Assembly (NCBI GenBank): GCA_947588845.1
Contig: CANQAR010000010.1
Location: forward strand, 1-49,953
Direction of reading: 5' to 3'
Length of the DNA: 49,953 bases
DNA from: an uncultured Lachnospiraceae bacterium
GTDB taxonomy: Bacteria; Bacillota; Clostridia; Lachnospirales; Lachnospiraceae
The position numbers were made by a program, and so were the translations under genes. Under the pieces are notes generated by a model. The model did no database searches. It was given only the letters and a program-made list of their open reading frames with translations, and was not told the origin of the DNA. The number at the start of each line of letters is the position of its first letter. Positions within the stretch are counted from its first letter, which is position 1. Below, piece by piece: positions 1-49,953 of this stretch.

Positions 1-2
1 AT

Positions 3-263
3 AAAAATGACCGGAAGGATCCAAAGACGATCGCTGCGCTTGTCAATGAGGGGCGGTTCTCGTACCCTTATATACCCGCCGGTATCCATGCAGAGATCAG
101 GAGTCTGTCGAACCTGCGCTTCCAGACGCAGGAAGAGCTTACAAGGATCAAGAACCGGATCGCCAGATGGTTTTCTCCATCTACTTTCCGGAGTATAAAG
201 AGATTTACGTGGATCTGAAAGCGGTCAGCGGAAGGATGGTACTGAAGGAGGCCCTGCTGCATA
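3..263 (+). pseudogene. IS110-family transposase fragment, frameshifted
   Basis: Reading from base 3, the translation gives DRKDPKTIAALVNEGRFSYP and then RIKNRIARW, which resembles the N-terminal DEDD-domain region and the following RIKNR segment of IS110-type transposases. At about 166-172 the frame is lost inside a run of T. It resumes in another frame as FSIYFPEYKEIYVDLKAV and continues to about 255. The start lies outside the window, and the C-terminal part with the serine-containing Transposase_20 domain is absent. The similarity ends where a helicase-like fragment begins. It is a dead remnant. The family assignment is by recognition of the motif order and is fairly secure; the element name is not known. 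Confidence 0.6.
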
Positions 264-501
264 TGGGATTACCATTGCGTTGTTTGGTGACAGTATGCAA
301 TCTATTTATGAGGATGGTGTTGGCGATGTTGAAGAATATGTAAAAGATTTAACGCTCAAATCTATCCCAAAAACTGATAATTACCGGTGCTCATACGAGG
401 TAATAAAGATACTCAATTTACTCCGTATGGATGAAATTAGTCAGTCAGTTGCATTTAAGAGGTTACCATCTGGACAACTAGAAAACTCAAAAAACTATTA
501 G
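262..501 (+). pseudogene. UvrD/Rep-type helicase fragment
   Basis: The open frame reads GITIALFGDSMQSIYEDG near 265-318, which matches the superfamily 1 helicase segment where a hydrophobic strand leads to GD..QSIY (motif III region). It continues for about 60 residues to a stop at 499-501. A complete UvrD-like protein would be 500-700 residues. The Walker A and B motifs should lie upstream and motifs IV-VI downstream, and neither is here. The nominal TTG start at 280 lies inside the motif, so the fragment has no true start. It is fused at its 5' side to the IS110 remnant and is followed at 525 by IS66 DNA. The parent gene may have been an accessory or defence helicase, but this is inference. 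Confidence 0.5.
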
Positions 502-524
502 TTTTCTAAAGGAGCGATGTTATT

Positions 525-875
525 ATGGATAAAATGACCCATGAAATCCGCGCAGCCAGCTGGAGATCGGTCATCAGCCAGTGCCAGGCACGGCTGGCCG
601 AACAGACCCGGAAGCAGTGGCTGGTACAAAACGGAATCTCTGAAAAATCCTATTATTACTGGCAGCGCAAACTACGCAGGGAAGCGTATGAGCTTCTTCC
701 TCCCGCACAGGAGGAATCCACATCCCCATATGTTGAACCGGGCGAACCTCTCCTGGTTCGGCGCTCTGGCGGAGATATACTTTTCCCACTTGATTTCATA
801 TCCTTCCCGCTGCAACCGGGCAAGCAAATCTTCCAGGCTAGAGGACACGGGGATCAGTCAGTCACAACAATGTGA
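525..875 (+). pseudogene. tnpA: IS66-family accessory protein TnpA (OrfA), 3' end altered
   Basis: The first 65 or so residues (THEIRAASWRSVISQCQARL, then KQWLVQNGISEKSYYYWQRK) are typical of the small IS66 OrfA/TnpA protein, which has a helix-turn-helix-like region and works with TnpB and TnpC in transposition. A ribosome site AAAGGAG lies at 508-514, ahead of the ATG at 525. After about residue 75 the sequence no longer looks like TnpA. The whole TnpB frame and most of TnpC are missing, because the recognisable TnpC C-terminus begins at about 874, right where this frame stops. The simplest reading is an internal deletion of an IS66 element, leaving an inactive remnant. Confidence 0.6.
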
Positions 876-1083
876 GATTTCAAACAACCGTGCGGAACGG
901 TGCGCGAAATCCTACGGAACAGGCCGCAGGAACTTCCTGTTCCACAACAGTGTAAACGGGGCGAAATCAGGCGCGGTCATCTACAGCCTTGTGGAGACGG
1001 CAAAAGCAAACCGCCTGAATGTGTTCCAGTACCTCTATACATTGCTGCTGCCCGTGCAAAGATTTCGCTTCTTTTGGTATTGA
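874..1083 (+). pseudogene. tnpC: IS66-family transposase TnpC, C-terminal fragment
   Basis: In frame 1 from about 874 the translation reads EISNNRAERCAKSYGTGRRN and then FLFHNSVNGAKSGAVIYSLV, followed by a final ETAKANRLNVFQYLYTLLL. This is the conserved C-terminal end of IS66 TnpC, including the NNRAER segment just before the last catalytic helix and the terminal dimer-like helix. Only about 65 of the usual 500 or so residues remain. The catalytic acidic residues upstream are gone, so the protein cannot act. The frame reads on to a stop at 1081-1083. Together with the TnpA remnant upstream it marks both ends of a collapsed IS66 copy. Confidence 0.6.
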
Positions 1084-1185
1084 TGAATTTTTTAGAATAT
1101 GGTAAAGTGCTTACTGGGATGATAGCAGGCCTTGCGGAGGCTATGCTATGGAAGATTATACTAAGAAAGAAAATGTTTATTTGAG

Positions 1186-1899
1186 ATGCCATCTGTCGGG
1201 CAAATCTGCAAACTGCTCCTTGCATGCAAGGAAAGATACCCCCAGATGTTCCTCCCGCTCCTGATCTCTTTCTCCATTGGAACGCGTATATCAGAAACAC
1301 TTGGGTTAAAATATGAAGATGTCGATTTCACAAACCACCGGATCTATATCGAAAGACAGATTGGCAGGAATATCGACAATACGGGGATATATGACGGGGT
1401 TGGCTACATCCAGGAATTAAGGACAAAGTCCATAAACGGGGTAAGGGAAATACCTGCCCCGGACTTCCTTATAGATGAGATCATCCTCGCCAGGGCCAGG
1501 TATGAAAGGCTGAAGGCATCGGAAGATTTCCAGGACAATGGATACATATGCTGCAAAAAATCCGGCATCGCATTCCACCGTTCCTCGTTCAGAGATGGCT
1601 TCCGGGAACTGCTCAATCACTGTAGTGTATCCGCTTTCCGGTGGCATGACATAAGGCATATTTATGCAACAATCCTGAAAAACAACAGCGTCTCCTTAAA
1701 GGCAATCTCGGTTGCCTTGGGGCACAGTACGGAGCAGTTAACGGAAGAGGTGTACATCGAAAAAAAGAACGACTATATCGATTTTTCCGTGATCAACAGC
1801 TTCATAAAGGAAGTCCTGCCAGGTAATAAGGCTGTCGGAATATGTCCTCGTGACGCGTACAACGATTATGTCAAAAAACTGCTGAAAAAACCAGATTAA
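1186..1899 (+). CDS. Tyrosine recombinase/integrase, catalytic domain only (N-terminally truncated)
   Basis: The 237-residue frame holds a complete tyrosine-recombinase catalytic domain of the kind seen in integrative conjugative elements and phages. R34 is in GTRISETLG, K81 lies near the beta-hairpin, H154 and R157 are in the HDIRH box, H180 is in LGHS, and the nucleophile is Y190 in EVYIEKK. ICE integrases are usually about 380-420 residues with an arm-binding and a core-binding domain first. Both are absent here, because an in-frame stop (1162-1164) sits just upstream and no clear ribosome site precedes the ATG. It is probably a relic that could bind core DNA poorly. A mobile element probably once sat to its left. 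The family call is strong and the activity doubtful. Confidence 0.8.
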   Translation: MPSVGQICKLLLACKERYPQMFLPLLISFSIGTRISETLGLKYEDVDFTNHRIYIERQIGRNIDNTGIYDGVGYIQELRTKSINGVREIPAPDFLIDEIILARARYERLKASEDFQDNGYICCKKSGIAFHRSSFRDGFRELLNHCSVSAFRWHDIRHIYATILKNNSVSLKAISVALGHSTEQLTEEVYIEKKNDYIDFSVINSFIKEVLPGNKAVGICPRDAYNDYVKKLLKKPD

Positions 1900-2122
1900 A
1901 ACCATGAATAATTATTCAGTGTTATGCAATAATCAGCCGTGTTATTTTGTCCCGGAAAAATAAAATGTTCACCAAAGCCCGATTTTGGGCCATTTTGGGG
2001 CAAAATTTCACCTATGAGATTACAACAAAAAAACTGTTTTCTCGGGTAGTTTCCGGCATGCACTGGAAATGCAAAATATGGTCAAAATTTTGTTACAACT
2101 AAACAAAAAAGGGGTTAGATAA
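1900..2122. other. Gap between recombinase relic and core genome
   Basis: This AT-rich 223-base stretch has no convincing gene. It holds a short hairpin, GCCCGATTTTGGGC, near 1978-1991, followed by further T and G runs that could end the recombinase transcript. A T- and A-rich segment precedes the start at 2123. This is where an attachment-site remnant would be expected, since core genes begin directly afterwards, but no repeat proving one was found in the window. Confidence 0.35.
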
Positions 2123-3994
2123 TTGAGAAAACTTGCATTAAATGACAAAATTTTACTCAGTATCGACAAGCCTGCCCGCTATATCGGCGGGGAGGTAAAC
2201 TCGGTCACAAAAGACAAAAAAACAGTGTCAATCCGGTTCGCGATCTGTTTCCCGGACGTCTATGAAATTGGCATGTCTCATCTGGGCATCCAGATCCTGT
2301 ACGATATGTTCAACCGCAGGGAGGATGTCTGGTGTGAGCGCGTCTACTCGCCGTGGGTAGATCTGGATAAAATTATGAGGGAGCGGAGCATCCCGCTTTT
2401 TGCGCTGGAGTCGCAGGATCCGGTAAAGGATTTTGATTTTCTGGGAATTACGCTCCAGTATGAGATGTGCTACACAAATGTCCTTCAGATCCTCGACCTC
2501 TCACAGATCCCTCTGCTGGCGGAGGAGAGAGGAGAGGACTGGGAGTATCCGCTTGTGATCGGAGGCGGCCCGTGCGCTTATAATCCGGAACCGATCGCAC
2601 CGTTTTTTGACATGTTCTATATTGGGGAGGGCGAAGTGATCTATGACGCCCTGTTTAATCTGTATAAAGAGTGCCGCGCAGAAGGCATTTCAAGACAGGA
2701 ATTTCTCCGCAGGGCCGTGCAGCTTCCGGGAATCTACGTCCCGTCTCTGTATCAGGTCAGTTATAAAGAAGATGGAACGATTGCTTCCTTCCATCCGGTC
2801 TGTGAGGATGTTCCGGCAGTCGTTCAGCGGCAGGTGGTGTCTGATATGACAAATGCTCCTTACCCGGAAGCGCCGGTCGTTCCTTATATCAAAGTGACGC
2901 AGGACCGCGTAGTGCTCGAGATTCAGCGCGGCTGTATCCGCGGGTGCCGTTTCTGTCAGGCCGGGATGATCTATCGTCCGACAAGAGAGCGAAGCCTTGA
3001 CTGCCTGAAAGAGCACGCCTACAAAATGCTGAAAAGCACCGGACATGAGGAAATTTCCCTGAGTTCACTCAGCTCAAGCGATTACTCTGATCTGGGCGGG
3101 ATCGTGAATTTCCTGATTGATGAGTTCGGAAATAATAATATCAATATTTCTCTGCCGTCGCTGAGAATTGACGCGTTTTCACTCGACGTTATGGGCAAGG
3201 TGCAGGATGTGCGGAAAAGCAGTCTGACGTTCGCGCCGGAGGCCGGTTCCCAGAGACTGCGCGATGTAATCAACAAGGGACTGACGGAAGAAGTAATCCT
3301 CTCCGGCGCCGACCAGGCGTTCCACGGCGGCTGGAACAAAGTCAAGCTGTATTTTATGCTTGGCCTGCCGCTTGAGGAGGAAGAGGACCGCAGGGAAATC
3401 GCTCATCTTGCGGAACGGATCGCTGAGAAGTATTACGAAATCCCGAAGGAGCAGCGAAACGGCAAGTGTCAGATCAATGTCAGCACTTCCTTCTTTGTGC
3501 CAAAGCCGTTCACCCCGTTCCAGTGGGCAAGAATGTATCAGCCGGGGGATTATCTTGGATTCGCGAAGACGGTCAATCACGAGATCAAGGCCATGAAAAA
3601 TCAGAAGAGTATCCGCTACAACTGGCATCAGGCCGACGTGACGCTTCTCGAAGGAATTTTTGCGCGCGGCGACCGCAGAATTGCCGATGTGATCCTCGAA
3701 GCATACAAAAACGGCGCGCTCTACGACGCGTGGACAGAATTCTGGGATTATGACCGCTGGCTCGCCGCGTTTGAACATACGGGAATCGACATGGACTTTT
3801 ACACACAGCGGGAGATGGCGGAAGATGAGATTTTCCCGTGGGACTTCATCGATATCGGGGTGACCCGGAAATTCCTGCTCTCTGAGTGGAAAAAGGCAAA
3901 ACAGGGAATCGTGACGCCGAACTGCCGCGAGAAATGTTCCGGCTGCGGGGCGGCGCGTTTTAAAGGAGGTGTCTGCGTTGAAAGCAAGGGTTAA
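2123..3994 (+). CDS. B12-binding-domain radical SAM protein (TIGR03960 type)
   Basis: This 623-residue protein has an N-terminal cobalamin-binding-like region (about 30-190, with FAICFPDVYEIGMSHLG and a GGGP turn) and a radical SAM core. The three cluster cysteines are C271, C275 and C278 (RGCIRGCRFC), expected to hold a 4Fe-4S cluster that cleaves S-adenosylmethionine. The C-terminus has a second cysteine group (CREKCSGCGAARFKGGVC) that may bind metal. The family is fixed in Clostridia next to a DUF2344 protein and RNase G, as here. The substrate is not known; modification of RNA or a ribosomal component would suit the neighbours. The start is TTG behind a weak GGGG site. The last 17 bases overlap the next gene, suggesting coupled translation. 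Confidence 0.9.
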   Translation: MRKLALNDKILLSIDKPARYIGGEVNSVTKDKKTVSIRFAICFPDVYEIGMSHLGIQILYDMFNRREDVWCERVYSPWVDLDKIMRERSIPLFALESQDPVKDFDFLGITLQYEMCYTNVLQILDLSQIPLLAEERGEDWEYPLVIGGGPCAYNPEPIAPFFDMFYIGEGEVIYDALFNLYKECRAEGISRQEFLRRAVQLPGIYVPSLYQVSYKEDGTIASFHPVCEDVPAVVQRQVVSDMTNAPYPEAPVVPYIKVTQDRVVLEIQRGCIRGCRFCQAGMIYRPTRERSLDCLKEHAYKMLKSTGHEEISLSSLSSSDYSDLGGIVNFLIDEFGNNNINISLPSLRIDAFSLDVMGKVQDVRKSSLTFAPEAGSQRLRDVINKGLTEEVILSGADQAFHGGWNKVKLYFMLGLPLEEEEDRREIAHLAERIAEKYYEIPKEQRNGKCQINVSTSFFVPKPFTPFQWARMYQPGDYLGFAKTVNHEIKAMKNQKSIRYNWHQADVTLLEGIFARGDRRIADVILEAYKNGALYDAWTEFWDYDRWLAAFEHTGIDMDFYTQREMAEDEIFPWDFIDIGVTRKFLLSEWKKAKQGIVTPNCREKCSGCGAARFKGGVCVESKG

Positions 3995-4694
3995 ATTTTC
4001 CAAAACCGGATACATGAAATTCATCGGACATCTCGACATCATGCGGTATTTCCAGAAGACAATCCGCCGTTCCGGACTGGATGTCGCTTTTACAGAAGGG
4101 TTAAGCCCGCATATGATCATGTCGTTTGCCGCGCCGCTCGGCGTAGGGCTGACAAGCGATGCGGAATATATGGATATTGAGCTTGGCACTCCGCCGTCTT
4201 CCAGTCAGACGGCCATTGACGCGCTGAACCGGGTCAATGTCGAGGGGATCACCGTCACCGGTTTCTGGCAGATTCCGGAAGACAAGGCGAGCAAGGCAAT
4301 GACGCTTGTCGCCGCCGCCGATTATGAACTGCGTTTCCGCAAAGGATATGCGCCCGCCGGAGACTGGCAGTCCGGAATCTCACATTTTTATGCGCAGAAG
4401 GAAATCATGGTTTTGAAGAAAACAAAAAAATCAGAAAAGGAAGTTGATATCCGTCCGATGATCTATGAGATGTCGGTCAATGCCGGAACCGTATTCATGA
4501 AGCTCGCCGCCGGCAGCGCCGCCAACCTGAAGCCGGAGCTTGTGATGGACGCATACCTGCATTCCATCGGCGCCGAACCGAAGAGCTTCGCGTACGAGAT
4601 TCACAGATGTGAGGTCTATGCAAACATCGGAAATGAAAAAAAGCGCAGGCTGGTTCCGCTCGGGGAACTTGGACAGGAAATTCCGCCCGGCTGA
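3978..4694 (+). CDS. DUF2344 / TIGR03936 radical SAM-associated protein
   Basis: This 238-residue protein begins with KARVKFSKTGYMKFIGHLDI and has RRSGLDVAFTEGLSPHMIMS soon after, both hallmarks of the TIGR03936 family. In some bacteria this domain is fused to the radical SAM protein encoded just upstream, so the two probably form one enzyme system of unknown substrate. I place the start at TTG 3978, seven bases after the GGAGGT at 3965-3970. The GTG at 3969 lies inside that ribosome site and is unlikely. The coding regions overlap by 17 bases. No signal peptide or membrane segment is seen, so it should be cytoplasmic. Confidence 0.88.
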   Translation: MKARVKFSKTGYMKFIGHLDIMRYFQKTIRRSGLDVAFTEGLSPHMIMSFAAPLGVGLTSDAEYMDIELGTPPSSSQTAIDALNRVNVEGITVTGFWQIPEDKASKAMTLVAAADYELRFRKGYAPAGDWQSGISHFYAQKEIMVLKKTKKSEKEVDIRPMIYEMSVNAGTVFMKLAAGSAANLKPELVMDAYLHSIGAEPKSFAYEIHRCEVYANIGNEKKRRLVPLGELGQEIPPG

Positions 4695-4878
4695 ACATCA
4701 CTTTGCGGCATTTTTACTTCATTTCGGTCAATACCTGCCGTGTTCTGCAAAGAGCGCTGCCAAATCTGCCGAGCCTGACGCGCCGCACTTATCAGAAGCG
4801 TGCCTTGATGTCCGGCTCATTGCCCGCGGGAATAAAATTCTGTCAGGCAATAATTGTACAGGAGGGGACTGCATACAT

Positions 4879-6279
4879 ATGACTTCACAGAACAGCCAGT
4901 TAAACAAAATTCAGAAGAAATATGTGATTACGCGCATGAATGGATGTATTTTTTCATTTCTGCTGCACGACCAGAAAGCTGTTGAGATCCACTGCGACGA
5001 AGAATATGCCGACAGCGGACTTGGAAACATTTATATAGGAAAGATCAAAAATATCGCAAAAAATATTGATGCGGCTTTTGTCGAAATCTCCCCGAACGTG
5101 ATCTGCTATCTGCAGCTCTCAGACATGAAGGATCCTGTCTATACAAAAAAGGGGAAAGCCCCCGGGCCGCAGGCCGGAGATGAGCTGCTGGTGCAGATAT
5201 CCCGCGAAGCGCAGAAATCCAAGGCGCCGGCGCTCACGACGAATCTGACTTTACATGGAAAATACGTCCTTCTGACGACAGGAAAAAAGCAGATCGGCGT
5301 TTCCTCAAAGCTGCCGCGGGCGGAAAGAGAACGGCTGCTTGCATTAACGTCCCCGTATTTTTCTGAGGAAGACAAACTGAAAGATACTTTCTGCACGGCA
5401 GTATCCACGCCATCCATTTATGATGAGGGGAAGAATTTTCAAAACAGAGTCTGCATTCCAAAAGCAGAGACACTCAAAGCCGGTACTCCGGAACCTGCCT
5501 CCGGCACCGGGATGGCGGAAAATCCCGCTTCCCGTCCCTACGGCTGGCTGCTCCGCACAAATGCTGGCGGGATGGAAGAAGAAGTACTCCTCCAGGATAT
5601 CCGCCGTCTGCAGAACAGATTTCAGCTGCTGATGGATCACGCAAAGTACCGCACCTGTTTTTCCTGTCTGTACGCGATGCCGCCGTCCTACCTGTCGCGT
5701 CTGCTGAACCTGTACAAGTCAGAGGCTGAACAGATCATCACAGATGACAAAGTTCTCTATGAAGACATACACGCATACCTCCTGGAAAACCAGCCGGAGG
5801 ATATCGGAAAACTGATTTTTTATAAAGATCATCTTCTGCCGATATCCAAACTGTATTCGCTTGAACATCAGCTCTCACAGGCGCTCTCGGAGAAAGTATG
5901 GCTGAACTCAGGCGGATATCTCGTCATACAGCCGACGGAAGCGCTCACGGTCATCGACGTCAACACGGGAAAATACGAAGGCGGCAAAAAGCGGGAAGCA
6001 ACTTTCCTCAAAATCAACAAGGAGGCGGCGCTTGAATCCGCGCGTCAGATCCGGCTCCGCAATCTGAGCGGGATCATCCTCATCGATTTCATCAATATGG
6101 AAGCAAAGGAGTCCACGGACGAACTGCTTTCCGTCCTCGATGCGGAGCTGCGCCGGGATCCCATACGGACCGTACTGGTCGATATGACAAAGCTCTCGCT
6201 CGTGGAGATCACACGCCAGAAAAAAGAGCGGACGCTGGCGGAGGCTGTGCAGGCCGGAAAAAGAGCAGCGGCAAACTGA
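4879..6279 (+). CDS. rng: Ribonuclease G/E family endoribonuclease
   Basis: This 466-residue RNase E/G catalytic domain acts on single-stranded RNA, typically in rRNA maturation and mRNA decay. An S1-like region spans about 45-130 (GNIYIGKIKNIAKNIDAAFV). The DNase I-like catalytic part holds the two metal-binding aspartates, D360 (VIDVNTG) and D403 (LIDFINME). An ATG at 4879 follows AGGAGGGG with an 11-base gap. An upstream in-frame extension reads through the 184-base spacer and has no family likeness. The protein stops about 60 residues after D403, at AEAVQAGKRAAAN. It therefore lacks the CPxC zinc-link found in E. coli RNase E/G that joins subunits. Its place just before rplU is common in Firmicutes. 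Confidence 0.9.
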   Translation: MTSQNSQLNKIQKKYVITRMNGCIFSFLLHDQKAVEIHCDEEYADSGLGNIYIGKIKNIAKNIDAAFVEISPNVICYLQLSDMKDPVYTKKGKAPGPQAGDELLVQISREAQKSKAPALTTNLTLHGKYVLLTTGKKQIGVSSKLPRAERERLLALTSPYFSEEDKLKDTFCTAVSTPSIYDEGKNFQNRVCIPKAETLKAGTPEPASGTGMAENPASRPYGWLLRTNAGGMEEEVLLQDIRRLQNRFQLLMDHAKYRTCFSCLYAMPPSYLSRLLNLYKSEAEQIITDDKVLYEDIHAYLLENQPEDIGKLIFYKDHLLPISKLYSLEHQLSQALSEKVWLNSGGYLVIQPTEALTVIDVNTGKYEGGKKREATFLKINKEAALESARQIRLRNLSGIILIDFINMEAKESTDELLSVLDAELRRDPIRTVLVDMTKLSLVEITRQKKERTLAEAVQAGKRAAAN

Positions 6280-6311
6280 AAACACCGGAAATAAAAAAAT
6301 TAACTTTTCGA

Positions 6312-6340
6312 TTGACGTCTTTTTTCGAATGTGTTATGAT
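6312..6340 (+). promoter_or_regulatory. Sigma-A promoter of the rplU operon
   Basis: TTGACG at 6312-6317 and TATGAT at 6335-6340 are separated by exactly 17 bases. Both are one base from the vegetative consensus. Transcription should start near 6347, giving a leader of about 100 bases before the L21 start. Confidence 0.85.
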
Positions 6341-6346
6341 AACGAA

Positions 6347-6447
6347 GTATGCCGCACAGAGAGGCTTAAGTGTCATGCGGACGGCAGTTTTGCCGTGGTC
6401 CGGACGGCCGCCGTATCTGGCGAGTAATGATAGACAGGAGGTGCCAT
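6347..6447 (+). promoter_or_regulatory. L21 leader RNA (autoregulatory ribosomal-protein leader)
   Basis: The transcribed leader of rplU contains paired segments CCGCA (6352-6356) with TGCGG (6376-6380) and a strong hairpin ACGGCA (6381-6386) with TGCCGT (6391-6396) around a GTTT loop. The position between promoter and rplU in a Firmicute matches the known L21 leader, which is thought to bind a product of the operon and repress it. A GGAGGT ribosome site lies at its 3' end (6438-6443). The exact Rfam match was not tested. Confidence 0.7.
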
Positions 6448-6753
6448 ATGTACGCAATTATTGCAACAGGTGGTAAACAGTACAAAGTAGCCGAGGGCGA
6501 TATCATTAATGTGGAAAAGCTTGGTGTAGAGGCCGGAGAGGTCGTTACCTTTGATCAGGTGCTTGCAGTGAGCAATGACGGTCTGAAGGTTGGCGCGGAC
6601 GTAGCGGACGCTACCGTTACAGCTACCGTAGTCAAGAACGCAAAGGCGAAAAAGGTTATTGTTTACAAGTACAAGAGAAAGACCGGATACCACAAGAAGA
6701 ACGGCCACAGACAGCAGTACACGCAGGTCAAGATTGAAAAGATCAACGGTTAA
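6448..6753 (+). CDS. rplU: 50S ribosomal protein L21
   Basis: This 101-residue protein has the full L21 signature from [14 protein letters not shown] at the N-terminus to [14 protein letters not shown] near the C-terminus. L21 binds 23S rRNA domain VI and contacts L20. The ATG at 6448 is preceded by AGGAGGTGCC. An upstream in-frame extension to 6370 is just the leader. It is the first gene of rplU-prp-rpmA, with prp starting five bases after its stop. Expression is likely set by the promoter and L21 leader described upstream. Confidence 0.98.
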
Positions 6754-6758
6754 TTGCG

Positions 6759-7082
6759 ATGATACGGTTATCAGTTTCCAGACCGGACGGACAGTACCGT
6801 GGTTTTGTCCTTGAGGGGCATGCCGGTTACGCAGAGGAAGGATATGATATTATCTGTTCTGCCGTTTCCGCGCTCGCGGTCAATGCGGTGAATTCCGTCG
6901 AGGCGTTTACCGAGGACGGTTTCGACGTGGAGCAGCGCGAGGACGGAGGTTATCTGAAGTTTACACTGACGGACAGGCCTTCCGCCGCCTGCAGTCTGCT
7001 GCTTGACAGTCTGGTTCTAGGCATTCAGAATATTCAGGATGCCTACGGGGAAGAATACATCTCCGTGAGCATCAGGCAGTAA
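6759..7082 (+). CDS. prp: Ribosomal-processing cysteine protease Prp
   Basis: This 107-residue Prp (YsxB) protein has the [20 protein letters not shown] motif, with H21 and C33 as the catalytic pair. Prp removes the N-terminal extension of L27 in Firmicutes, a step needed for a working peptidyl transferase centre. Its substrate is encoded directly downstream and carries the expected cleavage sequence. No strong ribosome site is seen before the ATG, which begins five bases after the rplU stop, so translation may depend on coupling. The length matches the family (about 105-115 residues). Confidence 0.95.
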
Positions 7083-7122
7083 TCATCAAAATCGAATACT
7101 TAACATCCCAGGAGGTGTAGCT

Positions 7123-7410
7123 ATGTTAAAAATGAACCTTCAGTTGTTCGCTCATAAAAAGGGTGTTGGTTCCACGAAGAACGGACGTGATTCCGAGTCC
7201 AAGAGACTGGGTGCCAAGAGAGCGGACGGACAGTTTGTAAAAGCCGGCAACATTCTTTACAGACAGCGCGGTACAAAGATTCACCCGGGTGTGAATGTTG
7301 GACGCGGCGGTGACGATACTCTGTTTGCCAAGGTGGACGGCGTTGTCAGATTCGGAAGACTGGGAAGAGACAAGAAACAGGTTTCTGTCATTCCGGTTGC
7401 AGCAGAATAA
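7123..7410 (+). CDS. rpmA: 50S ribosomal protein L27, with Prp-cleaved leader
   Basis: This 95-residue protein begins [20 protein letters not shown]. The segment NLQLFA is the Prp cleavage motif, with cutting expected between F and A to expose AHKKGVGST, the tail that reaches the peptidyl transferase centre. The body ([19 protein letters not shown], then [16 protein letters not shown]) is standard L27. An AGGAGGTG site precedes the ATG. It is separated from prp by a 40-base spacer and followed by a hairpin terminator. Confidence 0.98.
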
Positions 7411-7421
7411 AGATTACATGC

Positions 7422-7461
7422 GGCTTCAAATCAATCATATGGTTTGAAGCCTTTCTGTTTT
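7422..7461 (+). terminator. Intrinsic terminator or attenuator after rpmA
   Basis: GGCTTCAAA at 7422-7430 pairs perfectly with TTTGAAGCC at 7443-7451 and is followed by TTTCTGTTTT. It ends 21 bases before the obgE start, so it probably lowers, rather than abolishes, expression of obgE relative to the ribosomal protein genes. Confidence 0.75.
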
Positions 7462-7481
7462 CAGGATTGCGGGGTGAGTTT

Positions 7482-8777
7482 ATGTTTGCAGACAGAGCAA
7501 GGATTATCCTCCGCTCGGGAAAGGGCGGAGACGGACATGTCAGTTTCCGGCGCGAGCTGTTTGTTCCGGACGGCGGGCCGGATGGCGGAGACGGCGGAAA
7601 AGGAGGAGACGTCATTTTTGAGGTGGACACAGGACTGAATACCCTCGCTGATTTCCGGTACAGAAGAAAATTTTCCGCGACAGACGGGGAACCAGGCGGC
7701 AAACGCCGCTGCCATGGAGCAGATGGAAAGGACATCATTCTCAAGGTACCGCCGGGAACCGTCATCAAGGAGGCGCAGAGCGGACAGGTCATTGCCGATA
7801 TGTCCGGAGAAAATACAAGGCAGACGATTCTCAGAGGCGGCAGGGGCGGCAACGGCAATATGCATTACGCAACATCCACGATGCAGGCGCCCAAGTATGC
7901 CCAGCCCGGAAAAGACGCAAAAGAGCTTGAGGTCATTCTTGAACTGAAGGTGATCGCGGACGTGGGACTCGTCGGCTTCCCCAATGTCGGAAAATCGACC
8001 TTCCTTTCCCGGGTGACAAATGCGCGGCCAAAGATCGCCAACTACCATTTTACGACGCTCTCTCCAAATCTTGGCGTCGTCGACCTGGACGGAGGCGGCT
8101 TTGTGATCGCGGATATCCCTGGGCTGATCGAAGGCGCTTCCGAAGGCGTAGGACTTGGCCATGAATTTCTGCGGCATATCGAGCGTACCAAGGTTATGAT
8201 CCACATTGTGGATGCCGCCTCTGTAGAAGGCCGGGATCCCGTGGAAGATATTAAAAAGATCAATGCGGAACTTGCGGCATACAGCGACAAGCTTCCTGGA
8301 AAACCACAGGTCATCGCGGCGAACAAGATCGACGCGCTCTATGTGGAAGAGGGAACCGAAGATCCCGTACAGCGTCTGAAAAAGGAATTTGAACCAGCGG
8401 GTATTCCTGTTTTTCCAATCTCGGCGGTCACAGGAAAAGGCGTAAAAGAACTTCTTTACCATGTGCAGTCCCTGCTTGAGACTCTTCCGCAGGAGGTTAC
8501 CGTCTTTGAGCAGGAATATGATCCGGAACTTCATCTGGTCAGTGAAAATCTTCCGTTTACTGTGGAGCGTTCAAAAGAAGAAGAACATACGTTTCTTGTC
8601 GAAGGTCCCCGCATCGAGAAGATGCTTGGCTACACAAATCTTGAGTCAGAGAAAGGGTTCCGTTTCTTCCAGGAATTTCTCAGGGACAACGGAATTCTTG
8701 ACCAGCTTGAAGCGCTTGGGATCGAGGAAGGAGACACGGTCCGCATCTATGGACTGCAGTTTGACTATTATAAATAA
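7482..8777 (+). CDS. obg: GTPase Obg (ObgE/CgtA)
   Basis: This 431-residue GTPase takes part in 50S subunit assembly and stress signalling. The glycine-rich Obg fold covers about 1-158 (GKGGDGHVSFRRE, then PDGGDGGKGGDV). The G domain starts with the P-loop GFPNVGKS at 165-172 and DIPGLIEGAS as the DxxG region, with NKID as the base-specificity motif. The last 80 or so residues are the Obg C-terminal (OCT) domain found in Firmicutes. The start at ATG 7482 follows GGGGTGAG closely, and the N-terminal MFADRARI is typical. It lies between rpmA and yhbY, the usual order. Confidence 0.97.
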   Translation: MFADRARIILRSGKGGDGHVSFRRELFVPDGGPDGGDGGKGGDVIFEVDTGLNTLADFRYRRKFSATDGEPGGKRRCHGADGKDIILKVPPGTVIKEAQSGQVIADMSGENTRQTILRGGRGGNGNMHYATSTMQAPKYAQPGKDAKELEVILELKVIADVGLVGFPNVGKSTFLSRVTNARPKIANYHFTTLSPNLGVVDLDGGGFVIADIPGLIEGASEGVGLGHEFLRHIERTKVMIHIVDAASVEGRDPVEDIKKINAELAAYSDKLPGKPQVIAANKIDALYVEEGTEDPVQRLKKEFEPAGIPVFPISAVTGKGVKELLYHVQSLLETLPQEVTVFEQEYDPELHLVSENLPFTVERSKEEEHTFLVEGPRIEKMLGYTNLESEKGFRFFQEFLRDNGILDQLEALGIEEGDTVRIYGLQFDYYK

Positions 8778-8791
8778 ATAAGGAGATGCCT

Positions 8792-9109
8792 ATGACAAGC
8801 AAGCAGAGAGCTTATCTGAAAAGCCTTGCAATGAATCTTACGCCCGTTTTTCAGATTGGAAAAGCGAGCCTGACTCCGGAGAACACCGCCGCCATAGCGG
8901 AAGCGCTTGAGGCGCGCGAACTGATTAAAATCAGTGTGCTCCAGAATTGCATGGACGATCCGAACGAACTGGCGCAGATCGTATCTGAGCGTACGCATTC
9001 CCAGGTCGTCCAGGTGATCGGCAAAAAAATCGTTCTCTACAAAGAAGGGAAGGACAACAAAAAGAAGATTGAGCTTCCCAAAGCGAACAAGCAGATGAAA
9101 ACCAGGTAA
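8792..9109 (+). CDS. yhbY: YhbY/CRM-domain RNA-binding protein
   Basis: This 105-residue protein is a single CRM domain: MTSKQRAYLKSLAMNLTPVF, the GKASLTPE turn (KH-like GxxG region), and VVQVIGKKIVLYKE. YhbY proteins associate with pre-50S particles. I choose ATG 8792, because the ATG at 8786 overlaps the AGGAG ribosome site (8781-8785). It starts 14 bases after obg. A perfect 10-base inverted repeat begins directly after its stop codon. Confidence 0.93.
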   Translation: MTSKQRAYLKSLAMNLTPVFQIGKASLTPENTAAIAEALEARELIKISVLQNCMDDPNELAQIVSERTHSQVVQVIGKKIVLYKEGKDNKKKIELPKANKQMKTR

Positions 9110-9110
9110 T

Positions 9111-9172
9111 CCTGCGGCTGCCGTCAGATTATCCGTGCAGGCGCGGGCATCTGGCCGGTATACAGCCGCAGG
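9111..9172. repeat. Long structured inverted repeat between yhbY and nadD
   Basis: CCTGCGGCTG at 9111-9120 pairs perfectly with CAGCCGCAGG at 9163-9172. Inside it, GTCAGAT (9123-9129) can pair with ATCTGGC (9149-9155). The stem is too long, and lacks a T run, for an ordinary terminator. It occupies most of the 108-base gap. Confidence 0.6.
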
Positions 9173-9217
9173 CGGGAGGCAAATACTCCGGAAACAGCGG
9201 GAGGTCTGGCGCGGAAA

Positions 9218-9853
9218 ATGGATACAGAAAAAACAAAGCGCGTAGGAATCATGGGAGGTACGTTTGATCCCATTCACAACGGACATCTGATACTGGCGGA
9301 ATGTGCCTATGAACAGTTCCACCTGGACAAGGTACTGTTTCTGCCGAACGGCAATCCGCCGCACAAGCGGGAGAGCAGCGTCGGAGCTTCCGTCAGAGAC
9401 CGTCAGGAGATGGTGCGTCTCGCGATCGTGAACAATCCGCATTTTGAACTGGATACGGAGGAGCTTCACCGCCGCGGCTGCAGTTATACGAAAGATACAC
9501 TCCGCAGGCTGCATGAGACTCACGGCGATACAGAATATTATTTTATCATCGGCGGGGATTCTCTGATGTCCTTTGACCATTGGAGAGGCCCCGATGAAAT
9601 CTGCCGGTACTGTGTGCTGCTTGCCGCGGTGCGGGACCAGATGAACCAGGAGCAGATGCGGGACCGCATGGATTTCCTCCGCAGAACCTATGGAGCGCGG
9701 ATTGAAAAGCTTCACACGCCGGATCTGGATATCTCCTCAAGCCGTCTGCGGCAGATGCGGCGCGCAGGGGAATCGATCCGCTATTATCTTCCGGATACGG
9801 TCTACGATTATATCCGGAAAACAGGGTTATACCAGAATAACAGTAAAGGATGA
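9218..9853 (+). CDS. nadD: Nicotinate-nucleotide adenylyltransferase
   Basis: This 211-residue enzyme transfers AMP from ATP to nicotinate mononucleotide in NAD synthesis. The nucleotidyltransferase signature GGTFDPIHNGH is at 13-23, with SSSRLR near the C-terminus as the ISSTxxR-type motif. YYFIIGGDSLMSFDHWRGPD is the usual central segment. A GGGAGG site lies 14 bases upstream of the ATG, a long spacing, so the start could be revised slightly. yqeK begins eight bases after its stop, the standard pair. Confidence 0.95.
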   Translation: MDTEKTKRVGIMGGTFDPIHNGHLILAECAYEQFHLDKVLFLPNGNPPHKRESSVGASVRDRQEMVRLAIVNNPHFELDTEELHRRGCSYTKDTLRRLHETHGDTEYYFIIGGDSLMSFDHWRGPDEICRYCVLLAAVRDQMNQEQMRDRMDFLRRTYGARIEKLHTPDLDISSSRLRQMRRAGESIRYYLPDTVYDYIRKTGLYQNNSKG

Positions 9854-9860
9854 ATGGGGT

Positions 9861-10448
9861 ATGAGCGGCTACAATATCTTAAAAATGCAGAAAAAACTTC
9901 GGAAGTATATTGATGAGGACCGTTACTGGCACACGATCGGCGTCATGTACACGGCAGCCTCGCTCGCAATGTGCCATGGAGCCGATATGGAAAAAGCAAT
10001 GGTGGCAGGGCTGCTGCACGACTGCGCAAAATGCATTCCCAACCACAAAAAGCTTAAGCTCTGTGAGCAGTATCATATTCATATCTCCGAGACAGAAAAG
10101 GACGCCCCGTATCTTCTTCATGCACCGCTTGGAGCGAGCATCGCAAAAGACAAATATGATATAACCGACCAGGAAATTTTAAGCGCAATTACCTGGCATA
10201 CGACAGGAAGGCCCGGCATGTCGCTTCTGGACAAGATTATCTATATTGCGGATTTTATAGAACCGATGCGCTGTAAGGCTTCCAATCTCCCCGAAGTACG
10301 CCGCCTGGCTTTCGAAGACCTTGATATGGCCGTCTATGTAACGCTGCGGGATACGCTGCATTATCTGAAAAACAGCGCCAGTCTTGATAAACGCACGATT
10401 GAGGCGTATAATTACTATAAAAGAATTATCAGGGAAAAGGAGGACTAA
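9861..10448 (+). CDS. yqeK: YqeK-type HD-domain Ap4A hydrolase
   Basis: This 195-residue HD-superfamily phosphohydrolase has a first histidine in RYWHTIGVMY, the HD pair in GLLHDCAK and a further histidine in AITWHTTG, which together bind the di-iron or metal centre. Members split diadenosine tetraphosphate symmetrically to two ADP. The ATG at 9861 gives the usual length. The gene follows nadD directly and is followed by rsfS six bases after its stop, so the three are surely one transcript. Confidence 0.92.
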   Translation: MSGYNILKMQKKLRKYIDEDRYWHTIGVMYTAASLAMCHGADMEKAMVAGLLHDCAKCIPNHKKLKLCEQYHIHISETEKDAPYLLHAPLGASIAKDKYDITDQEILSAITWHTTGRPGMSLLDKIIYIADFIEPMRCKASNLPEVRRLAFEDLDMAVYVTLRDTLHYLKNSASLDKRTIEAYNYYKRIIREKED

Positions 10449-10454
10449 TCATAC

Positions 10455-10811
10455 ATGGCAGGAAAAAATTCCAGAGAAATGGCAAAGCTGGCATATGAAG
10501 CGCTCGCCGACAAGAAAGCGCAGGATATCAAGATCATCAATATTGAAGAGGTTTCCGTGCTCGCCGATTATTTCATCATAGCCTCGGGCTCCAACCGCAA
10601 TCAGATCCAGGCGATGGCCGACAATGTGGAAGAGGTTCTTCACAAGGCTGGTTATCCGGTGCGTCAGACAGAAGGATACAGTACGGCAAACTGGATTCTC
10701 ATGGATTTCGGAGATCTGATCGTCCATGTATTTGACTCTGAGAACCGTCTGTTCTACGATCTTGAGCGTATCTGGAGAGACGGAAAAAGCATTACAGCTG
10801 AGGAATTATAG
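10455..10811 (+). CDS. rsfS: Ribosomal silencing factor RsfS
   Basis: This 118-residue Iojap/RsfS protein binds L14 and blocks joining of the ribosomal subunits when nutrients are short. Motifs seen are DYFIIASGSNRNQIQAMADN and DFGDLIVHVFD, with the final YDLERIW. AGGAGGAC precedes the ATG at 11 bases. The position after nadD-yqeK is conserved across Firmicutes. Confidence 0.96.
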   Translation: MAGKNSREMAKLAYEALADKKAQDIKIINIEEVSVLADYFIIASGSNRNQIQAMADNVEEVLHKAGYPVRQTEGYSTANWILMDFGDLIVHVFDSENRLFYDLERIWRDGKSITAEEL

Positions 10812-10859
10812 AAACGAAAAGAACCAAGATCAGGCATCAAATAAAAACAGGAGAAGATT

Positions 10860-11678
10860 ATGGCAGTAGATAAAAGATTTTTAGCCAAAAGTATCCAGAA
10901 AAAGAAATCAATGATCGTTGCATACTGCGCTTTTACGAATATGCCCCTGGTTGTCTGTGATCCGGAATCCTTCAATGACCAGGTATTCCTGTTTGACACG
11001 GAATCACAGCTTCAGGAATTCGCAAAACCTTACACAGAAAAGAAGCTTCTGCTCAAGGGGATCAAATATGAGAATAAAAATTTCCTTGCATTCTTTTCCA
11101 TGCTGTTCAATATCGGTGTGAATGAGCTGGTTTTCACAAGCGAAGGCGGAAAACAGTCCCTGGAGCTGACCGATCTGGTCAGACGCCCTGATTTTTCCAG
11201 ACTCCCGAAAGAAAAACAGCCGGTCTCCAATCCTGAACTGCAGCTCACAGGTCTTTATTTCATGCAGGAGGCGGCAAGGCCGGTTCCAAACGAGGAGAAG
11301 ACCCAGCTTGCAGACCTGGAAGAAGAACTTTCCGCAAATCTTCTGAAGGCCCGCTATATTCTTCCAATCGAACTTCTGGACGGCCCGGAGAGCGACATGG
11401 AAAAGCTGAAGAACAAAAAGTACAGGCTGCCGATCCTGAAAAACAAGAACGGCGATATCCTTCAGCCGCTGTTCACTGATCCGATGGAGCTTGGAAAATT
11501 CAATAAAAATAACAAGTTCAAAGCGCTGGCGATGCCGTTCGGCAATCTTTCAAAGCTCCTGATCAAGGATTCCAAAGGATTCCTGCTGAACCCCGCGGGG
11601 TTTCATATTGTTATGCCAAAGCCTCTGCTCGACGGACTGCAGAACCGTTTTGAGGTAAAACCGGGGGAGGAAGAGTAG
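10860..11678 (+). CDS. SseB-family protein
   Basis: This 272-residue cytoplasmic protein has two parts that resemble SseB folds: residues 15-120 (AYCAFTNMPLVVCDPESFND) and about 165-270 (RYILPIELLDGP, then PLFTDPMELGKF and FHIVMPKPLLDGL). SseB-like proteins have no settled activity in Firmicutes. The ATG at 10860 follows AGGAGAAG. It closes the rplU-to-rsfS run, 48 bases after rsfS, and faces lexA across a structured gap. The family call is fairly firm and the role unknown. Confidence 0.7.
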   Translation: MAVDKRFLAKSIQKKKSMIVAYCAFTNMPLVVCDPESFNDQVFLFDTESQLQEFAKPYTEKKLLLKGIKYENKNFLAFFSMLFNIGVNELVFTSEGGKQSLELTDLVRRPDFSRLPKEKQPVSNPELQLTGLYFMQEAARPVPNEEKTQLADLEEELSANLLKARYILPIELLDGPESDMEKLKNKKYRLPILKNKNGDILQPLFTDPMELGKFNKNNKFKALAMPFGNLSKLLIKDSKGFLLNPAGFHIVMPKPLLDGLQNRFEVKPGEEE

Positions 11679-11772
11679 GCCGGTTCATCTTTTGCACAGA
11701 TGAGGCAGGAAAGCGTATCTGCATCACAGGCATATATTGTTTTCGCAGAGCATTTTGCGGTGCATCCCCCGG

Positions 11773-11889
11773 GATTTCCGGACATTTTGCGTGAGCGGTG
11801 ACCGCGGGACATACCTGTATGTCTTGCCGGTGAACGCCGCGGTCAGCCATGGACTGGACAAAGAAATTTCCATGGTCTGTCCGGAAATC
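11773..11889. repeat. Multi-stem structured element between the SseB-like gene and lexA
   Basis: A 12-base perfect outer stem pairs 11773-11784 (GATTTCCGGACA) with 11878-11889. Within it, TGACCGCGG (11799-11807) pairs with CCGCGGTCA (11837-11845), which encloses GACATAC/GTATGTC (11808-11823). CCATGG at 11847-11852 pairs with CCATGG at 11870-11875. So four stems nest in 117 bases between two convergent genes. No good coding frame explains the sequence. The rest of the 297-base gap shows nothing clear. Confidence 0.65.
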
Positions 11890-11975
11890 ATTCCGGAACT
11901 GGCAAACCGCAGCTGCCGGATTCATGCTCTGCTTCGTATGGAAACGGAATGAAAAGAGCCTGCCCGCAGGCGCGT

Positions 11976-12590
11976 TCAGAAGAACCGGAAAACACCGAAC
12001 ACTTTCCCCAGAATTTTCAATTCTTTCACAATAATGGGATCCATCGTGTCATTCTCAGGCTGAAGACGGAAATAACCATCCTCCCGATAAAACGTCTTGA
12101 CTGTTGCGCTGTCGTCAATCAGAGCGACAACAATATCTCCATTCTCAGCCGTCGGCTGCTGCCGGACAAGAACGCGGTCGCCGTTCAATATTCCCGCATT
12201 GACCATACTGTCGCCTTTGACCGTGAGGATAAAGGTACTCTCATCCGGAATAAACTCTCTGGGTATCGGAAAATAACTCTCAATATTCTGCTGTGCAAGC
12301 AGAGGCTCCCCAGCGGCCACAGTGCCGATCACCGGAATATTGGCCATTTCGCGCCGGTACATATGGAAAGATTCATCCACAATCTCAATTGCACGGGGCT
12401 TGGTCGGATCCCTCCGTATATAGCCGTTCTTTTCAAGAGATTCGAGATGAGAATGCACCGACGAGGTTGACTTCAGACTCACGGCCTGACAGATCTCACG
12501 AACTGTCGGCGGAAATCCGCGTTCCAGCAGTTCATTTTTTATATATTCAAGAATTTCTTCCTGCTTCTTTGTAATTCTGCTTTCTGACAT
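11976..12590 (-). CDS. lexA: LexA repressor
   Basis: This 204-residue SOS repressor has a winged helix-turn-helix at 1-65 ([20 protein letters not shown]) and an S24 peptidase domain. Self-cleavage is expected at A93-G94 (TVAAGEP), with S128 (GDSM) and K165 (ATVKTF) as the catalytic pair. The ATG at 12590 follows GGAGGAAT. An upstream in-frame extension to 12683 runs through the promoter and is rejected. The promoter carries a LexA-like box, implying autoregulation. It is transcribed divergently from the large DUF1002 gene. Confidence 0.97.
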
Positions 12591-12648
12591 GCTATTCCTC
12601 CATTCCTTCGTATATTCGTACCGCCTGCAGCCTGATTCCTCTGAGCGG

Positions 12649-12687
12649 ATTATAGCATATCCCTCACAGAAAAGTAAACACATGTTT
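12649..12687 (-). promoter_or_regulatory. lexA promoter with LexA-like operator
   Basis: On the minus strand a TATAAT -10 element (12654-12649) lies 18 bases from TTTACT (12678-12673). Overlapping the -35 is AAACATGTGTTT (12687-12676), which fits the clostridial LexA pattern (A/G)AAC-N4-GTT(T/C). The overlap is a classic repression layout. Confidence 0.7.
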
Positions 12688-12727
12688 TCCTTTGAAATCC
12701 TTTAATAATTCTGACTGTTTTGTTTTC

Positions 12728-12756
12728 TTGTATTATCGAAAAGACAGTGCTATAAT
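12728..12756 (+). promoter_or_regulatory. Sigma-A promoter of the DUF1002 gene
   Basis: TTGTAT at 12728-12733 and a perfect TATAAT at 12751-12756 have a 17-base spacer. Transcription would begin about 12763, giving a short leader to the ATG at 12800. Confidence 0.8.
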
Positions 12757-12799
12757 GGGAAAATAAAACAAGCATATTTACGGAAAGAGAGGTCAGATT

Positions 12800-15082
12800 A
12801 TGAGACGTAAATTACTGGCAGTTTTGATGAGTGCGGTCTGCCTTATGGCGGCGGCAGTACCGTCGTCAGTTGTCTTTGCAGACGGAGAGAAGGTTGTCAC
12901 ACTCGGCGCCAATCTGTCGGAAGATCAGAAAAACGCCGTCCTGCGCTATTTTGGAATCGCAGGACAGAATCTTCGTACACTTACAATCACAAATCAGGAT
13001 GAGAGGGATCATCTCGGAGCGTATGTCCCGCTGGAGCAGATCGGAACAAGGACATACAGCTGTGCTCTGGTTAATCCCACAACATCCGGCGGCATTCAGG
13101 TAAAGACCGCAAATCTTACATGGGTAACAAGCAACATGATTGCCTCCACTTTGTCTACCTCCGGTGTTGTCAACTGCGAAGTGCTCGCGGCGGCCCCCTT
13201 TGAGGTATCCGGAACAGGGGCCCTCACCGGCATTCTGATGGCGTATGAGTCCGCGGTCGGAACGCCTCTGGATTCCACAAAAAAAGAAGTTGCGACGCAG
13301 GAACTTGTTACAACGACCACTGTGGCGAACAACATCGGACAACAGCAGGCTGCCAATATTGTAAACGAAACCAAGATCCAGGTAATTCAGGGAAAGGTTA
13401 TCGATGAGCAGCAGATCACGGATATTGTGGAGGATGTGGCGGAGGATCAGGACGTCGCGCTCTCGGAAGATGACCGTGCGCTTATCACGGATCTCCTCGA
13501 AAAGATAGCGGAGCAGGAGTACGATTATGAGGAAATGAAAGACACGCTCGAGCGGGTGGAAAACAATCTGGACGAGCTTTCAGCGCAGAGCGCCGGACAA
13601 CAGATCGAAGGTGCCGGAACAATCGACACGACGCCGGAGGATCCGGTCAATCCGGAGCCTGAGACAGAGCCTGAAACGCTTGCGGAAGACAGTATTCTCA
13701 TGGGCACAGATGATTTTGCGCTCGGCGATTCCGTCCTCATCGACGCGACCAACAAAGAAGCGATCCCGGAAGACGCCCATACACTGGAAACCACGGCTCC
13801 TGAGACACAGGCGGACAATGGTATTGAAATTCCTCCGGCAACTGACGTGTACACAAGTCCGGAAGCAGATGAAAATCTGAATTCCGATGAAAATTCAGGG
13901 GATGACGGATGGGGACTTGGAGATCTCTTCTCCGATGGAACGGATCCGGAGGAAAATCCGAATCCGGACGCAGACATGAACGGAGAAGATTCCGGATACA
14001 CAATTCCGGACGCAGATACGGATGTTTATCCGCCGGCAGGAGAAGACGGACAGGGAACACTTCCGGAAGAAAATGAGGAAGCGGCAGATGACTCCGATTC
14101 CGGAAACTGGTTCACAGATCTGTTCTCCCCGGATGACGAATCCGGAGAGGGAACCCCTGCGGAACCGGCGAATCCTTCGGAAGAACCGGGAGAGGATTCC
14201 GGCGAAGGAGACGGCGGCTGGTTCTCGGATCTGTTCTCATCAGGCGAAGAGGGCAGTAATGAGGATGTCTGGAATGAGGAGGATCAGGGAACCGGAAATG
14301 AAATTCCCGCTGAGACCGCGGCGCCTGCAGAAGAGGGAATTCCGGAAGATTCCGCAGGAGGAGAGGCCGTCACAGAGGCCCCGGAAGCTCCGCTTGTCAG
14401 CATTCCGTTAACAGACCTGCACTTTGTCGAGGTCACCTCAGACGAAACGAACTATGAGCCGCTGCCCGCCGGAATCAGTGAACTTTCCATCTGCTTTACC
14501 AATGGAAATTATGTGCCGGGGACAGGTTCCCTGACCGTCAGCAAAACGTTCGACGGCTCCGAATTTGACACGGTTTCCATGAGTGATTCCAGCCGTGTCA
14601 GAGTTGAACCGATCAGCAGTTCAGGACTTCTTGGCCGATTCGGCTGGGAGACCGGTTATCAGCTGGTTGTTTCTCTGAACAAACCGCTGGAGGCAAATGA
14701 ATCCTTCTATGTGACATTTACAGAAGATATTCTGACGTCCGCAGACGGGACGGCTCATTCCGAAGCTCTGACAGATCCGGAAAGCTGGTGCATCAGCACT
14801 TTGGCTGACGGCCTTGTTCTTGACAAGACCTCGCCGTTTTTGACCGCAGGTTCCACAGTGACCGGACATATTCTGATGGATGCCGGACTTGGCGCTGTAA
14901 GCGCGTCTGTCTCAAATGTAGATCCGGCGATCATGACCTTCGACGTGACAGAATTTTCGGCTGAGGCTCCTGATTTCAATTTGACACTCAGCGGAACAGG
15001 GATGACGACTTTTTCAATCACATACTTTGACGCAGAAGGAAATTCGATTTATACGATCGACTATACATTGACCGTCAGATAA
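12800..15082 (+). CDS. Secreted DUF1002 (YpuA-like) protein with acidic repeat region
   Basis: This 760-residue protein has a clear signal peptide (RRKLLAVLMSAVCLMAAAVP, cleavage near SVVFADG). Residues 30-265 are the DUF1002/YpuA domain, with KVVTLGANLSEDQKNAVLRY near its start. Residues 270-530 are a very acidic, Pro/Glu/Gly-rich linker that holds three related boxes: WGLGDLFSDG (about 371), NWFTDLFSPD (about 436) and GWFSDLFSSG (about 472). The last 230 residues look like beta-sandwich adhesive or bacterial Ig-like domains, ending in a threonine-rich strand. There is no sortase motif or C-terminal anchor. B. subtilis YpuA is an envelope-stress protein; the role here is unknown. Confidence 0.75.
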   Translation: MRRKLLAVLMSAVCLMAAAVPSSVVFADGEKVVTLGANLSEDQKNAVLRYFGIAGQNLRTLTITNQDERDHLGAYVPLEQIGTRTYSCALVNPTTSGGIQVKTANLTWVTSNMIASTLSTSGVVNCEVLAAAPFEVSGTGALTGILMAYESAVGTPLDSTKKEVATQELVTTTTVANNIGQQQAANIVNETKIQVIQGKVIDEQQITDIVEDVAEDQDVALSEDDRALITDLLEKIAEQEYDYEEMKDTLERVENNLDELSAQSAGQQIEGAGTIDTTPEDPVNPEPETEPETLAEDSILMGTDDFALGDSVLIDATNKEAIPEDAHTLETTAPETQADNGIEIPPATDVYTSPEADENLNSDENSGDDGWGLGDLFSDGTDPEENPNPDADMNGEDSGYTIPDADTDVYPPAGEDGQGTLPEENEEAADDSDSGNWFTDLFSPDDESGEGTPAEPANPSEEPGEDSGEGDGGWFSDLFSSGEEGSNEDVWNEEDQGTGNEIPAETAAPAEEGIPEDSAGGEAVTEAPEAPLVSIPLTDLHFVEVTSDETNYEPLPAGISELSICFTNGNYVPGTGSLTVSKTFDGSEFDTVSMSDSSRVRVEPISSSGLLGRFGWETGYQLVVSLNKPLEANESFYVTFTEDILTSADGTAHSEALTDPESWCISTLADGLVLDKTSPFLTAGSTVTGHILMDAGLGAVSASVSNVDPAIMTFDVTEFSAEAPDFNLTLSGTGMTTFSITYFDAEGNSIYTIDYTLTVR

Positions 15083-15108
15083 ATTCATTTTTGAATTTTC
15101 AGGGATTT

Positions 15109-15139
15109 GGGACGTCTTTTGGGGGCGTCCCTTCCCATC
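15109..15139 (+). terminator. Probable terminator after the DUF1002 gene
   Basis: GGGACG at 15109-15114 pairs with CGTCCC at 15126-15131 and is followed by a pyrimidine-rich tract (TTCCCATCTATTT). It lies 27 bases after the stop. The U run is imperfect, so efficiency is uncertain. Confidence 0.5.
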
Positions 15140-15142
15140 TAT

Positions 15143-15170
15143 TTGAAAAACATGTGTTTGTCGTATAGAT
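15143..15170 (+). promoter_or_regulatory. Promoter with LexA-like box upstream of tyrosine recombinase
   Basis: AAACATGTGTTT at 15148-15159 is identical to the box in the lexA promoter when that is read on its coding strand. It lies between a TTGAAA (15143-15148) and a TATAGA (15164-15169), with 15-base spacing. A bound repressor would cover the promoter, which suggests SOS induction of the recombinase at 15259. Confidence 0.6.
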
Positions 15171-15258
15171 CTGGAGAGGGCGTTTTCGCTGCTCTTTCTT
15201 CTTTTCCGGAATTTTTTACAATTCGATTTCAATAATCATATAAAATAAGGGACACAAA

Positions 15259-16383
15259 ATGGAAAACAAAACACCTGCAACTACACCACCTGCATCTGCT
15301 ATAGCTGCCGCTTCCAGCTATCACGACCAGGTGACCATTCAAAATACATTAAAGCTGCGCGAAATCCTGAAGACGCTTCCTCCGTTTGCGAGGGATTATT
15401 TTCGGGCCATTGAACCGATTTCATCAGCTAAGACAAGAATTTCCTATGCGTACGACATACGGATTTTCTTTCATTTTTTATTGTCTGAAAATCCATCCCT
15501 GAAAAACAGACAAATGTCTGATTTGACGGTCGACCTGCTTGATCAGGTTCAAGCGGTCGATATCGAGGAATATATGGAATATCTGAAGGTTTACGATTCC
15601 GCCGAGGACTCCCGTCCTCAGACCAACGGGGAACGCGGGCTGAAGCGGAAAATATCGGCACTCCGCAGTTTTTATTCTTATTATTATAAGCGGGAAATGA
15701 TCCAGACGAATCCGACGCTTCTGGTGGACATGCCCAAACTCCACGATAAGGAAATTGTACGTCTTGATGCCGACGAGACAGCCGAGCTCCTTGATTATAT
15801 TGAAAACTGCGGCAATGCTCTCACCGGTCAGAAAAAGGTATACTACGAAAAAACCAAATACCGGGATCTTGCGATCGTCACGCTGCTTCTCGGTACAGGT
15901 ATCCGTGTCTCTGAGTGCGTAGGTCTGGATGTCGGGGACATTGATTTCAAGAATGGCGGGATCCGCATTGTCCGTAAAGGCGGATCTGAAATGATGATTT
16001 ATTTTGGAGAGGAAGTCGAGGAAGCGCTTCTAAAATATCTGGAATACAGGAAGAATATTACGCCGGTCGCCGGACACGAAAATGCCCTCTTCTATTCTAC
16101 CCAGCGCAAACGAATCGGTATCCAGGCCGTTGAAAATATGGTCAAAAAATATGCCCGCGAAGTCACAACCACCAAAAAAATTACTCCGCACAAACTGCGG
16201 AGCACTTACGGCACTTCTCTCTACCGGGAAACCGGCGATATTTATCTGGTGGCCGACGTTCTTGGGCATAAAGACGTTAACACCACGAAAAAACATTATG
16301 CGGCAATGGACGATGCCCGCCGGAGAAGCGCGGCCTCTGTCGTCCGTCTCCGCGAAAAAAACGCTCCCAAAAACAACAGCTGA
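15259..16383 (+). CDS. Chromosomal tyrosine recombinase (XerC/XerD-like)
   Basis: This 374-residue recombinase has a core-binding SAM-like domain at about 30-160 and a catalytic domain with all six residues: R216 (GTGIRVSE), K240 (VRKGG), H311 and R314 (PHKLRSTYG), H337 (LGHKD) and Y347 (KKHYAAM). It is longer than XerC or XerD (about 300), mainly through an N-terminal 25-residue tail and a 35-residue insert near 110-125 and 185-200. A GGGAC site precedes the ATG. No mobile-element genes flank it, and its neighbours lexA, dtd and rluD are core genes, so a housekeeping role such as chromosome-dimer resolution is possible. The LexA-like box in its promoter suggests damage induction. Confidence 0.88.
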   Translation: MENKTPATTPPASAIAAASSYHDQVTIQNTLKLREILKTLPPFARDYFRAIEPISSAKTRISYAYDIRIFFHFLLSENPSLKNRQMSDLTVDLLDQVQAVDIEEYMEYLKVYDSAEDSRPQTNGERGLKRKISALRSFYSYYYKREMIQTNPTLLVDMPKLHDKEIVRLDADETAELLDYIENCGNALTGQKKVYYEKTKYRDLAIVTLLLGTGIRVSECVGLDVGDIDFKNGGIRIVRKGGSEMMIYFGEEVEEALLKYLEYRKNITPVAGHENALFYSTQRKRIGIQAVENMVKKYAREVTTTKKITPHKLRSTYGTSLYRETGDIYLVADVLGHKDVNTTKKHYAAMDDARRRSAASVVRLREKNAPKNNS

Positions 16384-16435
16384 GACAAAGCTCTGGCCGG
16401 AACGGAGTGGAGATGCGCACGAATTTGAAGCGGAA

Positions 16436-16873
16436 TCAGGATTCAAGAATCACTGTGAATGGCCCGTCATTACAGAGCCTGACTTCCATTTTCGCTCCAA
16501 AAACTCCTTTTTGAACGACCGGAATAACCTTTTTGCACTCGGAAATAATGTACTCATACAATTCTTCCGCCGAGGCCGGATCTCCGGCCTCTGTAAAAGA
16601 CGGCCTGTTGCCTTTTCTGCAGTCGGCATACAGCGTAAACTGCGAGATCAGAAGCAGCTCACCGCCTACATCTTTCAGTGACAGATTCGTCTTACCGTTC
16701 TCATCCGCAAAAATCCGCAGTCCTGTCATTTTTTTGACAAGCTTGTCCGCCTCTGCCTTCGTGTCGTTTTTTCCCACTCCGATCAGTACCAGAAAACCGT
16801 TCCCAATAGAACCAACCACTTTCTGTTCCACTTCCACGGACGCCTCCGTTACTCTCTGGATCACAAATTTCAT
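16436..16873 (-). CDS. dtd: D-aminoacyl-tRNA deacylase
   Basis: This 145-residue enzyme hydrolyses D-aminoacyl-tRNA (and glycyl-tRNA-Ala), protecting translation. It has the two active-site motifs SQFTLYAD and NDGPFTV, the latter in place of the usual N(S/D)GPVT, with one residue changed (F for V). The N-terminal MKFVIQRVTEASVEVE is typical. It converges with the recombinase gene across a 52-base gap and lies downstream of rluD. Confidence 0.95.
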   Translation of the reverse strand: MKFVIQRVTEASVEVEQKVVGSIGNGFLVLIGVGKNDTKAEADKLVKKMTGLRIFADENGKTNLSLKDVGGELLLISQFTLYADCRKGNRPSFTEAGDPASAEELYEYIISECKKVIPVVQKGVFGAKMEVRLCNDGPFTVILES

Positions 16874-16949
16874 GCTGTTTTTCCCCTTTTTCTTCTTTTG
16901 TCGTGCGTATCTCCCATTCGTTTTCTGAAATTTTATAAATTTTCAGCTG

Positions 16950-17900
16950 TCATCCCGCCCGAAGCTTTCTCAGAAGGTTTTCAAAATATTCCGGCAGCGG
17001 CGCTTCCACCTCAAGATATTCTCCCGTCGTCGGATGAATAAAGCCCAGCTTCATCGCATGAAGCGTCTGCCCCTGCAGTCCCGGAAACGGACATCTGGCC
17101 GGTCCGTAGACCTCATCGCCAAGTACAGGATGCCCGATACTCTTCATATGTACGCGGATCTGATGCGTTCGTCCTGTCTCCAGCCGGCATTCAATGTACG
17201 TAAACCGCTCAAACTGCTCCAGCACACGGTAATGTGTAACGGCCTCTTTTCCATTCGGTACATTGACCGCCATCTCCTTCCGCTTTATCGGATGACGCCC
17301 GATTGTCGTGCGGATCGTGCCGTCTTCCTCCAGTCTCCCATGTACAATTGCACGATAGCTGCGCGTGATGGAATGTTCTTTCAGCTGCTCTGCCAGAGAC
17401 CGGTGGGCGAGATCATTTTTGCAGATCACAAGAGACCCCGTCGTATTCCGGTCAATCCGGTGAACGATCCCAGGCCTCAGCACACCATTGATCCCCGACA
17501 ATTCCTCTCTGCAGTGATATAAAAGCGCGTTAACCACCGTTCCGCTGTAATGTCCTGCCGCAGGATGAACAACCATGTCTTTCGGCTTATTGATGACAAT
17601 GACATCCGAATCTTCATACAAAATATCAAGCGGTATATTCTCCGGACATACCTCCAGATCGGAAGCCTCGGGAACCGTAAGTTCAATGACGTCGCCAGTC
17701 CGGATTTTTCCTCCTGCTTTCCCGTTTTTCCCATTCACAAGAACCTGTCCGTCCCGGATCAGTCTCTGCAGATAGGACCGTGTCAGCCCCGCCGCGTTTT
17801 CCTGAAGAAATACATCCAGGCGCTTCCCTGTATGCTCCGGTGCTGCCTCAAAATGCATTATCTCCGCGTTTTCCGCTTCTCTCTTTTCCTGTTCCAGCAT
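16950..17900 (-). CDS. rluD: RluD-type 23S rRNA pseudouridine synthase
   Basis: This 316-residue protein has an S4 RNA-binding domain at about 25-85 (KRLDVFLQENAAGLTRSYLQ) and a pseudouridine synthase domain with catalytic D150 in HRIDRNTTG. GRTHQIRVHMKSIGHPVLGD follows near the C-terminus. RluD makes pseudouridines in helix 69 of 23S rRNA, though related RluA-family targets are possible. AAAGGAAG precedes the ATG. A structured repeat lies between it and lspA upstream. Confidence 0.92.
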   Translation of the reverse strand: MLEQEKREAENAEIMHFEAAPEHTGKRLDVFLQENAAGLTRSYLQRLIRDGQVLVNGKNGKAGGKIRTGDVIELTVPEASDLEVCPENIPLDILYEDSDVIVINKPKDMVVHPAAGHYSGTVVNALLYHCREELSGINGVLRPGIVHRIDRNTTGSLVICKNDLAHRSLAEQLKEHSITRSYRAIVHGRLEEDGTIRTTIGRHPIKRKEMAVNVPNGKEAVTHYRVLEQFERFTYIECRLETGRTHQIRVHMKSIGHPVLGDEVYGPARCPFPGLQGQTLHAMKLGFIHPTTGEYLEVEAPLPEYFENLLRKLRAG

Positions 17901-17918
17901 ATCTGCTTCCTTTCTACT

Positions 17919-18046
17919 TATAAGTCCAGTCTCATAGCAGAGGCAGACGGGCTGCGTGAGTTGCTGAGCAACGGAGCAATCCGTGGACTTATATTCATGG
18001 TGGCGCCCGCAGCTGGTTTCCTTACACGGGCCTGCGTATGAGAGTT
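17919..18046. repeat. Structured dispersed repeat, copy C (composite)
   Basis: TATAAGTCCA (17919-17928) pairs perfectly with TGGACTTATA (17984-17993). Inside is the small hairpin GTTGC-TGA-GCAAC (17960-17972), followed by GGAGCAATCCGTGG. This matches the element near 43109-43225 in layout and in the conserved 3' segment ATCCGTGG..CTT...TCATGG. The right part (18010-18040, AGCTGGTTTCCTTACACGGG then CCTGCGTATG) matches the elements at 23871 and 35271. It fills the gap between lspA and rluD. Confidence 0.6.
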
Positions 18047-18080
18047 CACACTCCCGCGAAAATGCGGCATCTTCCAGTCT

Positions 18081-18593
18081 TCAGCCCTGCTTCTGGAAGG
18101 GATTCAGAAATTCAAACGACTCATCCCGATAATACGTAAACAGTAAAATTACCATAAACGCTACCCCAACGCTGACATAGCAGTCCGCCAGGTTAAAGAC
18201 CGGAAAATCAATCAGTGAAAAATACAGGAAATCAATTACGTAACTGCGCGTGAGACGGTCGATAACATTTCCGAGAGACCCTGCCGCAATTACAACACAG
18301 ATAACCTTGAGAGGCAAGTATCGTTTCCCCTGCGGAATCCTCGTATACGCAAAGGCGCTGTATAAAATGACCAGAAGCGCAATCACTGCCAGCAGCAGCT
18401 GCTTTCCCCGCATAATCCCAAAAGCGGCTCCGCGGTTCTCCAGATAATACAGTTCAAAAACACCCGGAATCAGTTTCAGACTTTCCCGTCCTTTCAGACA
18501 GGAGGCGGCAGCCAGCTTTGCAGCCTGGTCGGCCGCGGTAAGTGCGAGGAACCATATGGCTCCCCACACAGAGCTTTTTACATTTCTTTTCAT
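18081..18593 (-). CDS. lspA: Lipoprotein signal peptidase (signal peptidase II)
   Basis: This 170-residue membrane protease cleaves prolipoprotein signal peptides after diacylglyceryl addition. Four membrane helices are seen. The catalytic aspartates are D121 (SYVIDFLY) and D137 (FNLADCYVS), with the conserved NRGAAFGI and GNVIDR motifs. GGAAAGG precedes the ATG. It is followed by a structured repeat before rluD, the common lspA-rluD pair. Confidence 0.96.
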   Translation of the reverse strand: MKRNVKSSVWGAIWFLALTAADQAAKLAAASCLKGRESLKLIPGVFELYYLENRGAAFGIMRGKQLLLAVIALLVILYSAFAYTRIPQGKRYLPLKVICVVIAAGSLGNVIDRLTRSYVIDFLYFSLIDFPVFNLADCYVSVGVAFMVILLFTYYRDESFEFLNPFQKQG

Positions 18594-18653
18594 CTTTTAC
18601 CTTTCCATATCGCGCCGGTGCTCCAATAGTCTGTCAAATACGGACGCTGCTGC

Positions 18654-19811
18654 TTATTTCGTTCCGCTGTAGATCGGACTTCCCTGTGTCTCGTCCATCA
18701 TTGCAATGTTCATGGAATTGACTGCCTCAAGCATCTCCTCGTCTGTAACCTCATGATCGATGTACGCTTTCCCGATCTTTTTCAGAAGAATAAACTTGAT
18801 TTTCCCCGCATTCATTTTCTTGTCCTTTTTGGTCGCGGCGACAATGTCTGCGGATTCCAGTCCGTCAAATGTAATCGGAAGTCCGAATCCGACGTTCATA
18901 TCGCGGATTTCATAAAATTCATCTTCCTCCAGATATCCCCGCTTCCAGGATATGTAGGCGGCCGCAACCATGCCAAGCGACACGCACTGTCCATGAAGCA
19001 GTTCAAAATTTTTGAGTTTCTCTATGGCATGGCCGATGGTATGGCCAAAATTCAGAATCGCGCGTTCTCCCTTTTCCTGCGGATCTTTTTCCACGACAGC
19101 GCGCTTGATCTGACAGCATTGTTCAACCATATAGCGGAGTGTCTCATCCTCCCGTTCTTCAATGTCACTCATATGCTCGATCGTCCACCCATAGAAATCT
19201 GCATCGCGGATCAGCCCTGATTTCAGAAGTTCTCCCATTCCACTCGCGAACTGTTCCTCCGGCAATGTCGACAAAACAGAACTGTTGATATAGACGAGAG
19301 CCGGCTGGTGAAATGCGCCGACCATATTTTTGTAACAGTCAAAATCCACTCCCGTCTTCCCGCCGATGCTGCTGTCAATCTGGGAAAGGAGGGTTGTCGG
19401 AATCTGAATGAAGCGGATACCTCGCAGATAAGTCGCTGCCGCAAACCCTGTCAGATCTCCCGTGACGCCGCCGCCCAGCGCGGCAAGGACATCCTGCCTG
19501 TCAAATTCTTTCTGAATCAGATGTTCATAAAGACCTCTCACTGTATCAAGCGTTTTGTGCTCCTCTCCCGCCGGGATAATATACTCCTCGACCTGTCGGC
19601 AGCAGGAGGAAAAGCAGGCCTTTACCTCTTCAAGATACAGGGGCGCTACATTCGTATCTGTCACAATGCAGACTCTGCGCTCCTGTATTTCCAGCTCCGA
19701 AAGACGGTCTGCCAGTTCCTTAAATGATTTTTCCAGAAAAATATGATAGGAAAAATGTCCGTTTTCCCTGACCGTGATCGCATTCTTATCGCTTTTCTTT
19801 GCTGTCCCCAT
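18654..19811 (-). CDS. aroB: 3-dehydroquinate synthase
   Basis: This 385-residue enzyme converts DAHP to 3-dehydroquinate with NAD and zinc in the shikimate pathway. Motifs are ALGGGVTGDLTGFAAATYLR, PTTLLSQIDSSIGGKTGVD and the metal-site NFGHTIGHAIE. I place the start at ATG 19811, behind AAGGAGAT with a 4-5-base spacing. A further 27 bases upstream in frame add MKMHTKEII without family likeness. AroB among ylm/sep genes is unusual; no other shikimate gene is present. A final SPIYSGTK tail is slightly longer than usual. Confidence 0.93.
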   Translation of the reverse strand: MGTAKKSDKNAITVRENGHFSYHIFLEKSFKELADRLSELEIQERRVCIVTDTNVAPLYLEEVKACFSSCCRQVEEYIIPAGEEHKTLDTVRGLYEHLIQKEFDRQDVLAALGGGVTGDLTGFAAATYLRGIRFIQIPTTLLSQIDSSIGGKTGVDFDCYKNMVGAFHQPALVYINSSVLSTLPEEQFASGMGELLKSGLIRDADFYGWTIEHMSDIEEREDETLRYMVEQCCQIKRAVVEKDPQEKGERAILNFGHTIGHAIEKLKNFELLHGQCVSLGMVAAAYISWKRGYLEEDEFYEIRDMNVGFGLPITFDGLESADIVAATKKDKKMNAGKIKFILLKKIGKAYIDHEVTDEEMLEAVNSMNIAMMDETQGSPIYSGTK

Positions 19812-19846
19812 AATTATCTCCTTTGTATGCATTTTCAAACATATTT

Positions 19847-20611
19847 TTAAACATATTTTTCTATTTCAATCCATGTACGGCCTTTCCTGGACTGTCCTGC
19901 GGCATCACAATAGCGGAACCGTCCATGTCCGCGCACCGACACAAGATCCCCTTCCTTCAGCACACAGGCATTCGACGTGACCATTTTGCCGTTCACAAAC
20001 ACATTTCCATGCTCGATTAAAGAAATCAGGCTGCTGCGCGATGCCCCGAACGCAAGAGCCATCACAGCGTCGAGACGTACAGAAGCAACGCTCCCTCTTA
20101 TCTTCTCCAGTACAGGAGTATACGAAAATCCCTCATTCCTGCAGACGGTACATCTGACAGAAGTATGGCGGATCCTTGTGAGCTCTCCGCAGATTATCTC
20201 TGAAAGCGGAGCACAGCAGAACAAAAAAGCTTCCTCGTCCCTGACGGCAATGTCGCCGGTTTTCGCCCGGTCAATTCCCAGATTCATCAGCGCTCCCAGG
20301 ATATCTCTGTGCGAAAGTTTCTCGGCAAATTTTTTCAGAAGCGGTTCAATCCGGATGCAGGCGACGGGCCATTCCGGTTCCAGTCCGCCGGCATCGGAAG
20401 GGATGAACGCGGCCATACGGCGTTCGGCTCCCTCATAACCGCCAAAAGTTTCCCCGCGGGAGCGGGAAAACTTTTGCAGCATCTCATATAAAATATTCTG
20501 CTCATACAGATTCATGAAATCAGAATAAAGGACACAATTCCTCTTATCCGCGAGGATTATAAGATCCTGTACCCTTCTTCTGAAAACGGCTTCCTCTTTT
20601 TCTCTGTCCAT
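19847..20611 (-). CDS. ylmH: YlmH-type S4-domain RNA-binding protein
   Basis: This 254-residue protein has an N-terminal YlmH domain (about 1-165) and a C-terminal S4 domain (about 180-245, SRSSLISLIEHGNVFVNGKM). YlmH-family proteins act in rescue of stalled 50S subunits and lie near cell-division genes in Firmicutes. It is directly downstream of sepF, the classical ylmEFGH order. The start is ATG 20611 with a GGTGA site. No signal peptide is seen. Confidence 0.9.
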   Translation of the reverse strand: MDREKEEAVFRRRVQDLIILADKRNCVLYSDFMNLYEQNILYEMLQKFSRSRGETFGGYEGAERRMAAFIPSDAGGLEPEWPVACIRIEPLLKKFAEKLSHRDILGALMNLGIDRAKTGDIAVRDEEAFLFCCAPLSEIICGELTRIRHTSVRCTVCRNEGFSYTPVLEKIRGSVASVRLDAVMALAFGASRSSLISLIEHGNVFVNGKMVTSNACVLKEGDLVSVRGHGRFRYCDAAGQSRKGRTWIEIEKYV

Positions 20612-20643
20612 AAAATCACCTGACTGCGCGGCACAGTTACTGA

Positions 20644-21252
20644 TTAAAACCGTGTGCCGAACGCAGGAATATCAACTGTCCCATCGAGCATCTCCTGGAA
20701 ATCACCGGAAATATTAATGCCCGGAGGTGTGATCAGAAAAGAATAGTCACTGATCTTCTGAAGATTTCCATGGATCGCAAAACAGGATCCCGAAGAGAAA
20801 TCAATGATTCTCTGGGCTGTATCCAGATCAAGCCCCTCCATATTGAGAATCACGATACAGTTCTCAAGAAGGGTTTCCGTGATTTCGCGGCTCTCTTCCA
20901 TGCTGCGCGGCTTGATCAGACATACCTCCATGATACCGCCCTGTTTGCGGGCAGTGCTGTTGCTGGAACGAATCGGTGAGACCTTTGGATTCTTCTGCTG
21001 TTTCTGGCGCGATGCCGCCGCCCTGGAAGACTGAGGCTGTTTTTCCTCCCGGACAGGTTCGGAGGAAGCAGGCTGTTCATCAAAATATTCTTCCTCATCC
21101 TCTTCTTCCTCTGTACGTTTATTCAAAATACGCTTCCTGGGAGTTTTTTCTTCTTCCTCCTCTTCTTCCTCCTCATCAAGATAATCGTCATCAAACCCGT
21201 CATAGTCATCATTCAGCTTAATTGTATTTAAAAATTTGTCTATAACACCCAT
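20644..21252 (-). CDS. sepF: Cell division protein SepF
   Basis: This 202-residue protein has an N-terminal amphipathic, membrane-targeting helix (MGVIDKFLNTIKL), then a linker that is extremely acidic (a run of nine glutamates near 27-35, and another E/D block near 48-56). It ends in a DUF552/SepF core at about 105-200 (PRSMEESREITETLLENCIV, then FSSGSCFAIHGNLQKIS). SepF polymerises on FtsZ filaments and tethers them to the membrane. It is longer than the 150-residue B. subtilis protein because of the linker. AGGAGAAT precedes the ATG. Confidence 0.95.
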   Translation of the reverse strand: MGVIDKFLNTIKLNDDYDGFDDDYLDEEEEEEEEEKTPRKRILNKRTEEEEDEEEYFDEQPASSEPVREEKQPQSSRAAASRQKQQKNPKVSPIRSSNSTARKQGGIMEVCLIKPRSMEESREITETLLENCIVILNMEGLDLDTAQRIIDFSSGSCFAIHGNLQKISDYSFLITPPGINISGDFQEMLDGTVDIPAFGTRF

Positions 21253-21264
21253 AATTGCATTCTC

Positions 21265-21963
21265 CTATCTCACAACTGTGTAATCACGTTCCCCGAAAAT
21301 ACCGGTACCCACGCGCACCATTGTGGCGCCTTCCTCTACGGCGACGACATAATCTCCAGTCATTCCCATACTTAGTTTGCACATAAACACATTATCAATG
21401 TTTTTTCCATTAATGTCAACACATAATTTTTTTAAATTGCGGAAGTATATTCGATTATCTTCTGGATTTTCAGTAAATGGCGCAATGGTCATTAAACCTT
21501 CTATACGTATATTGGGAAGACGGCTGATTTTTCTGATAAAATCTTCTGCATCTTCCGGAGCTATTCCATCTTTTGTCTCTTCTCCTGCCATGTTCACTTC
21601 GACTAAAATCGGCATGCAGATACCTCTTCTGGAAGCCTCTGCGCTGATTGCTTCTGCCAGCCTCTCCGAATCGACTGAATGAATCATGCAGGCCTTATCG
21701 ATGACATATTTGATCTTATTGCGCTGCAAATGTCCGATCATATGCCACTGTACATCTTCCGGCAGCTGAGGAACTTTGTCCCGGAGCTCCTGCGGTTTGT
21801 TCTCTCCAAATACTTTTGTACCGGCCTCATAAGCCTCACGGATCATCTCAACAGGTTTGGTCTTGCTCACCGCGATCAGCGTTACCTCGCCCGGATCACG
21901 TCCGCTCCTTTCGCATGCAGCTTTTATGTTTGCCAGTACTTTCTCCAGATTTTCTTTGATCAT
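21265..21963 (-). CDS. ylmE: YggS/YlmE-type pyridoxal phosphate homeostasis protein
   Basis: This 232-residue PLP-binding alanine-racemase fold protein has the PLP lysine in TLIAVSKTKP, then HMIGHLQRNKIKY and LSMGMTGDYVVAVEEGATMV as the phosphate-binding turn. It is not an enzyme in the usual sense and keeps vitamin B6 and amino-acid pools balanced. It lies between the HlyD-like gene and sepF, 12 bases before sepF, so the genes share a transcript. Confidence 0.96.
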   Translation of the reverse strand: MIKENLEKVLANIKAACERSGRDPGEVTLIAVSKTKPVEMIREAYEAGTKVFGENKPQELRDKVPQLPEDVQWHMIGHLQRNKIKYVIDKACMIHSVDSERLAEAISAEASRRGICMPILVEVNMAGEETKDGIAPEDAEDFIRKISRLPNIRIEGLMTIAPFTENPEDNRIYFRNLKKLCVDINGKNIDNVFMCKLSMGMTGDYVVAVEEGATMVRVGTGIFGERDYTVVR

Positions 21964-21984
21964 GTCCGTCGCTCCTTTACCGTA

Positions 21985-23358
21985 TCAGTTTATGATCTGG
22001 TCAACATCAGCCTCCGACGCATTCAGTACAATATAGTCATTGGCCGACAAACCATATATATTGTTGCTCTCGACAATGCAGTACTCTTCATTCTGATCGA
22101 TCACTGTTATCTCACGGAACACTGCATATCCTTTGTTAATATTGTATACCCCATGCAGGACCGTCACGTCACGATCCGTGAGCACCTGTCTCTTTGCAGA
22201 ATTCTCCTGCAGAATGCAGTCTCCTTCTTCCAGAAGATTTTTATTGATCAGATAGATTCCTGTTTCTTCATTATAGCTGTAAACATTTGCCGTCACATAA
22301 CTGGTCTCGGAAGATCCGTCCGTGTGGAAACGTTCTACTTTCAGAGTGACCTCTTTCTCTGTATCTTCATTAACGATCACAAATTCTTCAGGAATATTAT
22401 AAAATTCCTTGTCCACAATCGCGGAGACCGGTATTTTCAGTCCCTCTTTGCGGTTCAGAACCAGCTCTATTTCAAGAAAACGATCTGTCGCATACCGTAC
22501 CAGAGAATTATCCATAACAATCTCTCCGAACGATTCCGAACCGTTTCGGATGATTGAAAATGGGGCCGTAAATGTCTGGTTATCCTTCAGAAAACGCAGC
22601 CGGATACTCTCCTGTCCCGTCAGTTCCGTCACCAGATTGCTGTCCATCGGAAAATACAGGCGCCATTCTTCCTCCGTGATCAGTTTATAGATCACATCCC
22701 CGGCCGTAACCCGCTTATTGGTCCTCAGACTCTCCAGCTTATAATTGTTCAGATCAAACATGTCTTTGGTCAGCGACGCAGCCGACACTTCCTCAAACCC
22801 GTCGATCCCATAGATCACAAATCCGGAGTTCGGGGCATTGCAGCGGTTCTGTACGTTAATGTAATCCTCTCCAAGATTTTTGGTCATATCAGCGAGAATG
22901 CTTTCAACTCCCGCTTTCATTTCATAGGTTCTCTGAAAAGAGTTCTCTGAAAAATCCGTCACAAAACCCGACAGAACACTGTGGAGACGGCCGATATCAC
23001 GATCATTCGGTTCAAAATCTTCATATACGACTGGATCAAGAGAACCCGATTCATTCACAGAACAGACCGTACTGTCCGCAGAAACTCTGGAACCCTCGCG
23101 GGCATAATATCGAATACTGCCGGACTGTGAAGCGCGCACGACCTCTTCTGTCCGGAGAGACAATGCCTGGTAACGAAAATTTCCGCTCAAGTTCCCTCTT
23201 ACTACCTCGTACGGCTTGATATGCGTCTCCGTCAGGTAGACAAACATACAGACAATCATATAGATAAAAACAATCCCAAACAGAAGCGTACCAATATTGA
23301 GAAAAGGATATCTCCTGTACTTTGCCACTTTCCTGTTCTTTTTATCAAATAATGCCAA
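21985..23358 (-). CDS. HlyD-like single-pass membrane protein of the sepF operon
   Basis: This 457-residue protein has one N-terminal membrane helix (about 22-44, LNIGTLLFGIVFIYMIVCMF), then a periplasmic-adaptor-type region with a biotinyl-lipoyl-like turn (VRASQSGSIRYYAREGSRVS) and beta-barrel repeats. I place the start at TTG 23358, after GGGGGGAAG. A longer in-frame extension to 23412 is unlike the family. HlyD adaptors normally serve an ABC or TolC partner; none is encoded here. Clostridial sepF clusters often include this protein, so a role in division or envelope assembly is possible. Its function is unknown. Confidence 0.7.
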   Translation of the reverse strand: MALFDKKNRKVAKYRRYPFLNIGTLLFGIVFIYMIVCMFVYLTETHIKPYEVVRGNLSGNFRYQALSLRTEEVVRASQSGSIRYYAREGSRVSADSTVCSVNESGSLDPVVYEDFEPNDRDIGRLHSVLSGFVTDFSENSFQRTYEMKAGVESILADMTKNLGEDYINVQNRCNAPNSGFVIYGIDGFEEVSAASLTKDMFDLNNYKLESLRTNKRVTAGDVIYKLITEEEWRLYFPMDSNLVTELTGQESIRLRFLKDNQTFTAPFSIIRNGSESFGEIVMDNSLVRYATDRFLEIELVLNRKEGLKIPVSAIVDKEFYNIPEEFVIVNEDTEKEVTLKVERFHTDGSSETSYVTANVYSYNEETGIYLINKNLLEEGDCILQENSAKRQVLTDRDVTVLHGVYNINKGYAVFREITVIDQNEEYCIVESNNIYGLSANDYIVLNASEADVDQIIN

Positions 23359-23451
23359 TTTACTTCCCCCCAGATAAAAGTCCGGCCGCAGGAAAAACCT
23401 GGCGAACGGCAAACCGGATCATAAATCAAGCTTTCTCATGACATCTCTTTA

Positions 23452-23480
23452 ATTTTACCATGTGAACGCAAATGATACAA
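23452..23480 (-). promoter_or_regulatory. Sigma-A promoter of the HlyD-like/ylmE/sepF operon
   Basis: On the minus strand TTGTAT (23480-23475) and TAAAAT (23457-23452) have a 17-base spacer. The -10 lies about 95 bases before the chosen TTG start. Confidence 0.7.
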
Positions 23481-23656
23481 CCTTTCTTTTGCATAAAATT
23501 CTGTTTCCGGGGCAAAATGGTTACTGTTCACCGCCGCGTTTTTTAAGGTGGCCTTCAGGCATCCTGCCCGGAAATCCAGAAATCCGCGGCGCGAAATGCT
23601 GCAAAAACAGTATTCCATCGAGGAATGCTGATTAGTCAGATAAGGAGGAAAACATT

Positions 23657-23866
23657 ATGAGTAAAGGTATAGATTATTCCGCACTTGCCCTTGTCATTAT
23701 CGGGGCGGTCAACTGGGGACTGATCGGTATCTTCAAACTGGACCTGGTCAATCTCCTGTTCGGAAACATGTCCTGGATATCGCGTCTCGTTTATATACTG
23801 GTCGGAATATCCGGATTATATCTGCTCAGCCTGTTTGGACGCGTCAGATCCATGGGCGAAGAATAA
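23657..23866 (+). CDS. DUF378 small membrane protein
   Basis: This 69-residue protein has two membrane helices (about 8-27 and 42-63). The motif GAVNWGLIGIFKLDLVNLLF is the DUF378/YuzA signature. AAGGAGGAAA lies ahead of the ATG. The function is unknown; homologues are widespread in Firmicutes. It stands alone on the plus strand, pointing toward a structured repeat that starts five bases after its stop. Confidence 0.88.
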   Translation: MSKGIDYSALALVIIGAVNWGLIGIFKLDLVNLLFGNMSWISRLVYILVGISGLYLLSLFGRVRSMGEE

Positions 23867-23870
23867 ATCG

Positions 23871-24002
23871 GGCCTGATCGGGCAGGAGGCGGTTTTTCCT
23901 CCTGCCCGCCCGCGCGGCCCGGGTGCTGCGTCAGCAGCTGATTTCCCTGCCCGGGCCTGCGCATACAAAACCTGCGGCCGGACGATCTGTGTCCAGCCGC
24001 AG
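23871..24002. repeat. Structured dispersed repeat, copy A
   Basis: Three stem-loops are arranged in order. H1 is GGGCAGGAGG (23880-23889) with CCTCCTGCCC (23898-23907). H2 is GGCCCGGG (23916-23923) with CCCGGGCC (23950-23957), and encloses TGCTG-CGT-CAGCA. H3 is CTGCGGC (23972-23978) with GCCGCAG (23996-24002), with an inner GGAC/GTCC. A second copy lies at 35271-35416. The element sits between the DUF378 gene and the convergent P-loop gene. Confidence 0.75.
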
Positions 24003-24053
24003 AATACATAAATCATTCTCTGTTCCTTATGTAGCCAACAAGCCAATATATCC

Positions 24054-24473
24054 TTATAACTCCGCAATGATATTCTCTCTGAATCCTTCGGCAATCTCAG
24101 CAGAAGTAAGGGAGATACTGATCACAAATGTGATCTGATATTTCTCTCCAATCTGCGCAAGCCTTGTAATCAGTTCATTTGCCGAAGTCTTATCCGTGAA
24201 TGATATTTTCATAAAACTGTCAAGATACACCTGCTCAAGGTCATGATCCTGTGAAATAATCCCATAAATAAATCCGATAAACTCATCTGTGTCTGTAAGA
24301 TCAAACGAAGAAACATCAATCAAACGAACGCGGTTATTCAGTTCATACATATGTTTGGTACTTTTGTCCAGATAAACAATATTTCCATGAACTGTCTTGA
24401 TCTCGGAATTTGCTTTTTCAAGCAAAACCTTTGTCTTACCTTTCCCTTTCTCACCTACAATTAACTGTATCAT
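24054..24473 (-). CDS. Small P-loop protein of unknown function
   Basis: This 139-residue protein begins MIQLIVGEKGKGKTKVLLEK, where GEKGKGKT is a Walker A motif. A hydrophobic strand VYLDS near residue 90 may be Walker B, and FVISISL is near the end. Clostridial homologues are often labelled twitching-motility PilT-like, but it is far shorter than PilT (about 340) and lacks its hexamer domains, so I do not use that name. AAGGAGGAG precedes the ATG. It is downstream of the D,D-carboxypeptidase gene with a 79-base gap. ATP binding is likely; the role is unknown. Confidence 0.7.
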   Translation of the reverse strand: MIQLIVGEKGKGKTKVLLEKANSEIKTVHGNIVYLDKSTKHMYELNNRVRLIDVSSFDLTDTDEFIGFIYGIISQDHDLEQVYLDSFMKISFTDKTSANELITRLAQIGEKYQITFVISISLTSAEIAEGFRENIIAEL

Positions 24474-24552
24474 GGCAATCTCCTCCTTATAATATTATTG
24501 CGGATGCATTACTCGTTTTCATTATAGACGATTTGCGTATAAATTACAACAC

Positions 24553-25644
24553 TTAATTCTCAATTAACGACAATAACTCATTCATCTCGGGATAGAGCGA
24601 CTCTTTTGACTCAGAATGCAATATGATAGATAAATACGGGTTCCCATACAGATCCTTTGCCATAAGCGCCAGGCAGGCGCCGGCCTCATCCGTTGTTCCC
24701 GTCTTCCCTCCGAATACGGAAACATTTTCCGGACTGTCCGTCTGATTTGTAAAATACTGGTTTGTCGACTCCCACGTCACAGCTGCAGGAGTTCCGTCTC
24801 CTTTGACATATTCGGCATAATAGTTTTTCCGATTGATAATATCCTGAAAAAGGTCGCTTTTTACCGCCTCCTGAAAAATCAGATAAATATCATACACAGT
24901 GGTATAATGTTCCGGATCTGTCAGGCCGTGCGGATTTGCAAAATGAGTTCCCGTAGCTCCAAGTTCCTTTGCTTTTTCATTCATCATTGCGACAAAGCCA
25001 TCCACCGAACCTCCGATATGTTCAGCGATCATCATTGCCGCGTCGTTTCCCGAAGCGATCATCATTCCATAGAGAAGCTGACGCAGAGAAAAGATGTCTC
25101 CCTCCTGGATACCGCAGACAGAAGAACCAGCCTCAATATCTCTCACAGTGGAAGTCACCGTAATCATTTCGTCCAGATTTCCGTATTCAATCGTCAGCAA
25201 AGCGGTCATGATCTTTGTGACGCTGGCAGGCGCCCGTTTTGCAAAAATATCTTTTGCATAAATAACTTCTTTACGATTCAGGTCGAACAATCCTGCGGAA
25301 TAAGCGCTCAAAGGCAGAAGACCGGAATTTTCGCTGCCCGCCGACACGCAGAGGTCTTCCGCAAATGATTCTTCTGTTCTCCCGTCCTGAAGACCGCTGC
25401 GGAAACCATACACTCTGTCCGTATTGTCATACGGAACAAACAGGTCATAATCATGGGAACGGAAGACAAAATAATAGACAAGAAACACCATGATCCCGCA
25501 CAGCAGAAGAAGCAGCCCAAGCACCGCCGCAAGCTTCCTCAGATGCTTTTTTTCTTCCGCTTCCTTCCGCTGAAGTCTTGCCCATTCGCGTTCTGTATAG
25601 AAAGAACGCTCCAGACTGTTATCTGTACATTTCACGCCATTCAA
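24553..25644 (-). CDS. D-alanyl-D-alanine carboxypeptidase (PBP5/DacF class)
   Basis: This 363-residue peptidase S11 protein has an N-terminal cytoplasmic segment with charged residues, one membrane helix at about 40-61 and an outside catalytic domain. Motifs are S141-V-T-K144, S198-G-N200 and K314-T-G316. It trims the terminal D-Ala of peptidoglycan stem peptides. There is no separate C-terminal amphipathic anchor, so the N-terminal helix probably holds it in the membrane. The first 26 bases overlap the end of mgsA, indicating translational coupling. Confidence 0.9.
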   Translation of the reverse strand: MNGVKCTDNSLERSFYTEREWARLQRKEAEEKKHLRKLAAVLGLLLLLCGIMVFLVYYFVFRSHDYDLFVPYDNTDRVYGFRSGLQDGRTEESFAEDLCVSAGSENSGLLPLSAYSAGLFDLNRKEVIYAKDIFAKRAPASVTKIMTALLTIEYGNLDEMITVTSTVRDIEAGSSVCGIQEGDIFSLRQLLYGMMIASGNDAAMMIAEHIGGSVDGFVAMMNEKAKELGATGTHFANPHGLTDPEHYTTVYDIYLIFQEAVKSDLFQDIINRKNYYAEYVKGDGTPAAVTWESTNQYFTNQTDSPENVSVFGGKTGTTDEAGACLALMAKDLYGNPYLSIILHSESKESLYPEMNELLSLIEN

Positions 25645-26014
25645 GATCTCCTCTTTCCAATGATTTCAACAGCAGCTCGGCAGATGCGATATTCGTCGCA
25701 AGCGGTATATTGTGTACGTCGCAGAGACGAATTACCTTATTGATATCCGGTTCATGTGGCCTGGGATTGAGAGGATCCCGGAAAAAAATAACCAGATCAA
25801 TCTGATTCTGTTCAATCATGGCGCCCATCTGCTCCTCACCGCCGATCGGTCCCGCAAGGAATTTATGCAAGGTCAGTCCCGTTACATCTTCAATCAGCCT
25901 TCCGGTTGTCCCCGTGGCATAAAGTTCATGGTGAACCAGAATACTCCGGTAAGCAATGCAGAGATTCTGCATCAGCTTCTTCTTGGCGTCGTGCGCGATA
26001 AATGCTACGTTCAT
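25619..26014 (-). CDS. mgsA: Methylglyoxal synthase
   Basis: This 131-residue enzyme converts dihydroxyacetone phosphate to methylglyoxal. It has the conserved AHD start, ATGTTGRLI and GPIGGEEQMGAM. The E. coli catalytic base D71 lies in GGDQQ; here the same place is E60 (GGEEQ), a conservative change. FFWDP of E. coli is FFRDP here. HEPD keeps the second acid. GAGGAGG precedes the ATG. Its presence in a cell-shape operon is common in clostridia, though the reason is not known. Confidence 0.92.
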   Translation of the reverse strand: MNVAFIAHDAKKKLMQNLCIAYRSILVHHELYATGTTGRLIEDVTGLTLHKFLAGPIGGEEQMGAMIEQNQIDLVIFFRDPLNPRPHEPDINKVIRLCDVHNIPLATNIASAELLLKSLERGDLEWREMYR

Positions 26015-26027
26015 TAATTATGCCTCC

Positions 26028-27131
26028 TCAATACTTTCTGGTCTGCAGCCCCACATTCAGCACAAAACCAATTCCGATATAAAAACTTACAAGTGATGTC
26101 AATCCATAGCTGACGAATGGAAGCGTGATGCCTGTATTTGGCATAAGCCCTGTTGCCACGGAGACATTCAGAAAACTCTGGAAAAAGATCAGGGCGGCCA
26201 TGCCGCAGCAGATCAGCGTTCCTGAAAGACTTCTGGCCTGACGGCCTGTCAGCAGACATTCAAACGCGATTAAAAATTCCAGCAGTATGATCATGCAGCA
26301 GCCGATAAACCCGAGCTCTTCTCCTGCAACTGCAAAAATGAAATCTGTCTGAGGTTCCGGAATGTAATTTCCATTCTTGACAGAGGAAACATCCTCATTA
26401 TTCAATCCTTTTCCGTAAAGCTGACCGGAACCGATCGCGATGATCGAATTGATCTGCTGCTGGGCATCCTGCGGATACTCTTCCGGCTTCATCCACGCGT
26501 AAATTCTCCTCAGCTGGTAGTTTCCCATCTGCTCCGTCTCCGGCTGCATCAGAATGCTCACGCCGATAATGGCGATCGGTATAAACACCGCAAAAACCGC
26601 GCCGATTACCTTGTAGGTCAGACCTGCCGAAAAAATGACCGCGCAGAACACTGCCGCAACCACAATCGACGTGGACAGATCAGGCTCCCTGAGGATCAGA
26701 AACAGCTGGACCCCGATCAACAGCACAGAGCAGAAAATGATTCTCGGTTTGCTGATATCGTCCTGATGCAGTTCGAAAAATTTTGCAAAAAACAAAATCA
26801 GCATGATCTTCACAATGTCCGACGGCTGAAACTGTACTCCTCCGATGTTAATCCACCGCGTGGCGCCGTTGACGTTACGTCCGGCAAGGAGGACCGCTCC
26901 AAGCAGAACGCTGCCGATCAGATAGATCAGCCAGTAAAAATTCAGCACCCATGTGTAATCGAACAGGGACGTGACAATCATGGCTGCAATCCCCAGAAGC
27001 ATTCCGTAGAGCTGTCTCTGCTGGTAAGACTCGCGGGCACTTCCGATGATCAGAATTCCCAGAATGGAAAGCGCGAGCATCCAGAAGACCAGCCGGAAGC
27101 GGTAATTACTTAATCTGTACTGTCTTAACAT
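26028..27131 (-). CDS. rodA: RodA/FtsW/SpoVE-family glycosyltransferase
   Basis: This 367-residue SEDS membrane protein has about ten helices. Motifs include GRNVNGATRWINIGGVQFQP and QTDFIFAVAGEELGFIGC, and the terminal GLTSLVSFYIGIGFVLNVGL. SEDS proteins polymerise glycan strands with a partner class B PBP, here the PBP2 encoded in the same cluster, so RodA is favoured over FtsW. The start ATG lies 26 bases inside the end of minE, with AAGGGG upstream. Confidence 0.93.
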   Translation of the reverse strand: MLRQYRLSNYRFRLVFWMLALSILGILIIGSARESYQQRQLYGMLLGIAAMIVTSLFDYTWVLNFYWLIYLIGSVLLGAVLLAGRNVNGATRWINIGGVQFQPSDIVKIMLILFFAKFFELHQDDISKPRIIFCSVLLIGVQLFLILREPDLSTSIVVAAVFCAVIFSAGLTYKVIGAVFAVFIPIAIIGVSILMQPETEQMGNYQLRRIYAWMKPEEYPQDAQQQINSIIAIGSGQLYGKGLNNEDVSSVKNGNYIPEPQTDFIFAVAGEELGFIGCCMIILLEFLIAFECLLTGRQARSLSGTLICCGMAALIFFQSFLNVSVATGLMPNTGITLPFVSYGLTSLVSFYIGIGFVLNVGLQTRKY

Positions 27132-27351
27132 ATGGAACCCCTTGCTTCATCTCATGTACGATATCAACACGTATTTCCGTAACCGTATCATCAAGATACA
27201 GATATCTCGAAAGAATACTCACAAACTCTTTTTTCATTTGCCCAAGTTCTTCCGGCGTACAGGAGAGCCTGTCCGACGCAATTGTCTCCCGCACGCGCAT
27301 CTTTGCGATCCGGCTCGAAGTCTGCCGGCTTCTTTTTCTGCGAATATTCAT
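27106..27351 (-). CDS. minE: Cell division topological specificity factor MinE
   Basis: This 81-residue MinE protein has the MinD-contact segment (ASDRLSCTPEELGQMKKEFV) and the C-terminal dimer strand (VTEIRVDIVHE). MinE makes MinCD oscillate and frees mid-cell for FtsZ. The start is ATG 27351, after GGGAGG and just past the minD stop; an upstream TTG is less likely. The last 26 bases overlap rodA. Rod-shaped Firmicutes often use DivIVA rather than MinE; clostridia can have both. Confidence 0.92.
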   Translation of the reverse strand: MNIRRKRSRQTSSRIAKMRVRETIASDRLSCTPEELGQMKKEFVSILSRYLYLDDTVTEIRVDIVHEMKQGVPYVKTVQIK

Positions 27352-27353
27352 GC

Positions 27354-28154
27354 TCAACCTCCCTGTCTCCTGCGGAAGATGGAGGCCATCCTGCGGAACA
27401 GGGAAACTCCGGTCTGGAAATCCGCAAGCGGAACCGCTTCCCCTGTTATCCTTCTGCAGATATTGAGAAACGCAACCGCCGCCATGGTATCCGTCCCAAC
27501 CACTGGCTCCCCGTGATTCGCGGCAATGACAACACTGTCCTCATCCGGAACCGCTCCGAGCAGATCCACTGCCAGAATATCCACAACATCCTCAATGGAC
27601 ATCATCTCTCCTTTGCGGATCATATCAAGACGCAGACGGTTGATCAGGAGATCAATCCGTTCGATCCCTGCCGCCTCCAGAAGGCCGATAATCCGGTCCG
27701 CGTCGCGAATCGCCGCCACTTCCGGCGTCGTCACAACAATGGCGCGCGACGCGGCCGCAACCGCATTCCGAAAGCCCTGCTCAATCCCTGCCGGACAATC
27801 CATGATAACATAATCAAACAAAGGTTTCAAGCTTTCTGAGAGTTTGATCATCTGCTCCGGAGAAACGGCGCTTTTGTCCCTGGTCTGCGCAGACGGCAGA
27901 AGATACAGGTTCGGATAATGCCTGTCTCTGATCAGCGCCTGCTTCAGCCTGCAGCTGCCTTCCACAACGTCCACCAGATTGTAGATAATCCGGTTCTCAA
28001 GCCCCATGACAACGTCAAGATTGCGCAGGCCAATGTCCGTGTCAACCAGAACAACTTTTCTTCCCAGCCTTGCAAGGCCAACTCCTATATTCGCAGACGA
28101 GGTCGTTTTGCCTACCCCGCCTTTTCCTGATGTAATGACAATTACTTCACTCAT
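27354..28154 (-). CDS. minD: Septum site-determining protein MinD
   Basis: This 266-residue ParA/MinD ATPase has the deviant Walker A motif GKGGVGKTT at 10-18, VLVDTDIGLRNLDVVMGLEN as switch I and YVIMDCPAGIEQGF as Walker B. The C-terminus (PLADFQTGVSLFRRMASIFR) is the amphipathic membrane-targeting helix. It recruits MinC to the membrane. GAGGAGAG precedes the ATG. A 157-base gap separates it from minC. Confidence 0.97.
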   Translation of the reverse strand: MSEVIVITSGKGGVGKTTSSANIGVGLARLGRKVVLVDTDIGLRNLDVVMGLENRIIYNLVDVVEGSCRLKQALIRDRHYPNLYLLPSAQTRDKSAVSPEQMIKLSESLKPLFDYVIMDCPAGIEQGFRNAVAAASRAIVVTTPEVAAIRDADRIIGLLEAAGIERIDLLINRLRLDMIRKGEMMSIEDVVDILAVDLLGAVPDEDSVVIAANHGEPVVGTDTMAAVAFLNICRRITGEAVPLADFQTGVSLFRRMASIFRRRQGG

Positions 28155-28311
28155 ATACTCTCTCCTCCATCCTGTTATTCCCTGTCACCAGAAATTATTT
28201 GAGCGCACAGCGCCTGTTCTTTTGTTTCTCAGTGTCTTCCGGGCGTCCCGGGATGACGGATTTCTCTTCCTGGTTCGAATCTGTGCTGCGAAAACAGCAT
28301 ATTTCCCCTCT

Positions 28312-28989
28312 CTATCCGAGATACTCACAGAGCGTATCGCTCGAAAGTGTCCGGATCTGAATATGACCGTCCCTGAGATAGGCGATCCTTGGATCCAGAG
28401 GATAATTTCCGGAAACCGTTCGTTTTACAATAGCGCTTCGCGCCATTTTGTCCGCGATACGGATCTGCATCGGCTTCATTGTAAGCGCCGCCGCGAAACA
28501 GGAACCATCCCCGCCTGCCCCCGCGTAAATGCTCCCCAGGCAGCAGCCGAGTATGACGATATTTCCCCGCGACACCACCCGCGCTCCGGGATTTACGTCG
28601 CCGATAACAACCACGCTTGTCTCTGTTTCAAGAACCTGTCCGGACCGCAGGGTTCCGCGATAAAACTGTCCTTCGGCGCTCGCGGGCCGGTCCAGCGCCC
28701 GGATGACGGCTTCTTTGTAATATTCGTCGGTCTCCCTGCGCTCATCCACCACACAGAGAATACGCAGTCTGGAATTTTCAGCCATGGTGTCGATCAGCAT
28801 CCGCTCCTGTTCTACGCTCAGAACCCTTCCACGGAAAGTGACGGCCACATTCGCGTTTTTGAAAAAATCTGCTCCGGACGCAAATTTATCGGCAACCGCC
28901 TGGTTTAATTCCTCAAACGGAATATCCGGATCAAGCATGAGGATCAGACCGTGCGGATTGCTCTTGATTATCACCGCATTTTTTCTCAT
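28312..28989 (-). CDS. minC: Septum site-determining protein MinC
   Basis: This 225-residue FtsZ inhibitor has an N-terminal MinC_N domain (about 1-105) and a C-terminal beta-helix (about 110-210) with RSGQVLETETSVVVIGDVNP and SRGNIVILGCCLGSIYAGAG. It works with MinD and MinE to block division near the poles. A GAGAGGAAAC site precedes the ATG. It follows the PBP2 gene by 18 bases in the same direction. The order mrdA-minC-minD-minE-rodA is that of many clostridia. Confidence 0.94.
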   Translation of the reverse strand: MRKNAVIIKSNPHGLILMLDPDIPFEELNQAVADKFASGADFFKNANVAVTFRGRVLSVEQERMLIDTMAENSRLRILCVVDERRETDEYYKEAVIRALDRPASAEGQFYRGTLRSGQVLETETSVVVIGDVNPGARVVSRGNIVILGCCLGSIYAGAGGDGSCFAAALTMKPMQIRIADKMARSAIVKRTVSGNYPLDPRIAYLRDGHIQIRTLSSDTLCEYLG

Positions 28990-29007
28990 TTCAGTTTCCT
29001 CTCTCCG

Positions 29008-31899
29008 TCAGTCATTGCGCACGATATCCGAGGATACCTGTGAGGCCCGGCCGGTGATCAGTTCGCTTTCATCCTTCAGCCCGAAATAGTAGGAAATGAC
29101 ATCCCGTGCGACCGTCGCCGCGTTCGCCGAACTGTAGCCATTCGCGATCCGGACTGCAATCGCGATTTCCGGCTCCTCGTATGATTCAGGGCCGGCAAAA
29201 CCGATGAAAAGACCATGGTTCGGTATATTTACCGCGATCTGGGCCGTACCGGTCTTTCCGGCTACACTTGCCCCGGAAAATCCCCGGAAAGCCGAACTGT
29301 TCACAACCACATCGTGCATGCCGGTGTGGATTGTATCCCAAAGCTCATCGGAAAGCTCAAGTTTATTATGAATTTCCGCCTCGTTTTCCTCAAGTACACT
29401 GCCCGTGGAATCCCGGACCGCATCGATCAGCGTCAGATCATAGCATGTTCCTCTGTTTGCAAGCGTCGTCACATAGCGTGCAAGCTGAACTGTCGTGTAG
29501 GCATTATCGCTCTGTCCCATCGCACCGCGGACGGGGTCGGCCGTCAAAAGGTGCGGGGAAGTCTCCGGCACTTCGATACCTGACTTTGCATTCAGACCGA
29601 ACATGGAAGCATACTTGATCAGCTTTTCCGTGCCAGCGGCGTCGTTGTATTCCCCTTTCACCAGGCCCAGTCTCATGCCGACCGTATTGAAAAAGACGTT
29701 GCACGAATCGCGGATCGCCGTCTCAAGCGTCTCTACTCCATGACCGGCGGTATTCCAGCAGTTGATGGGGATCGCGGTATCCTCAAACTTACCGGTGCAG
29801 AGAATCCCTTCCCCGATGCTGATGACTCCTTCCATGACCCCCGCCACCGCGGTAATCGGCTTGAACGTGGATCCTGGAGCCAGCGCCTCCATCGTCGCCC
29901 TGCTGTAGAAAGGACTGGACTTGTCGCTGTTCAGTTTTCTGTAATAGGCAGTGTCCATTTCATTGGCCAAACGGTTGTTGTCATAGCCGGGATAGGTTAC
30001 GCACGCGAGCACTTCACCGGTATTCGGGTTTGTGATAACCACGGAGCCTGAGCATGGATTCAGCGCAAGCTGCGACGGCCGGATCTCCAGAGAATAGATC
30101 TTTTCCTTCATGAAATCAAAGCCGCTCAGCGACCCGTTTAAAAGCCTCTCATACGTATCGGCGTCCATTTCAAGAATCCCCTGATCATAAAGCAGGAGAC
30201 AGATCTGCGCGCCGGTAATGCTCTGCTCCTGAAGCATGTAGCGGTAAACCTGTTTGCAGAAATCATTGTCCTCGTACAGATAATCCGCGATATAATCCGC
30301 AAGCATCGAGTAAGTCTCGGAGGAATCCATGTATTCCGTATCCTCCGAAATCCGTGTGAGATCCAGCCAGTTTTTCGAGATGGCATACGTCAGATATTCC
30401 TTCAGACTGATTGACTCGTCTCTCGTCCAGGCCAGATATACCGGATCTGTCTCGTCAATCGCCTCCGCATTCAGTATTCCCGTGTCATTTGTCAGCATAT
30501 TGCTGACAATATAGGACATATAAACCTGGTATTCCTCTGTCAGATCCTTATAGGCCAGAGGGGTCTCTGTCAGAAGCTGGGTTTTGATCGTGGCGAATAT
30601 ATCCGAAGCCTTGACCAGGAACGCATTGTACACAGCCTTCTCATTCTCTGTCGCGGTATCCGACTTTAAGTGGCTGACATCAAGCACATTATTCTCAAAC
30701 AGAGCATAATACACATCATAATACGGAATTCTGACCTGGTCCGCAGAAGTATACCATTCCTCATTGATCTCCTGCTCGGGAACCATATTGACCCACACAA
30801 TTCCGGCAATATACTGCTCAAGGATCTGATAGACCGCATTCTGCAGCTCATTGTCAATTGTGAGCGTGAGATCGCTGCCCGCGACAGGCTCTTCCCTCGA
30901 TTCCACCGCAAGCGTACGTCCCAGATTGTCAACAGACAAAAGCTCGCTTCCTTTTGTCCCCTGCAGCGTCGTCTCCATTTCCTTCTCAAGACCGGTCTTT
31001 CCGACTATGTCGGTAGCCGTATATTCCCCGTTCTCCTGGCTCAGTTCCTCCAGCTCTTCCTGTGAAATTCCTCCCGTATAGCCAATCAGCGGAGCAAGCG
31101 ACTCCGCGTTCGCATATACGCGAAGATATTCCTCCGATATATCAATGCCGGGGAATCTGTCTTTGTTCTCCATGATCTGCGCCATGGTATCGCGGCCGAT
31201 GTTGCGCGCGATCGTAACGGTCTGATACCGCTGAAAGCTGTAGGCCGCGATATCCGCCCGCAGCCCGGCAAGCTGCAGGATTTCGTGATCCGTAAAAGAA
31301 TCCGGGAGTCCGTATTCCTCACGTTCCTGTTCTGTAATATCAGGATCCAGGATTCCGTAATGATCCTCGTCGCAGAGCTGCTTCATCAGATCTCCCGCCG
31401 TAATATCCCGCTCTTTCTCAGAAAGATCATCGATCAGGGCATGTCCGAACAGATCCGCCTTGAAACGCTGCAGCGTAAATCCGGATACATTGTAGACATA
31501 GCCGCCGCCCGCAGACTGCTCAATCTCAAAGTCCTCCACGACGGAATCTCCGTGGCTCTCAATCATCCTGATGAGATTATACAGCATGCCGTTCAGCTTC
31601 AGATTTCTTTCATGCGTGTTCGTATCGGGGATGGTATCCTCGAACACAACGCAGTAGGAAAGCTCATTGTAGGCTACAGGAACGCCGTTTCTGTCGTAGA
31701 TATTTCCGCGCGCGCTTGAAAGCTGACGTTCTCTCTTTATGGAAAGTGAAAAATCGTTCTGATAAGACTCCCCGTTGATGATCTGAATCTGGAAAAGCCG
31801 GTGAAACAGAATCGCCGTCATCAGCGTGATCAGAATCATCAGGATCAGTACTCTCGACCGGATAACTCTCGAAAGGCCGTGCTTTAAATGTTCAAACAA
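29008..31899 (-). CDS. mrdA: Penicillin-binding protein 2 (class B transpeptidase), enlarged
   Basis: This protein of about 963 residues crosslinks peptidoglycan during elongation. One membrane helix lies near the N-terminus (about 17-38), then a PBP dimer domain, then the transpeptidase with S677-T-F-K (LAPGSTFKPITAV), SDN (GQSDNAYTT) and KTG (AGKTGTAQIAV). It is larger than the 630-residue PBP2 of E. coli. Extra sequence lies between about residues 355 and 600. I prefer TTG 31899, 11 bases after AAGGAG; GTG 31911 overlaps that site. It overlaps mreD by eight bases and is probably the RodA partner. Confidence 0.93.
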   Translation of the reverse strand: MFEHLKHGLSRVIRSRVLILMILITLMTAILFHRLFQIQIINGESYQNDFSLSIKRERQLSSARGNIYDRNGVPVAYNELSYCVVFEDTIPDTNTHERNLKLNGMLYNLIRMIESHGDSVVEDFEIEQSAGGGYVYNVSGFTLQRFKADLFGHALIDDLSEKERDITAGDLMKQLCDEDHYGILDPDITEQEREEYGLPDSFTDHEILQLAGLRADIAAYSFQRYQTVTIARNIGRDTMAQIMENKDRFPGIDISEEYLRVYANAESLAPLIGYTGGISQEELEELSQENGEYTATDIVGKTGLEKEMETTLQGTKGSELLSVDNLGRTLAVESREEPVAGSDLTLTIDNELQNAVYQILEQYIAGIVWVNMVPEQEINEEWYTSADQVRIPYYDVYYALFENNVLDVSHLKSDTATENEKAVYNAFLVKASDIFATIKTQLLTETPLAYKDLTEEYQVYMSYIVSNMLTNDTGILNAEAIDETDPVYLAWTRDESISLKEYLTYAISKNWLDLTRISEDTEYMDSSETYSMLADYIADYLYEDNDFCKQVYRYMLQEQSITGAQICLLLYDQGILEMDADTYERLLNGSLSGFDFMKEKIYSLEIRPSQLALNPCSGSVVITNPNTGEVLACVTYPGYDNNRLANEMDTAYYRKLNSDKSSPFYSRATMEALAPGSTFKPITAVAGVMEGVISIGEGILCTGKFEDTAIPINCWNTAGHGVETLETAIRDSCNVFFNTVGMRLGLVKGEYNDAAGTEKLIKYASMFGLNAKSGIEVPETSPHLLTADPVRGAMGQSDNAYTTVQLARYVTTLANRGTCYDLTLIDAVRDSTGSVLEENEAEIHNKLELSDELWDTIHTGMHDVVVNSSAFRGFSGASVAGKTGTAQIAVNIPNHGLFIGFAGPESYEEPEIAIAVRIANGYSSANAATVARDVISYYFGLKDESELITGRASQVSSDIVRND

Positions 31900-32410
31900 T
31901 GCGGTCAACACTCCTTTTATCTGTCAGACTCAGCTGTCTGTTGATCTGATACAGAATACGGTAGCAGACGATCGTCAGAAGCAGCGTATAGACTACCTCC
32001 GGCATGATAATCCGCCCCAGATAATAGAAAAAGTGAATCCGTCCGCGCATCAGGAACAGAAACCCGTACTGCAGGATCCCGTAGACAAGATCACAGACCG
32101 AGATCAGAAGAAGAGGCGTTTTTATATCATCGTCATAAAATATACGGTAGAAGTAACCGCTGTAGTATCCGATCCACAGGTACAGCAGCGCATGAAAACC
32201 GATGATGCTTTCAAAAAAGATATCGCTGATCAGACCGCAGAGAAAGCCGGTCATAAGACCGTCCCTCCTTCCCCTCATCAGCCCGAAGGAAACCGTAAGA
32301 ATAATCAGCAGATTCGGCTTGATCTGTCCGACCGCAATCATCTCGCACACTGTAGACTGCAGGATGGTGCACACCAGGATCAGAAGAATCATTGTTGTTT
32401 TCCGCTTCAT
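31892..32410 (-). CDS. mreD: Rod shape-determining protein MreD
   Basis: This 172-residue protein has about five membrane helices: ILLILVCTILQSTVCEMIAV at the N-terminus, LIILTVSFGLMRG, and GFLCGLISDIFFESIIGFHA, which is the MreD signature. It links MreB and MreC to the wall-synthesis enzymes. The start ATG overlaps the mreC stop (ATGA), and the end overlaps the PBP2 gene. GGAGGG lies about nine bases upstream. Confidence 0.92.
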   Translation of the reverse strand: MKRKTTMILLILVCTILQSTVCEMIAVGQIKPNLLIILTVSFGLMRGRRDGLMTGFLCGLISDIFFESIIGFHALLYLWIGYYSGYFYRIFYDDDIKTPLLLISVCDLVYGILQYGFLFLMRGRIHFFYYLGRIIMPEVVYTLLLTIVCYRILYQINRQLSLTDKRSVDRIV

Positions 32411-33348
32411 TCGGTTCTGCCCTCCCCGTCAGGCGCCGCTTCCGTCTCTTTCTCCGCTTTGCCATTTCCGGAACCGCCTCCGGAAAGTCCCTCTTCTTCC
32501 TCAAGTATGGCCGCCGTGTCGGAAGGAATATATTCCTTCAGCTCAAGGATGACCAGCACTTCCTGCAGATGTCTGAAATCCACCACAGGAGTGAGAAGTC
32601 CGGACTTGGTCATATTGTTGGAATCATTGTTCAGCTCGCTGATATAGCCGATCAGAATGCCCGGAAGGAATTTTTCACTGATGTACGAGGTAACAACTTT
32701 ATCGCCGACATGTACCTTGTTGTCTGAATCTGTCAGCTTTACGAGATTCAGAGCCCCTTCATCAAGCAGACGCAGATCGCCCGCAATCATGCACTGATCG
32801 GATGTGTTGGAGACCATAGCGCTGACGCTGCTGTTGTCATCAATAATGGAACGCACCGTCGCCCAGCTGCTTCCGACTTCCGTGACAATGCCGACAAGGC
32901 CGCTTCCTGAAATAACATTCATGTCTTTCTTAATACCGTCTTTTGATCCTTTGTCGATCGTAAAAATCTGAAACCAGTTGCCCGATTCCTTCGCAATGAT
33001 CCGCGCGCCCACCTTCTCGTAATCCTCATACTGCTGATCCAGCTCAAATAATTCGCGCAGACGGTCCAGCTCCTCCTTGTTCTGGATAAGCTGCGTATTC
33101 TCCACAGTCAGCTGATCCACCCGTTCTTTCAGCTGCGCGTTCTCCTCCCGCAGAGAAACCGCGTCCTCAAAATTATCCGCAAGCCCGGACAGCCAGCTGC
33201 CCAGTCCGTTGATTCCTTTCTGAATCGGCGTGATCACAAAACCGCTCACCTGCTTTACAGGCGAAATCAGCCCTTCTCCAAGAAACGATATGCCGATCAG
33301 CAGCACACAGACGAGGCTCAGCGCATTCTCATTTGTCGTTTTTCTCAT
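32407..33348 (-). CDS. mreC: Rod shape-determining protein MreC
   Basis: This 313-residue protein has one N-terminal membrane helix (about 10-28), a coiled-coil region (about 65-110, REENAQLKERVDQLTVENTQ) and two beta-barrels (VISGSGLVGIVTEVGSSWAT). The C-terminal 40 residues are acidic and low-complexity. It forms the extracellular scaffold of the elongation machine. I choose ATG 33348, with GGCAGG six bases before; an upstream TTG adds two residues. It overlaps mreD by four bases. Confidence 0.94.
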   Translation of the reverse strand: MRKTTNENALSLVCVLLIGISFLGEGLISPVKQVSGFVITPIQKGINGLGSWLSGLADNFEDAVSLREENAQLKERVDQLTVENTQLIQNKEELDRLRELFELDQQYEDYEKVGARIIAKESGNWFQIFTIDKGSKDGIKKDMNVISGSGLVGIVTEVGSSWATVRSIIDDNSSVSAMVSNTSDQCMIAGDLRLLDEGALNLVKLTDSDNKVHVGDKVVTSYISEKFLPGILIGYISELNNDSNNMTKSGLLTPVVDFRHLQEVLVILELKEYIPSDTAAILEEEEGLSGGGSGNGKAEKETEAAPDGEGRTE

Positions 33349-33361
33349 ACTCAACCTGCCT

Positions 33362-34378
33362 TTACCTCATTAATGCGAGATCCTGAAGAGAGTAAGCCAG
33401 CTTCCTCATGTCACGGCTGTTCAGGATCTCAACAAGTCCGCGGATTGTGCAGTTCGCCGGATCCTTCACATGGTGAACCGGTATGCCGACTTCCCTTCTT
33501 ATATAGTCAGGGAGATTCAGAATCATGGAAACGCCGCCGCAGAGATAGATGCCCTCCCGCACAATATCTTTCAGAAGCTGGGGAGGGACTCGGTTGCAGA
33601 CGGATTTGATACTCTCCACAATCGCATCCACCGTATCAATGATCGATACGCTCACGGCAAGCGAAGGAATGACATCTGCCTTGGGAAGACCTGAAAGTGT
33701 ATGGATCCCAAACACACGGCGTTCAAGACGAGGCCCGTTGATCATAAAAGCAAGATTGTTTTTCAGAGCTTCCGCTGTCCTGTGTCCGATGCTGAGGTTA
33801 AATTTGCGCCGGACCATTGTCATAATATCTTCGTCCAGGCGCCTTCCTCCCGCCTTCACCGTCTGACACAGAATTATTTTTCCCGCGGATACAACGGCAA
33901 TCTCTGTTGTATCTGCTCCGATATTGACTGTCATATGCCCGCGCGGCGTCAGAACGGAAAGACCGGCTCCCACGGCATCCGCAAGTCCCTTGTCAACCAG
34001 ACGGACCCGTCCCGCGTTGATCTTGCTGCTCATGACATGAAAAAAGGCACGCCGCTCCACTTGTGTGATATCGCTCGAAACAGCAATATAAATAGAACTG
34101 TTCCCTCCTCCGAATCCGTGAAACCGCTTCAGCGTATGATACAGGACAAGTTCCATCTCCGTGGCATTGGCAATCACGCCGTTTGCCATCGGCCAGATGA
34201 CCTGTACATTCTGAGGTGATTTTTCGTACATCATATATGCGGTATCTCCCACGCCGATTACCATGCGTCCGCGCATCGCTATCACGTTTTTATCATAAAG
34301 AAAGTGTTTCCCGTTCTTATCCCGGATCTTGATCGTATCTGTTCCGAGATCGACTCCACATACTTTCTGAAACGGCAT
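33362..34378 (-). CDS. mreB: Rod shape-determining actin-like protein MreB
   Basis: This 338-residue actin-fold ATPase has phosphate 1 (GVDLGTDTIKI), phosphate 2 (MTVNIGADTTEIAVV) and adenosine (YLCGGVSMI) motifs. It forms membrane-bound filaments that guide wall synthesis. The sequence is divergent from B. subtilis MreB, for example GADTTE in place of GGGTTD. It may therefore be an Mbl-type paralogue. AGGGG precedes the ATG. It opens the mreBCD run, 12 bases after radC. Confidence 0.93.
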   Translation of the reverse strand: MPFQKVCGVDLGTDTIKIRDKNGKHFLYDKNVIAMRGRMVIGVGDTAYMMYEKSPQNVQVIWPMANGVIANATEMELVLYHTLKRFHGFGGGNSSIYIAVSSDITQVERRAFFHVMSSKINAGRVRLVDKGLADAVGAGLSVLTPRGHMTVNIGADTTEIAVVSAGKIILCQTVKAGGRRLDEDIMTMVRRKFNLSIGHRTAEALKNNLAFMINGPRLERRVFGIHTLSGLPKADVIPSLAVSVSIIDTVDAIVESIKSVCNRVPPQLLKDIVREGIYLCGGVSMILNLPDYIRREVGIPVHHVKDPANCTIRGLVEILNSRDMRKLAYSLQDLALMR

Positions 34379-34390
34379 ATTCTATTCCCC

Positions 34391-35152
34391 TCATTTTCCG
34401 CGGCCGCCATCTTCCTCCCACTGCAGGATCCCCTGTTCCCGCATACTGACAGCCGCCCTGTCCCCGATTATGATATGATCCAGAAGCTCAATTCCGATCA
34501 GGCGTCCCGCTTCCATGACACGCCTCGTAAGCAGGATATCTTCTCTGCTTGGATCAGGTATCCCGCTTGGATGATTATGCACCAGAATGATGCTGACGGC
34601 CAGATGCCGCAGCGCGCTGATAAAAATTTCTCTCGGCGAAATCAGTGACGCGCGCACCGTCCCCTTCGATACGGCTTCATCATGAATCAGCATCCCCTTG
34701 CTGTTCAGCATAAGCACGCGCAGAATCTCCTGCTCCTGATGGCGCATCTCCTCCATATAATATTCCGCAACAGACGCCGGATCACGAAAAGAAAGCTTTC
34801 CGGAAGCCTGTGTCCGCGCAATCCGCCGGGAAAGCTCCGCGATGCATTTGAGCTGTACCGCCTTCACTTTTCCCACTCCGCGTATTTTCTGTAAATCAGA
34901 AACCGACATGTGATAAATGCCAAGCAGGCCCTGGCCATCTCCCTGACTGGCCAGTACTTTTCTTGACAGCTCCAGCGCCGATTCCCCCCGCACGCCCGTG
35001 CGCAGTATGACAGCCAGCAGTTCCGCGTCAGACAGACATCCCGCTCCGCCGGCCAGACATTTCTCGTATGGCCGTTCCTCTTCCGGGATCGCCTTCATGG
35101 ACAGAAGGGCTGCTTTTTCTTCTGGTGCTGATACTACAGCTTTTTCTTTCAT
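34391..35152 (-). CDS. radC: RadC/YsnA-family JAB-domain protein
   Basis: This 253-residue protein has a helix-hairpin-helix-like region (LQKIRGVGKVKAVQLKCIAE) and a C-terminal JAMM metalloprotease-like motif, LVHNHPSGIPDPSREDILLT. The RadC function is uncertain, and evidence for a direct DNA-repair role is weak. No strong ribosome site lies before ATG 35152, so the start is less certain; ATG 35098 (MKAIPEEE) is possible. The promoter region has a near-LexA box. RadC upstream of mreB is a conserved clostridial and bacillar order. Confidence 0.92.
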   Translation of the reverse strand: MKEKAVVSAPEEKAALLSMKAIPEEERPYEKCLAGGAGCLSDAELLAVILRTGVRGESALELSRKVLASQGDGQGLLGIYHMSVSDLQKIRGVGKVKAVQLKCIAELSRRIARTQASGKLSFRDPASVAEYYMEEMRHQEQEILRVLMLNSKGMLIHDEAVSKGTVRASLISPREIFISALRHLAVSIILVHNHPSGIPDPSREDILLTRRVMEAGRLIGIELLDHIIIGDRAAVSMREQGILQWEEDGGRGK

Positions 35153-35202
35153 ATTGAGTACCGTGTGCTCTCACAGACCCTGTACTTTGAATCGTTCTTG
35201 TT

Positions 35203-35240
35203 ATTCTACCATAAATATCCGGCAAAGTATACACTTGTTT
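35203..35240 (-). promoter_or_regulatory. radC-mre promoter with near-LexA box
   Basis: On the minus strand TAGAAT (35208-35203) is a good -10 element. The -35 region is weak (TATACT, 35231-35226). AAACAAGTGTAT (35240-35229) overlaps it and differs from the AAAC-N4-GTTT pattern of the lexA promoter at one position. The LexA link is tentative. Confidence 0.4.
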
Positions 35241-35270
35241 TTCTAAAGTTTTTTTAAATTTCCATATGCG

Positions 35271-35416
35271 GGCCTGATCGGACAGGAGGCGGCTTTTCCT
35301 CCTGCCCGCCGCGCGGCCCGTGTGCTGCGTCAGCAGCTGTTTTTCTTACACGGACCTGCGCATAGACGCAAAATCTGCCGCCGTACAGAACAGAACTTCC
35401 ATACAGCGGCAGATTT
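35271..35416. repeat. Structured dispersed repeat, copy B
   Basis: Same order as the 23871 copy. H1 is 35280-35289 with 35298-35307. H2 is GGCCCGTGT (35315-35323) with ACACGGACC (35348-35356), enclosing GCTG-CGT-CAGC. H3 is AAATCTGCCGC (35371-35381) with GCGGCAGATTT (35406-35416), 11 bases perfect. The first 75 bases are nearly identical to copy A. Together with the radC promoter it fills the hisIE-radC gap (35153-35443). Confidence 0.75.
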
Positions 35417-35443
35417 GCCGTTCTTACAGAGGGAGAGCCCACG

Positions 35444-36754
35444 CTACCTCCGTGCCAGCTCGCGTGTGATATCTTCCCAGTTTACACCCTTTTCTGCCAT
35501 CAGCACCATGACATGATACAGAAAATCAGAGATCTCATATTTGATCTCTTCCGGATCGGGATTCTTGGCGGCGATCACAATTTCCGTCGCTTCCTCGCCG
35601 ACTTTCTTGAGTATCTTGTCAATCCCTTTCTCAAAAAGATAATTTGTGTAGGAACCCTTCTTCGGATGCTGCTTCCGGTCAAGAATGACGGCAAAGACAT
35701 CCTCAAATACTTTCAGAGGATTTGTCTCCGCATACCCTCTTTTCATAATACTGCGGTAAAAGCAGCTTTTGTTTCCGGTATGGCAGGCGGCTCCGATCTG
35801 CAGCACTTTCGCGAGCAGCGTATCGTTGTCACAGTCGACGCACAGTTCCCGGACATACTGGAAATGTCCGGAAGTCATCCCTTTCACCCAGAGTTCTTCT
35901 CTGCTGCGGCTCCAGTAGGTCATACGGCCGGTGCGCACAGTCTCTTCGTACGCCTCCTGGTTCATATAGGCCACCATGAGCACCTCCTGCGTCCTGCAGT
36001 CCTGCACGACGACCGGAAGCAGTCCGTCGCGGCCCGTTTTGAAATCGTTCCAGGAAAGCGACGCCTCATACGTATTGACCGCGATGCCGGAAGCTTTCAG
36101 AAAATGCTTGCGCTCCATAAAATCGTCCGCGCCCATCAGTTCACGACTGGCAATGCCAGAAGACGCCGGATGCCGCAGCACGCGGATCACATCGTTCTCC
36201 TGATATCCGTCCAGACAGAGCAGTACACTGCCTTCCTGTGCGTTTTCGTCCCGCTTTTCCAGGATTTCCTTCTCCATCCCTTCCAACACGGATATTTCCG
36301 CGTCGAGCCAGATGAGACCGCCGAGATATTTCTCATATTCTTCCAGATCGTCAAATTCATCCGTCGTGACACAGGCCAGAATCTTTTCCTTTCCAAAACG
36401 ATCCGATACTTCCTGGATCATTGCGCGGTTTTCTTCTTTCCCAAAATTCAGAAAAATTTTCCGGCATCCCGCATAGAGCAGCTTCTTGACATCTTCTGCC
36501 CGGCGGATATTCCCGCCGCCGTATACCGGAATGTCGGAAGTTTCAGCAATTTTTTTGATTACGCTGATGGACTGGTCATGCTCTGCGTCTCCTTCGGAAA
36601 GATCAAACAGCAGGATGCCGTCCGCACCGTAATTGCTGTACTGCTGCGCGAGTACGGCGGCGTCTTCCCCAGGCATGTCCTCACAGGTCTCTTTGTCCGC
36701 GGCGGCCCTTCCATGTTTCAGGTAAAGCGGAACAAACAGTTCTTTCTTCTTCAT
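35444..36754 (-). CDS. hisIE: HisIE with an N-terminal HisF-like domain
   Basis: This 436-residue protein covers two histidine steps. Phosphoribosyl-AMP cyclohydrolase (HisI, about 235-340) has [20 protein letters not shown]. Phosphoribosyl-ATP pyrophosphatase (HisE, about 350-436) has [16 protein letters not shown]. Residues 1-210 look like a HisA/HisF barrel with the phosphate loop [20 protein letters not shown]. The first catalytic Asp (CLDV of HisF) is replaced here by PLYLK, and the second (VAIDAK) by ACVTTDEF, so the barrel is probably inactive. Similar fusions occur in Lachnospiraceae. AAGAGGAG precedes the ATG. Confidence 0.9.
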
Positions 36755-36769
36755 AAGTCAAACTCCTCT

Positions 36770-37360
36770 TTACAATGTTCCTTTTGTCGACAATACTCCG
36801 GTGATTCTCGAATCAAAGGAAACTGCCTCGTCGAGCGCCTTCGCAAACGCCTTGAACATTCCCTCCGCCATATGGTGGCTGTTTCCGCTGCTGAGCATCT
36901 TAAAATGCAGGTTCATCCCGGCCGCATATGAGACCGCGTAGAAAAACTCCCGCACCATCTCCGTGTCAAAAGTTCCGATGCGCTCCGTCGGAAACTCCAC
37001 ATCAGAACGATAGTACGGTCTCCCGCAAAGATCAAGCGCACAGAGCACCAGCACTTCATCCATCGGAAGAATCCGGCTTCCGTACCGCCGGATCCCCGCT
37101 TTGTCCCCGGCTGCCCGGCTGATCGCCTGTCCAAGCACGATCCCCGTATCCTCGATCGTGTGGTGACAGTCGACATGCAGATCTCCCTCCACGCAGACCG
37201 TCAGATCAAACAGTCCGTGACGCGCGAATCCTTCCAGCATATGATCAAAGAATCCGACTCCCGTATGGATATCCGAGATTCCGCTCCCGTCCAGATTCAG
37301 AGCAGTATAAATTTTTGTTTCCTTCGTATTGCGCCGGATTTCGGCTGTCCTTTCACTCAT
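36770..37360 (-). CDS. hisB: Imidazoleglycerol-phosphate dehydratase
   Basis: This 196-residue HisB carries out the sixth step of histidine synthesis. The manganese-binding motifs are GFFDHMLEGFARHG, DCHHTIEDTG and GNSHHMAEGMFKAFAKAL. It is monofunctional, without the phosphatase domain found in enteric bacteria. I place the start at ATG 37360, behind AAAGGA; the 14-residue in-frame extension lacks family likeness. It precedes hisIE by 15 bases. Confidence 0.95.
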   Translation of the reverse strand: MSERTAEIRRNTKETKIYTALNLDGSGISDIHTGVGFFDHMLEGFARHGLFDLTVCVEGDLHVDCHHTIEDTGIVLGQAISRAAGDKAGIRRYGSRILPMDEVLVLCALDLCGRPYYRSDVEFPTERIGTFDTEMVREFFYAVSYAAGMNLHFKMLSSGNSHHMAEGMFKAFAKALDEAVSFDSRITGVLSTKGTL

Positions 37361-37411
37361 TTTCCGTATCCTTTCCAAACTCCGCAGGCAGCTTCCAGTC
37401 ACCTTTCCTGT

Positions 37412-38716
37412 TCAGTTCTCTGCATCTTCTTCAAATCTTACCCGTATTGAATTCGCGTGCGCTGTGAGTCCCTCCGCTTTCGCAAACGACTCGATGTCCT
37501 CATGCAGCGGCGCAAGCGCTTCACGCGAGTAATAAATGATACTTGATTTTTTCACAAAATCATCAACCGAAAGCGGGGAGAAAAACTTTGCCGTCCCGTT
37601 CGTCGGAAGCACATGGTTTGGTCCCGCAAAATAATCGCCGAGCGGCTCACTGCTGTACTCCCCGATAAAAATTGCTCCCGCGTTTTTAATCTTCGTCATG
37701 ACCTGGAAAGCGTCCTTCGTTACAATCTCCAGATGCTCCGAGGCAATTTCATTAACCGCGTCAACCGCCTCATCCATCGTATCGGCGATCAGAATAAAGC
37801 CATACTGTTCCAGCGATTTGCGGATGATCTCCCTGCGGGAAAGCTTCTCCAGAAATCCGCCGATCTCGCGTTTTACATCTTCTGCCAGTTTCTCACTCGT
37901 CGTGACAAGAATCGCGGAGGCCATCTCATCGTGCTCCGCCTGTGACAGAAGATCCGCCGCGACATAGCGGGGACTGGCAGTCTCGTCCGCAAGAACCATG
38001 ATCTCGCTCGGTCCGGCAATCGAGTCGATGCTGACATGGCCATAGACCGCTTTTTTGGCAAGCGCAACGTAGATATTGCCGGGACCGGTGATCTTGTCCA
38101 CTTTCGGAATGCTCTCCGTACCGAAAGCCATGGCCGCGATCGCCTGCGCGCCGCCCGCCTTGTACACTTCGTCGACACCGGCTTCTTTTGCGGCAACCAG
38201 CGTCGTCGGATAAACCCTGCCGTCGCGTCCCGGAGGCGTCGTCATGATAATCCTGGAAACTCCGGCAGTCTTCGCTGGAATAATATTCATCAGCACGGAA
38301 GAAGGATATGCCGCCTTGCCGCCCGGCACATAGACGCCGACTGTCGCGAGCGGCGTCACCTTCTGTCCGAGGATCGTCCCATTCTCCGTGCTGTCAAACC
38401 AGCTGTATTTTTTCTGTTTTTCGTGGTAAGCGCGGATATTTGCAATCGCCCTGCGGATCACGCCCAGAAACTTCTCATCAACTGCGGCGTAAGCCTCGTC
38501 GATTTCCTCCTGCGTGACTTTGACCGTCTCCGCCGTCAGAGATACGCCGTCAAATTTTTCCGTAAAGGAAAAGAGGGCCTCATCCCTTTTTTCCCGCACC
38601 TGCTCTATGATTTCGGCCACACGGGCCTCAAATTCCGGGTAGCTGTTCGGACTGCGCCGAAGCAGCTTTTCCAGAAGATCTTTTTTCGTCTCGCCTGTCA
38701 GCCTGACTGTATTCAT
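37412..38716 (-). CDS. hisD: Histidinol dehydrogenase
   Basis: This 434-residue zinc- and NAD-dependent enzyme oxidises histidinol to histidine in two steps, the end of the pathway. Motifs are VYVPGGKAAYPSSVLMNIIP, DKITGPGNIYVALAKKAVYG, AGPSEIMVLADE and QAEHDEMASAIL, with the final NHVLPTNGTAKFFSPLSVDD. AGGAGGG precedes. An in-frame TTG six bases upstream of ATG 38716 could also be used, since both have workable spacing. The gap to hisG is 19 bases. Confidence 0.97.
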   Translation of the reverse strand: MNTVRLTGETKKDLLEKLLRRSPNSYPEFEARVAEIIEQVREKRDEALFSFTEKFDGVSLTAETVKVTQEEIDEAYAAVDEKFLGVIRRAIANIRAYHEKQKKYSWFDSTENGTILGQKVTPLATVGVYVPGGKAAYPSSVLMNIIPAKTAGVSRIIMTTPPGRDGRVYPTTLVAAKEAGVDEVYKAGGAQAIAAMAFGTESIPKVDKITGPGNIYVALAKKAVYGHVSIDSIAGPSEIMVLADETASPRYVAADLLSQAEHDEMASAILVTTSEKLAEDVKREIGGFLEKLSRREIIRKSLEQYGFILIADTMDEAVDAVNEIASEHLEIVTKDAFQVMTKIKNAGAIFIGEYSSEPLGDYFAGPNHVLPTNGTAKFFSPLSVDDFVKKSSIIYYSREALAPLHEDIESFAKAEGLTAHANSIRVRFEEDAEN

Positions 38717-38735
38717 TTTCAAGGCTCCCTCCTGT

Positions 38736-39404
38736 TTACGCTTCCTTCGCTTCCACCGCCCGGTTCAGATCCGTGAGCAGCTTCATAATCCTCTCATTCT
38801 CCATCCGCATACTGACCTGATTTACAACGACGCGCGCGGAAATCGGGCAGACTTCCTCAAGAACGGAGAGACCATTCTCCCGCAGCGTGGAACCGGTCTC
38901 CACAATATCAACAATAACTTCCGAGAGTCCCACAATCGGGGCCAGCTCGATCGAACCGTTCAGTTTGATAATCTCCACCGTCTGATTTTTCTGATTATAA
39001 AAATAATCTTTTGCAATATTCGGATATTTTGTCGCTACACGGATCAGTCCCGGTCCGCGCAGATAAGCGCGCGCGGATTCCGGTCCGCAGACACACATCC
39101 GGCACGCGCCGAATCCGAGATCCAGCACCTCGTGCAGATCACGCTGCTCTTCAAGAATCGTATCGCGTCCGACAACGCCGATATCGGCTGCGCCGTACTC
39201 CACGTAAGTCGGCACATCCGGTCCTTTTGCAAGAAAAAAACGGAGTTTCAGATCTTCATTGACAAAGATCAGCTTTCTGGAATCGGGATCTTTCATCTCT
39301 TCGCAGGTAATCCCGATCTGCTCAAATAATTCAAGTGTCTTCTTTGCGAGCCGCCCCTTGGTGAGGGCGAATGTCAGATAACGCGCTTCCTTCCCCGCGC
39401 TCAT
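38736..39404 (-). CDS. hisG: ATP phosphoribosyltransferase, short form
   Basis: This 222-residue catalytic subunit carries out the first, committed step of histidine synthesis. It is the short form, which lacks the C-terminal regulatory domain and needs HisZ. Motifs are FALTKGRLAKKTLELFEQIG and EYGAADIGVVGRD, with DIVETGSTLRENGL as the PRPP loop. The start at ATG 39404 follows GGAGG. The frame extends upstream without family likeness and overlaps the end of hisZ. HisZ is encoded directly upstream, consistent with the HisGS complex. Confidence 0.96.
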   Translation of the reverse strand: MSAGKEARYLTFALTKGRLAKKTLELFEQIGITCEEMKDPDSRKLIFVNEDLKLRFFLAKGPDVPTYVEYGAADIGVVGRDTILEEQRDLHEVLDLGFGACRMCVCGPESARAYLRGPGLIRVATKYPNIAKDYFYNQKNQTVEIIKLNGSIELAPIVGLSEVIVDIVETGSTLRENGLSVLEEVCPISARVVVNQVSMRMENERIMKLLTDLNRAVEAKEA

Positions 39405-39424
39405 GTTTTCGGCCTCCGATCCTG

Positions 39425-40606
39425 TTAATCGCAAATTTCATACAGCATACAGGAACATTCTTTTGCGTATGCCATACAGTCTTCCCGCGTACGCCCGCCG
39501 GCGACGCGCACCATCTCCACATCGATCCCGTCGCGCCGCAGATCCGACGCTTTTTCAATTGCTTCCTCCAGCCTCGCCGGACTGTAAATGATCAGACATC
39601 TTCTTACCGGAACCGGCTGGCTGATCTTCTGGCGGGACAGCGCGCTCATCAGCTGATCGATCACTGCTACGAAACCGACAGCCGGCGCTTCCTTTCCAAA
39701 ATGTCCGAGCAGATGGTCATAGCGTCCGCCTTTGACAATCGCGTCCCCCGTACCGAACGTATAGGCCCGGAAGAAAATTCCGGTATAGTACGTATACCGG
39801 CTCAGATTCCCAAGGTCAAAGGAGACATACTGCTCCACCCCGTAAAGCTTCAGAATCCGGTAGATTTCCCGAAGACGGGCAATCGCCGCACACGCCTCCG
39901 CGCAGTCTGTCAGCGCTTCCGCGCGGGAGAGCGCTTCCTCCCCGCCGAACAGCCGGGGGATCGCCTCAAACGCCCGCTTCTGTTTTTCCTCAATCCGGGA
40001 CGAAGCAAGAAGTTTTCCCACCCCAAAAGTGTTTTTATTTGAGATCAGCTGCTTCAGTTCCACGACAAGACCGGCGTCCAGCCCGGCCTCTTCCGCGAGC
40101 GACCGGAAAAATCCCGCGTGTCCGAGACTTACCTGAAATTCCTTCAACCCGGACTGCAGCAGTGTCCGGATCACAAGTGCGACGATCTCCGCGTCGGCAT
40201 CCGCACTGTCGTCCCCGATCAGCTCCGCCCCGATATTCGTCGTCTCTTTCAGCCGTCCCTGATAACTCGAATTATTAATATAGGTATTTCCAAGATAAGT
40301 CAGCCGGACCGCCATTTTACCGCCGAGAAGATAACGGGACGCAGCCCGCGCGATCGACGGCGTAAAATCCGGTCTCAGTACCAGCGTGTTTCCCTCCCGG
40401 TCAAAGAATTTGTAGAGCTCCTTCGACGGGATCGTCCCGACTTCCTTGCCAAAAACATCAAAAAATTCAAAGGTCGGCGTCTCGATATCCCGATAGCCGA
40501 ACGATTTGATCCCGGAATGCAGCCGTTCCTGCAGGAGCAGCTTCTGTTCACATTCTCTGCTGTAGATATCCCGTACCCCTTCCGGTGTATGGAGAATTTT
40601 CTGCAT
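39425..40606 (-). CDS. hisZ: ATP phosphoribosyltransferase regulatory subunit
   Basis: This 393-residue class II aminoacyl-tRNA synthetase paralogue is close to the HisRS catalytic fold (TPEGVRDIYSRECEQKLLLQ at the start, LVLRPDFTPSIARAASRY as motif 2). It has no tRNA-charging role; it binds histidine and regulates the short HisG. YYTGIFFRAYTFGTGDAIVK is the conserved loop near the histidine site, and RYDHLLGHFGK is the motif 3 region. The start is ATG 40606, with GGAAGG upstream. It is the first gene of the operon. Confidence 0.94.
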   Translation of the reverse strand: MQKILHTPEGVRDIYSRECEQKLLLQERLHSGIKSFGYRDIETPTFEFFDVFGKEVGTIPSKELYKFFDREGNTLVLRPDFTPSIARAASRYLLGGKMAVRLTYLGNTYINNSSYQGRLKETTNIGAELIGDDSADADAEIVALVIRTLLQSGLKEFQVSLGHAGFFRSLAEEAGLDAGLVVELKQLISNKNTFGVGKLLASSRIEEKQKRAFEAIPRLFGGEEALSRAEALTDCAEACAAIARLREIYRILKLYGVEQYVSFDLGNLSRYTYYTGIFFRAYTFGTGDAIVKGGRYDHLLGHFGKEAPAVGFVAVIDQLMSALSRQKISQPVPVRRCLIIYSPARLEEAIEKASDLRRDGIDVEMVRVAGGRTREDCMAYAKECSCMLYEICD

Positions 40607-40679
40607 GATACTTCTCTTCCTTCCAGACACTTTTGTGTTTTAACGTGCTACCATGTTATCACATAAAACAGCATATCGC

Positions 40680-40708
40680 ATTATACAGGATTCATCCCTG
40701 CTTGTCAA
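40680..40708 (-). promoter_or_regulatory. Consensus promoter of the histidine operon
   Basis: On the minus strand a perfect TTGACA (40708-40703) and a perfect TATAAT (40685-40680) have a 17-base spacer. The -35 overlaps the last codons of recU. The leader is about 65 bases and too short for a T-box. No other attenuator was seen, so expression looks strong and regulation is not evident. Confidence 0.9.
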
Positions 40709-41238
40709 TCCCTTGAGGCCAGATCAATTGCCAGGCCGTCAAGATAGGGGACAAGGTATCCTCCGTGCGGATGCAGATAATAATCCTGATTGAGTTCTCT
40801 GTAAAGAAAACTTTTTCTTCCGCCATTCTGCGCCCGTTCCCAGAAAACAAGCAGATCTTTCATCGGCAGATAAAACAGTTCGTTTCTCGCCGTATAGAAC
40901 AGAATCAGAAAGGCAACGCCTCCCTGCTTCTCAAATTCTGTCATAAATTCAATCTGATGCGGATGCACATGCTGCAGCGCGTACGTATCAAACGTGCATT
41001 CTTTCGCATCGAAACAGATGGGAACTCCCTGGACGGCGCCGATATAGTCCACCGTGCTCTTCTGTTCAAAATAGGCAAGCGTGATATGCCTGTGTTCACT
41101 GTCAAGCTTGACCGGAGTAATCGGCGTCGGTATCTTCTGGATCAGGGCCAGTCCCTTTTCACGATAAAAATCATTTGTGCGGTTGATCAGATCCTCGAGG
41201 GTGGAACCGCGCAGTCCCCTGGAATTCCATGTAGCCAT
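40705..41238 (-). CDS. recU: Holliday junction resolvase RecU
   Basis: This 177-residue nuclease-fold protein cuts Holliday junctions and helps RuvAB in Firmicutes. Conserved features are WNSRGLRGSTLEDLIN, STVDYIGAVQGVPICFDAKE (catalytic D and DxK) and the acidic HQIEFMTEFEKQGGVAFLI. A GGGAG site and AGGA precede ATG 41238. An in-frame extension to 41301 has no likeness. It lacks the N-terminal 25-30-residue basic tail of the B. subtilis enzyme. The end overlaps the his promoter. Confidence 0.93.
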   Translation of the reverse strand: MATWNSRGLRGSTLEDLINRTNDFYREKGLALIQKIPTPITPVKLDSEHRHITLAYFEQKSTVDYIGAVQGVPICFDAKECTFDTYALQHVHPHQIEFMTEFEKQGGVAFLILFYTARNELFYLPMKDLLVFWERAQNGGRKSFLYRELNQDYYLHPHGGYLVPYLDGLAIDLASRD

Positions 41239-41291
41239 TCCTGAATTTCTCCCTTCCGAAAAAACCTTTGGTCCTGCAAAACTCCCGGGCA

Positions 41292-41342
41292 GCAGGGCCA
41301 AACCCTGCCTTTTTCATGTCACAGGAAATTTCGTCCTGTGAC
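41292..41342. repeat. Two adjacent hairpins between recU and the rubredoxin gene
   Basis: GCAGGG (41292-41297) pairs with CCCTGC (41303-41308) and is followed on the plus strand by CTTTTTC. GTCACAGGA (41318-41326) pairs perfectly with TCCTGTGAC (41334-41342). Neither has a T run on the minus strand, where the neighbouring genes lie, so classic termination is not proven. Confidence 0.55.
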
Positions 41343-41362
41343 ACAAAAATCCTCCGGCTGGA

Positions 41363-41986
41363 TTACGATTCGTAAACCGGCTCAAAATCTTCCGGACCAT
41401 GTCCGCACAGCGGGCAGGAATAATCCGCCGGAAGCTCGCTTCCCTCATAATAATACCTGCAGATCTTACAGCGCCAGCCCACGATTTTCCGTTCCGGCTC
41501 CGCTTTCTTTTCCTCCGGTTTTGGCTTTACGCGGCTCTGGTAATCCGCATAGGTAAGCGGTGCGTTTTTGCTGAGCACCTTCGCGTCGTCCACCTCCGCG
41601 ATAAACATCGTATGACTGCCCAGATCCTGGGAATTTATCACATGGCAGCTGAGCATCGCGCAGGCCTGCCATCCGAGATACGGAATCCCGTTTTTATCCT
41701 TCAGCTCCGTACATCCGAATTTCACGACGTCACGTCCCGACTGGAATCCAAAATGCCGGATCGTCTCAAAAGTGCAGGCCTCATCCAGCAGTGACAGAGT
41801 GAACAGACCGCTCTTTTTAATCAGCTCACACGTATAATTTGTGTTGAGCACGGAGATTGCGACTCTTGTCGGATTATTCGCGACCTGCATGCAGGTATTG
41901 GTGATGCATCCATTCTCTTTTCCATCCGCTCTGGAAGCCAGCATAAATACGCCGTACGAAAGATTGTAAAGTGCCTTTTTATCCAT
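41363..41986 (-). CDS. Flavin reductase-rubredoxin fusion (high molecular weight rubredoxin)
   Basis: This 207-residue protein has a flavin reductase/FMN-binding domain at about 1-150 (MLASRADGKENGCITNTCMQ) and a rubredoxin at about 168-205 with two metal pairs, CKIC and CPLC. High-molecular-weight rubredoxins pass electrons from NADH oxidoreductase to flavodiiron proteins, which remove oxygen or nitric oxide in anaerobes. The start at ATG 41986 overlaps the preceding rluC stop by eight bases, with AGGAGG upstream. A proline-, lysine- and glutamate-rich linker joins the domains. Confidence 0.9.
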   Translation of the reverse strand: MDKKALYNLSYGVFMLASRADGKENGCITNTCMQVANNPTRVAISVLNTNYTCELIKKSGLFTLSLLDEACTFETIRHFGFQSGRDVVKFGCTELKDKNGIPYLGWQACAMLSCHVINSQDLGSHTMFIAEVDDAKVLSKNAPLTYADYQSRVKPKPEEKKAEPERKIVGWRCKICRYYYEGSELPADYSCPLCGHGPEDFEPVYES

Positions 41987-43025
41987 TTTTGTTTCCTCCT
42001 TTTCCCGCGTTACTGTTCACTCCCTTGCAGGTCGTGAACTGTAACTTTTCCGCTCTTCTGCTCCTGTCATCATCCATAACCCTGCCGTAAAGTTCCGGAA
42101 TCGGAGCGGTAAAGCATCTGCCCGACAGGTAAGCGAACGTTCCTTCCAGCTCCGGAAATTCCATCCGGTACGCATGCAGCAGCTGATTCTTTACTCCGCA
42201 CAGACGGCGGTAGCGGCTGTTCATCTCCGGGTCCCCGTATTTTGGATCCCCGAGTATCGGATGCCCGATCGAGGACAGATGCGCACGGATCTGATGGCTG
42301 CGTCCCGTAATCAGAAGCACTTCCAGCATCGTCAGACCACCTGCGGCGGCAATCGTCCGGTATTTCGTCTCGATCGGCTGCGCATCTCCGGACGGCCGGT
42401 CGGACACCGTCACTTTGTTTGTTCCGTGATCCTTGCACAGATATCCTTTCAGGTGACGTTCCCCCTGCATCCTGCCTTTTACAATACAGCGGTAATATTT
42501 ATGTACGGCCCGCTCCTTCAGGAGCCGGCTCATTTCCTGCAGCCCTGCGAGACTCTTGCCGCAGATCACAATCCCGCTCGTGTTGCGGTCGAGACGGTTG
42601 CAGACAGAAGGGCGGAATGTGGCAAGCTGCACCTCCGTCAGAGAACCGGAATCCAGCAGATACGTGATCAGATATTCCACCAGGGAAGGTTCTCCCCCGT
42701 CCGCTTTCTGCGAGAGCATACCGGCTGGTTTATTAATCAATATAATATGCGCGTCCTCGTAAATAACGTCAAGTTCTGTTCTAATCCTGTTGAAATTGAA
42801 ATCCGCGGTATGAAATTTTGCAGCGGTCTCATCGGAAAAAAACAGGCGGACCTCATCACCCGGCGCAAGCAGTTCACTTCCGGACGCCTTTTTCCCATTT
42901 AACGTAATATTTTTTTTGCGGAGCATTTTATAGATAAAACTTTTCGGGGCCTCATTCAGATATTTCACCAGCAGCTTGTCAAAACGCTGTCCGGCCTCAT
43001 TCGCGGTAATTGTCAGTGTGATCAT
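41979..43025 (-). CDS. RluA-family 23S rRNA pseudouridine synthase (RluC-like)
   Basis: This 348-residue protein has an S4 domain at about 10-70 (GQRFDKLLVKYLNEAPKSFI) and a synthase domain with the catalytic Asp in NRLDRNTSG. Later GRSHQIRAHLSSIGHPILGD is diagnostic. The absence of an Arg before the RLD box distinguishes it from the RluD encoded at 16950. The start at ATG 43025 follows GAGGAG. The frame extends upstream through a structured repeat and is rejected. Confidence 0.92.
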   Translation of the reverse strand: MITLTITANEAGQRFDKLLVKYLNEAPKSFIYKMLRKKNITLNGKKASGSELLAPGDEVRLFFSDETAAKFHTADFNFNRIRTELDVIYEDAHIILINKPAGMLSQKADGGEPSLVEYLITYLLDSGSLTEVQLATFRPSVCNRLDRNTSGIVICGKSLAGLQEMSRLLKERAVHKYYRCIVKGRMQGERHLKGYLCKDHGTNKVTVSDRPSGDAQPIETKYRTIAAAGGLTMLEVLLITGRSHQIRAHLSSIGHPILGDPKYGDPEMNSRYRRLCGVKNQLLHAYRMEFPELEGTFAYLSGRCFTAPIPELYGRVMDDDRSRRAEKLQFTTCKGVNSNAGKGGNKNG

Positions 43026-43108
43026 ATCTGCTCCTCTTTTCAGCCTGTCCTCCGGCTTCTGCCGCGCCGGCAGTGCCACAGCTGCCGTCCAGGGCTTTCC
43101 AGAAACTC

Positions 43109-43225
43109 TCCATGAGTGAAAGCCCACGGATCGCTGCGTGCCTGCGCACTCCCGCGGTCTTCGTTCCGCTCCGGGTCTCCACTCTGTTTCGGTCGGTTCT
43201 AAACGAGCGCCACTGGGCTTTCACA
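43109..43225. repeat. Structured dispersed repeat, copy D
   Basis: GTGAAAGCCCA (43116-43126) pairs perfectly with TGGGCTTTCAC (43214-43224), enclosing 87 bases. A small inner hairpin, GTGC-CTGC-GCAC (43138-43149), precedes AGCGATCCGTGG on the minus strand, exactly as in the copy at 17919. The minus-strand reading ends TCATGG in both. The stop codon of the upstream gene lies inside the stem. Including flanks, it fills the gap 43026-43220. Confidence 0.6.
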
Positions 43226-43829
43226 ATGAAATTGCAAACAGCGTATGCAGGATTAGTTCCTCCCGTGACAGCTCCGGGTAGCGCTCATCCGGAGAAAATT
43301 TAATTCCATCCCGGTATTTTTCCTGATTTTCCCGGATATGTCCGACTCTCTGAAGATATGGCTTTAAATCCTTGAACACCTTGACTTGCGCGGAGGGAAA
43401 TCCATTCACCGTCAGAATCCGGGAAATATGTTTCTCGATGTAGGCAATATCCGTCTTCTGATCCGGCGTGTAGCAGACTACCTGATCCCCACAGACGATC
43501 AGAGCGTTGACCGGCGTGTTATGCTCATAGGCGGTAAATACAAGCTCGTTTGCCGAAACGAGATCACCCGCGGCCTGTTTCGCCTGTGAAAGCAGCTCTT
43601 CCGCCACCGGCTTCTGCATCAGGATCAGGATCAGACTGACCAGTGATTTGCAGGCCGGAAGACAGCCCAGGATCGCGATGAACGTCAGCCAGTTCAGCCT
43701 GCTCTTTGTCACAGTAAATCCGATGACATAAAGACCGAGCGGCAGCGCAAACATGGCCGCAGTGATCAGAAACCTGCGTTTTTTCTCATAGCGGATGTAG
43801 CCTGCGGTACCCTTTTTCACTTTCTTCAT
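43221..43829 (-). CDS. Two-helix membrane protein of unknown function
   Basis: This 202-residue protein has two membrane helices, about 20-38 and 46-66 (LLITAAMFALPLGLYVIGFT-like then IAILGCLPACKSLVSLILIL). The remaining 130 residues are cytoplasmic or external with ELVFTAYEHNTPVNALIVCG and QVVCYTPDQKTDI. I do not recognise a domain with certainty. The start at ATG 43829 follows AAGGGTGAG, and the longer in-frame start at 43886 overlaps ygiQ. It begins four bases after the ygiQ stop, and its own stop falls inside a large stem. The role is unknown. Confidence 0.6.
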   Translation of the reverse strand: MKKVKKGTAGYIRYEKKRRFLITAAMFALPLGLYVIGFTVTKSRLNWLTFIAILGCLPACKSLVSLILILMQKPVAEELLSQAKQAAGDLVSANELVFTAYEHNTPVNALIVCGDQVVCYTPDQKTDIAYIEKHISRILTVNGFPSAQVKVFKDLKPYLQRVGHIRENQEKYRDGIKFSPDERYPELSREELILHTLFAISL

Positions 43830-43833
43830 CTGC

Positions 43834-45753
43834 TCACCCTTTCTTTTTATGTACATTGCGGATGGTCTTCTTCCGCTTCTCTCCACTCTTCTGAACGTTC
43901 TTTCTGTCTTTTTTAGCCGACAGAGTCTTTGAGCCTCCCTGTCCGGCCGCCCTGCGGCTCTGTGCCGGCCGTATCAGACACTTCGGTCCAAATCCGATCA
44001 GATCTTCCCGCCCTGCTGTCTGCAGCGCCTCGCGCACCAGCTCATAATTTTCCGGCCGGCGATACTGAATCAGCGCCCTCTGCAGCGCTTTATGATGAGG
44101 GTTTTTCGGCACATAGACCGGTTTCATCGTCCGCGGGTCAAGTTCCGTGTAATACATGCAGGTGGAGAGCGTTGAAGGCGTCGGGTAGAAATCCTGCACC
44201 TGCTCCGGCATACAGCCAAGATCACGCAGATAACAGGCAAGCTCCACCGCTTCCTTCATCGAGCATCCCGGATGAGAAGACATCAGATACGGCACAAGAA
44301 ACTGATTCATCCCGCAGGACTGATTTATCTGGTGATATTTTTCAGTAAATTTCTGATAAACGCTGTGCTCCGGTTTTCCCATCATCGCAAGCACCGGATC
44401 GGAGACATGCTCCGGGGCAACTTTCAGCTGTCCACTGATGTGATACCGGACAAGATCCCGGAAAAACGCGTCCGACGGATCCAGCAGCAGATAGTCAAAC
44501 CGGATGCCGGAGCGGATAAACACCTTTTTTACGCCGGGAATCTCCCGCAGTTTCCGAAGCAGCGCTGCATAATCGCTGTGATCCGCGATCAGATTCCGGC
44601 AGGGCTTCGGAAACAGACACTGCCTGTCGCGGCACACGCCATGTTCCAGCTGCTTTTTGCAGGCCGGCTGGCGGAAATTCGCGGTCGGTCCGCCGACATC
44701 GTGAATATAGCCCTTGAAATCCGGATCCTTCGTCATCTCCTTCGCCTCTGCGAGCAGAGATTCATGGCTGCGCGTCTGGATGATCCGCCCCTGATGAAAC
44801 GTCAGGGCACAAAAACTGCAGCCGCCAAAACAGCCTCTGCTGCTGATCAGACTGAACCGAACCTCCGCAAACGCGGGGATTCCCCCCTCTTTGTCATAGG
44901 ACGGATGCCAGGTTCTGCAGTACGGCAGCGCGTAGATATCATCCATCTCCTGCTGTGTGAGCGGTTTTGACGGAGGATTCTGCACCACATACACTGTGCC
45001 GTACGGTTCCGCAAGGCGTTTTCCGTTGAACGGATCGGTATTGCAGTACTGCCTGTAAAAGCTTTCCGCATAAATTTTTTTATCTGAACGGAGTGTTTCA
45101 TAATCAGGAAGCATCTCACAGTCATAGAGCGTCTCCGGACGCTTTGTCCGGTAGCAGGTTCCGGGAACAAACGTGATCTCACGCACCGGAATCCCCGCGT
45201 TTAACGCATCCGCGATCCCGACAATAGAACGCTCCCCCATCCCGTAGGAAATCAGATCCGCTCCGCAGTCCATCAGGACAGAACGTTTTACGGAATCCGA
45301 CCAGTAATCATAATGTGCCATGCGGCGCAGACTTGCCTCGATTCCTCCCGCGATAATCGGCACATCGCGGTACGCCTGCCGGATCAGATTGCAGTAGACG
45401 ACGACTGCGTAGTCCGGGCGCTTTCCCATCACTCCGCCCGGCGTATAGTTATCCTTCTGACGCCGTTTCTTTGAGACAGCATAATGGTTGACCATCGAAT
45501 CCATATTCCCGGCGGTCACAAGAAACCCGAGCCTCGGGCGTCCGAGGACGGTCACGCTTTTTGTCGTCCGCCAGTCCGGCTGTGCGATGATTCCCACCGT
45601 ATAGCCGCGGGATTCCAGCACACGGCTGATGACCGCATGTCCGAAAGAAGGATGATCCACGTAGGCATCCCCGATCACATAGACAAAATCAAGCTGCGCA
45701 ATTCCGCGCTCTTCCATATCTTTCCGGCTTACCGGCAAAAATTCTCTGTCCAT
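43834..45753 (-). CDS. YgiQ-family radical SAM protein
   Basis: This 639-residue protein has an N-terminal B12-like region (about 25-190, with FVYVIGDAYVDHPSFGHAVI) and the radical SAM cysteines C308, C312 and C315 (RGCFGGCSFC). It also has CRDRQCLFPKPCRNL, a further cysteine group. The YgiQ substrate has not been established. The C-terminal 50 residues are very basic and low-complexity (QGGSKTLSAKKDRKNVQKSG), probably for RNA or membrane contact. GGAAAGAG precedes the ATG. The HAD gene lies upstream with a 78-base gap. Confidence 0.92.
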   Translation of the reverse strand: MDREFLPVSRKDMEERGIAQLDFVYVIGDAYVDHPSFGHAVISRVLESRGYTVGIIAQPDWRTTKSVTVLGRPRLGFLVTAGNMDSMVNHYAVSKKRRQKDNYTPGGVMGKRPDYAVVVYCNLIRQAYRDVPIIAGGIEASLRRMAHYDYWSDSVKRSVLMDCGADLISYGMGERSIVGIADALNAGIPVREITFVPGTCYRTKRPETLYDCEMLPDYETLRSDKKIYAESFYRQYCNTDPFNGKRLAEPYGTVYVVQNPPSKPLTQQEMDDIYALPYCRTWHPSYDKEGGIPAFAEVRFSLISSRGCFGGCSFCALTFHQGRIIQTRSHESLLAEAKEMTKDPDFKGYIHDVGGPTANFRQPACKKQLEHGVCRDRQCLFPKPCRNLIADHSDYAALLRKLREIPGVKKVFIRSGIRFDYLLLDPSDAFFRDLVRYHISGQLKVAPEHVSDPVLAMMGKPEHSVYQKFTEKYHQINQSCGMNQFLVPYLMSSHPGCSMKEAVELACYLRDLGCMPEQVQDFYPTPSTLSTCMYYTELDPRTMKPVYVPKNPHHKALQRALIQYRRPENYELVREALQTAGREDLIGFGPKCLIRPAQSRRAAGQGGSKTLSAKKDRKNVQKSGEKRKKTIRNVHKKKG

Positions 45754-45831
45754 GAAATAATCTCTTTCCTTTTTCCGCTGTGCCCGGCTGTTCGCAAACA
45801 GGAGAACAACCGGACCATTGACGCCGTATCT

Positions 45832-46500
45832 TCAATGCAGCACTTCATACGTATGATTCAGAACGTCCTCAAAAGTTTCTATGTAATAATCCGCAAGAGA
45901 CCTGATCTTCTCCATCTGATCCGCGGCGCTCTCATCCGCCACGGCACAGACCGTCATCCCCGCATTGCGTCCCGCAAGAATTCCCATCGGGACATCCTCA
46001 AACACCAGACAGTCCGCCGGAGACACTGCAAGCGTCCCGGCCACACTCAGATAAATATCCGGCGACGGCTTTCCTTTTGCGACGTCGCAGGAAGTGCGGA
46101 TACAGTCAAAGTACTCCCTCACACCGTTTGCGGCGAGACAGGCGTTGATCAGCTCATGGCTGTTGCTGCTCGCGATCCCGATTTTTATTCCGCGCTCCTT
46201 CAGCAGCCTCAGCAGTCTGTCCGCTCCTTTTTTAATCGGAACTTCCCGGGCATATTTGTCGTACGACATCCGATGCCATTCCTGCTTGATCTCCTCGACG
46301 GTCAGCGGCAGATGGAACCGTTCTTTGAAATAGACGGCTGTCTCCGTAAATCCCATCCCCTCGATTTCTTTCTGCAGATCCGGCGGAAGCTCATATCCGT
46401 ATTTTCCCAGATATTCGATATCGATCGCCTTCCACATCCACATGGAATCCATCAGCGTTCCGTCGAGATCAAATATCACGGCCTTTTTCTGTCTCAGCAT
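45832..46500 (-). CDS. HAD-superfamily phosphatase (beta-phosphoglucomutase-like)
   Basis: This 222-residue HAD hydrolase has motif I DLDGTLMDS (D11 nucleophile, D13), motif II IGIASSNSHE, a motif III lysine in GKPSPDIY and motif IV VFEDVPMGI. The cap is helical (subclass IA), as in beta-phosphoglucomutase and sugar-phosphate phosphatases. The substrate cannot be told from sequence. AGGATGAC precedes the ATG. It starts nine bases after the RsuA-like gene. Confidence 0.88.
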   Translation of the reverse strand: MLRQKKAVIFDLDGTLMDSMWMWKAIDIEYLGKYGYELPPDLQKEIEGMGFTETAVYFKERFHLPLTVEEIKQEWHRMSYDKYAREVPIKKGADRLLRLLKERGIKIGIASSNSHELINACLAANGVREYFDCIRTSCDVAKGKPSPDIYLSVAGTLAVSPADCLVFEDVPMGILAGRNAGMTVCAVADESAADQMEKIRSLADYYIETFEDVLNHTYEVLH

Positions 46501-46509
46501 GGTACTCTG

Positions 46510-47409
46510 TCATCCTTTCCGCGGCAGGCCGCACGAAACGTACAGCTGCCCGATTTCTTCTTCGGTCAGACGCCTCCACTGTCCGGGGCGAAGCAATCTG
46601 TCAAGCTCCACTCCTCCCATGGATATCCTTTTCAGATACAGCACTTTCTTTCCCCGGGACTCAAACATGCGCTTGACCTGATGAAACTTTCCCTCCTGTA
46701 TCGTCAGCTTAACTTCCGATATATACGCCGCAGGAATGTTCGGTGATCCCAGGACGTGTCGTTCCTTCGGGGGACAGTATGTCATGCCCTCCCCGGCGGT
46801 TTTATTGTATGATCCCACAGCATATCTTTCCTTCGGAGAACAGGTGTCTCCGTTAAGAATCACAAGTTCTGCCGGAAGCGTCGGATACTTTTCCCCAATC
46901 TCCAGTCCCTCGGCAAATGCCCGCACATCTTCTTCTGTCACACAGCCCTGCACTTTCGCAAAATAAGTCTTGTCTACATGACTTTTCGGAGCAAGCATCC
47001 TGTGCGCCAGCTCTCCGTCATTTGTCAGAAGCAGCAGGCCTTCCGTGTCGAGATCAAGACGGCCGACCGGGGCCAGATCCGTCTTGTGAAAACAGGACTC
47101 TTCCGGTTCCAGGACAGCATCTGCCCGGTTTTCCGGTCCAAGATACTCCATCACCGCTTTCTGCCGTGCATCTCTTGCGGCTGTGACACATCCCGCCGGC
47201 TTATACAGCATCACGTACTCATACGGTTCAAAGCACAGCCGTTTTCCTGAAACGGTCACACAATCAGACACAGGATCTACTTTCCGCTCCGGTTTTTCTG
47301 CAATAACCCCATTCACAGCAACAAGCCCCTTTTTCAGGAGCTGTTTCACTTCACTTCTGCTTCCGATCCCGCATTCCGCGAGAAACCGGTCGATACGCAT
47401 GGCTGCCAT
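46510..47409 (-). CDS. RsuA/RluB/RluF-family pseudouridine synthase
   Basis: This 299-residue protein has an S4 domain at about 4-50 (MRIDRFLAECGIGSRSEVKQ) and a synthase domain with the catalytic Asp in GRLDLDTEG. An insertion near residues 185-225 contains two related segments, CSPKERYAVGSYN and CPPKERHVLGSPN, an internal duplication not usual in the family. The 3'-terminal QVKRMFESRGKKVLYLKRIS motif is standard. The start ATG overlaps the upstream stop (TGATG), with GGAGG before, so translation is coupled. The target is 16S or 23S rRNA. Confidence 0.9.
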   Translation of the reverse strand: MAAMRIDRFLAECGIGSRSEVKQLLKKGLVAVNGVIAEKPERKVDPVSDCVTVSGKRLCFEPYEYVMLYKPAGCVTAARDARQKAVMEYLGPENRADAVLEPEESCFHKTDLAPVGRLDLDTEGLLLLTNDGELAHRMLAPKSHVDKTYFAKVQGCVTEEDVRAFAEGLEIGEKYPTLPAELVILNGDTCSPKERYAVGSYNKTAGEGMTYCPPKERHVLGSPNIPAAYISEVKLTIQEGKFHQVKRMFESRGKKVLYLKRISMGGVELDRLLRPGQWRRLTEEEIGQLYVSCGLPRKG

Positions 47410-48911
47410 CACTGCATCCTCCATCCGGAATTGTATTTGTTCTTAATCCGCCCGTCCGCTGCCTTCCCCCATCCAAGCGCAAAACCGTCCGTGCAGACAA
47501 GCACCCAGCCATCGTTTTGTTCTTTTTTGTGCGGGGACAAAGCGCAGGCTGCCGGAACACGTTCCGGACCGGAAACGGAATCCGCACAGCACGGTCCAGT
47601 CTGCCGGCCGCCGCGCCGAAGCTCCGCGGGAGCAAATTCCACCGTCTCACCCTTCAGATATTTCAGAATCCGGGAATCCGAAGACGGCAGGTCCAGCACA
47701 AGATCAAACGAGGACGCGTCGAGCGCCATGGCAAGCGGCTGGGACGGCTCAAATCTGTCCTTTTTCAGCGTGCCCAGCAGAAGGCCGGTGCAAAGGAAAC
47801 GAAGCCCTGTCGGCAGACGGTACGGCGGCAGCAGGTGACACTGCCCGTTTTTCTGCGCAAACAGTTTCCCTCGCCAGATACGCGCGGGGATGCGGGCAAG
47901 AAACGTCCGAAGTTCCGCCGGGACATTCCGCCAGCTCCTTTCAATCTCCTGTTCTGAAACCGGCTCAAGGGCGCCTGTTCTTCCCGAAAATTCGTCCCGT
48001 TGGGACTCATCCTCCAGGGATCTGCGAAACAATGCCAGAAAATGGCCTTCCCCTTCCATCCTGTGCGGCCAGATGCGGACACTTTTGGGCGCAGGAGATG
48101 ATCCCTGCGCAAACCCCTCATAATACGGCTCAAGATCGGCAGGCTCCAGTTCCGGATACTTCTCAAGAACGGAACAGACAACCTGCTCATCCTCTTCTTC
48201 CGAAAAGGTACAGGTCGAATAAAGCAGAAAACCTCCTGGCCGAAGCATCCGCACCGCACAGTCCAGGATCTCTTTTTGAAGCGGCGCATATGTCCCGGGG
48301 CCGCGCTGCTCCCAGCTTTTCGCAAGCGCCGCATCCCTTCGAAACATTCCCTCGCCGGAGCAGGGAGCATCGACCAGAATCCGGTCAAAGCAGCAGCCGA
48401 ACGACCGCAGAAGCTTCTCCGGAGGCTCCGCCGTCACACAGCAGCTGGAAGCTCCCCACAAAGAAAGATTCTTCACAAGGGCCTTCGCGCGCGTCGCGCT
48501 TATGTCATTTGCCACCAGAATCCCTTTTCCCTGAAGCCTTGAGGCAAGTTCCGTCGATTTCCCGCCCGGGGCCGCACACAGATCAAGCACAAGATTTCCC
48601 GGCTCAACCGGCAGCCGCGAGGCCGGCAGCATTGCGCTCGGCTCCTGCACATAGTACAGCCCCGCAAAATAATGGGGATGTCTCGTCACATCGTCCCGCA
48701 TGGGATCATAATAAAATCCATTCTCTGTCCAGGGCACCGGCCTCAGATCAAACGAAGACAGCGCACGAAATCCGGACGCGGAAATTCTGCCTGTATTTAC
48801 GCGCAGACCGCAGAAACTGTCCTTCCGATATTCTTCCAGAAACCTTTCAAAATCTGAACCAAGCTGTTCCTGCATACGCTCCAGAAACAAAGCCGGAAGT
48901 GTGACCGCCAT
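47409..48911 (-). CDS. RsmB/RsmF-type rRNA m5C methyltransferase
   Basis: This 500-residue NOL1/NOP2/Sun-family enzyme has an SAM loop DLCAAPGGKSTELASRL, the PC motif DAPCSGEGMFRRD and the catalytic TC motif LYSTCTFSEEED. The C-terminal part (about 310-500) resembles the RsmF RNA-binding extension. Its two catalytic cysteines make 5-methylcytosine in 16S rRNA. A final DNA-rich linker is basic. GGGAGAGAT precedes ATG 48911. It is coupled to the RsuA-like gene. Confidence 0.92.
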   Translation of the reverse strand: MAVTLPALFLERMQEQLGSDFERFLEEYRKDSFCGLRVNTGRISASGFRALSSFDLRPVPWTENGFYYDPMRDDVTRHPHYFAGLYYVQEPSAMLPASRLPVEPGNLVLDLCAAPGGKSTELASRLQGKGILVANDISATRAKALVKNLSLWGASSCCVTAEPPEKLLRSFGCCFDRILVDAPCSGEGMFRRDAALAKSWEQRGPGTYAPLQKEILDCAVRMLRPGGFLLYSTCTFSEEEDEQVVCSVLEKYPELEPADLEPYYEGFAQGSSPAPKSVRIWPHRMEGEGHFLALFRRSLEDESQRDEFSGRTGALEPVSEQEIERSWRNVPAELRTFLARIPARIWRGKLFAQKNGQCHLLPPYRLPTGLRFLCTGLLLGTLKKDRFEPSQPLAMALDASSFDLVLDLPSSDSRILKYLKGETVEFAPAELRRGGRQTGPCCADSVSGPERVPAACALSPHKKEQNDGWVLVCTDGFALGWGKAADGRIKNKYNSGWRMQ

Positions 48912-48986
48912 ATCATCTCTCCCATCTTATTTCCGTTTTATCCTCTCCTGCGTTGTATCGCGGACATACCATAGCCTGCACCTCTC

Positions 48987-49799
48987 TCAGATATCCTGAG
49001 ACAGAAGCTGCGCGCGGTACCCCTCCGCGATAATATCAAGCTCACGGCCAAAACGCTGAAGCTGTTCCAGATCGTTCAGCTCATAGATGCGGTAAAATTC
49101 ATCCTGGATTTTCATGATCTCCCGCTTATTTGCCAGGCGGTACAGATTCTGGATCGTATTTAAGATATCCGAAACCAGGTTGGTCTGAATCTGAAACGAA
49201 TTCTGCGCATCCATGATCTCGCTGCGGACATAGGACATCTCATTGTCCAGCACGATGATTGCCTCTGCCGCGGTCGTCAGTTTCTCACGGATATGATCCG
49301 GAATATTTCTTTTGTATTTGTACTGAAGAGAGTGCTCGATCGTCGACCAGAAATTCATCGCAAGCGTCCGGATCTGTATCTCCACCTTGATCTCCCGCTC
49401 GCCGGAAAGTGTCTGTACCCGGTATTTGACGATCACATGATAGCTGCGGTATCCGCTTTCTTTCATGTGATTGATGTAGTCTCTCTCGGAAATGACTGTC
49501 ATATCCTTTCGCTTGCGGATGATTTCCACAACCCGCTGAATATCCTCGACAAACTGACAGATAATCCTGACGCCGGCAATATCCACCAGCCGGTCCTCGA
49601 TCTCATCGATCGTGATCTTCTTTTTCTGCGCCTTGTCCAGAATGCTTGATATCGTTTTGACACGGCCGGTCACCTGCTCAATTGGAGAATACAGGCCCTT
49701 GCTCCGATGCTCGTAAATCAAATGTTCAAACTTAAAAGTAAGCTCCTTGACTGCCAGGTCATATGGCATCAAAATCTCACGCCACAACTGTATTTCCAT
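48987..49799 (-). CDS. Small (p)ppGpp synthetase (RelQ-like)
   Basis: This 270-residue small alarmone synthetase has a RelA/SpoT synthetase domain: VTGRVKTISSILDKAQKK, the substrate segment GYRSYHVIVKYRV and VEIQIRTLAMNFWSTIEHSL. It lacks the HD hydrolase and the C-terminal regulatory domains, so it only makes the alarmone. It is longer than B. subtilis RelQ (211), with an extra helical tail after about 215 (REIMKIQDEFYRIYELNDLE). Its own promoter lies upstream. Near the end of this block it stands 75 bases from the methyltransferase gene. Confidence 0.93.
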   Translation of the reverse strand: MEIQLWREILMPYDLAVKELTFKFEHLIYEHRSKGLYSPIEQVTGRVKTISSILDKAQKKKITIDEIEDRLVDIAGVRIICQFVEDIQRVVEIIRKRKDMTVISERDYINHMKESGYRSYHVIVKYRVQTLSGEREIKVEIQIRTLAMNFWSTIEHSLQYKYKRNIPDHIREKLTTAAEAIIVLDNEMSYVRSEIMDAQNSFQIQTNLVSDILNTIQNLYRLANKREIMKIQDEFYRIYELNDLEQLQRFGRELDIIAEGYRAQLLSQDI

Positions 49800-49830
49800 G
49801 TTTCATTCTCCTGTCAAACTGATTTTATAG

Positions 49831-49859
49831 ATTTTAACACATATCCGCACAGGATGCAA
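49831..49859 (-). promoter_or_regulatory. Sigma-A promoter of the small alarmone synthetase gene
   Basis: On the minus strand TTGCAT (49859-49854) and TAAAAT (49836-49831) have a 17-base spacer. The AGGAG ribosome site precedes ATG 49799. The remaining 90 bases to the window end hold no recognised gene. Confidence 0.7.
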
Positions 49860-49953
49860 TCACCGTCCCGCCTTTGCAGCGGTGAAGAATAAAATCGATG
49901 TTGCCACCTTTCAATCTCGGTTTTTTTAATATGGTGGAGTTATCCACATCTGT

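Follow-up and report, generated by a model that had tools for sequence, protein, structure and literature searches.

An 89-nt repeat in the genome of an uncultured gut bacterium lies in fixed orientation behind intrinsic terminators and has 3' ends in common with group IIC introns. We consider it likely that the unit is a ribozyme-less, non-autonomous passenger that uses group IIC intron retrohoming or is descended from it, and we infer that it is mobilised in trans. The window, which is the whole stretch of 49,953 nt that was analysed, contains two full copies and a remnant of a third.

The shared unit consists of two hairpins, H2 and H1. Copy 1 (23877..23965, minus strand, 89 nt) scored 117.1 bits with model R1. 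Read in the intron-like sense, that is, on the minus strand, it begins with TATGCGC at 23965 and ends with CCCGAT at 23877. Folding and covariation placed H2 of this copy at 23912..23962 (minus strand), where a long stem carries a 10-nt one-sided bulge and a 5-bp hairpin at its apex; H1, the terminal, domain-VI-like hairpin, was placed at 23879..23908 (minus strand) by the fold and pair counts. The letters GGGCCTG precede copy 1 at 23870..23876 (no strand assigned), recur at several tandem junctions, and are probably the leftover of an adjoining unit. Copy 2 (35277..35364, minus strand) is a full unit of 88 nt and scored 99.6 bits; the orthologous site in a close relative, G046, is empty. The remnant of the third copy, 37 nt corresponding to model positions 52-88, was found on the plus strand at 18003..18039 (nhmmer E 2.4e-4). 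Across the window there were 0 Rfam matches at the gathering score, with chance-like weak ones near copy 1, and a known RNA family was ruled out at these scores.

The original prediction described two copies of an element with three stem-loops. The copies are present where they were predicted and align over H1 and H2, but the third stem-loop, H3, is not shared. H3 at copy 1 (23972..24002, minus strand) is a folded terminator hairpin outside the repeat, and repeat matches usually stop short of it: with a query of 132 bases, the 48 other matches in the same genome all stopped between bases 89 and 114, and 43 did so before base 105. At copy 2, H3 (35373..35414, minus strand, from the fold) is the terminator hairpin of hisIE, which G046 also has at its empty site. 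These match ends and the repeat-free hisIE terminator ruled out H3 as part of the unit. Because the H3 hairpins differ between the two places and the hisIE terminator exists in G046 without the repeat, the G-C to C-G change that had been noted in H3 is not covariation. The proposal of a termination element likewise found no support for the unit itself, since the role of terminator belongs to H3, which is separate, and the unit is situated past the T-tract of that hairpin.

The genes upstream of the two terminators are a 139-aa gene (24054..24473, minus strand) without a Pfam family, in which we take GEKGKGKT, spotted by eye, to be a P-loop-like motif, and a hisIE-type gene (35444..36754, minus strand) with PRA-CH, PRA-PH and His_biosynth domains. 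Copy 1 is placed between convergent genes, with a plus-strand DUF378 gene (23657..23866; PF04070, E 2.3e-24) ending at a stop codon 10 nt before it.

Further copies, the search for which had been suggested as a test, were found in large number. The genome of the window contained at least 150 matches to the unit, and the repeat was found in 35 of the 98 genomes searched, this one included. Among congeners 32 of 46 were carriers; outside the genus, one carrier came from a different genus and another from a different family. Some copies are truncated and some stand in tandem arrays, and together with the empty sites these features point to mobility. The empty sites in G046 are strongly diverged, too far for a target site duplication to be read, and when G046 repeats were compared with DNA of the present genome, all 7 of 7 paired sites were filled. 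The earlier suggestion of a small non-autonomous mobile repeat is thus supported by the many copies, the empty sites and the covarying stems. No autonomous form, in which a gene would separate H1 from H2, was seen by eye among the G046 matches listed. One exact pattern retrieved 0 stretches from viral contigs, copy 1 had no match in plasmid and phage collections, and a phage or plasmid origin was ruled out on these grounds.

The minus-strand folds of the two sequences were better than those of dinucleotide shuffles (z -5.5 and -7.1, 0 of 200 shuffles as good in each case), as were the plus-strand folds (z -6.1, 0 of 200; z -3.6, 1 of 200). Both stems covary across species, with two-sided changes in 28 of 29 pairs and 263 two-sided cells versus 77.3 in shuffles, a count as high in 0 of 500 shuffles. 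Covariation in related genomes, proposed earlier as a test, is therefore present, and the G-C to T-A change noted in H2 between the two copies is real, one among many such changes. Within the genome of the window alone there was no excess, with 4 pairs showing two-sided changes versus 2.8 expected (125 of 500 shuffles reach 4). The two hairpins make up the whole predicted fold of the unit, which has no domain V and for that reason is no ribozyme by itself; at 89 nt it is also too short to encode a reverse transcriptase, and the open reading frames across it are chance-like. On the plus strand, G-T pairs outnumbered A-C pairs in all sets counted (94 to 66, p 0.016; 132 to 95, p 0.008). This excess of wobble pairs favours the plus strand, opposite to the intron-like sense, as the folded one, and counts against a IIC passenger.

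On the minus strand, the T-tract of an intrinsic terminator immediately precedes the repeat. On the terminator side, 93 of 120 flanks held a hairpin below -12 kcal/mol; the corresponding numbers were 40 for the opposite side and 32 for shuffles. This hairpin lay no more than 12 nt away from 99 of 120 repeats (median 6), and the same spacing applied to 38 of 39 IIC introns (median 7). Immediately past the 3' end, 96% of 97 repeats have a pyrimidine, as do 47 of 48 flanks of IIC introns.

The ends of the unit resemble those of group IIC introns of the same bacterial family, which have a 5' GTGCGC, the same insertion point and a 3' end in common with the repeat. This link was drawn post hoc from the 3' ends of RF00029 matches and was not predicted. 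The 5' end of the repeat is RTGCGC, with a first base that is mostly A and sometimes G or T; since group II introns begin with G (consensus GUGYG), the usual A counts against a IIC passenger. Its commonest 3' end is CTACTCGAT, and CTGCTCGAT and CTGCCCGAT also occur. The domain-VI-like 3' hairpin with an AY end is present, with other ends in 15 of 67 repeats across species; the two G011 repeats examined were without the CTCGAT end. The last 16 nt of the commonest domain VI form of these introns are identical to those of some repeats. When five repeats were compared with one IIC intron, the repeats at loci L024 and L030 matched it in 17 of 17 and 16 of 16 letters, respectively, through the last base, and the score of L030 was reached by 0 of 150 of its own shuffles. 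The terminal 17 nt of copy 1 agree at 15 positions with the 3' end that the IIC intron has at locus L372, with a match score to the IIC intron (11) below that of the best L030 shuffle (13); for copy 2 the best match is located elsewhere. With a profile of IIC 3' ends, the best match in the window ended at 23877 (copy 1), above the shuffled maxima, and the second at 35277 (copy 2), with a score of 14.6 within the shuffled maxima of 11.6-18.0. Applied to 1.17 Mb of G046, this profile placed 37 of its best 40 matches within repeats.

There is also a second IIC subfamily, with the 3' end CCCCTATCCGAT. Among the 67 repeats, 7 end in CTATCCGAT, and these were found in G012, G020, G035, G038 and G042; the end was seen in 0 of 78 copies in the genome of the window and 0 of 42 in G046. 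Introns with the second end class were found in the genome of the window and in G001, G014, G039, G046 and G201, and the second-class end and its introns were not seen together in one genome, which counts against a IIC passenger.

A repeat of REP/BIME or MITE type moved by a DNA transposase, with its IIC likeness a coincidence or a convergence on the same safe site, is the first alternative, and we regard it as unlikely. REPs are palindromes of 20-40 nt with GTAG (or CGTC) at one end (PMC3733652), and like REPs and BIMEs with RAYT, the unit is palindromic, extragenic, of high copy number and arrayed in tandem, with complementary changes (PMC2817692, PMC3733652). The repeat is also not predicted by the presence of IIC introns, which counts against a IIC passenger: IIC 5' DNA was found in 22 of 32 carriers versus 11 of 14 non-carriers (p 0.72), and G016 and G023 had 9 and 7 IIC 5' matches in genomes where the repeat was not found. 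RF00029 (group II intron) matched in 20 of 47 genomes and, under strict filters, not in the genome of the window, where IIC introns were found as fragments only, which may be an effect of the assembly. Matches to group II reverse transcriptases did go with the repeat (28 of 32 carriers versus 6 of 14 non-carriers, p 0.003), a count that includes many weak matches and other types of reverse transcriptase and ignores phylogeny. Unlike a REP, however, the unit is 89 nt long, has a GTAG or CGTC foot at neither end, and had no associated Y1 transposase among the genomes compared (17 of 32 carriers versus 7 of 14 non-carriers, p 1.0), by which a RAYT/Y1 transposase was ruled out as its mover. The only stop-free Y1 gene of the present genome lies within an IS605-like element with flanks that were judged by eye to be unrelated. 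Terminal inverted repeats of the MITE type were not seen by eye, the ends being ATCGAG and GCGCATA, and such an origin would leave the 3' end matches of 16-17 nt unexplained.

The strong covariation across species would also fit a structured RNA, or a 3' processing or stability element, that is selected by the host behind genes and spread by recombination, and a structured RNA, as had been suggested, is still compatible with the data because the structure is conserved. Gene 3' ends adjoin the repeat, in that the called gene on the terminator side ends towards it in 92 of 114 copies (63 of 73 in the genome of the window and 29 of 41 in G046), a count that leaves out copies within called open reading frames (2 and 5, respectively). 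Against such an element, the distribution of the repeat among close relatives is patchy, orthologous genes lack it, and its position past the terminator is one that few transcripts should reach; host selection appears highly improbable. IIC introns might instead favour the repeat as a hairpin to land on, as with attC sites. This would agree with the presence of such introns immediately behind an H1 hairpin of the repeat, once in the present genome and once in G046, and with their reported use of terminators and attC (PMC4424553), but it leaves the repeat's own register behind terminators and its intron-like 3' end unexplained, and we give it very little credence.

For a passenger of group IIC introns, the following course can be proposed. 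The minus-strand RNA would start with RTGCGC after the terminator T-tract, continue through H2 and then H1, and end with CTACTCGAT. Owing to these intron-like ends, the reverse transcriptase/maturase encoded by an intron might accept the short RNA, with or without a ribozyme in trans, and insert it behind terminators, at sites harmless to genes. An RNA intermediate would thus be involved, and the ends would reflect descent from an intron over mimicry. The chances seem about even that these units are bacterial counterparts of SINEs, ribozyme-less 89-nt RNAs with IIC ends that intron proteins reverse-transcribe into terminators and that have risen in this way to about 150 or more copies per genome, their several end classes each taken from a different IIC subfamily. 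If true, a bacterial retroelement would be parasitised by another retroelement. This would bear on the minimal RNA required by a group II system, on the ways in which group III introns and spliceosomal introns could have become reliant on machinery in trans, and on where the unexplained palindromic repeats found behind terminators come from.

Searches of open-licence PMC papers, a scope outside which subscription papers and preprints fall, brought up no title or abstract opening that describes such elements. The repeat and IIC introns have in common the insertion at terminator hairpins, the orientation, the spacing and the 3' CTACTCGAT followed by a pyrimidine. An IIC intron has about 1,900 nt, whereas the repeat has 89 nt, is without domain V and reverse transcriptase, usually begins with A and is present in at least about 150 copies. 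The bcr1-type repeats of the Bacillus cereus group are short interspersed repeats of Firmicutes with mobile features, for which TTTAT motifs and a mechanism like site-specific recombination were proposed; in contrast to the present repeat, no IIC-like ends are apparent for bcr1 in the excerpted text of that report (PMC6542083). In size the repeat is like the group III introns of Euglena plastids, which span about 90-120 nt and in some cases have no more than motifs of domains I and VI (PMC4424553). Group III introns, however, lie within genes and are spliced, whereas the repeat is intergenic, behind terminators and mobile-looking. As counterparts of SINEs, these units would stand to group IIC introns as group III introns stand to group II introns, but would be mobile. 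SINEs are short non-coding RNAs that borrow the machinery of LINEs via a shared 3' end. This concept is mentioned in PMC5135761, and the repeat would resemble a SINE in being short and non-coding and in riding a retroelement, but it is bacterial, sits behind terminators and has ends of the intron type.

The original prediction described two copies of a three-hairpin element, and both stretches were found where it placed them, at 23871-24002 and 35271-35416. Alignment confirmed their near identity from 23870 and 35270 across H1 and most of H2. The third stem, H3, did not hold up as a shared part: it was unlike at the two places, and most repeat matches in the bacterium's own genome (5.06 Mb in 280 contigs) stopped before it. 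H3 appears to be a common terminator, belonging to the P-loop gene at copy 1 and to hisIE at copy 2. BLAST of this genome, with 40 of 266 candidates scored, gave at least 49 matches, one of them the query itself. When 37 units from 30 loci were aligned, they defined a unit of about 89 nt, which runs on the plus strand from ATCGAG to GCGCATA (copy 1, 23877-23965; copy 2, 35277-35364). A remnant of a third copy, overlooked in the prediction, was present at 18003-18039 and corresponds to model positions 52-88.

The covariance-model search of the genome and its relatives that had been proposed with the prediction found many further copies, with stems covarying across species. At least 150 units were detected in the own genome, a lower bound because 150 was the number of candidates scored. 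With stricter filters, matches were found in 35 of 98 genomes: the own genome, 32 of 46 congeners, G050 from a different genus of the family and G066 from a different family of the order. Two congeners (G006 and G029) had at least 149 units each, out of 150 candidates scored per genome. The search of named records gave at least 90 stretches at 80 or more loci, and the named carriers among the matches listed were uncultured Lachnospiraceae, uncultured Clostridiales and one Marvinbryantia bin. One unit of 138 nt (L085:2750-2887, G013) carried additional bases towards the apex of H2, and in both repeats fetched from G011 (L224, L238) H1 was wholly different yet paired, with no CTCGAT end.

In the own-genome alignment (34 units), 97.9% of cells were paired over 29 pairs. 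Two-sided changes occupied 28 cells against 8.0 in shuffles; the pairs carrying them numbered four, no excess over 2.8 (reached by 125 of 500 shuffles). Across species (67 matches, 66 distinct, from 53 sources), two-sided changes were observed in 28 of the 29 pairs and in 263 cells against 77.3 in shuffles; fitting this alignment to the model favors the structure, but slid controls were far lower (16-32 cells). On the plus strand, G-T cells exceeded A-C cells in 97 units of the own genome and its close relative G046 (94 vs 66, p 0.016), and also when 53 named-record units were added (132 vs 95, p 0.008), both counts omitting two pairs and taken from units that are not independent. In model-chosen sets the counts were 93:22 and 64:8 for all pairs, and 41:19 and 22:8 without those two pairs. 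The G-T excess counts against the intron-like minus-strand sense and leans towards the plus strand as the folded one.

By gene calls from a simple codon-score script rather than a gene finder, the gene on the GCGCATA side ended towards the repeat in 63 of 73 cases in the own genome and 29 of 41 in G046. Only 2 of 78 and 2 of 47 repeats, respectively, lay between two gene starts, and two and five copies were inside called ORFs. When short-flank copies were omitted, a hairpin below -12 kcal/mol was present on the GCGCATA side of 93 of 120 flanks; such hairpins numbered 40 on the opposite side and 32 when flanks were shuffled by mononucleotide. Gene orientation and this strong hairpin together give the usual minus-strand order: gene, terminator hairpin, T-tract, repeat. 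At L053, on contig C1 of the own genome, a repeat was seen by eye just behind the apparent 3ʹ end of a tRNA gene.

Comparison with G046, whose hisIE is 89% identical, indicated mobility. In 1.18 Mb of G046 DNA, both flanks were present for 18 of the 78 distinct sites of the own genome. Of these 18, 11 were classed as empty and seven as filled, several of the "empty" ones being too rearranged to inform. At the site of copy 2, G046 has hisIE, a terminator and the radC side, and the repeat is absent, and L190:8551-8624 was a second cleanly empty site. In the reverse comparison, all seven paired sites were filled. Tandem arrays were also present, and at most of 24 junctions counted the next unit lacked its first few bases, starting with CAGGCC, CGCAGG, CACAGG or TGCAGG in place of TATGCGCAGG. 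Other copies were truncated at either end.

Passages of two reports describe group IIC introns as inserting immediately behind intrinsic terminators (PMC8919778, PMC4424553). Inspection of 3ʹ ends revealed that several group II introns of congeners end in CTACTCGAT, like the minus strand of the repeat. The reverse transcriptase (RT) of one such intron had matches in 49 of 200 family genomes; among 18 loci inspected, a start of GTGCGCC or GTGTGCC following a T-rich stretch was present at 11 and the CTACTCGAT end at 13. The last 16 letters were CCGCCTCCTACTCGAT in nine of the 16 IIC ends of the profile analysis, and the remaining ends differed further in. A comparison of five repeats with the L372 IIC intron showed the L024 repeat to be identical to its final 17 letters and the L030 repeat to its final 16, the latter with a score of 16, reached by none of 150 dinucleotide shuffles (maximum 13). 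At this intron end the L083 repeat (G001) scored 13. Copy 1 matched the intron end at 15 of 17 letters, with a score of 11 that is under the best L030 shuffle, and the best match of copy 2 lay elsewhere. When both window strands were scanned with a 22-nt IIC 3ʹ-end profile, built from 10 distinct ends, the top two scores fell exactly at the ends of copy 1 (20.6) and copy 2 (14.6), followed by 13.8; because the maxima of five shuffled windows were 11.6-18.0, only copy 1 is distinct by profile score alone. In G046, repeats contained all 10 of the highest-scoring matches and 37 of the highest-scoring 40.

The insertion geometry of the repeats agrees with that of IIC introns. The distance from stem base to 5ʹ end had a median of 7 nt in introns gathered by motif pattern (12 nt or less in 38 of 39) and 6 nt in repeats (12 nt or less in 99 of 120), and a pyrimidine followed the 3ʹ end directly in 47 of 48 IIC flanks and 96% of 97 repeats. 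IIC introns adjoined repeat hairpins, directly behind them, on own contig C23 and G046 contig C222, and at L403 (G039) a repeat-like sequence was seen by eye directly after an intron's end. At the edges of four contigs of the own genome (C52, C152, C153, C244; L432-L435), IIC 5ʹ ends stopped at 69 nt, which fits a collapsed multi-copy intron. A second repeat (TCACAGG..AAATTTC..CCTGTGA plus flanks) occupied eight own places (for example L002, L019, L022 and L023) and five G046 places (for example L457) in the DNA examined; it was directly at a CGAT-type end in four and one of them, and once behind an IIC intron 3ʹ end.

A second IIC subfamily, recognized by eye in the own genome, G001, G014, G039, G046 and G201, ends in CCCCTATCCGAT. 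Among 67 repeats, read outside the own genome and G046 as the best-scoring one to three per genome, 39 had first-form ends (CTACTCGAT, CTGCTCGAT and close forms), seven ended in CTATCCGAT (G012, G020, G035, G038, G042), and six in CTGCCCGAT or CTGTCCGAT; the remaining 15 had different ends. The 78 own copies included 31 with CTACTCGAT, 21 with CTGCTCGAT and nine with CTGCCCGAT; the CTATCCGAT end was absent from these and from 42 G046 copies. By these counts, both end classes occur in repeats and introns of the genus and family, and among the ends read the second was not seen in repeats and introns of one same genome. H1 is fully paired in CTGCTCGAT-ending copies. In CTACTCGAT-ending copies, read on the minus strand, the A that lies seven bases before the end can be opposite C (fold of L024), at the place that the branch A has in a group II domain VI.

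We concluded that the repeat is structured, oriented, terminator-targeted and mobile, with IIC-type ends. Y1 transposases showed no association with it (17 of 32 carriers, 7 of 14 non-carriers). It is probably a non-autonomous passenger of IIC introns, whose RNA would be reverse-transcribed into place by IIC proteins; any reverse splicing would need trans catalysis because the unit has no domain V. Group II RT matches were associated with the repeat (28 of 32 carriers vs 6 of 14 non-carriers, p 0.003), in a count that includes weak matches and other RT types and ignores phylogeny. Against the passenger proposal, the presence of IIC 5ʹ DNA was no predictor of the repeat (in 22 of 32 carriers vs 11 of 14 non-carriers; p 0.72), and two genomes rich in IIC introns, G016 and G023, were non-carriers. 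In G016, where no repeat was found, eight group II RT genes of equal score (C1, C2, C7, C9, C11, C16) had IIC-type 5ʹ DNA.

Searches of open-licence papers gave no account of such an element. As a repeat, it is similar to REP/BIME, MITE and bcr elements, but tests for the REP tag, RAYT and inverted ends were negative. The domain V test ruled out that it is itself a group II intron. It is located and placed as group IIC introns are and shares its ends with them; structurally, the group III intron as described in PMC4424553 comes closest.
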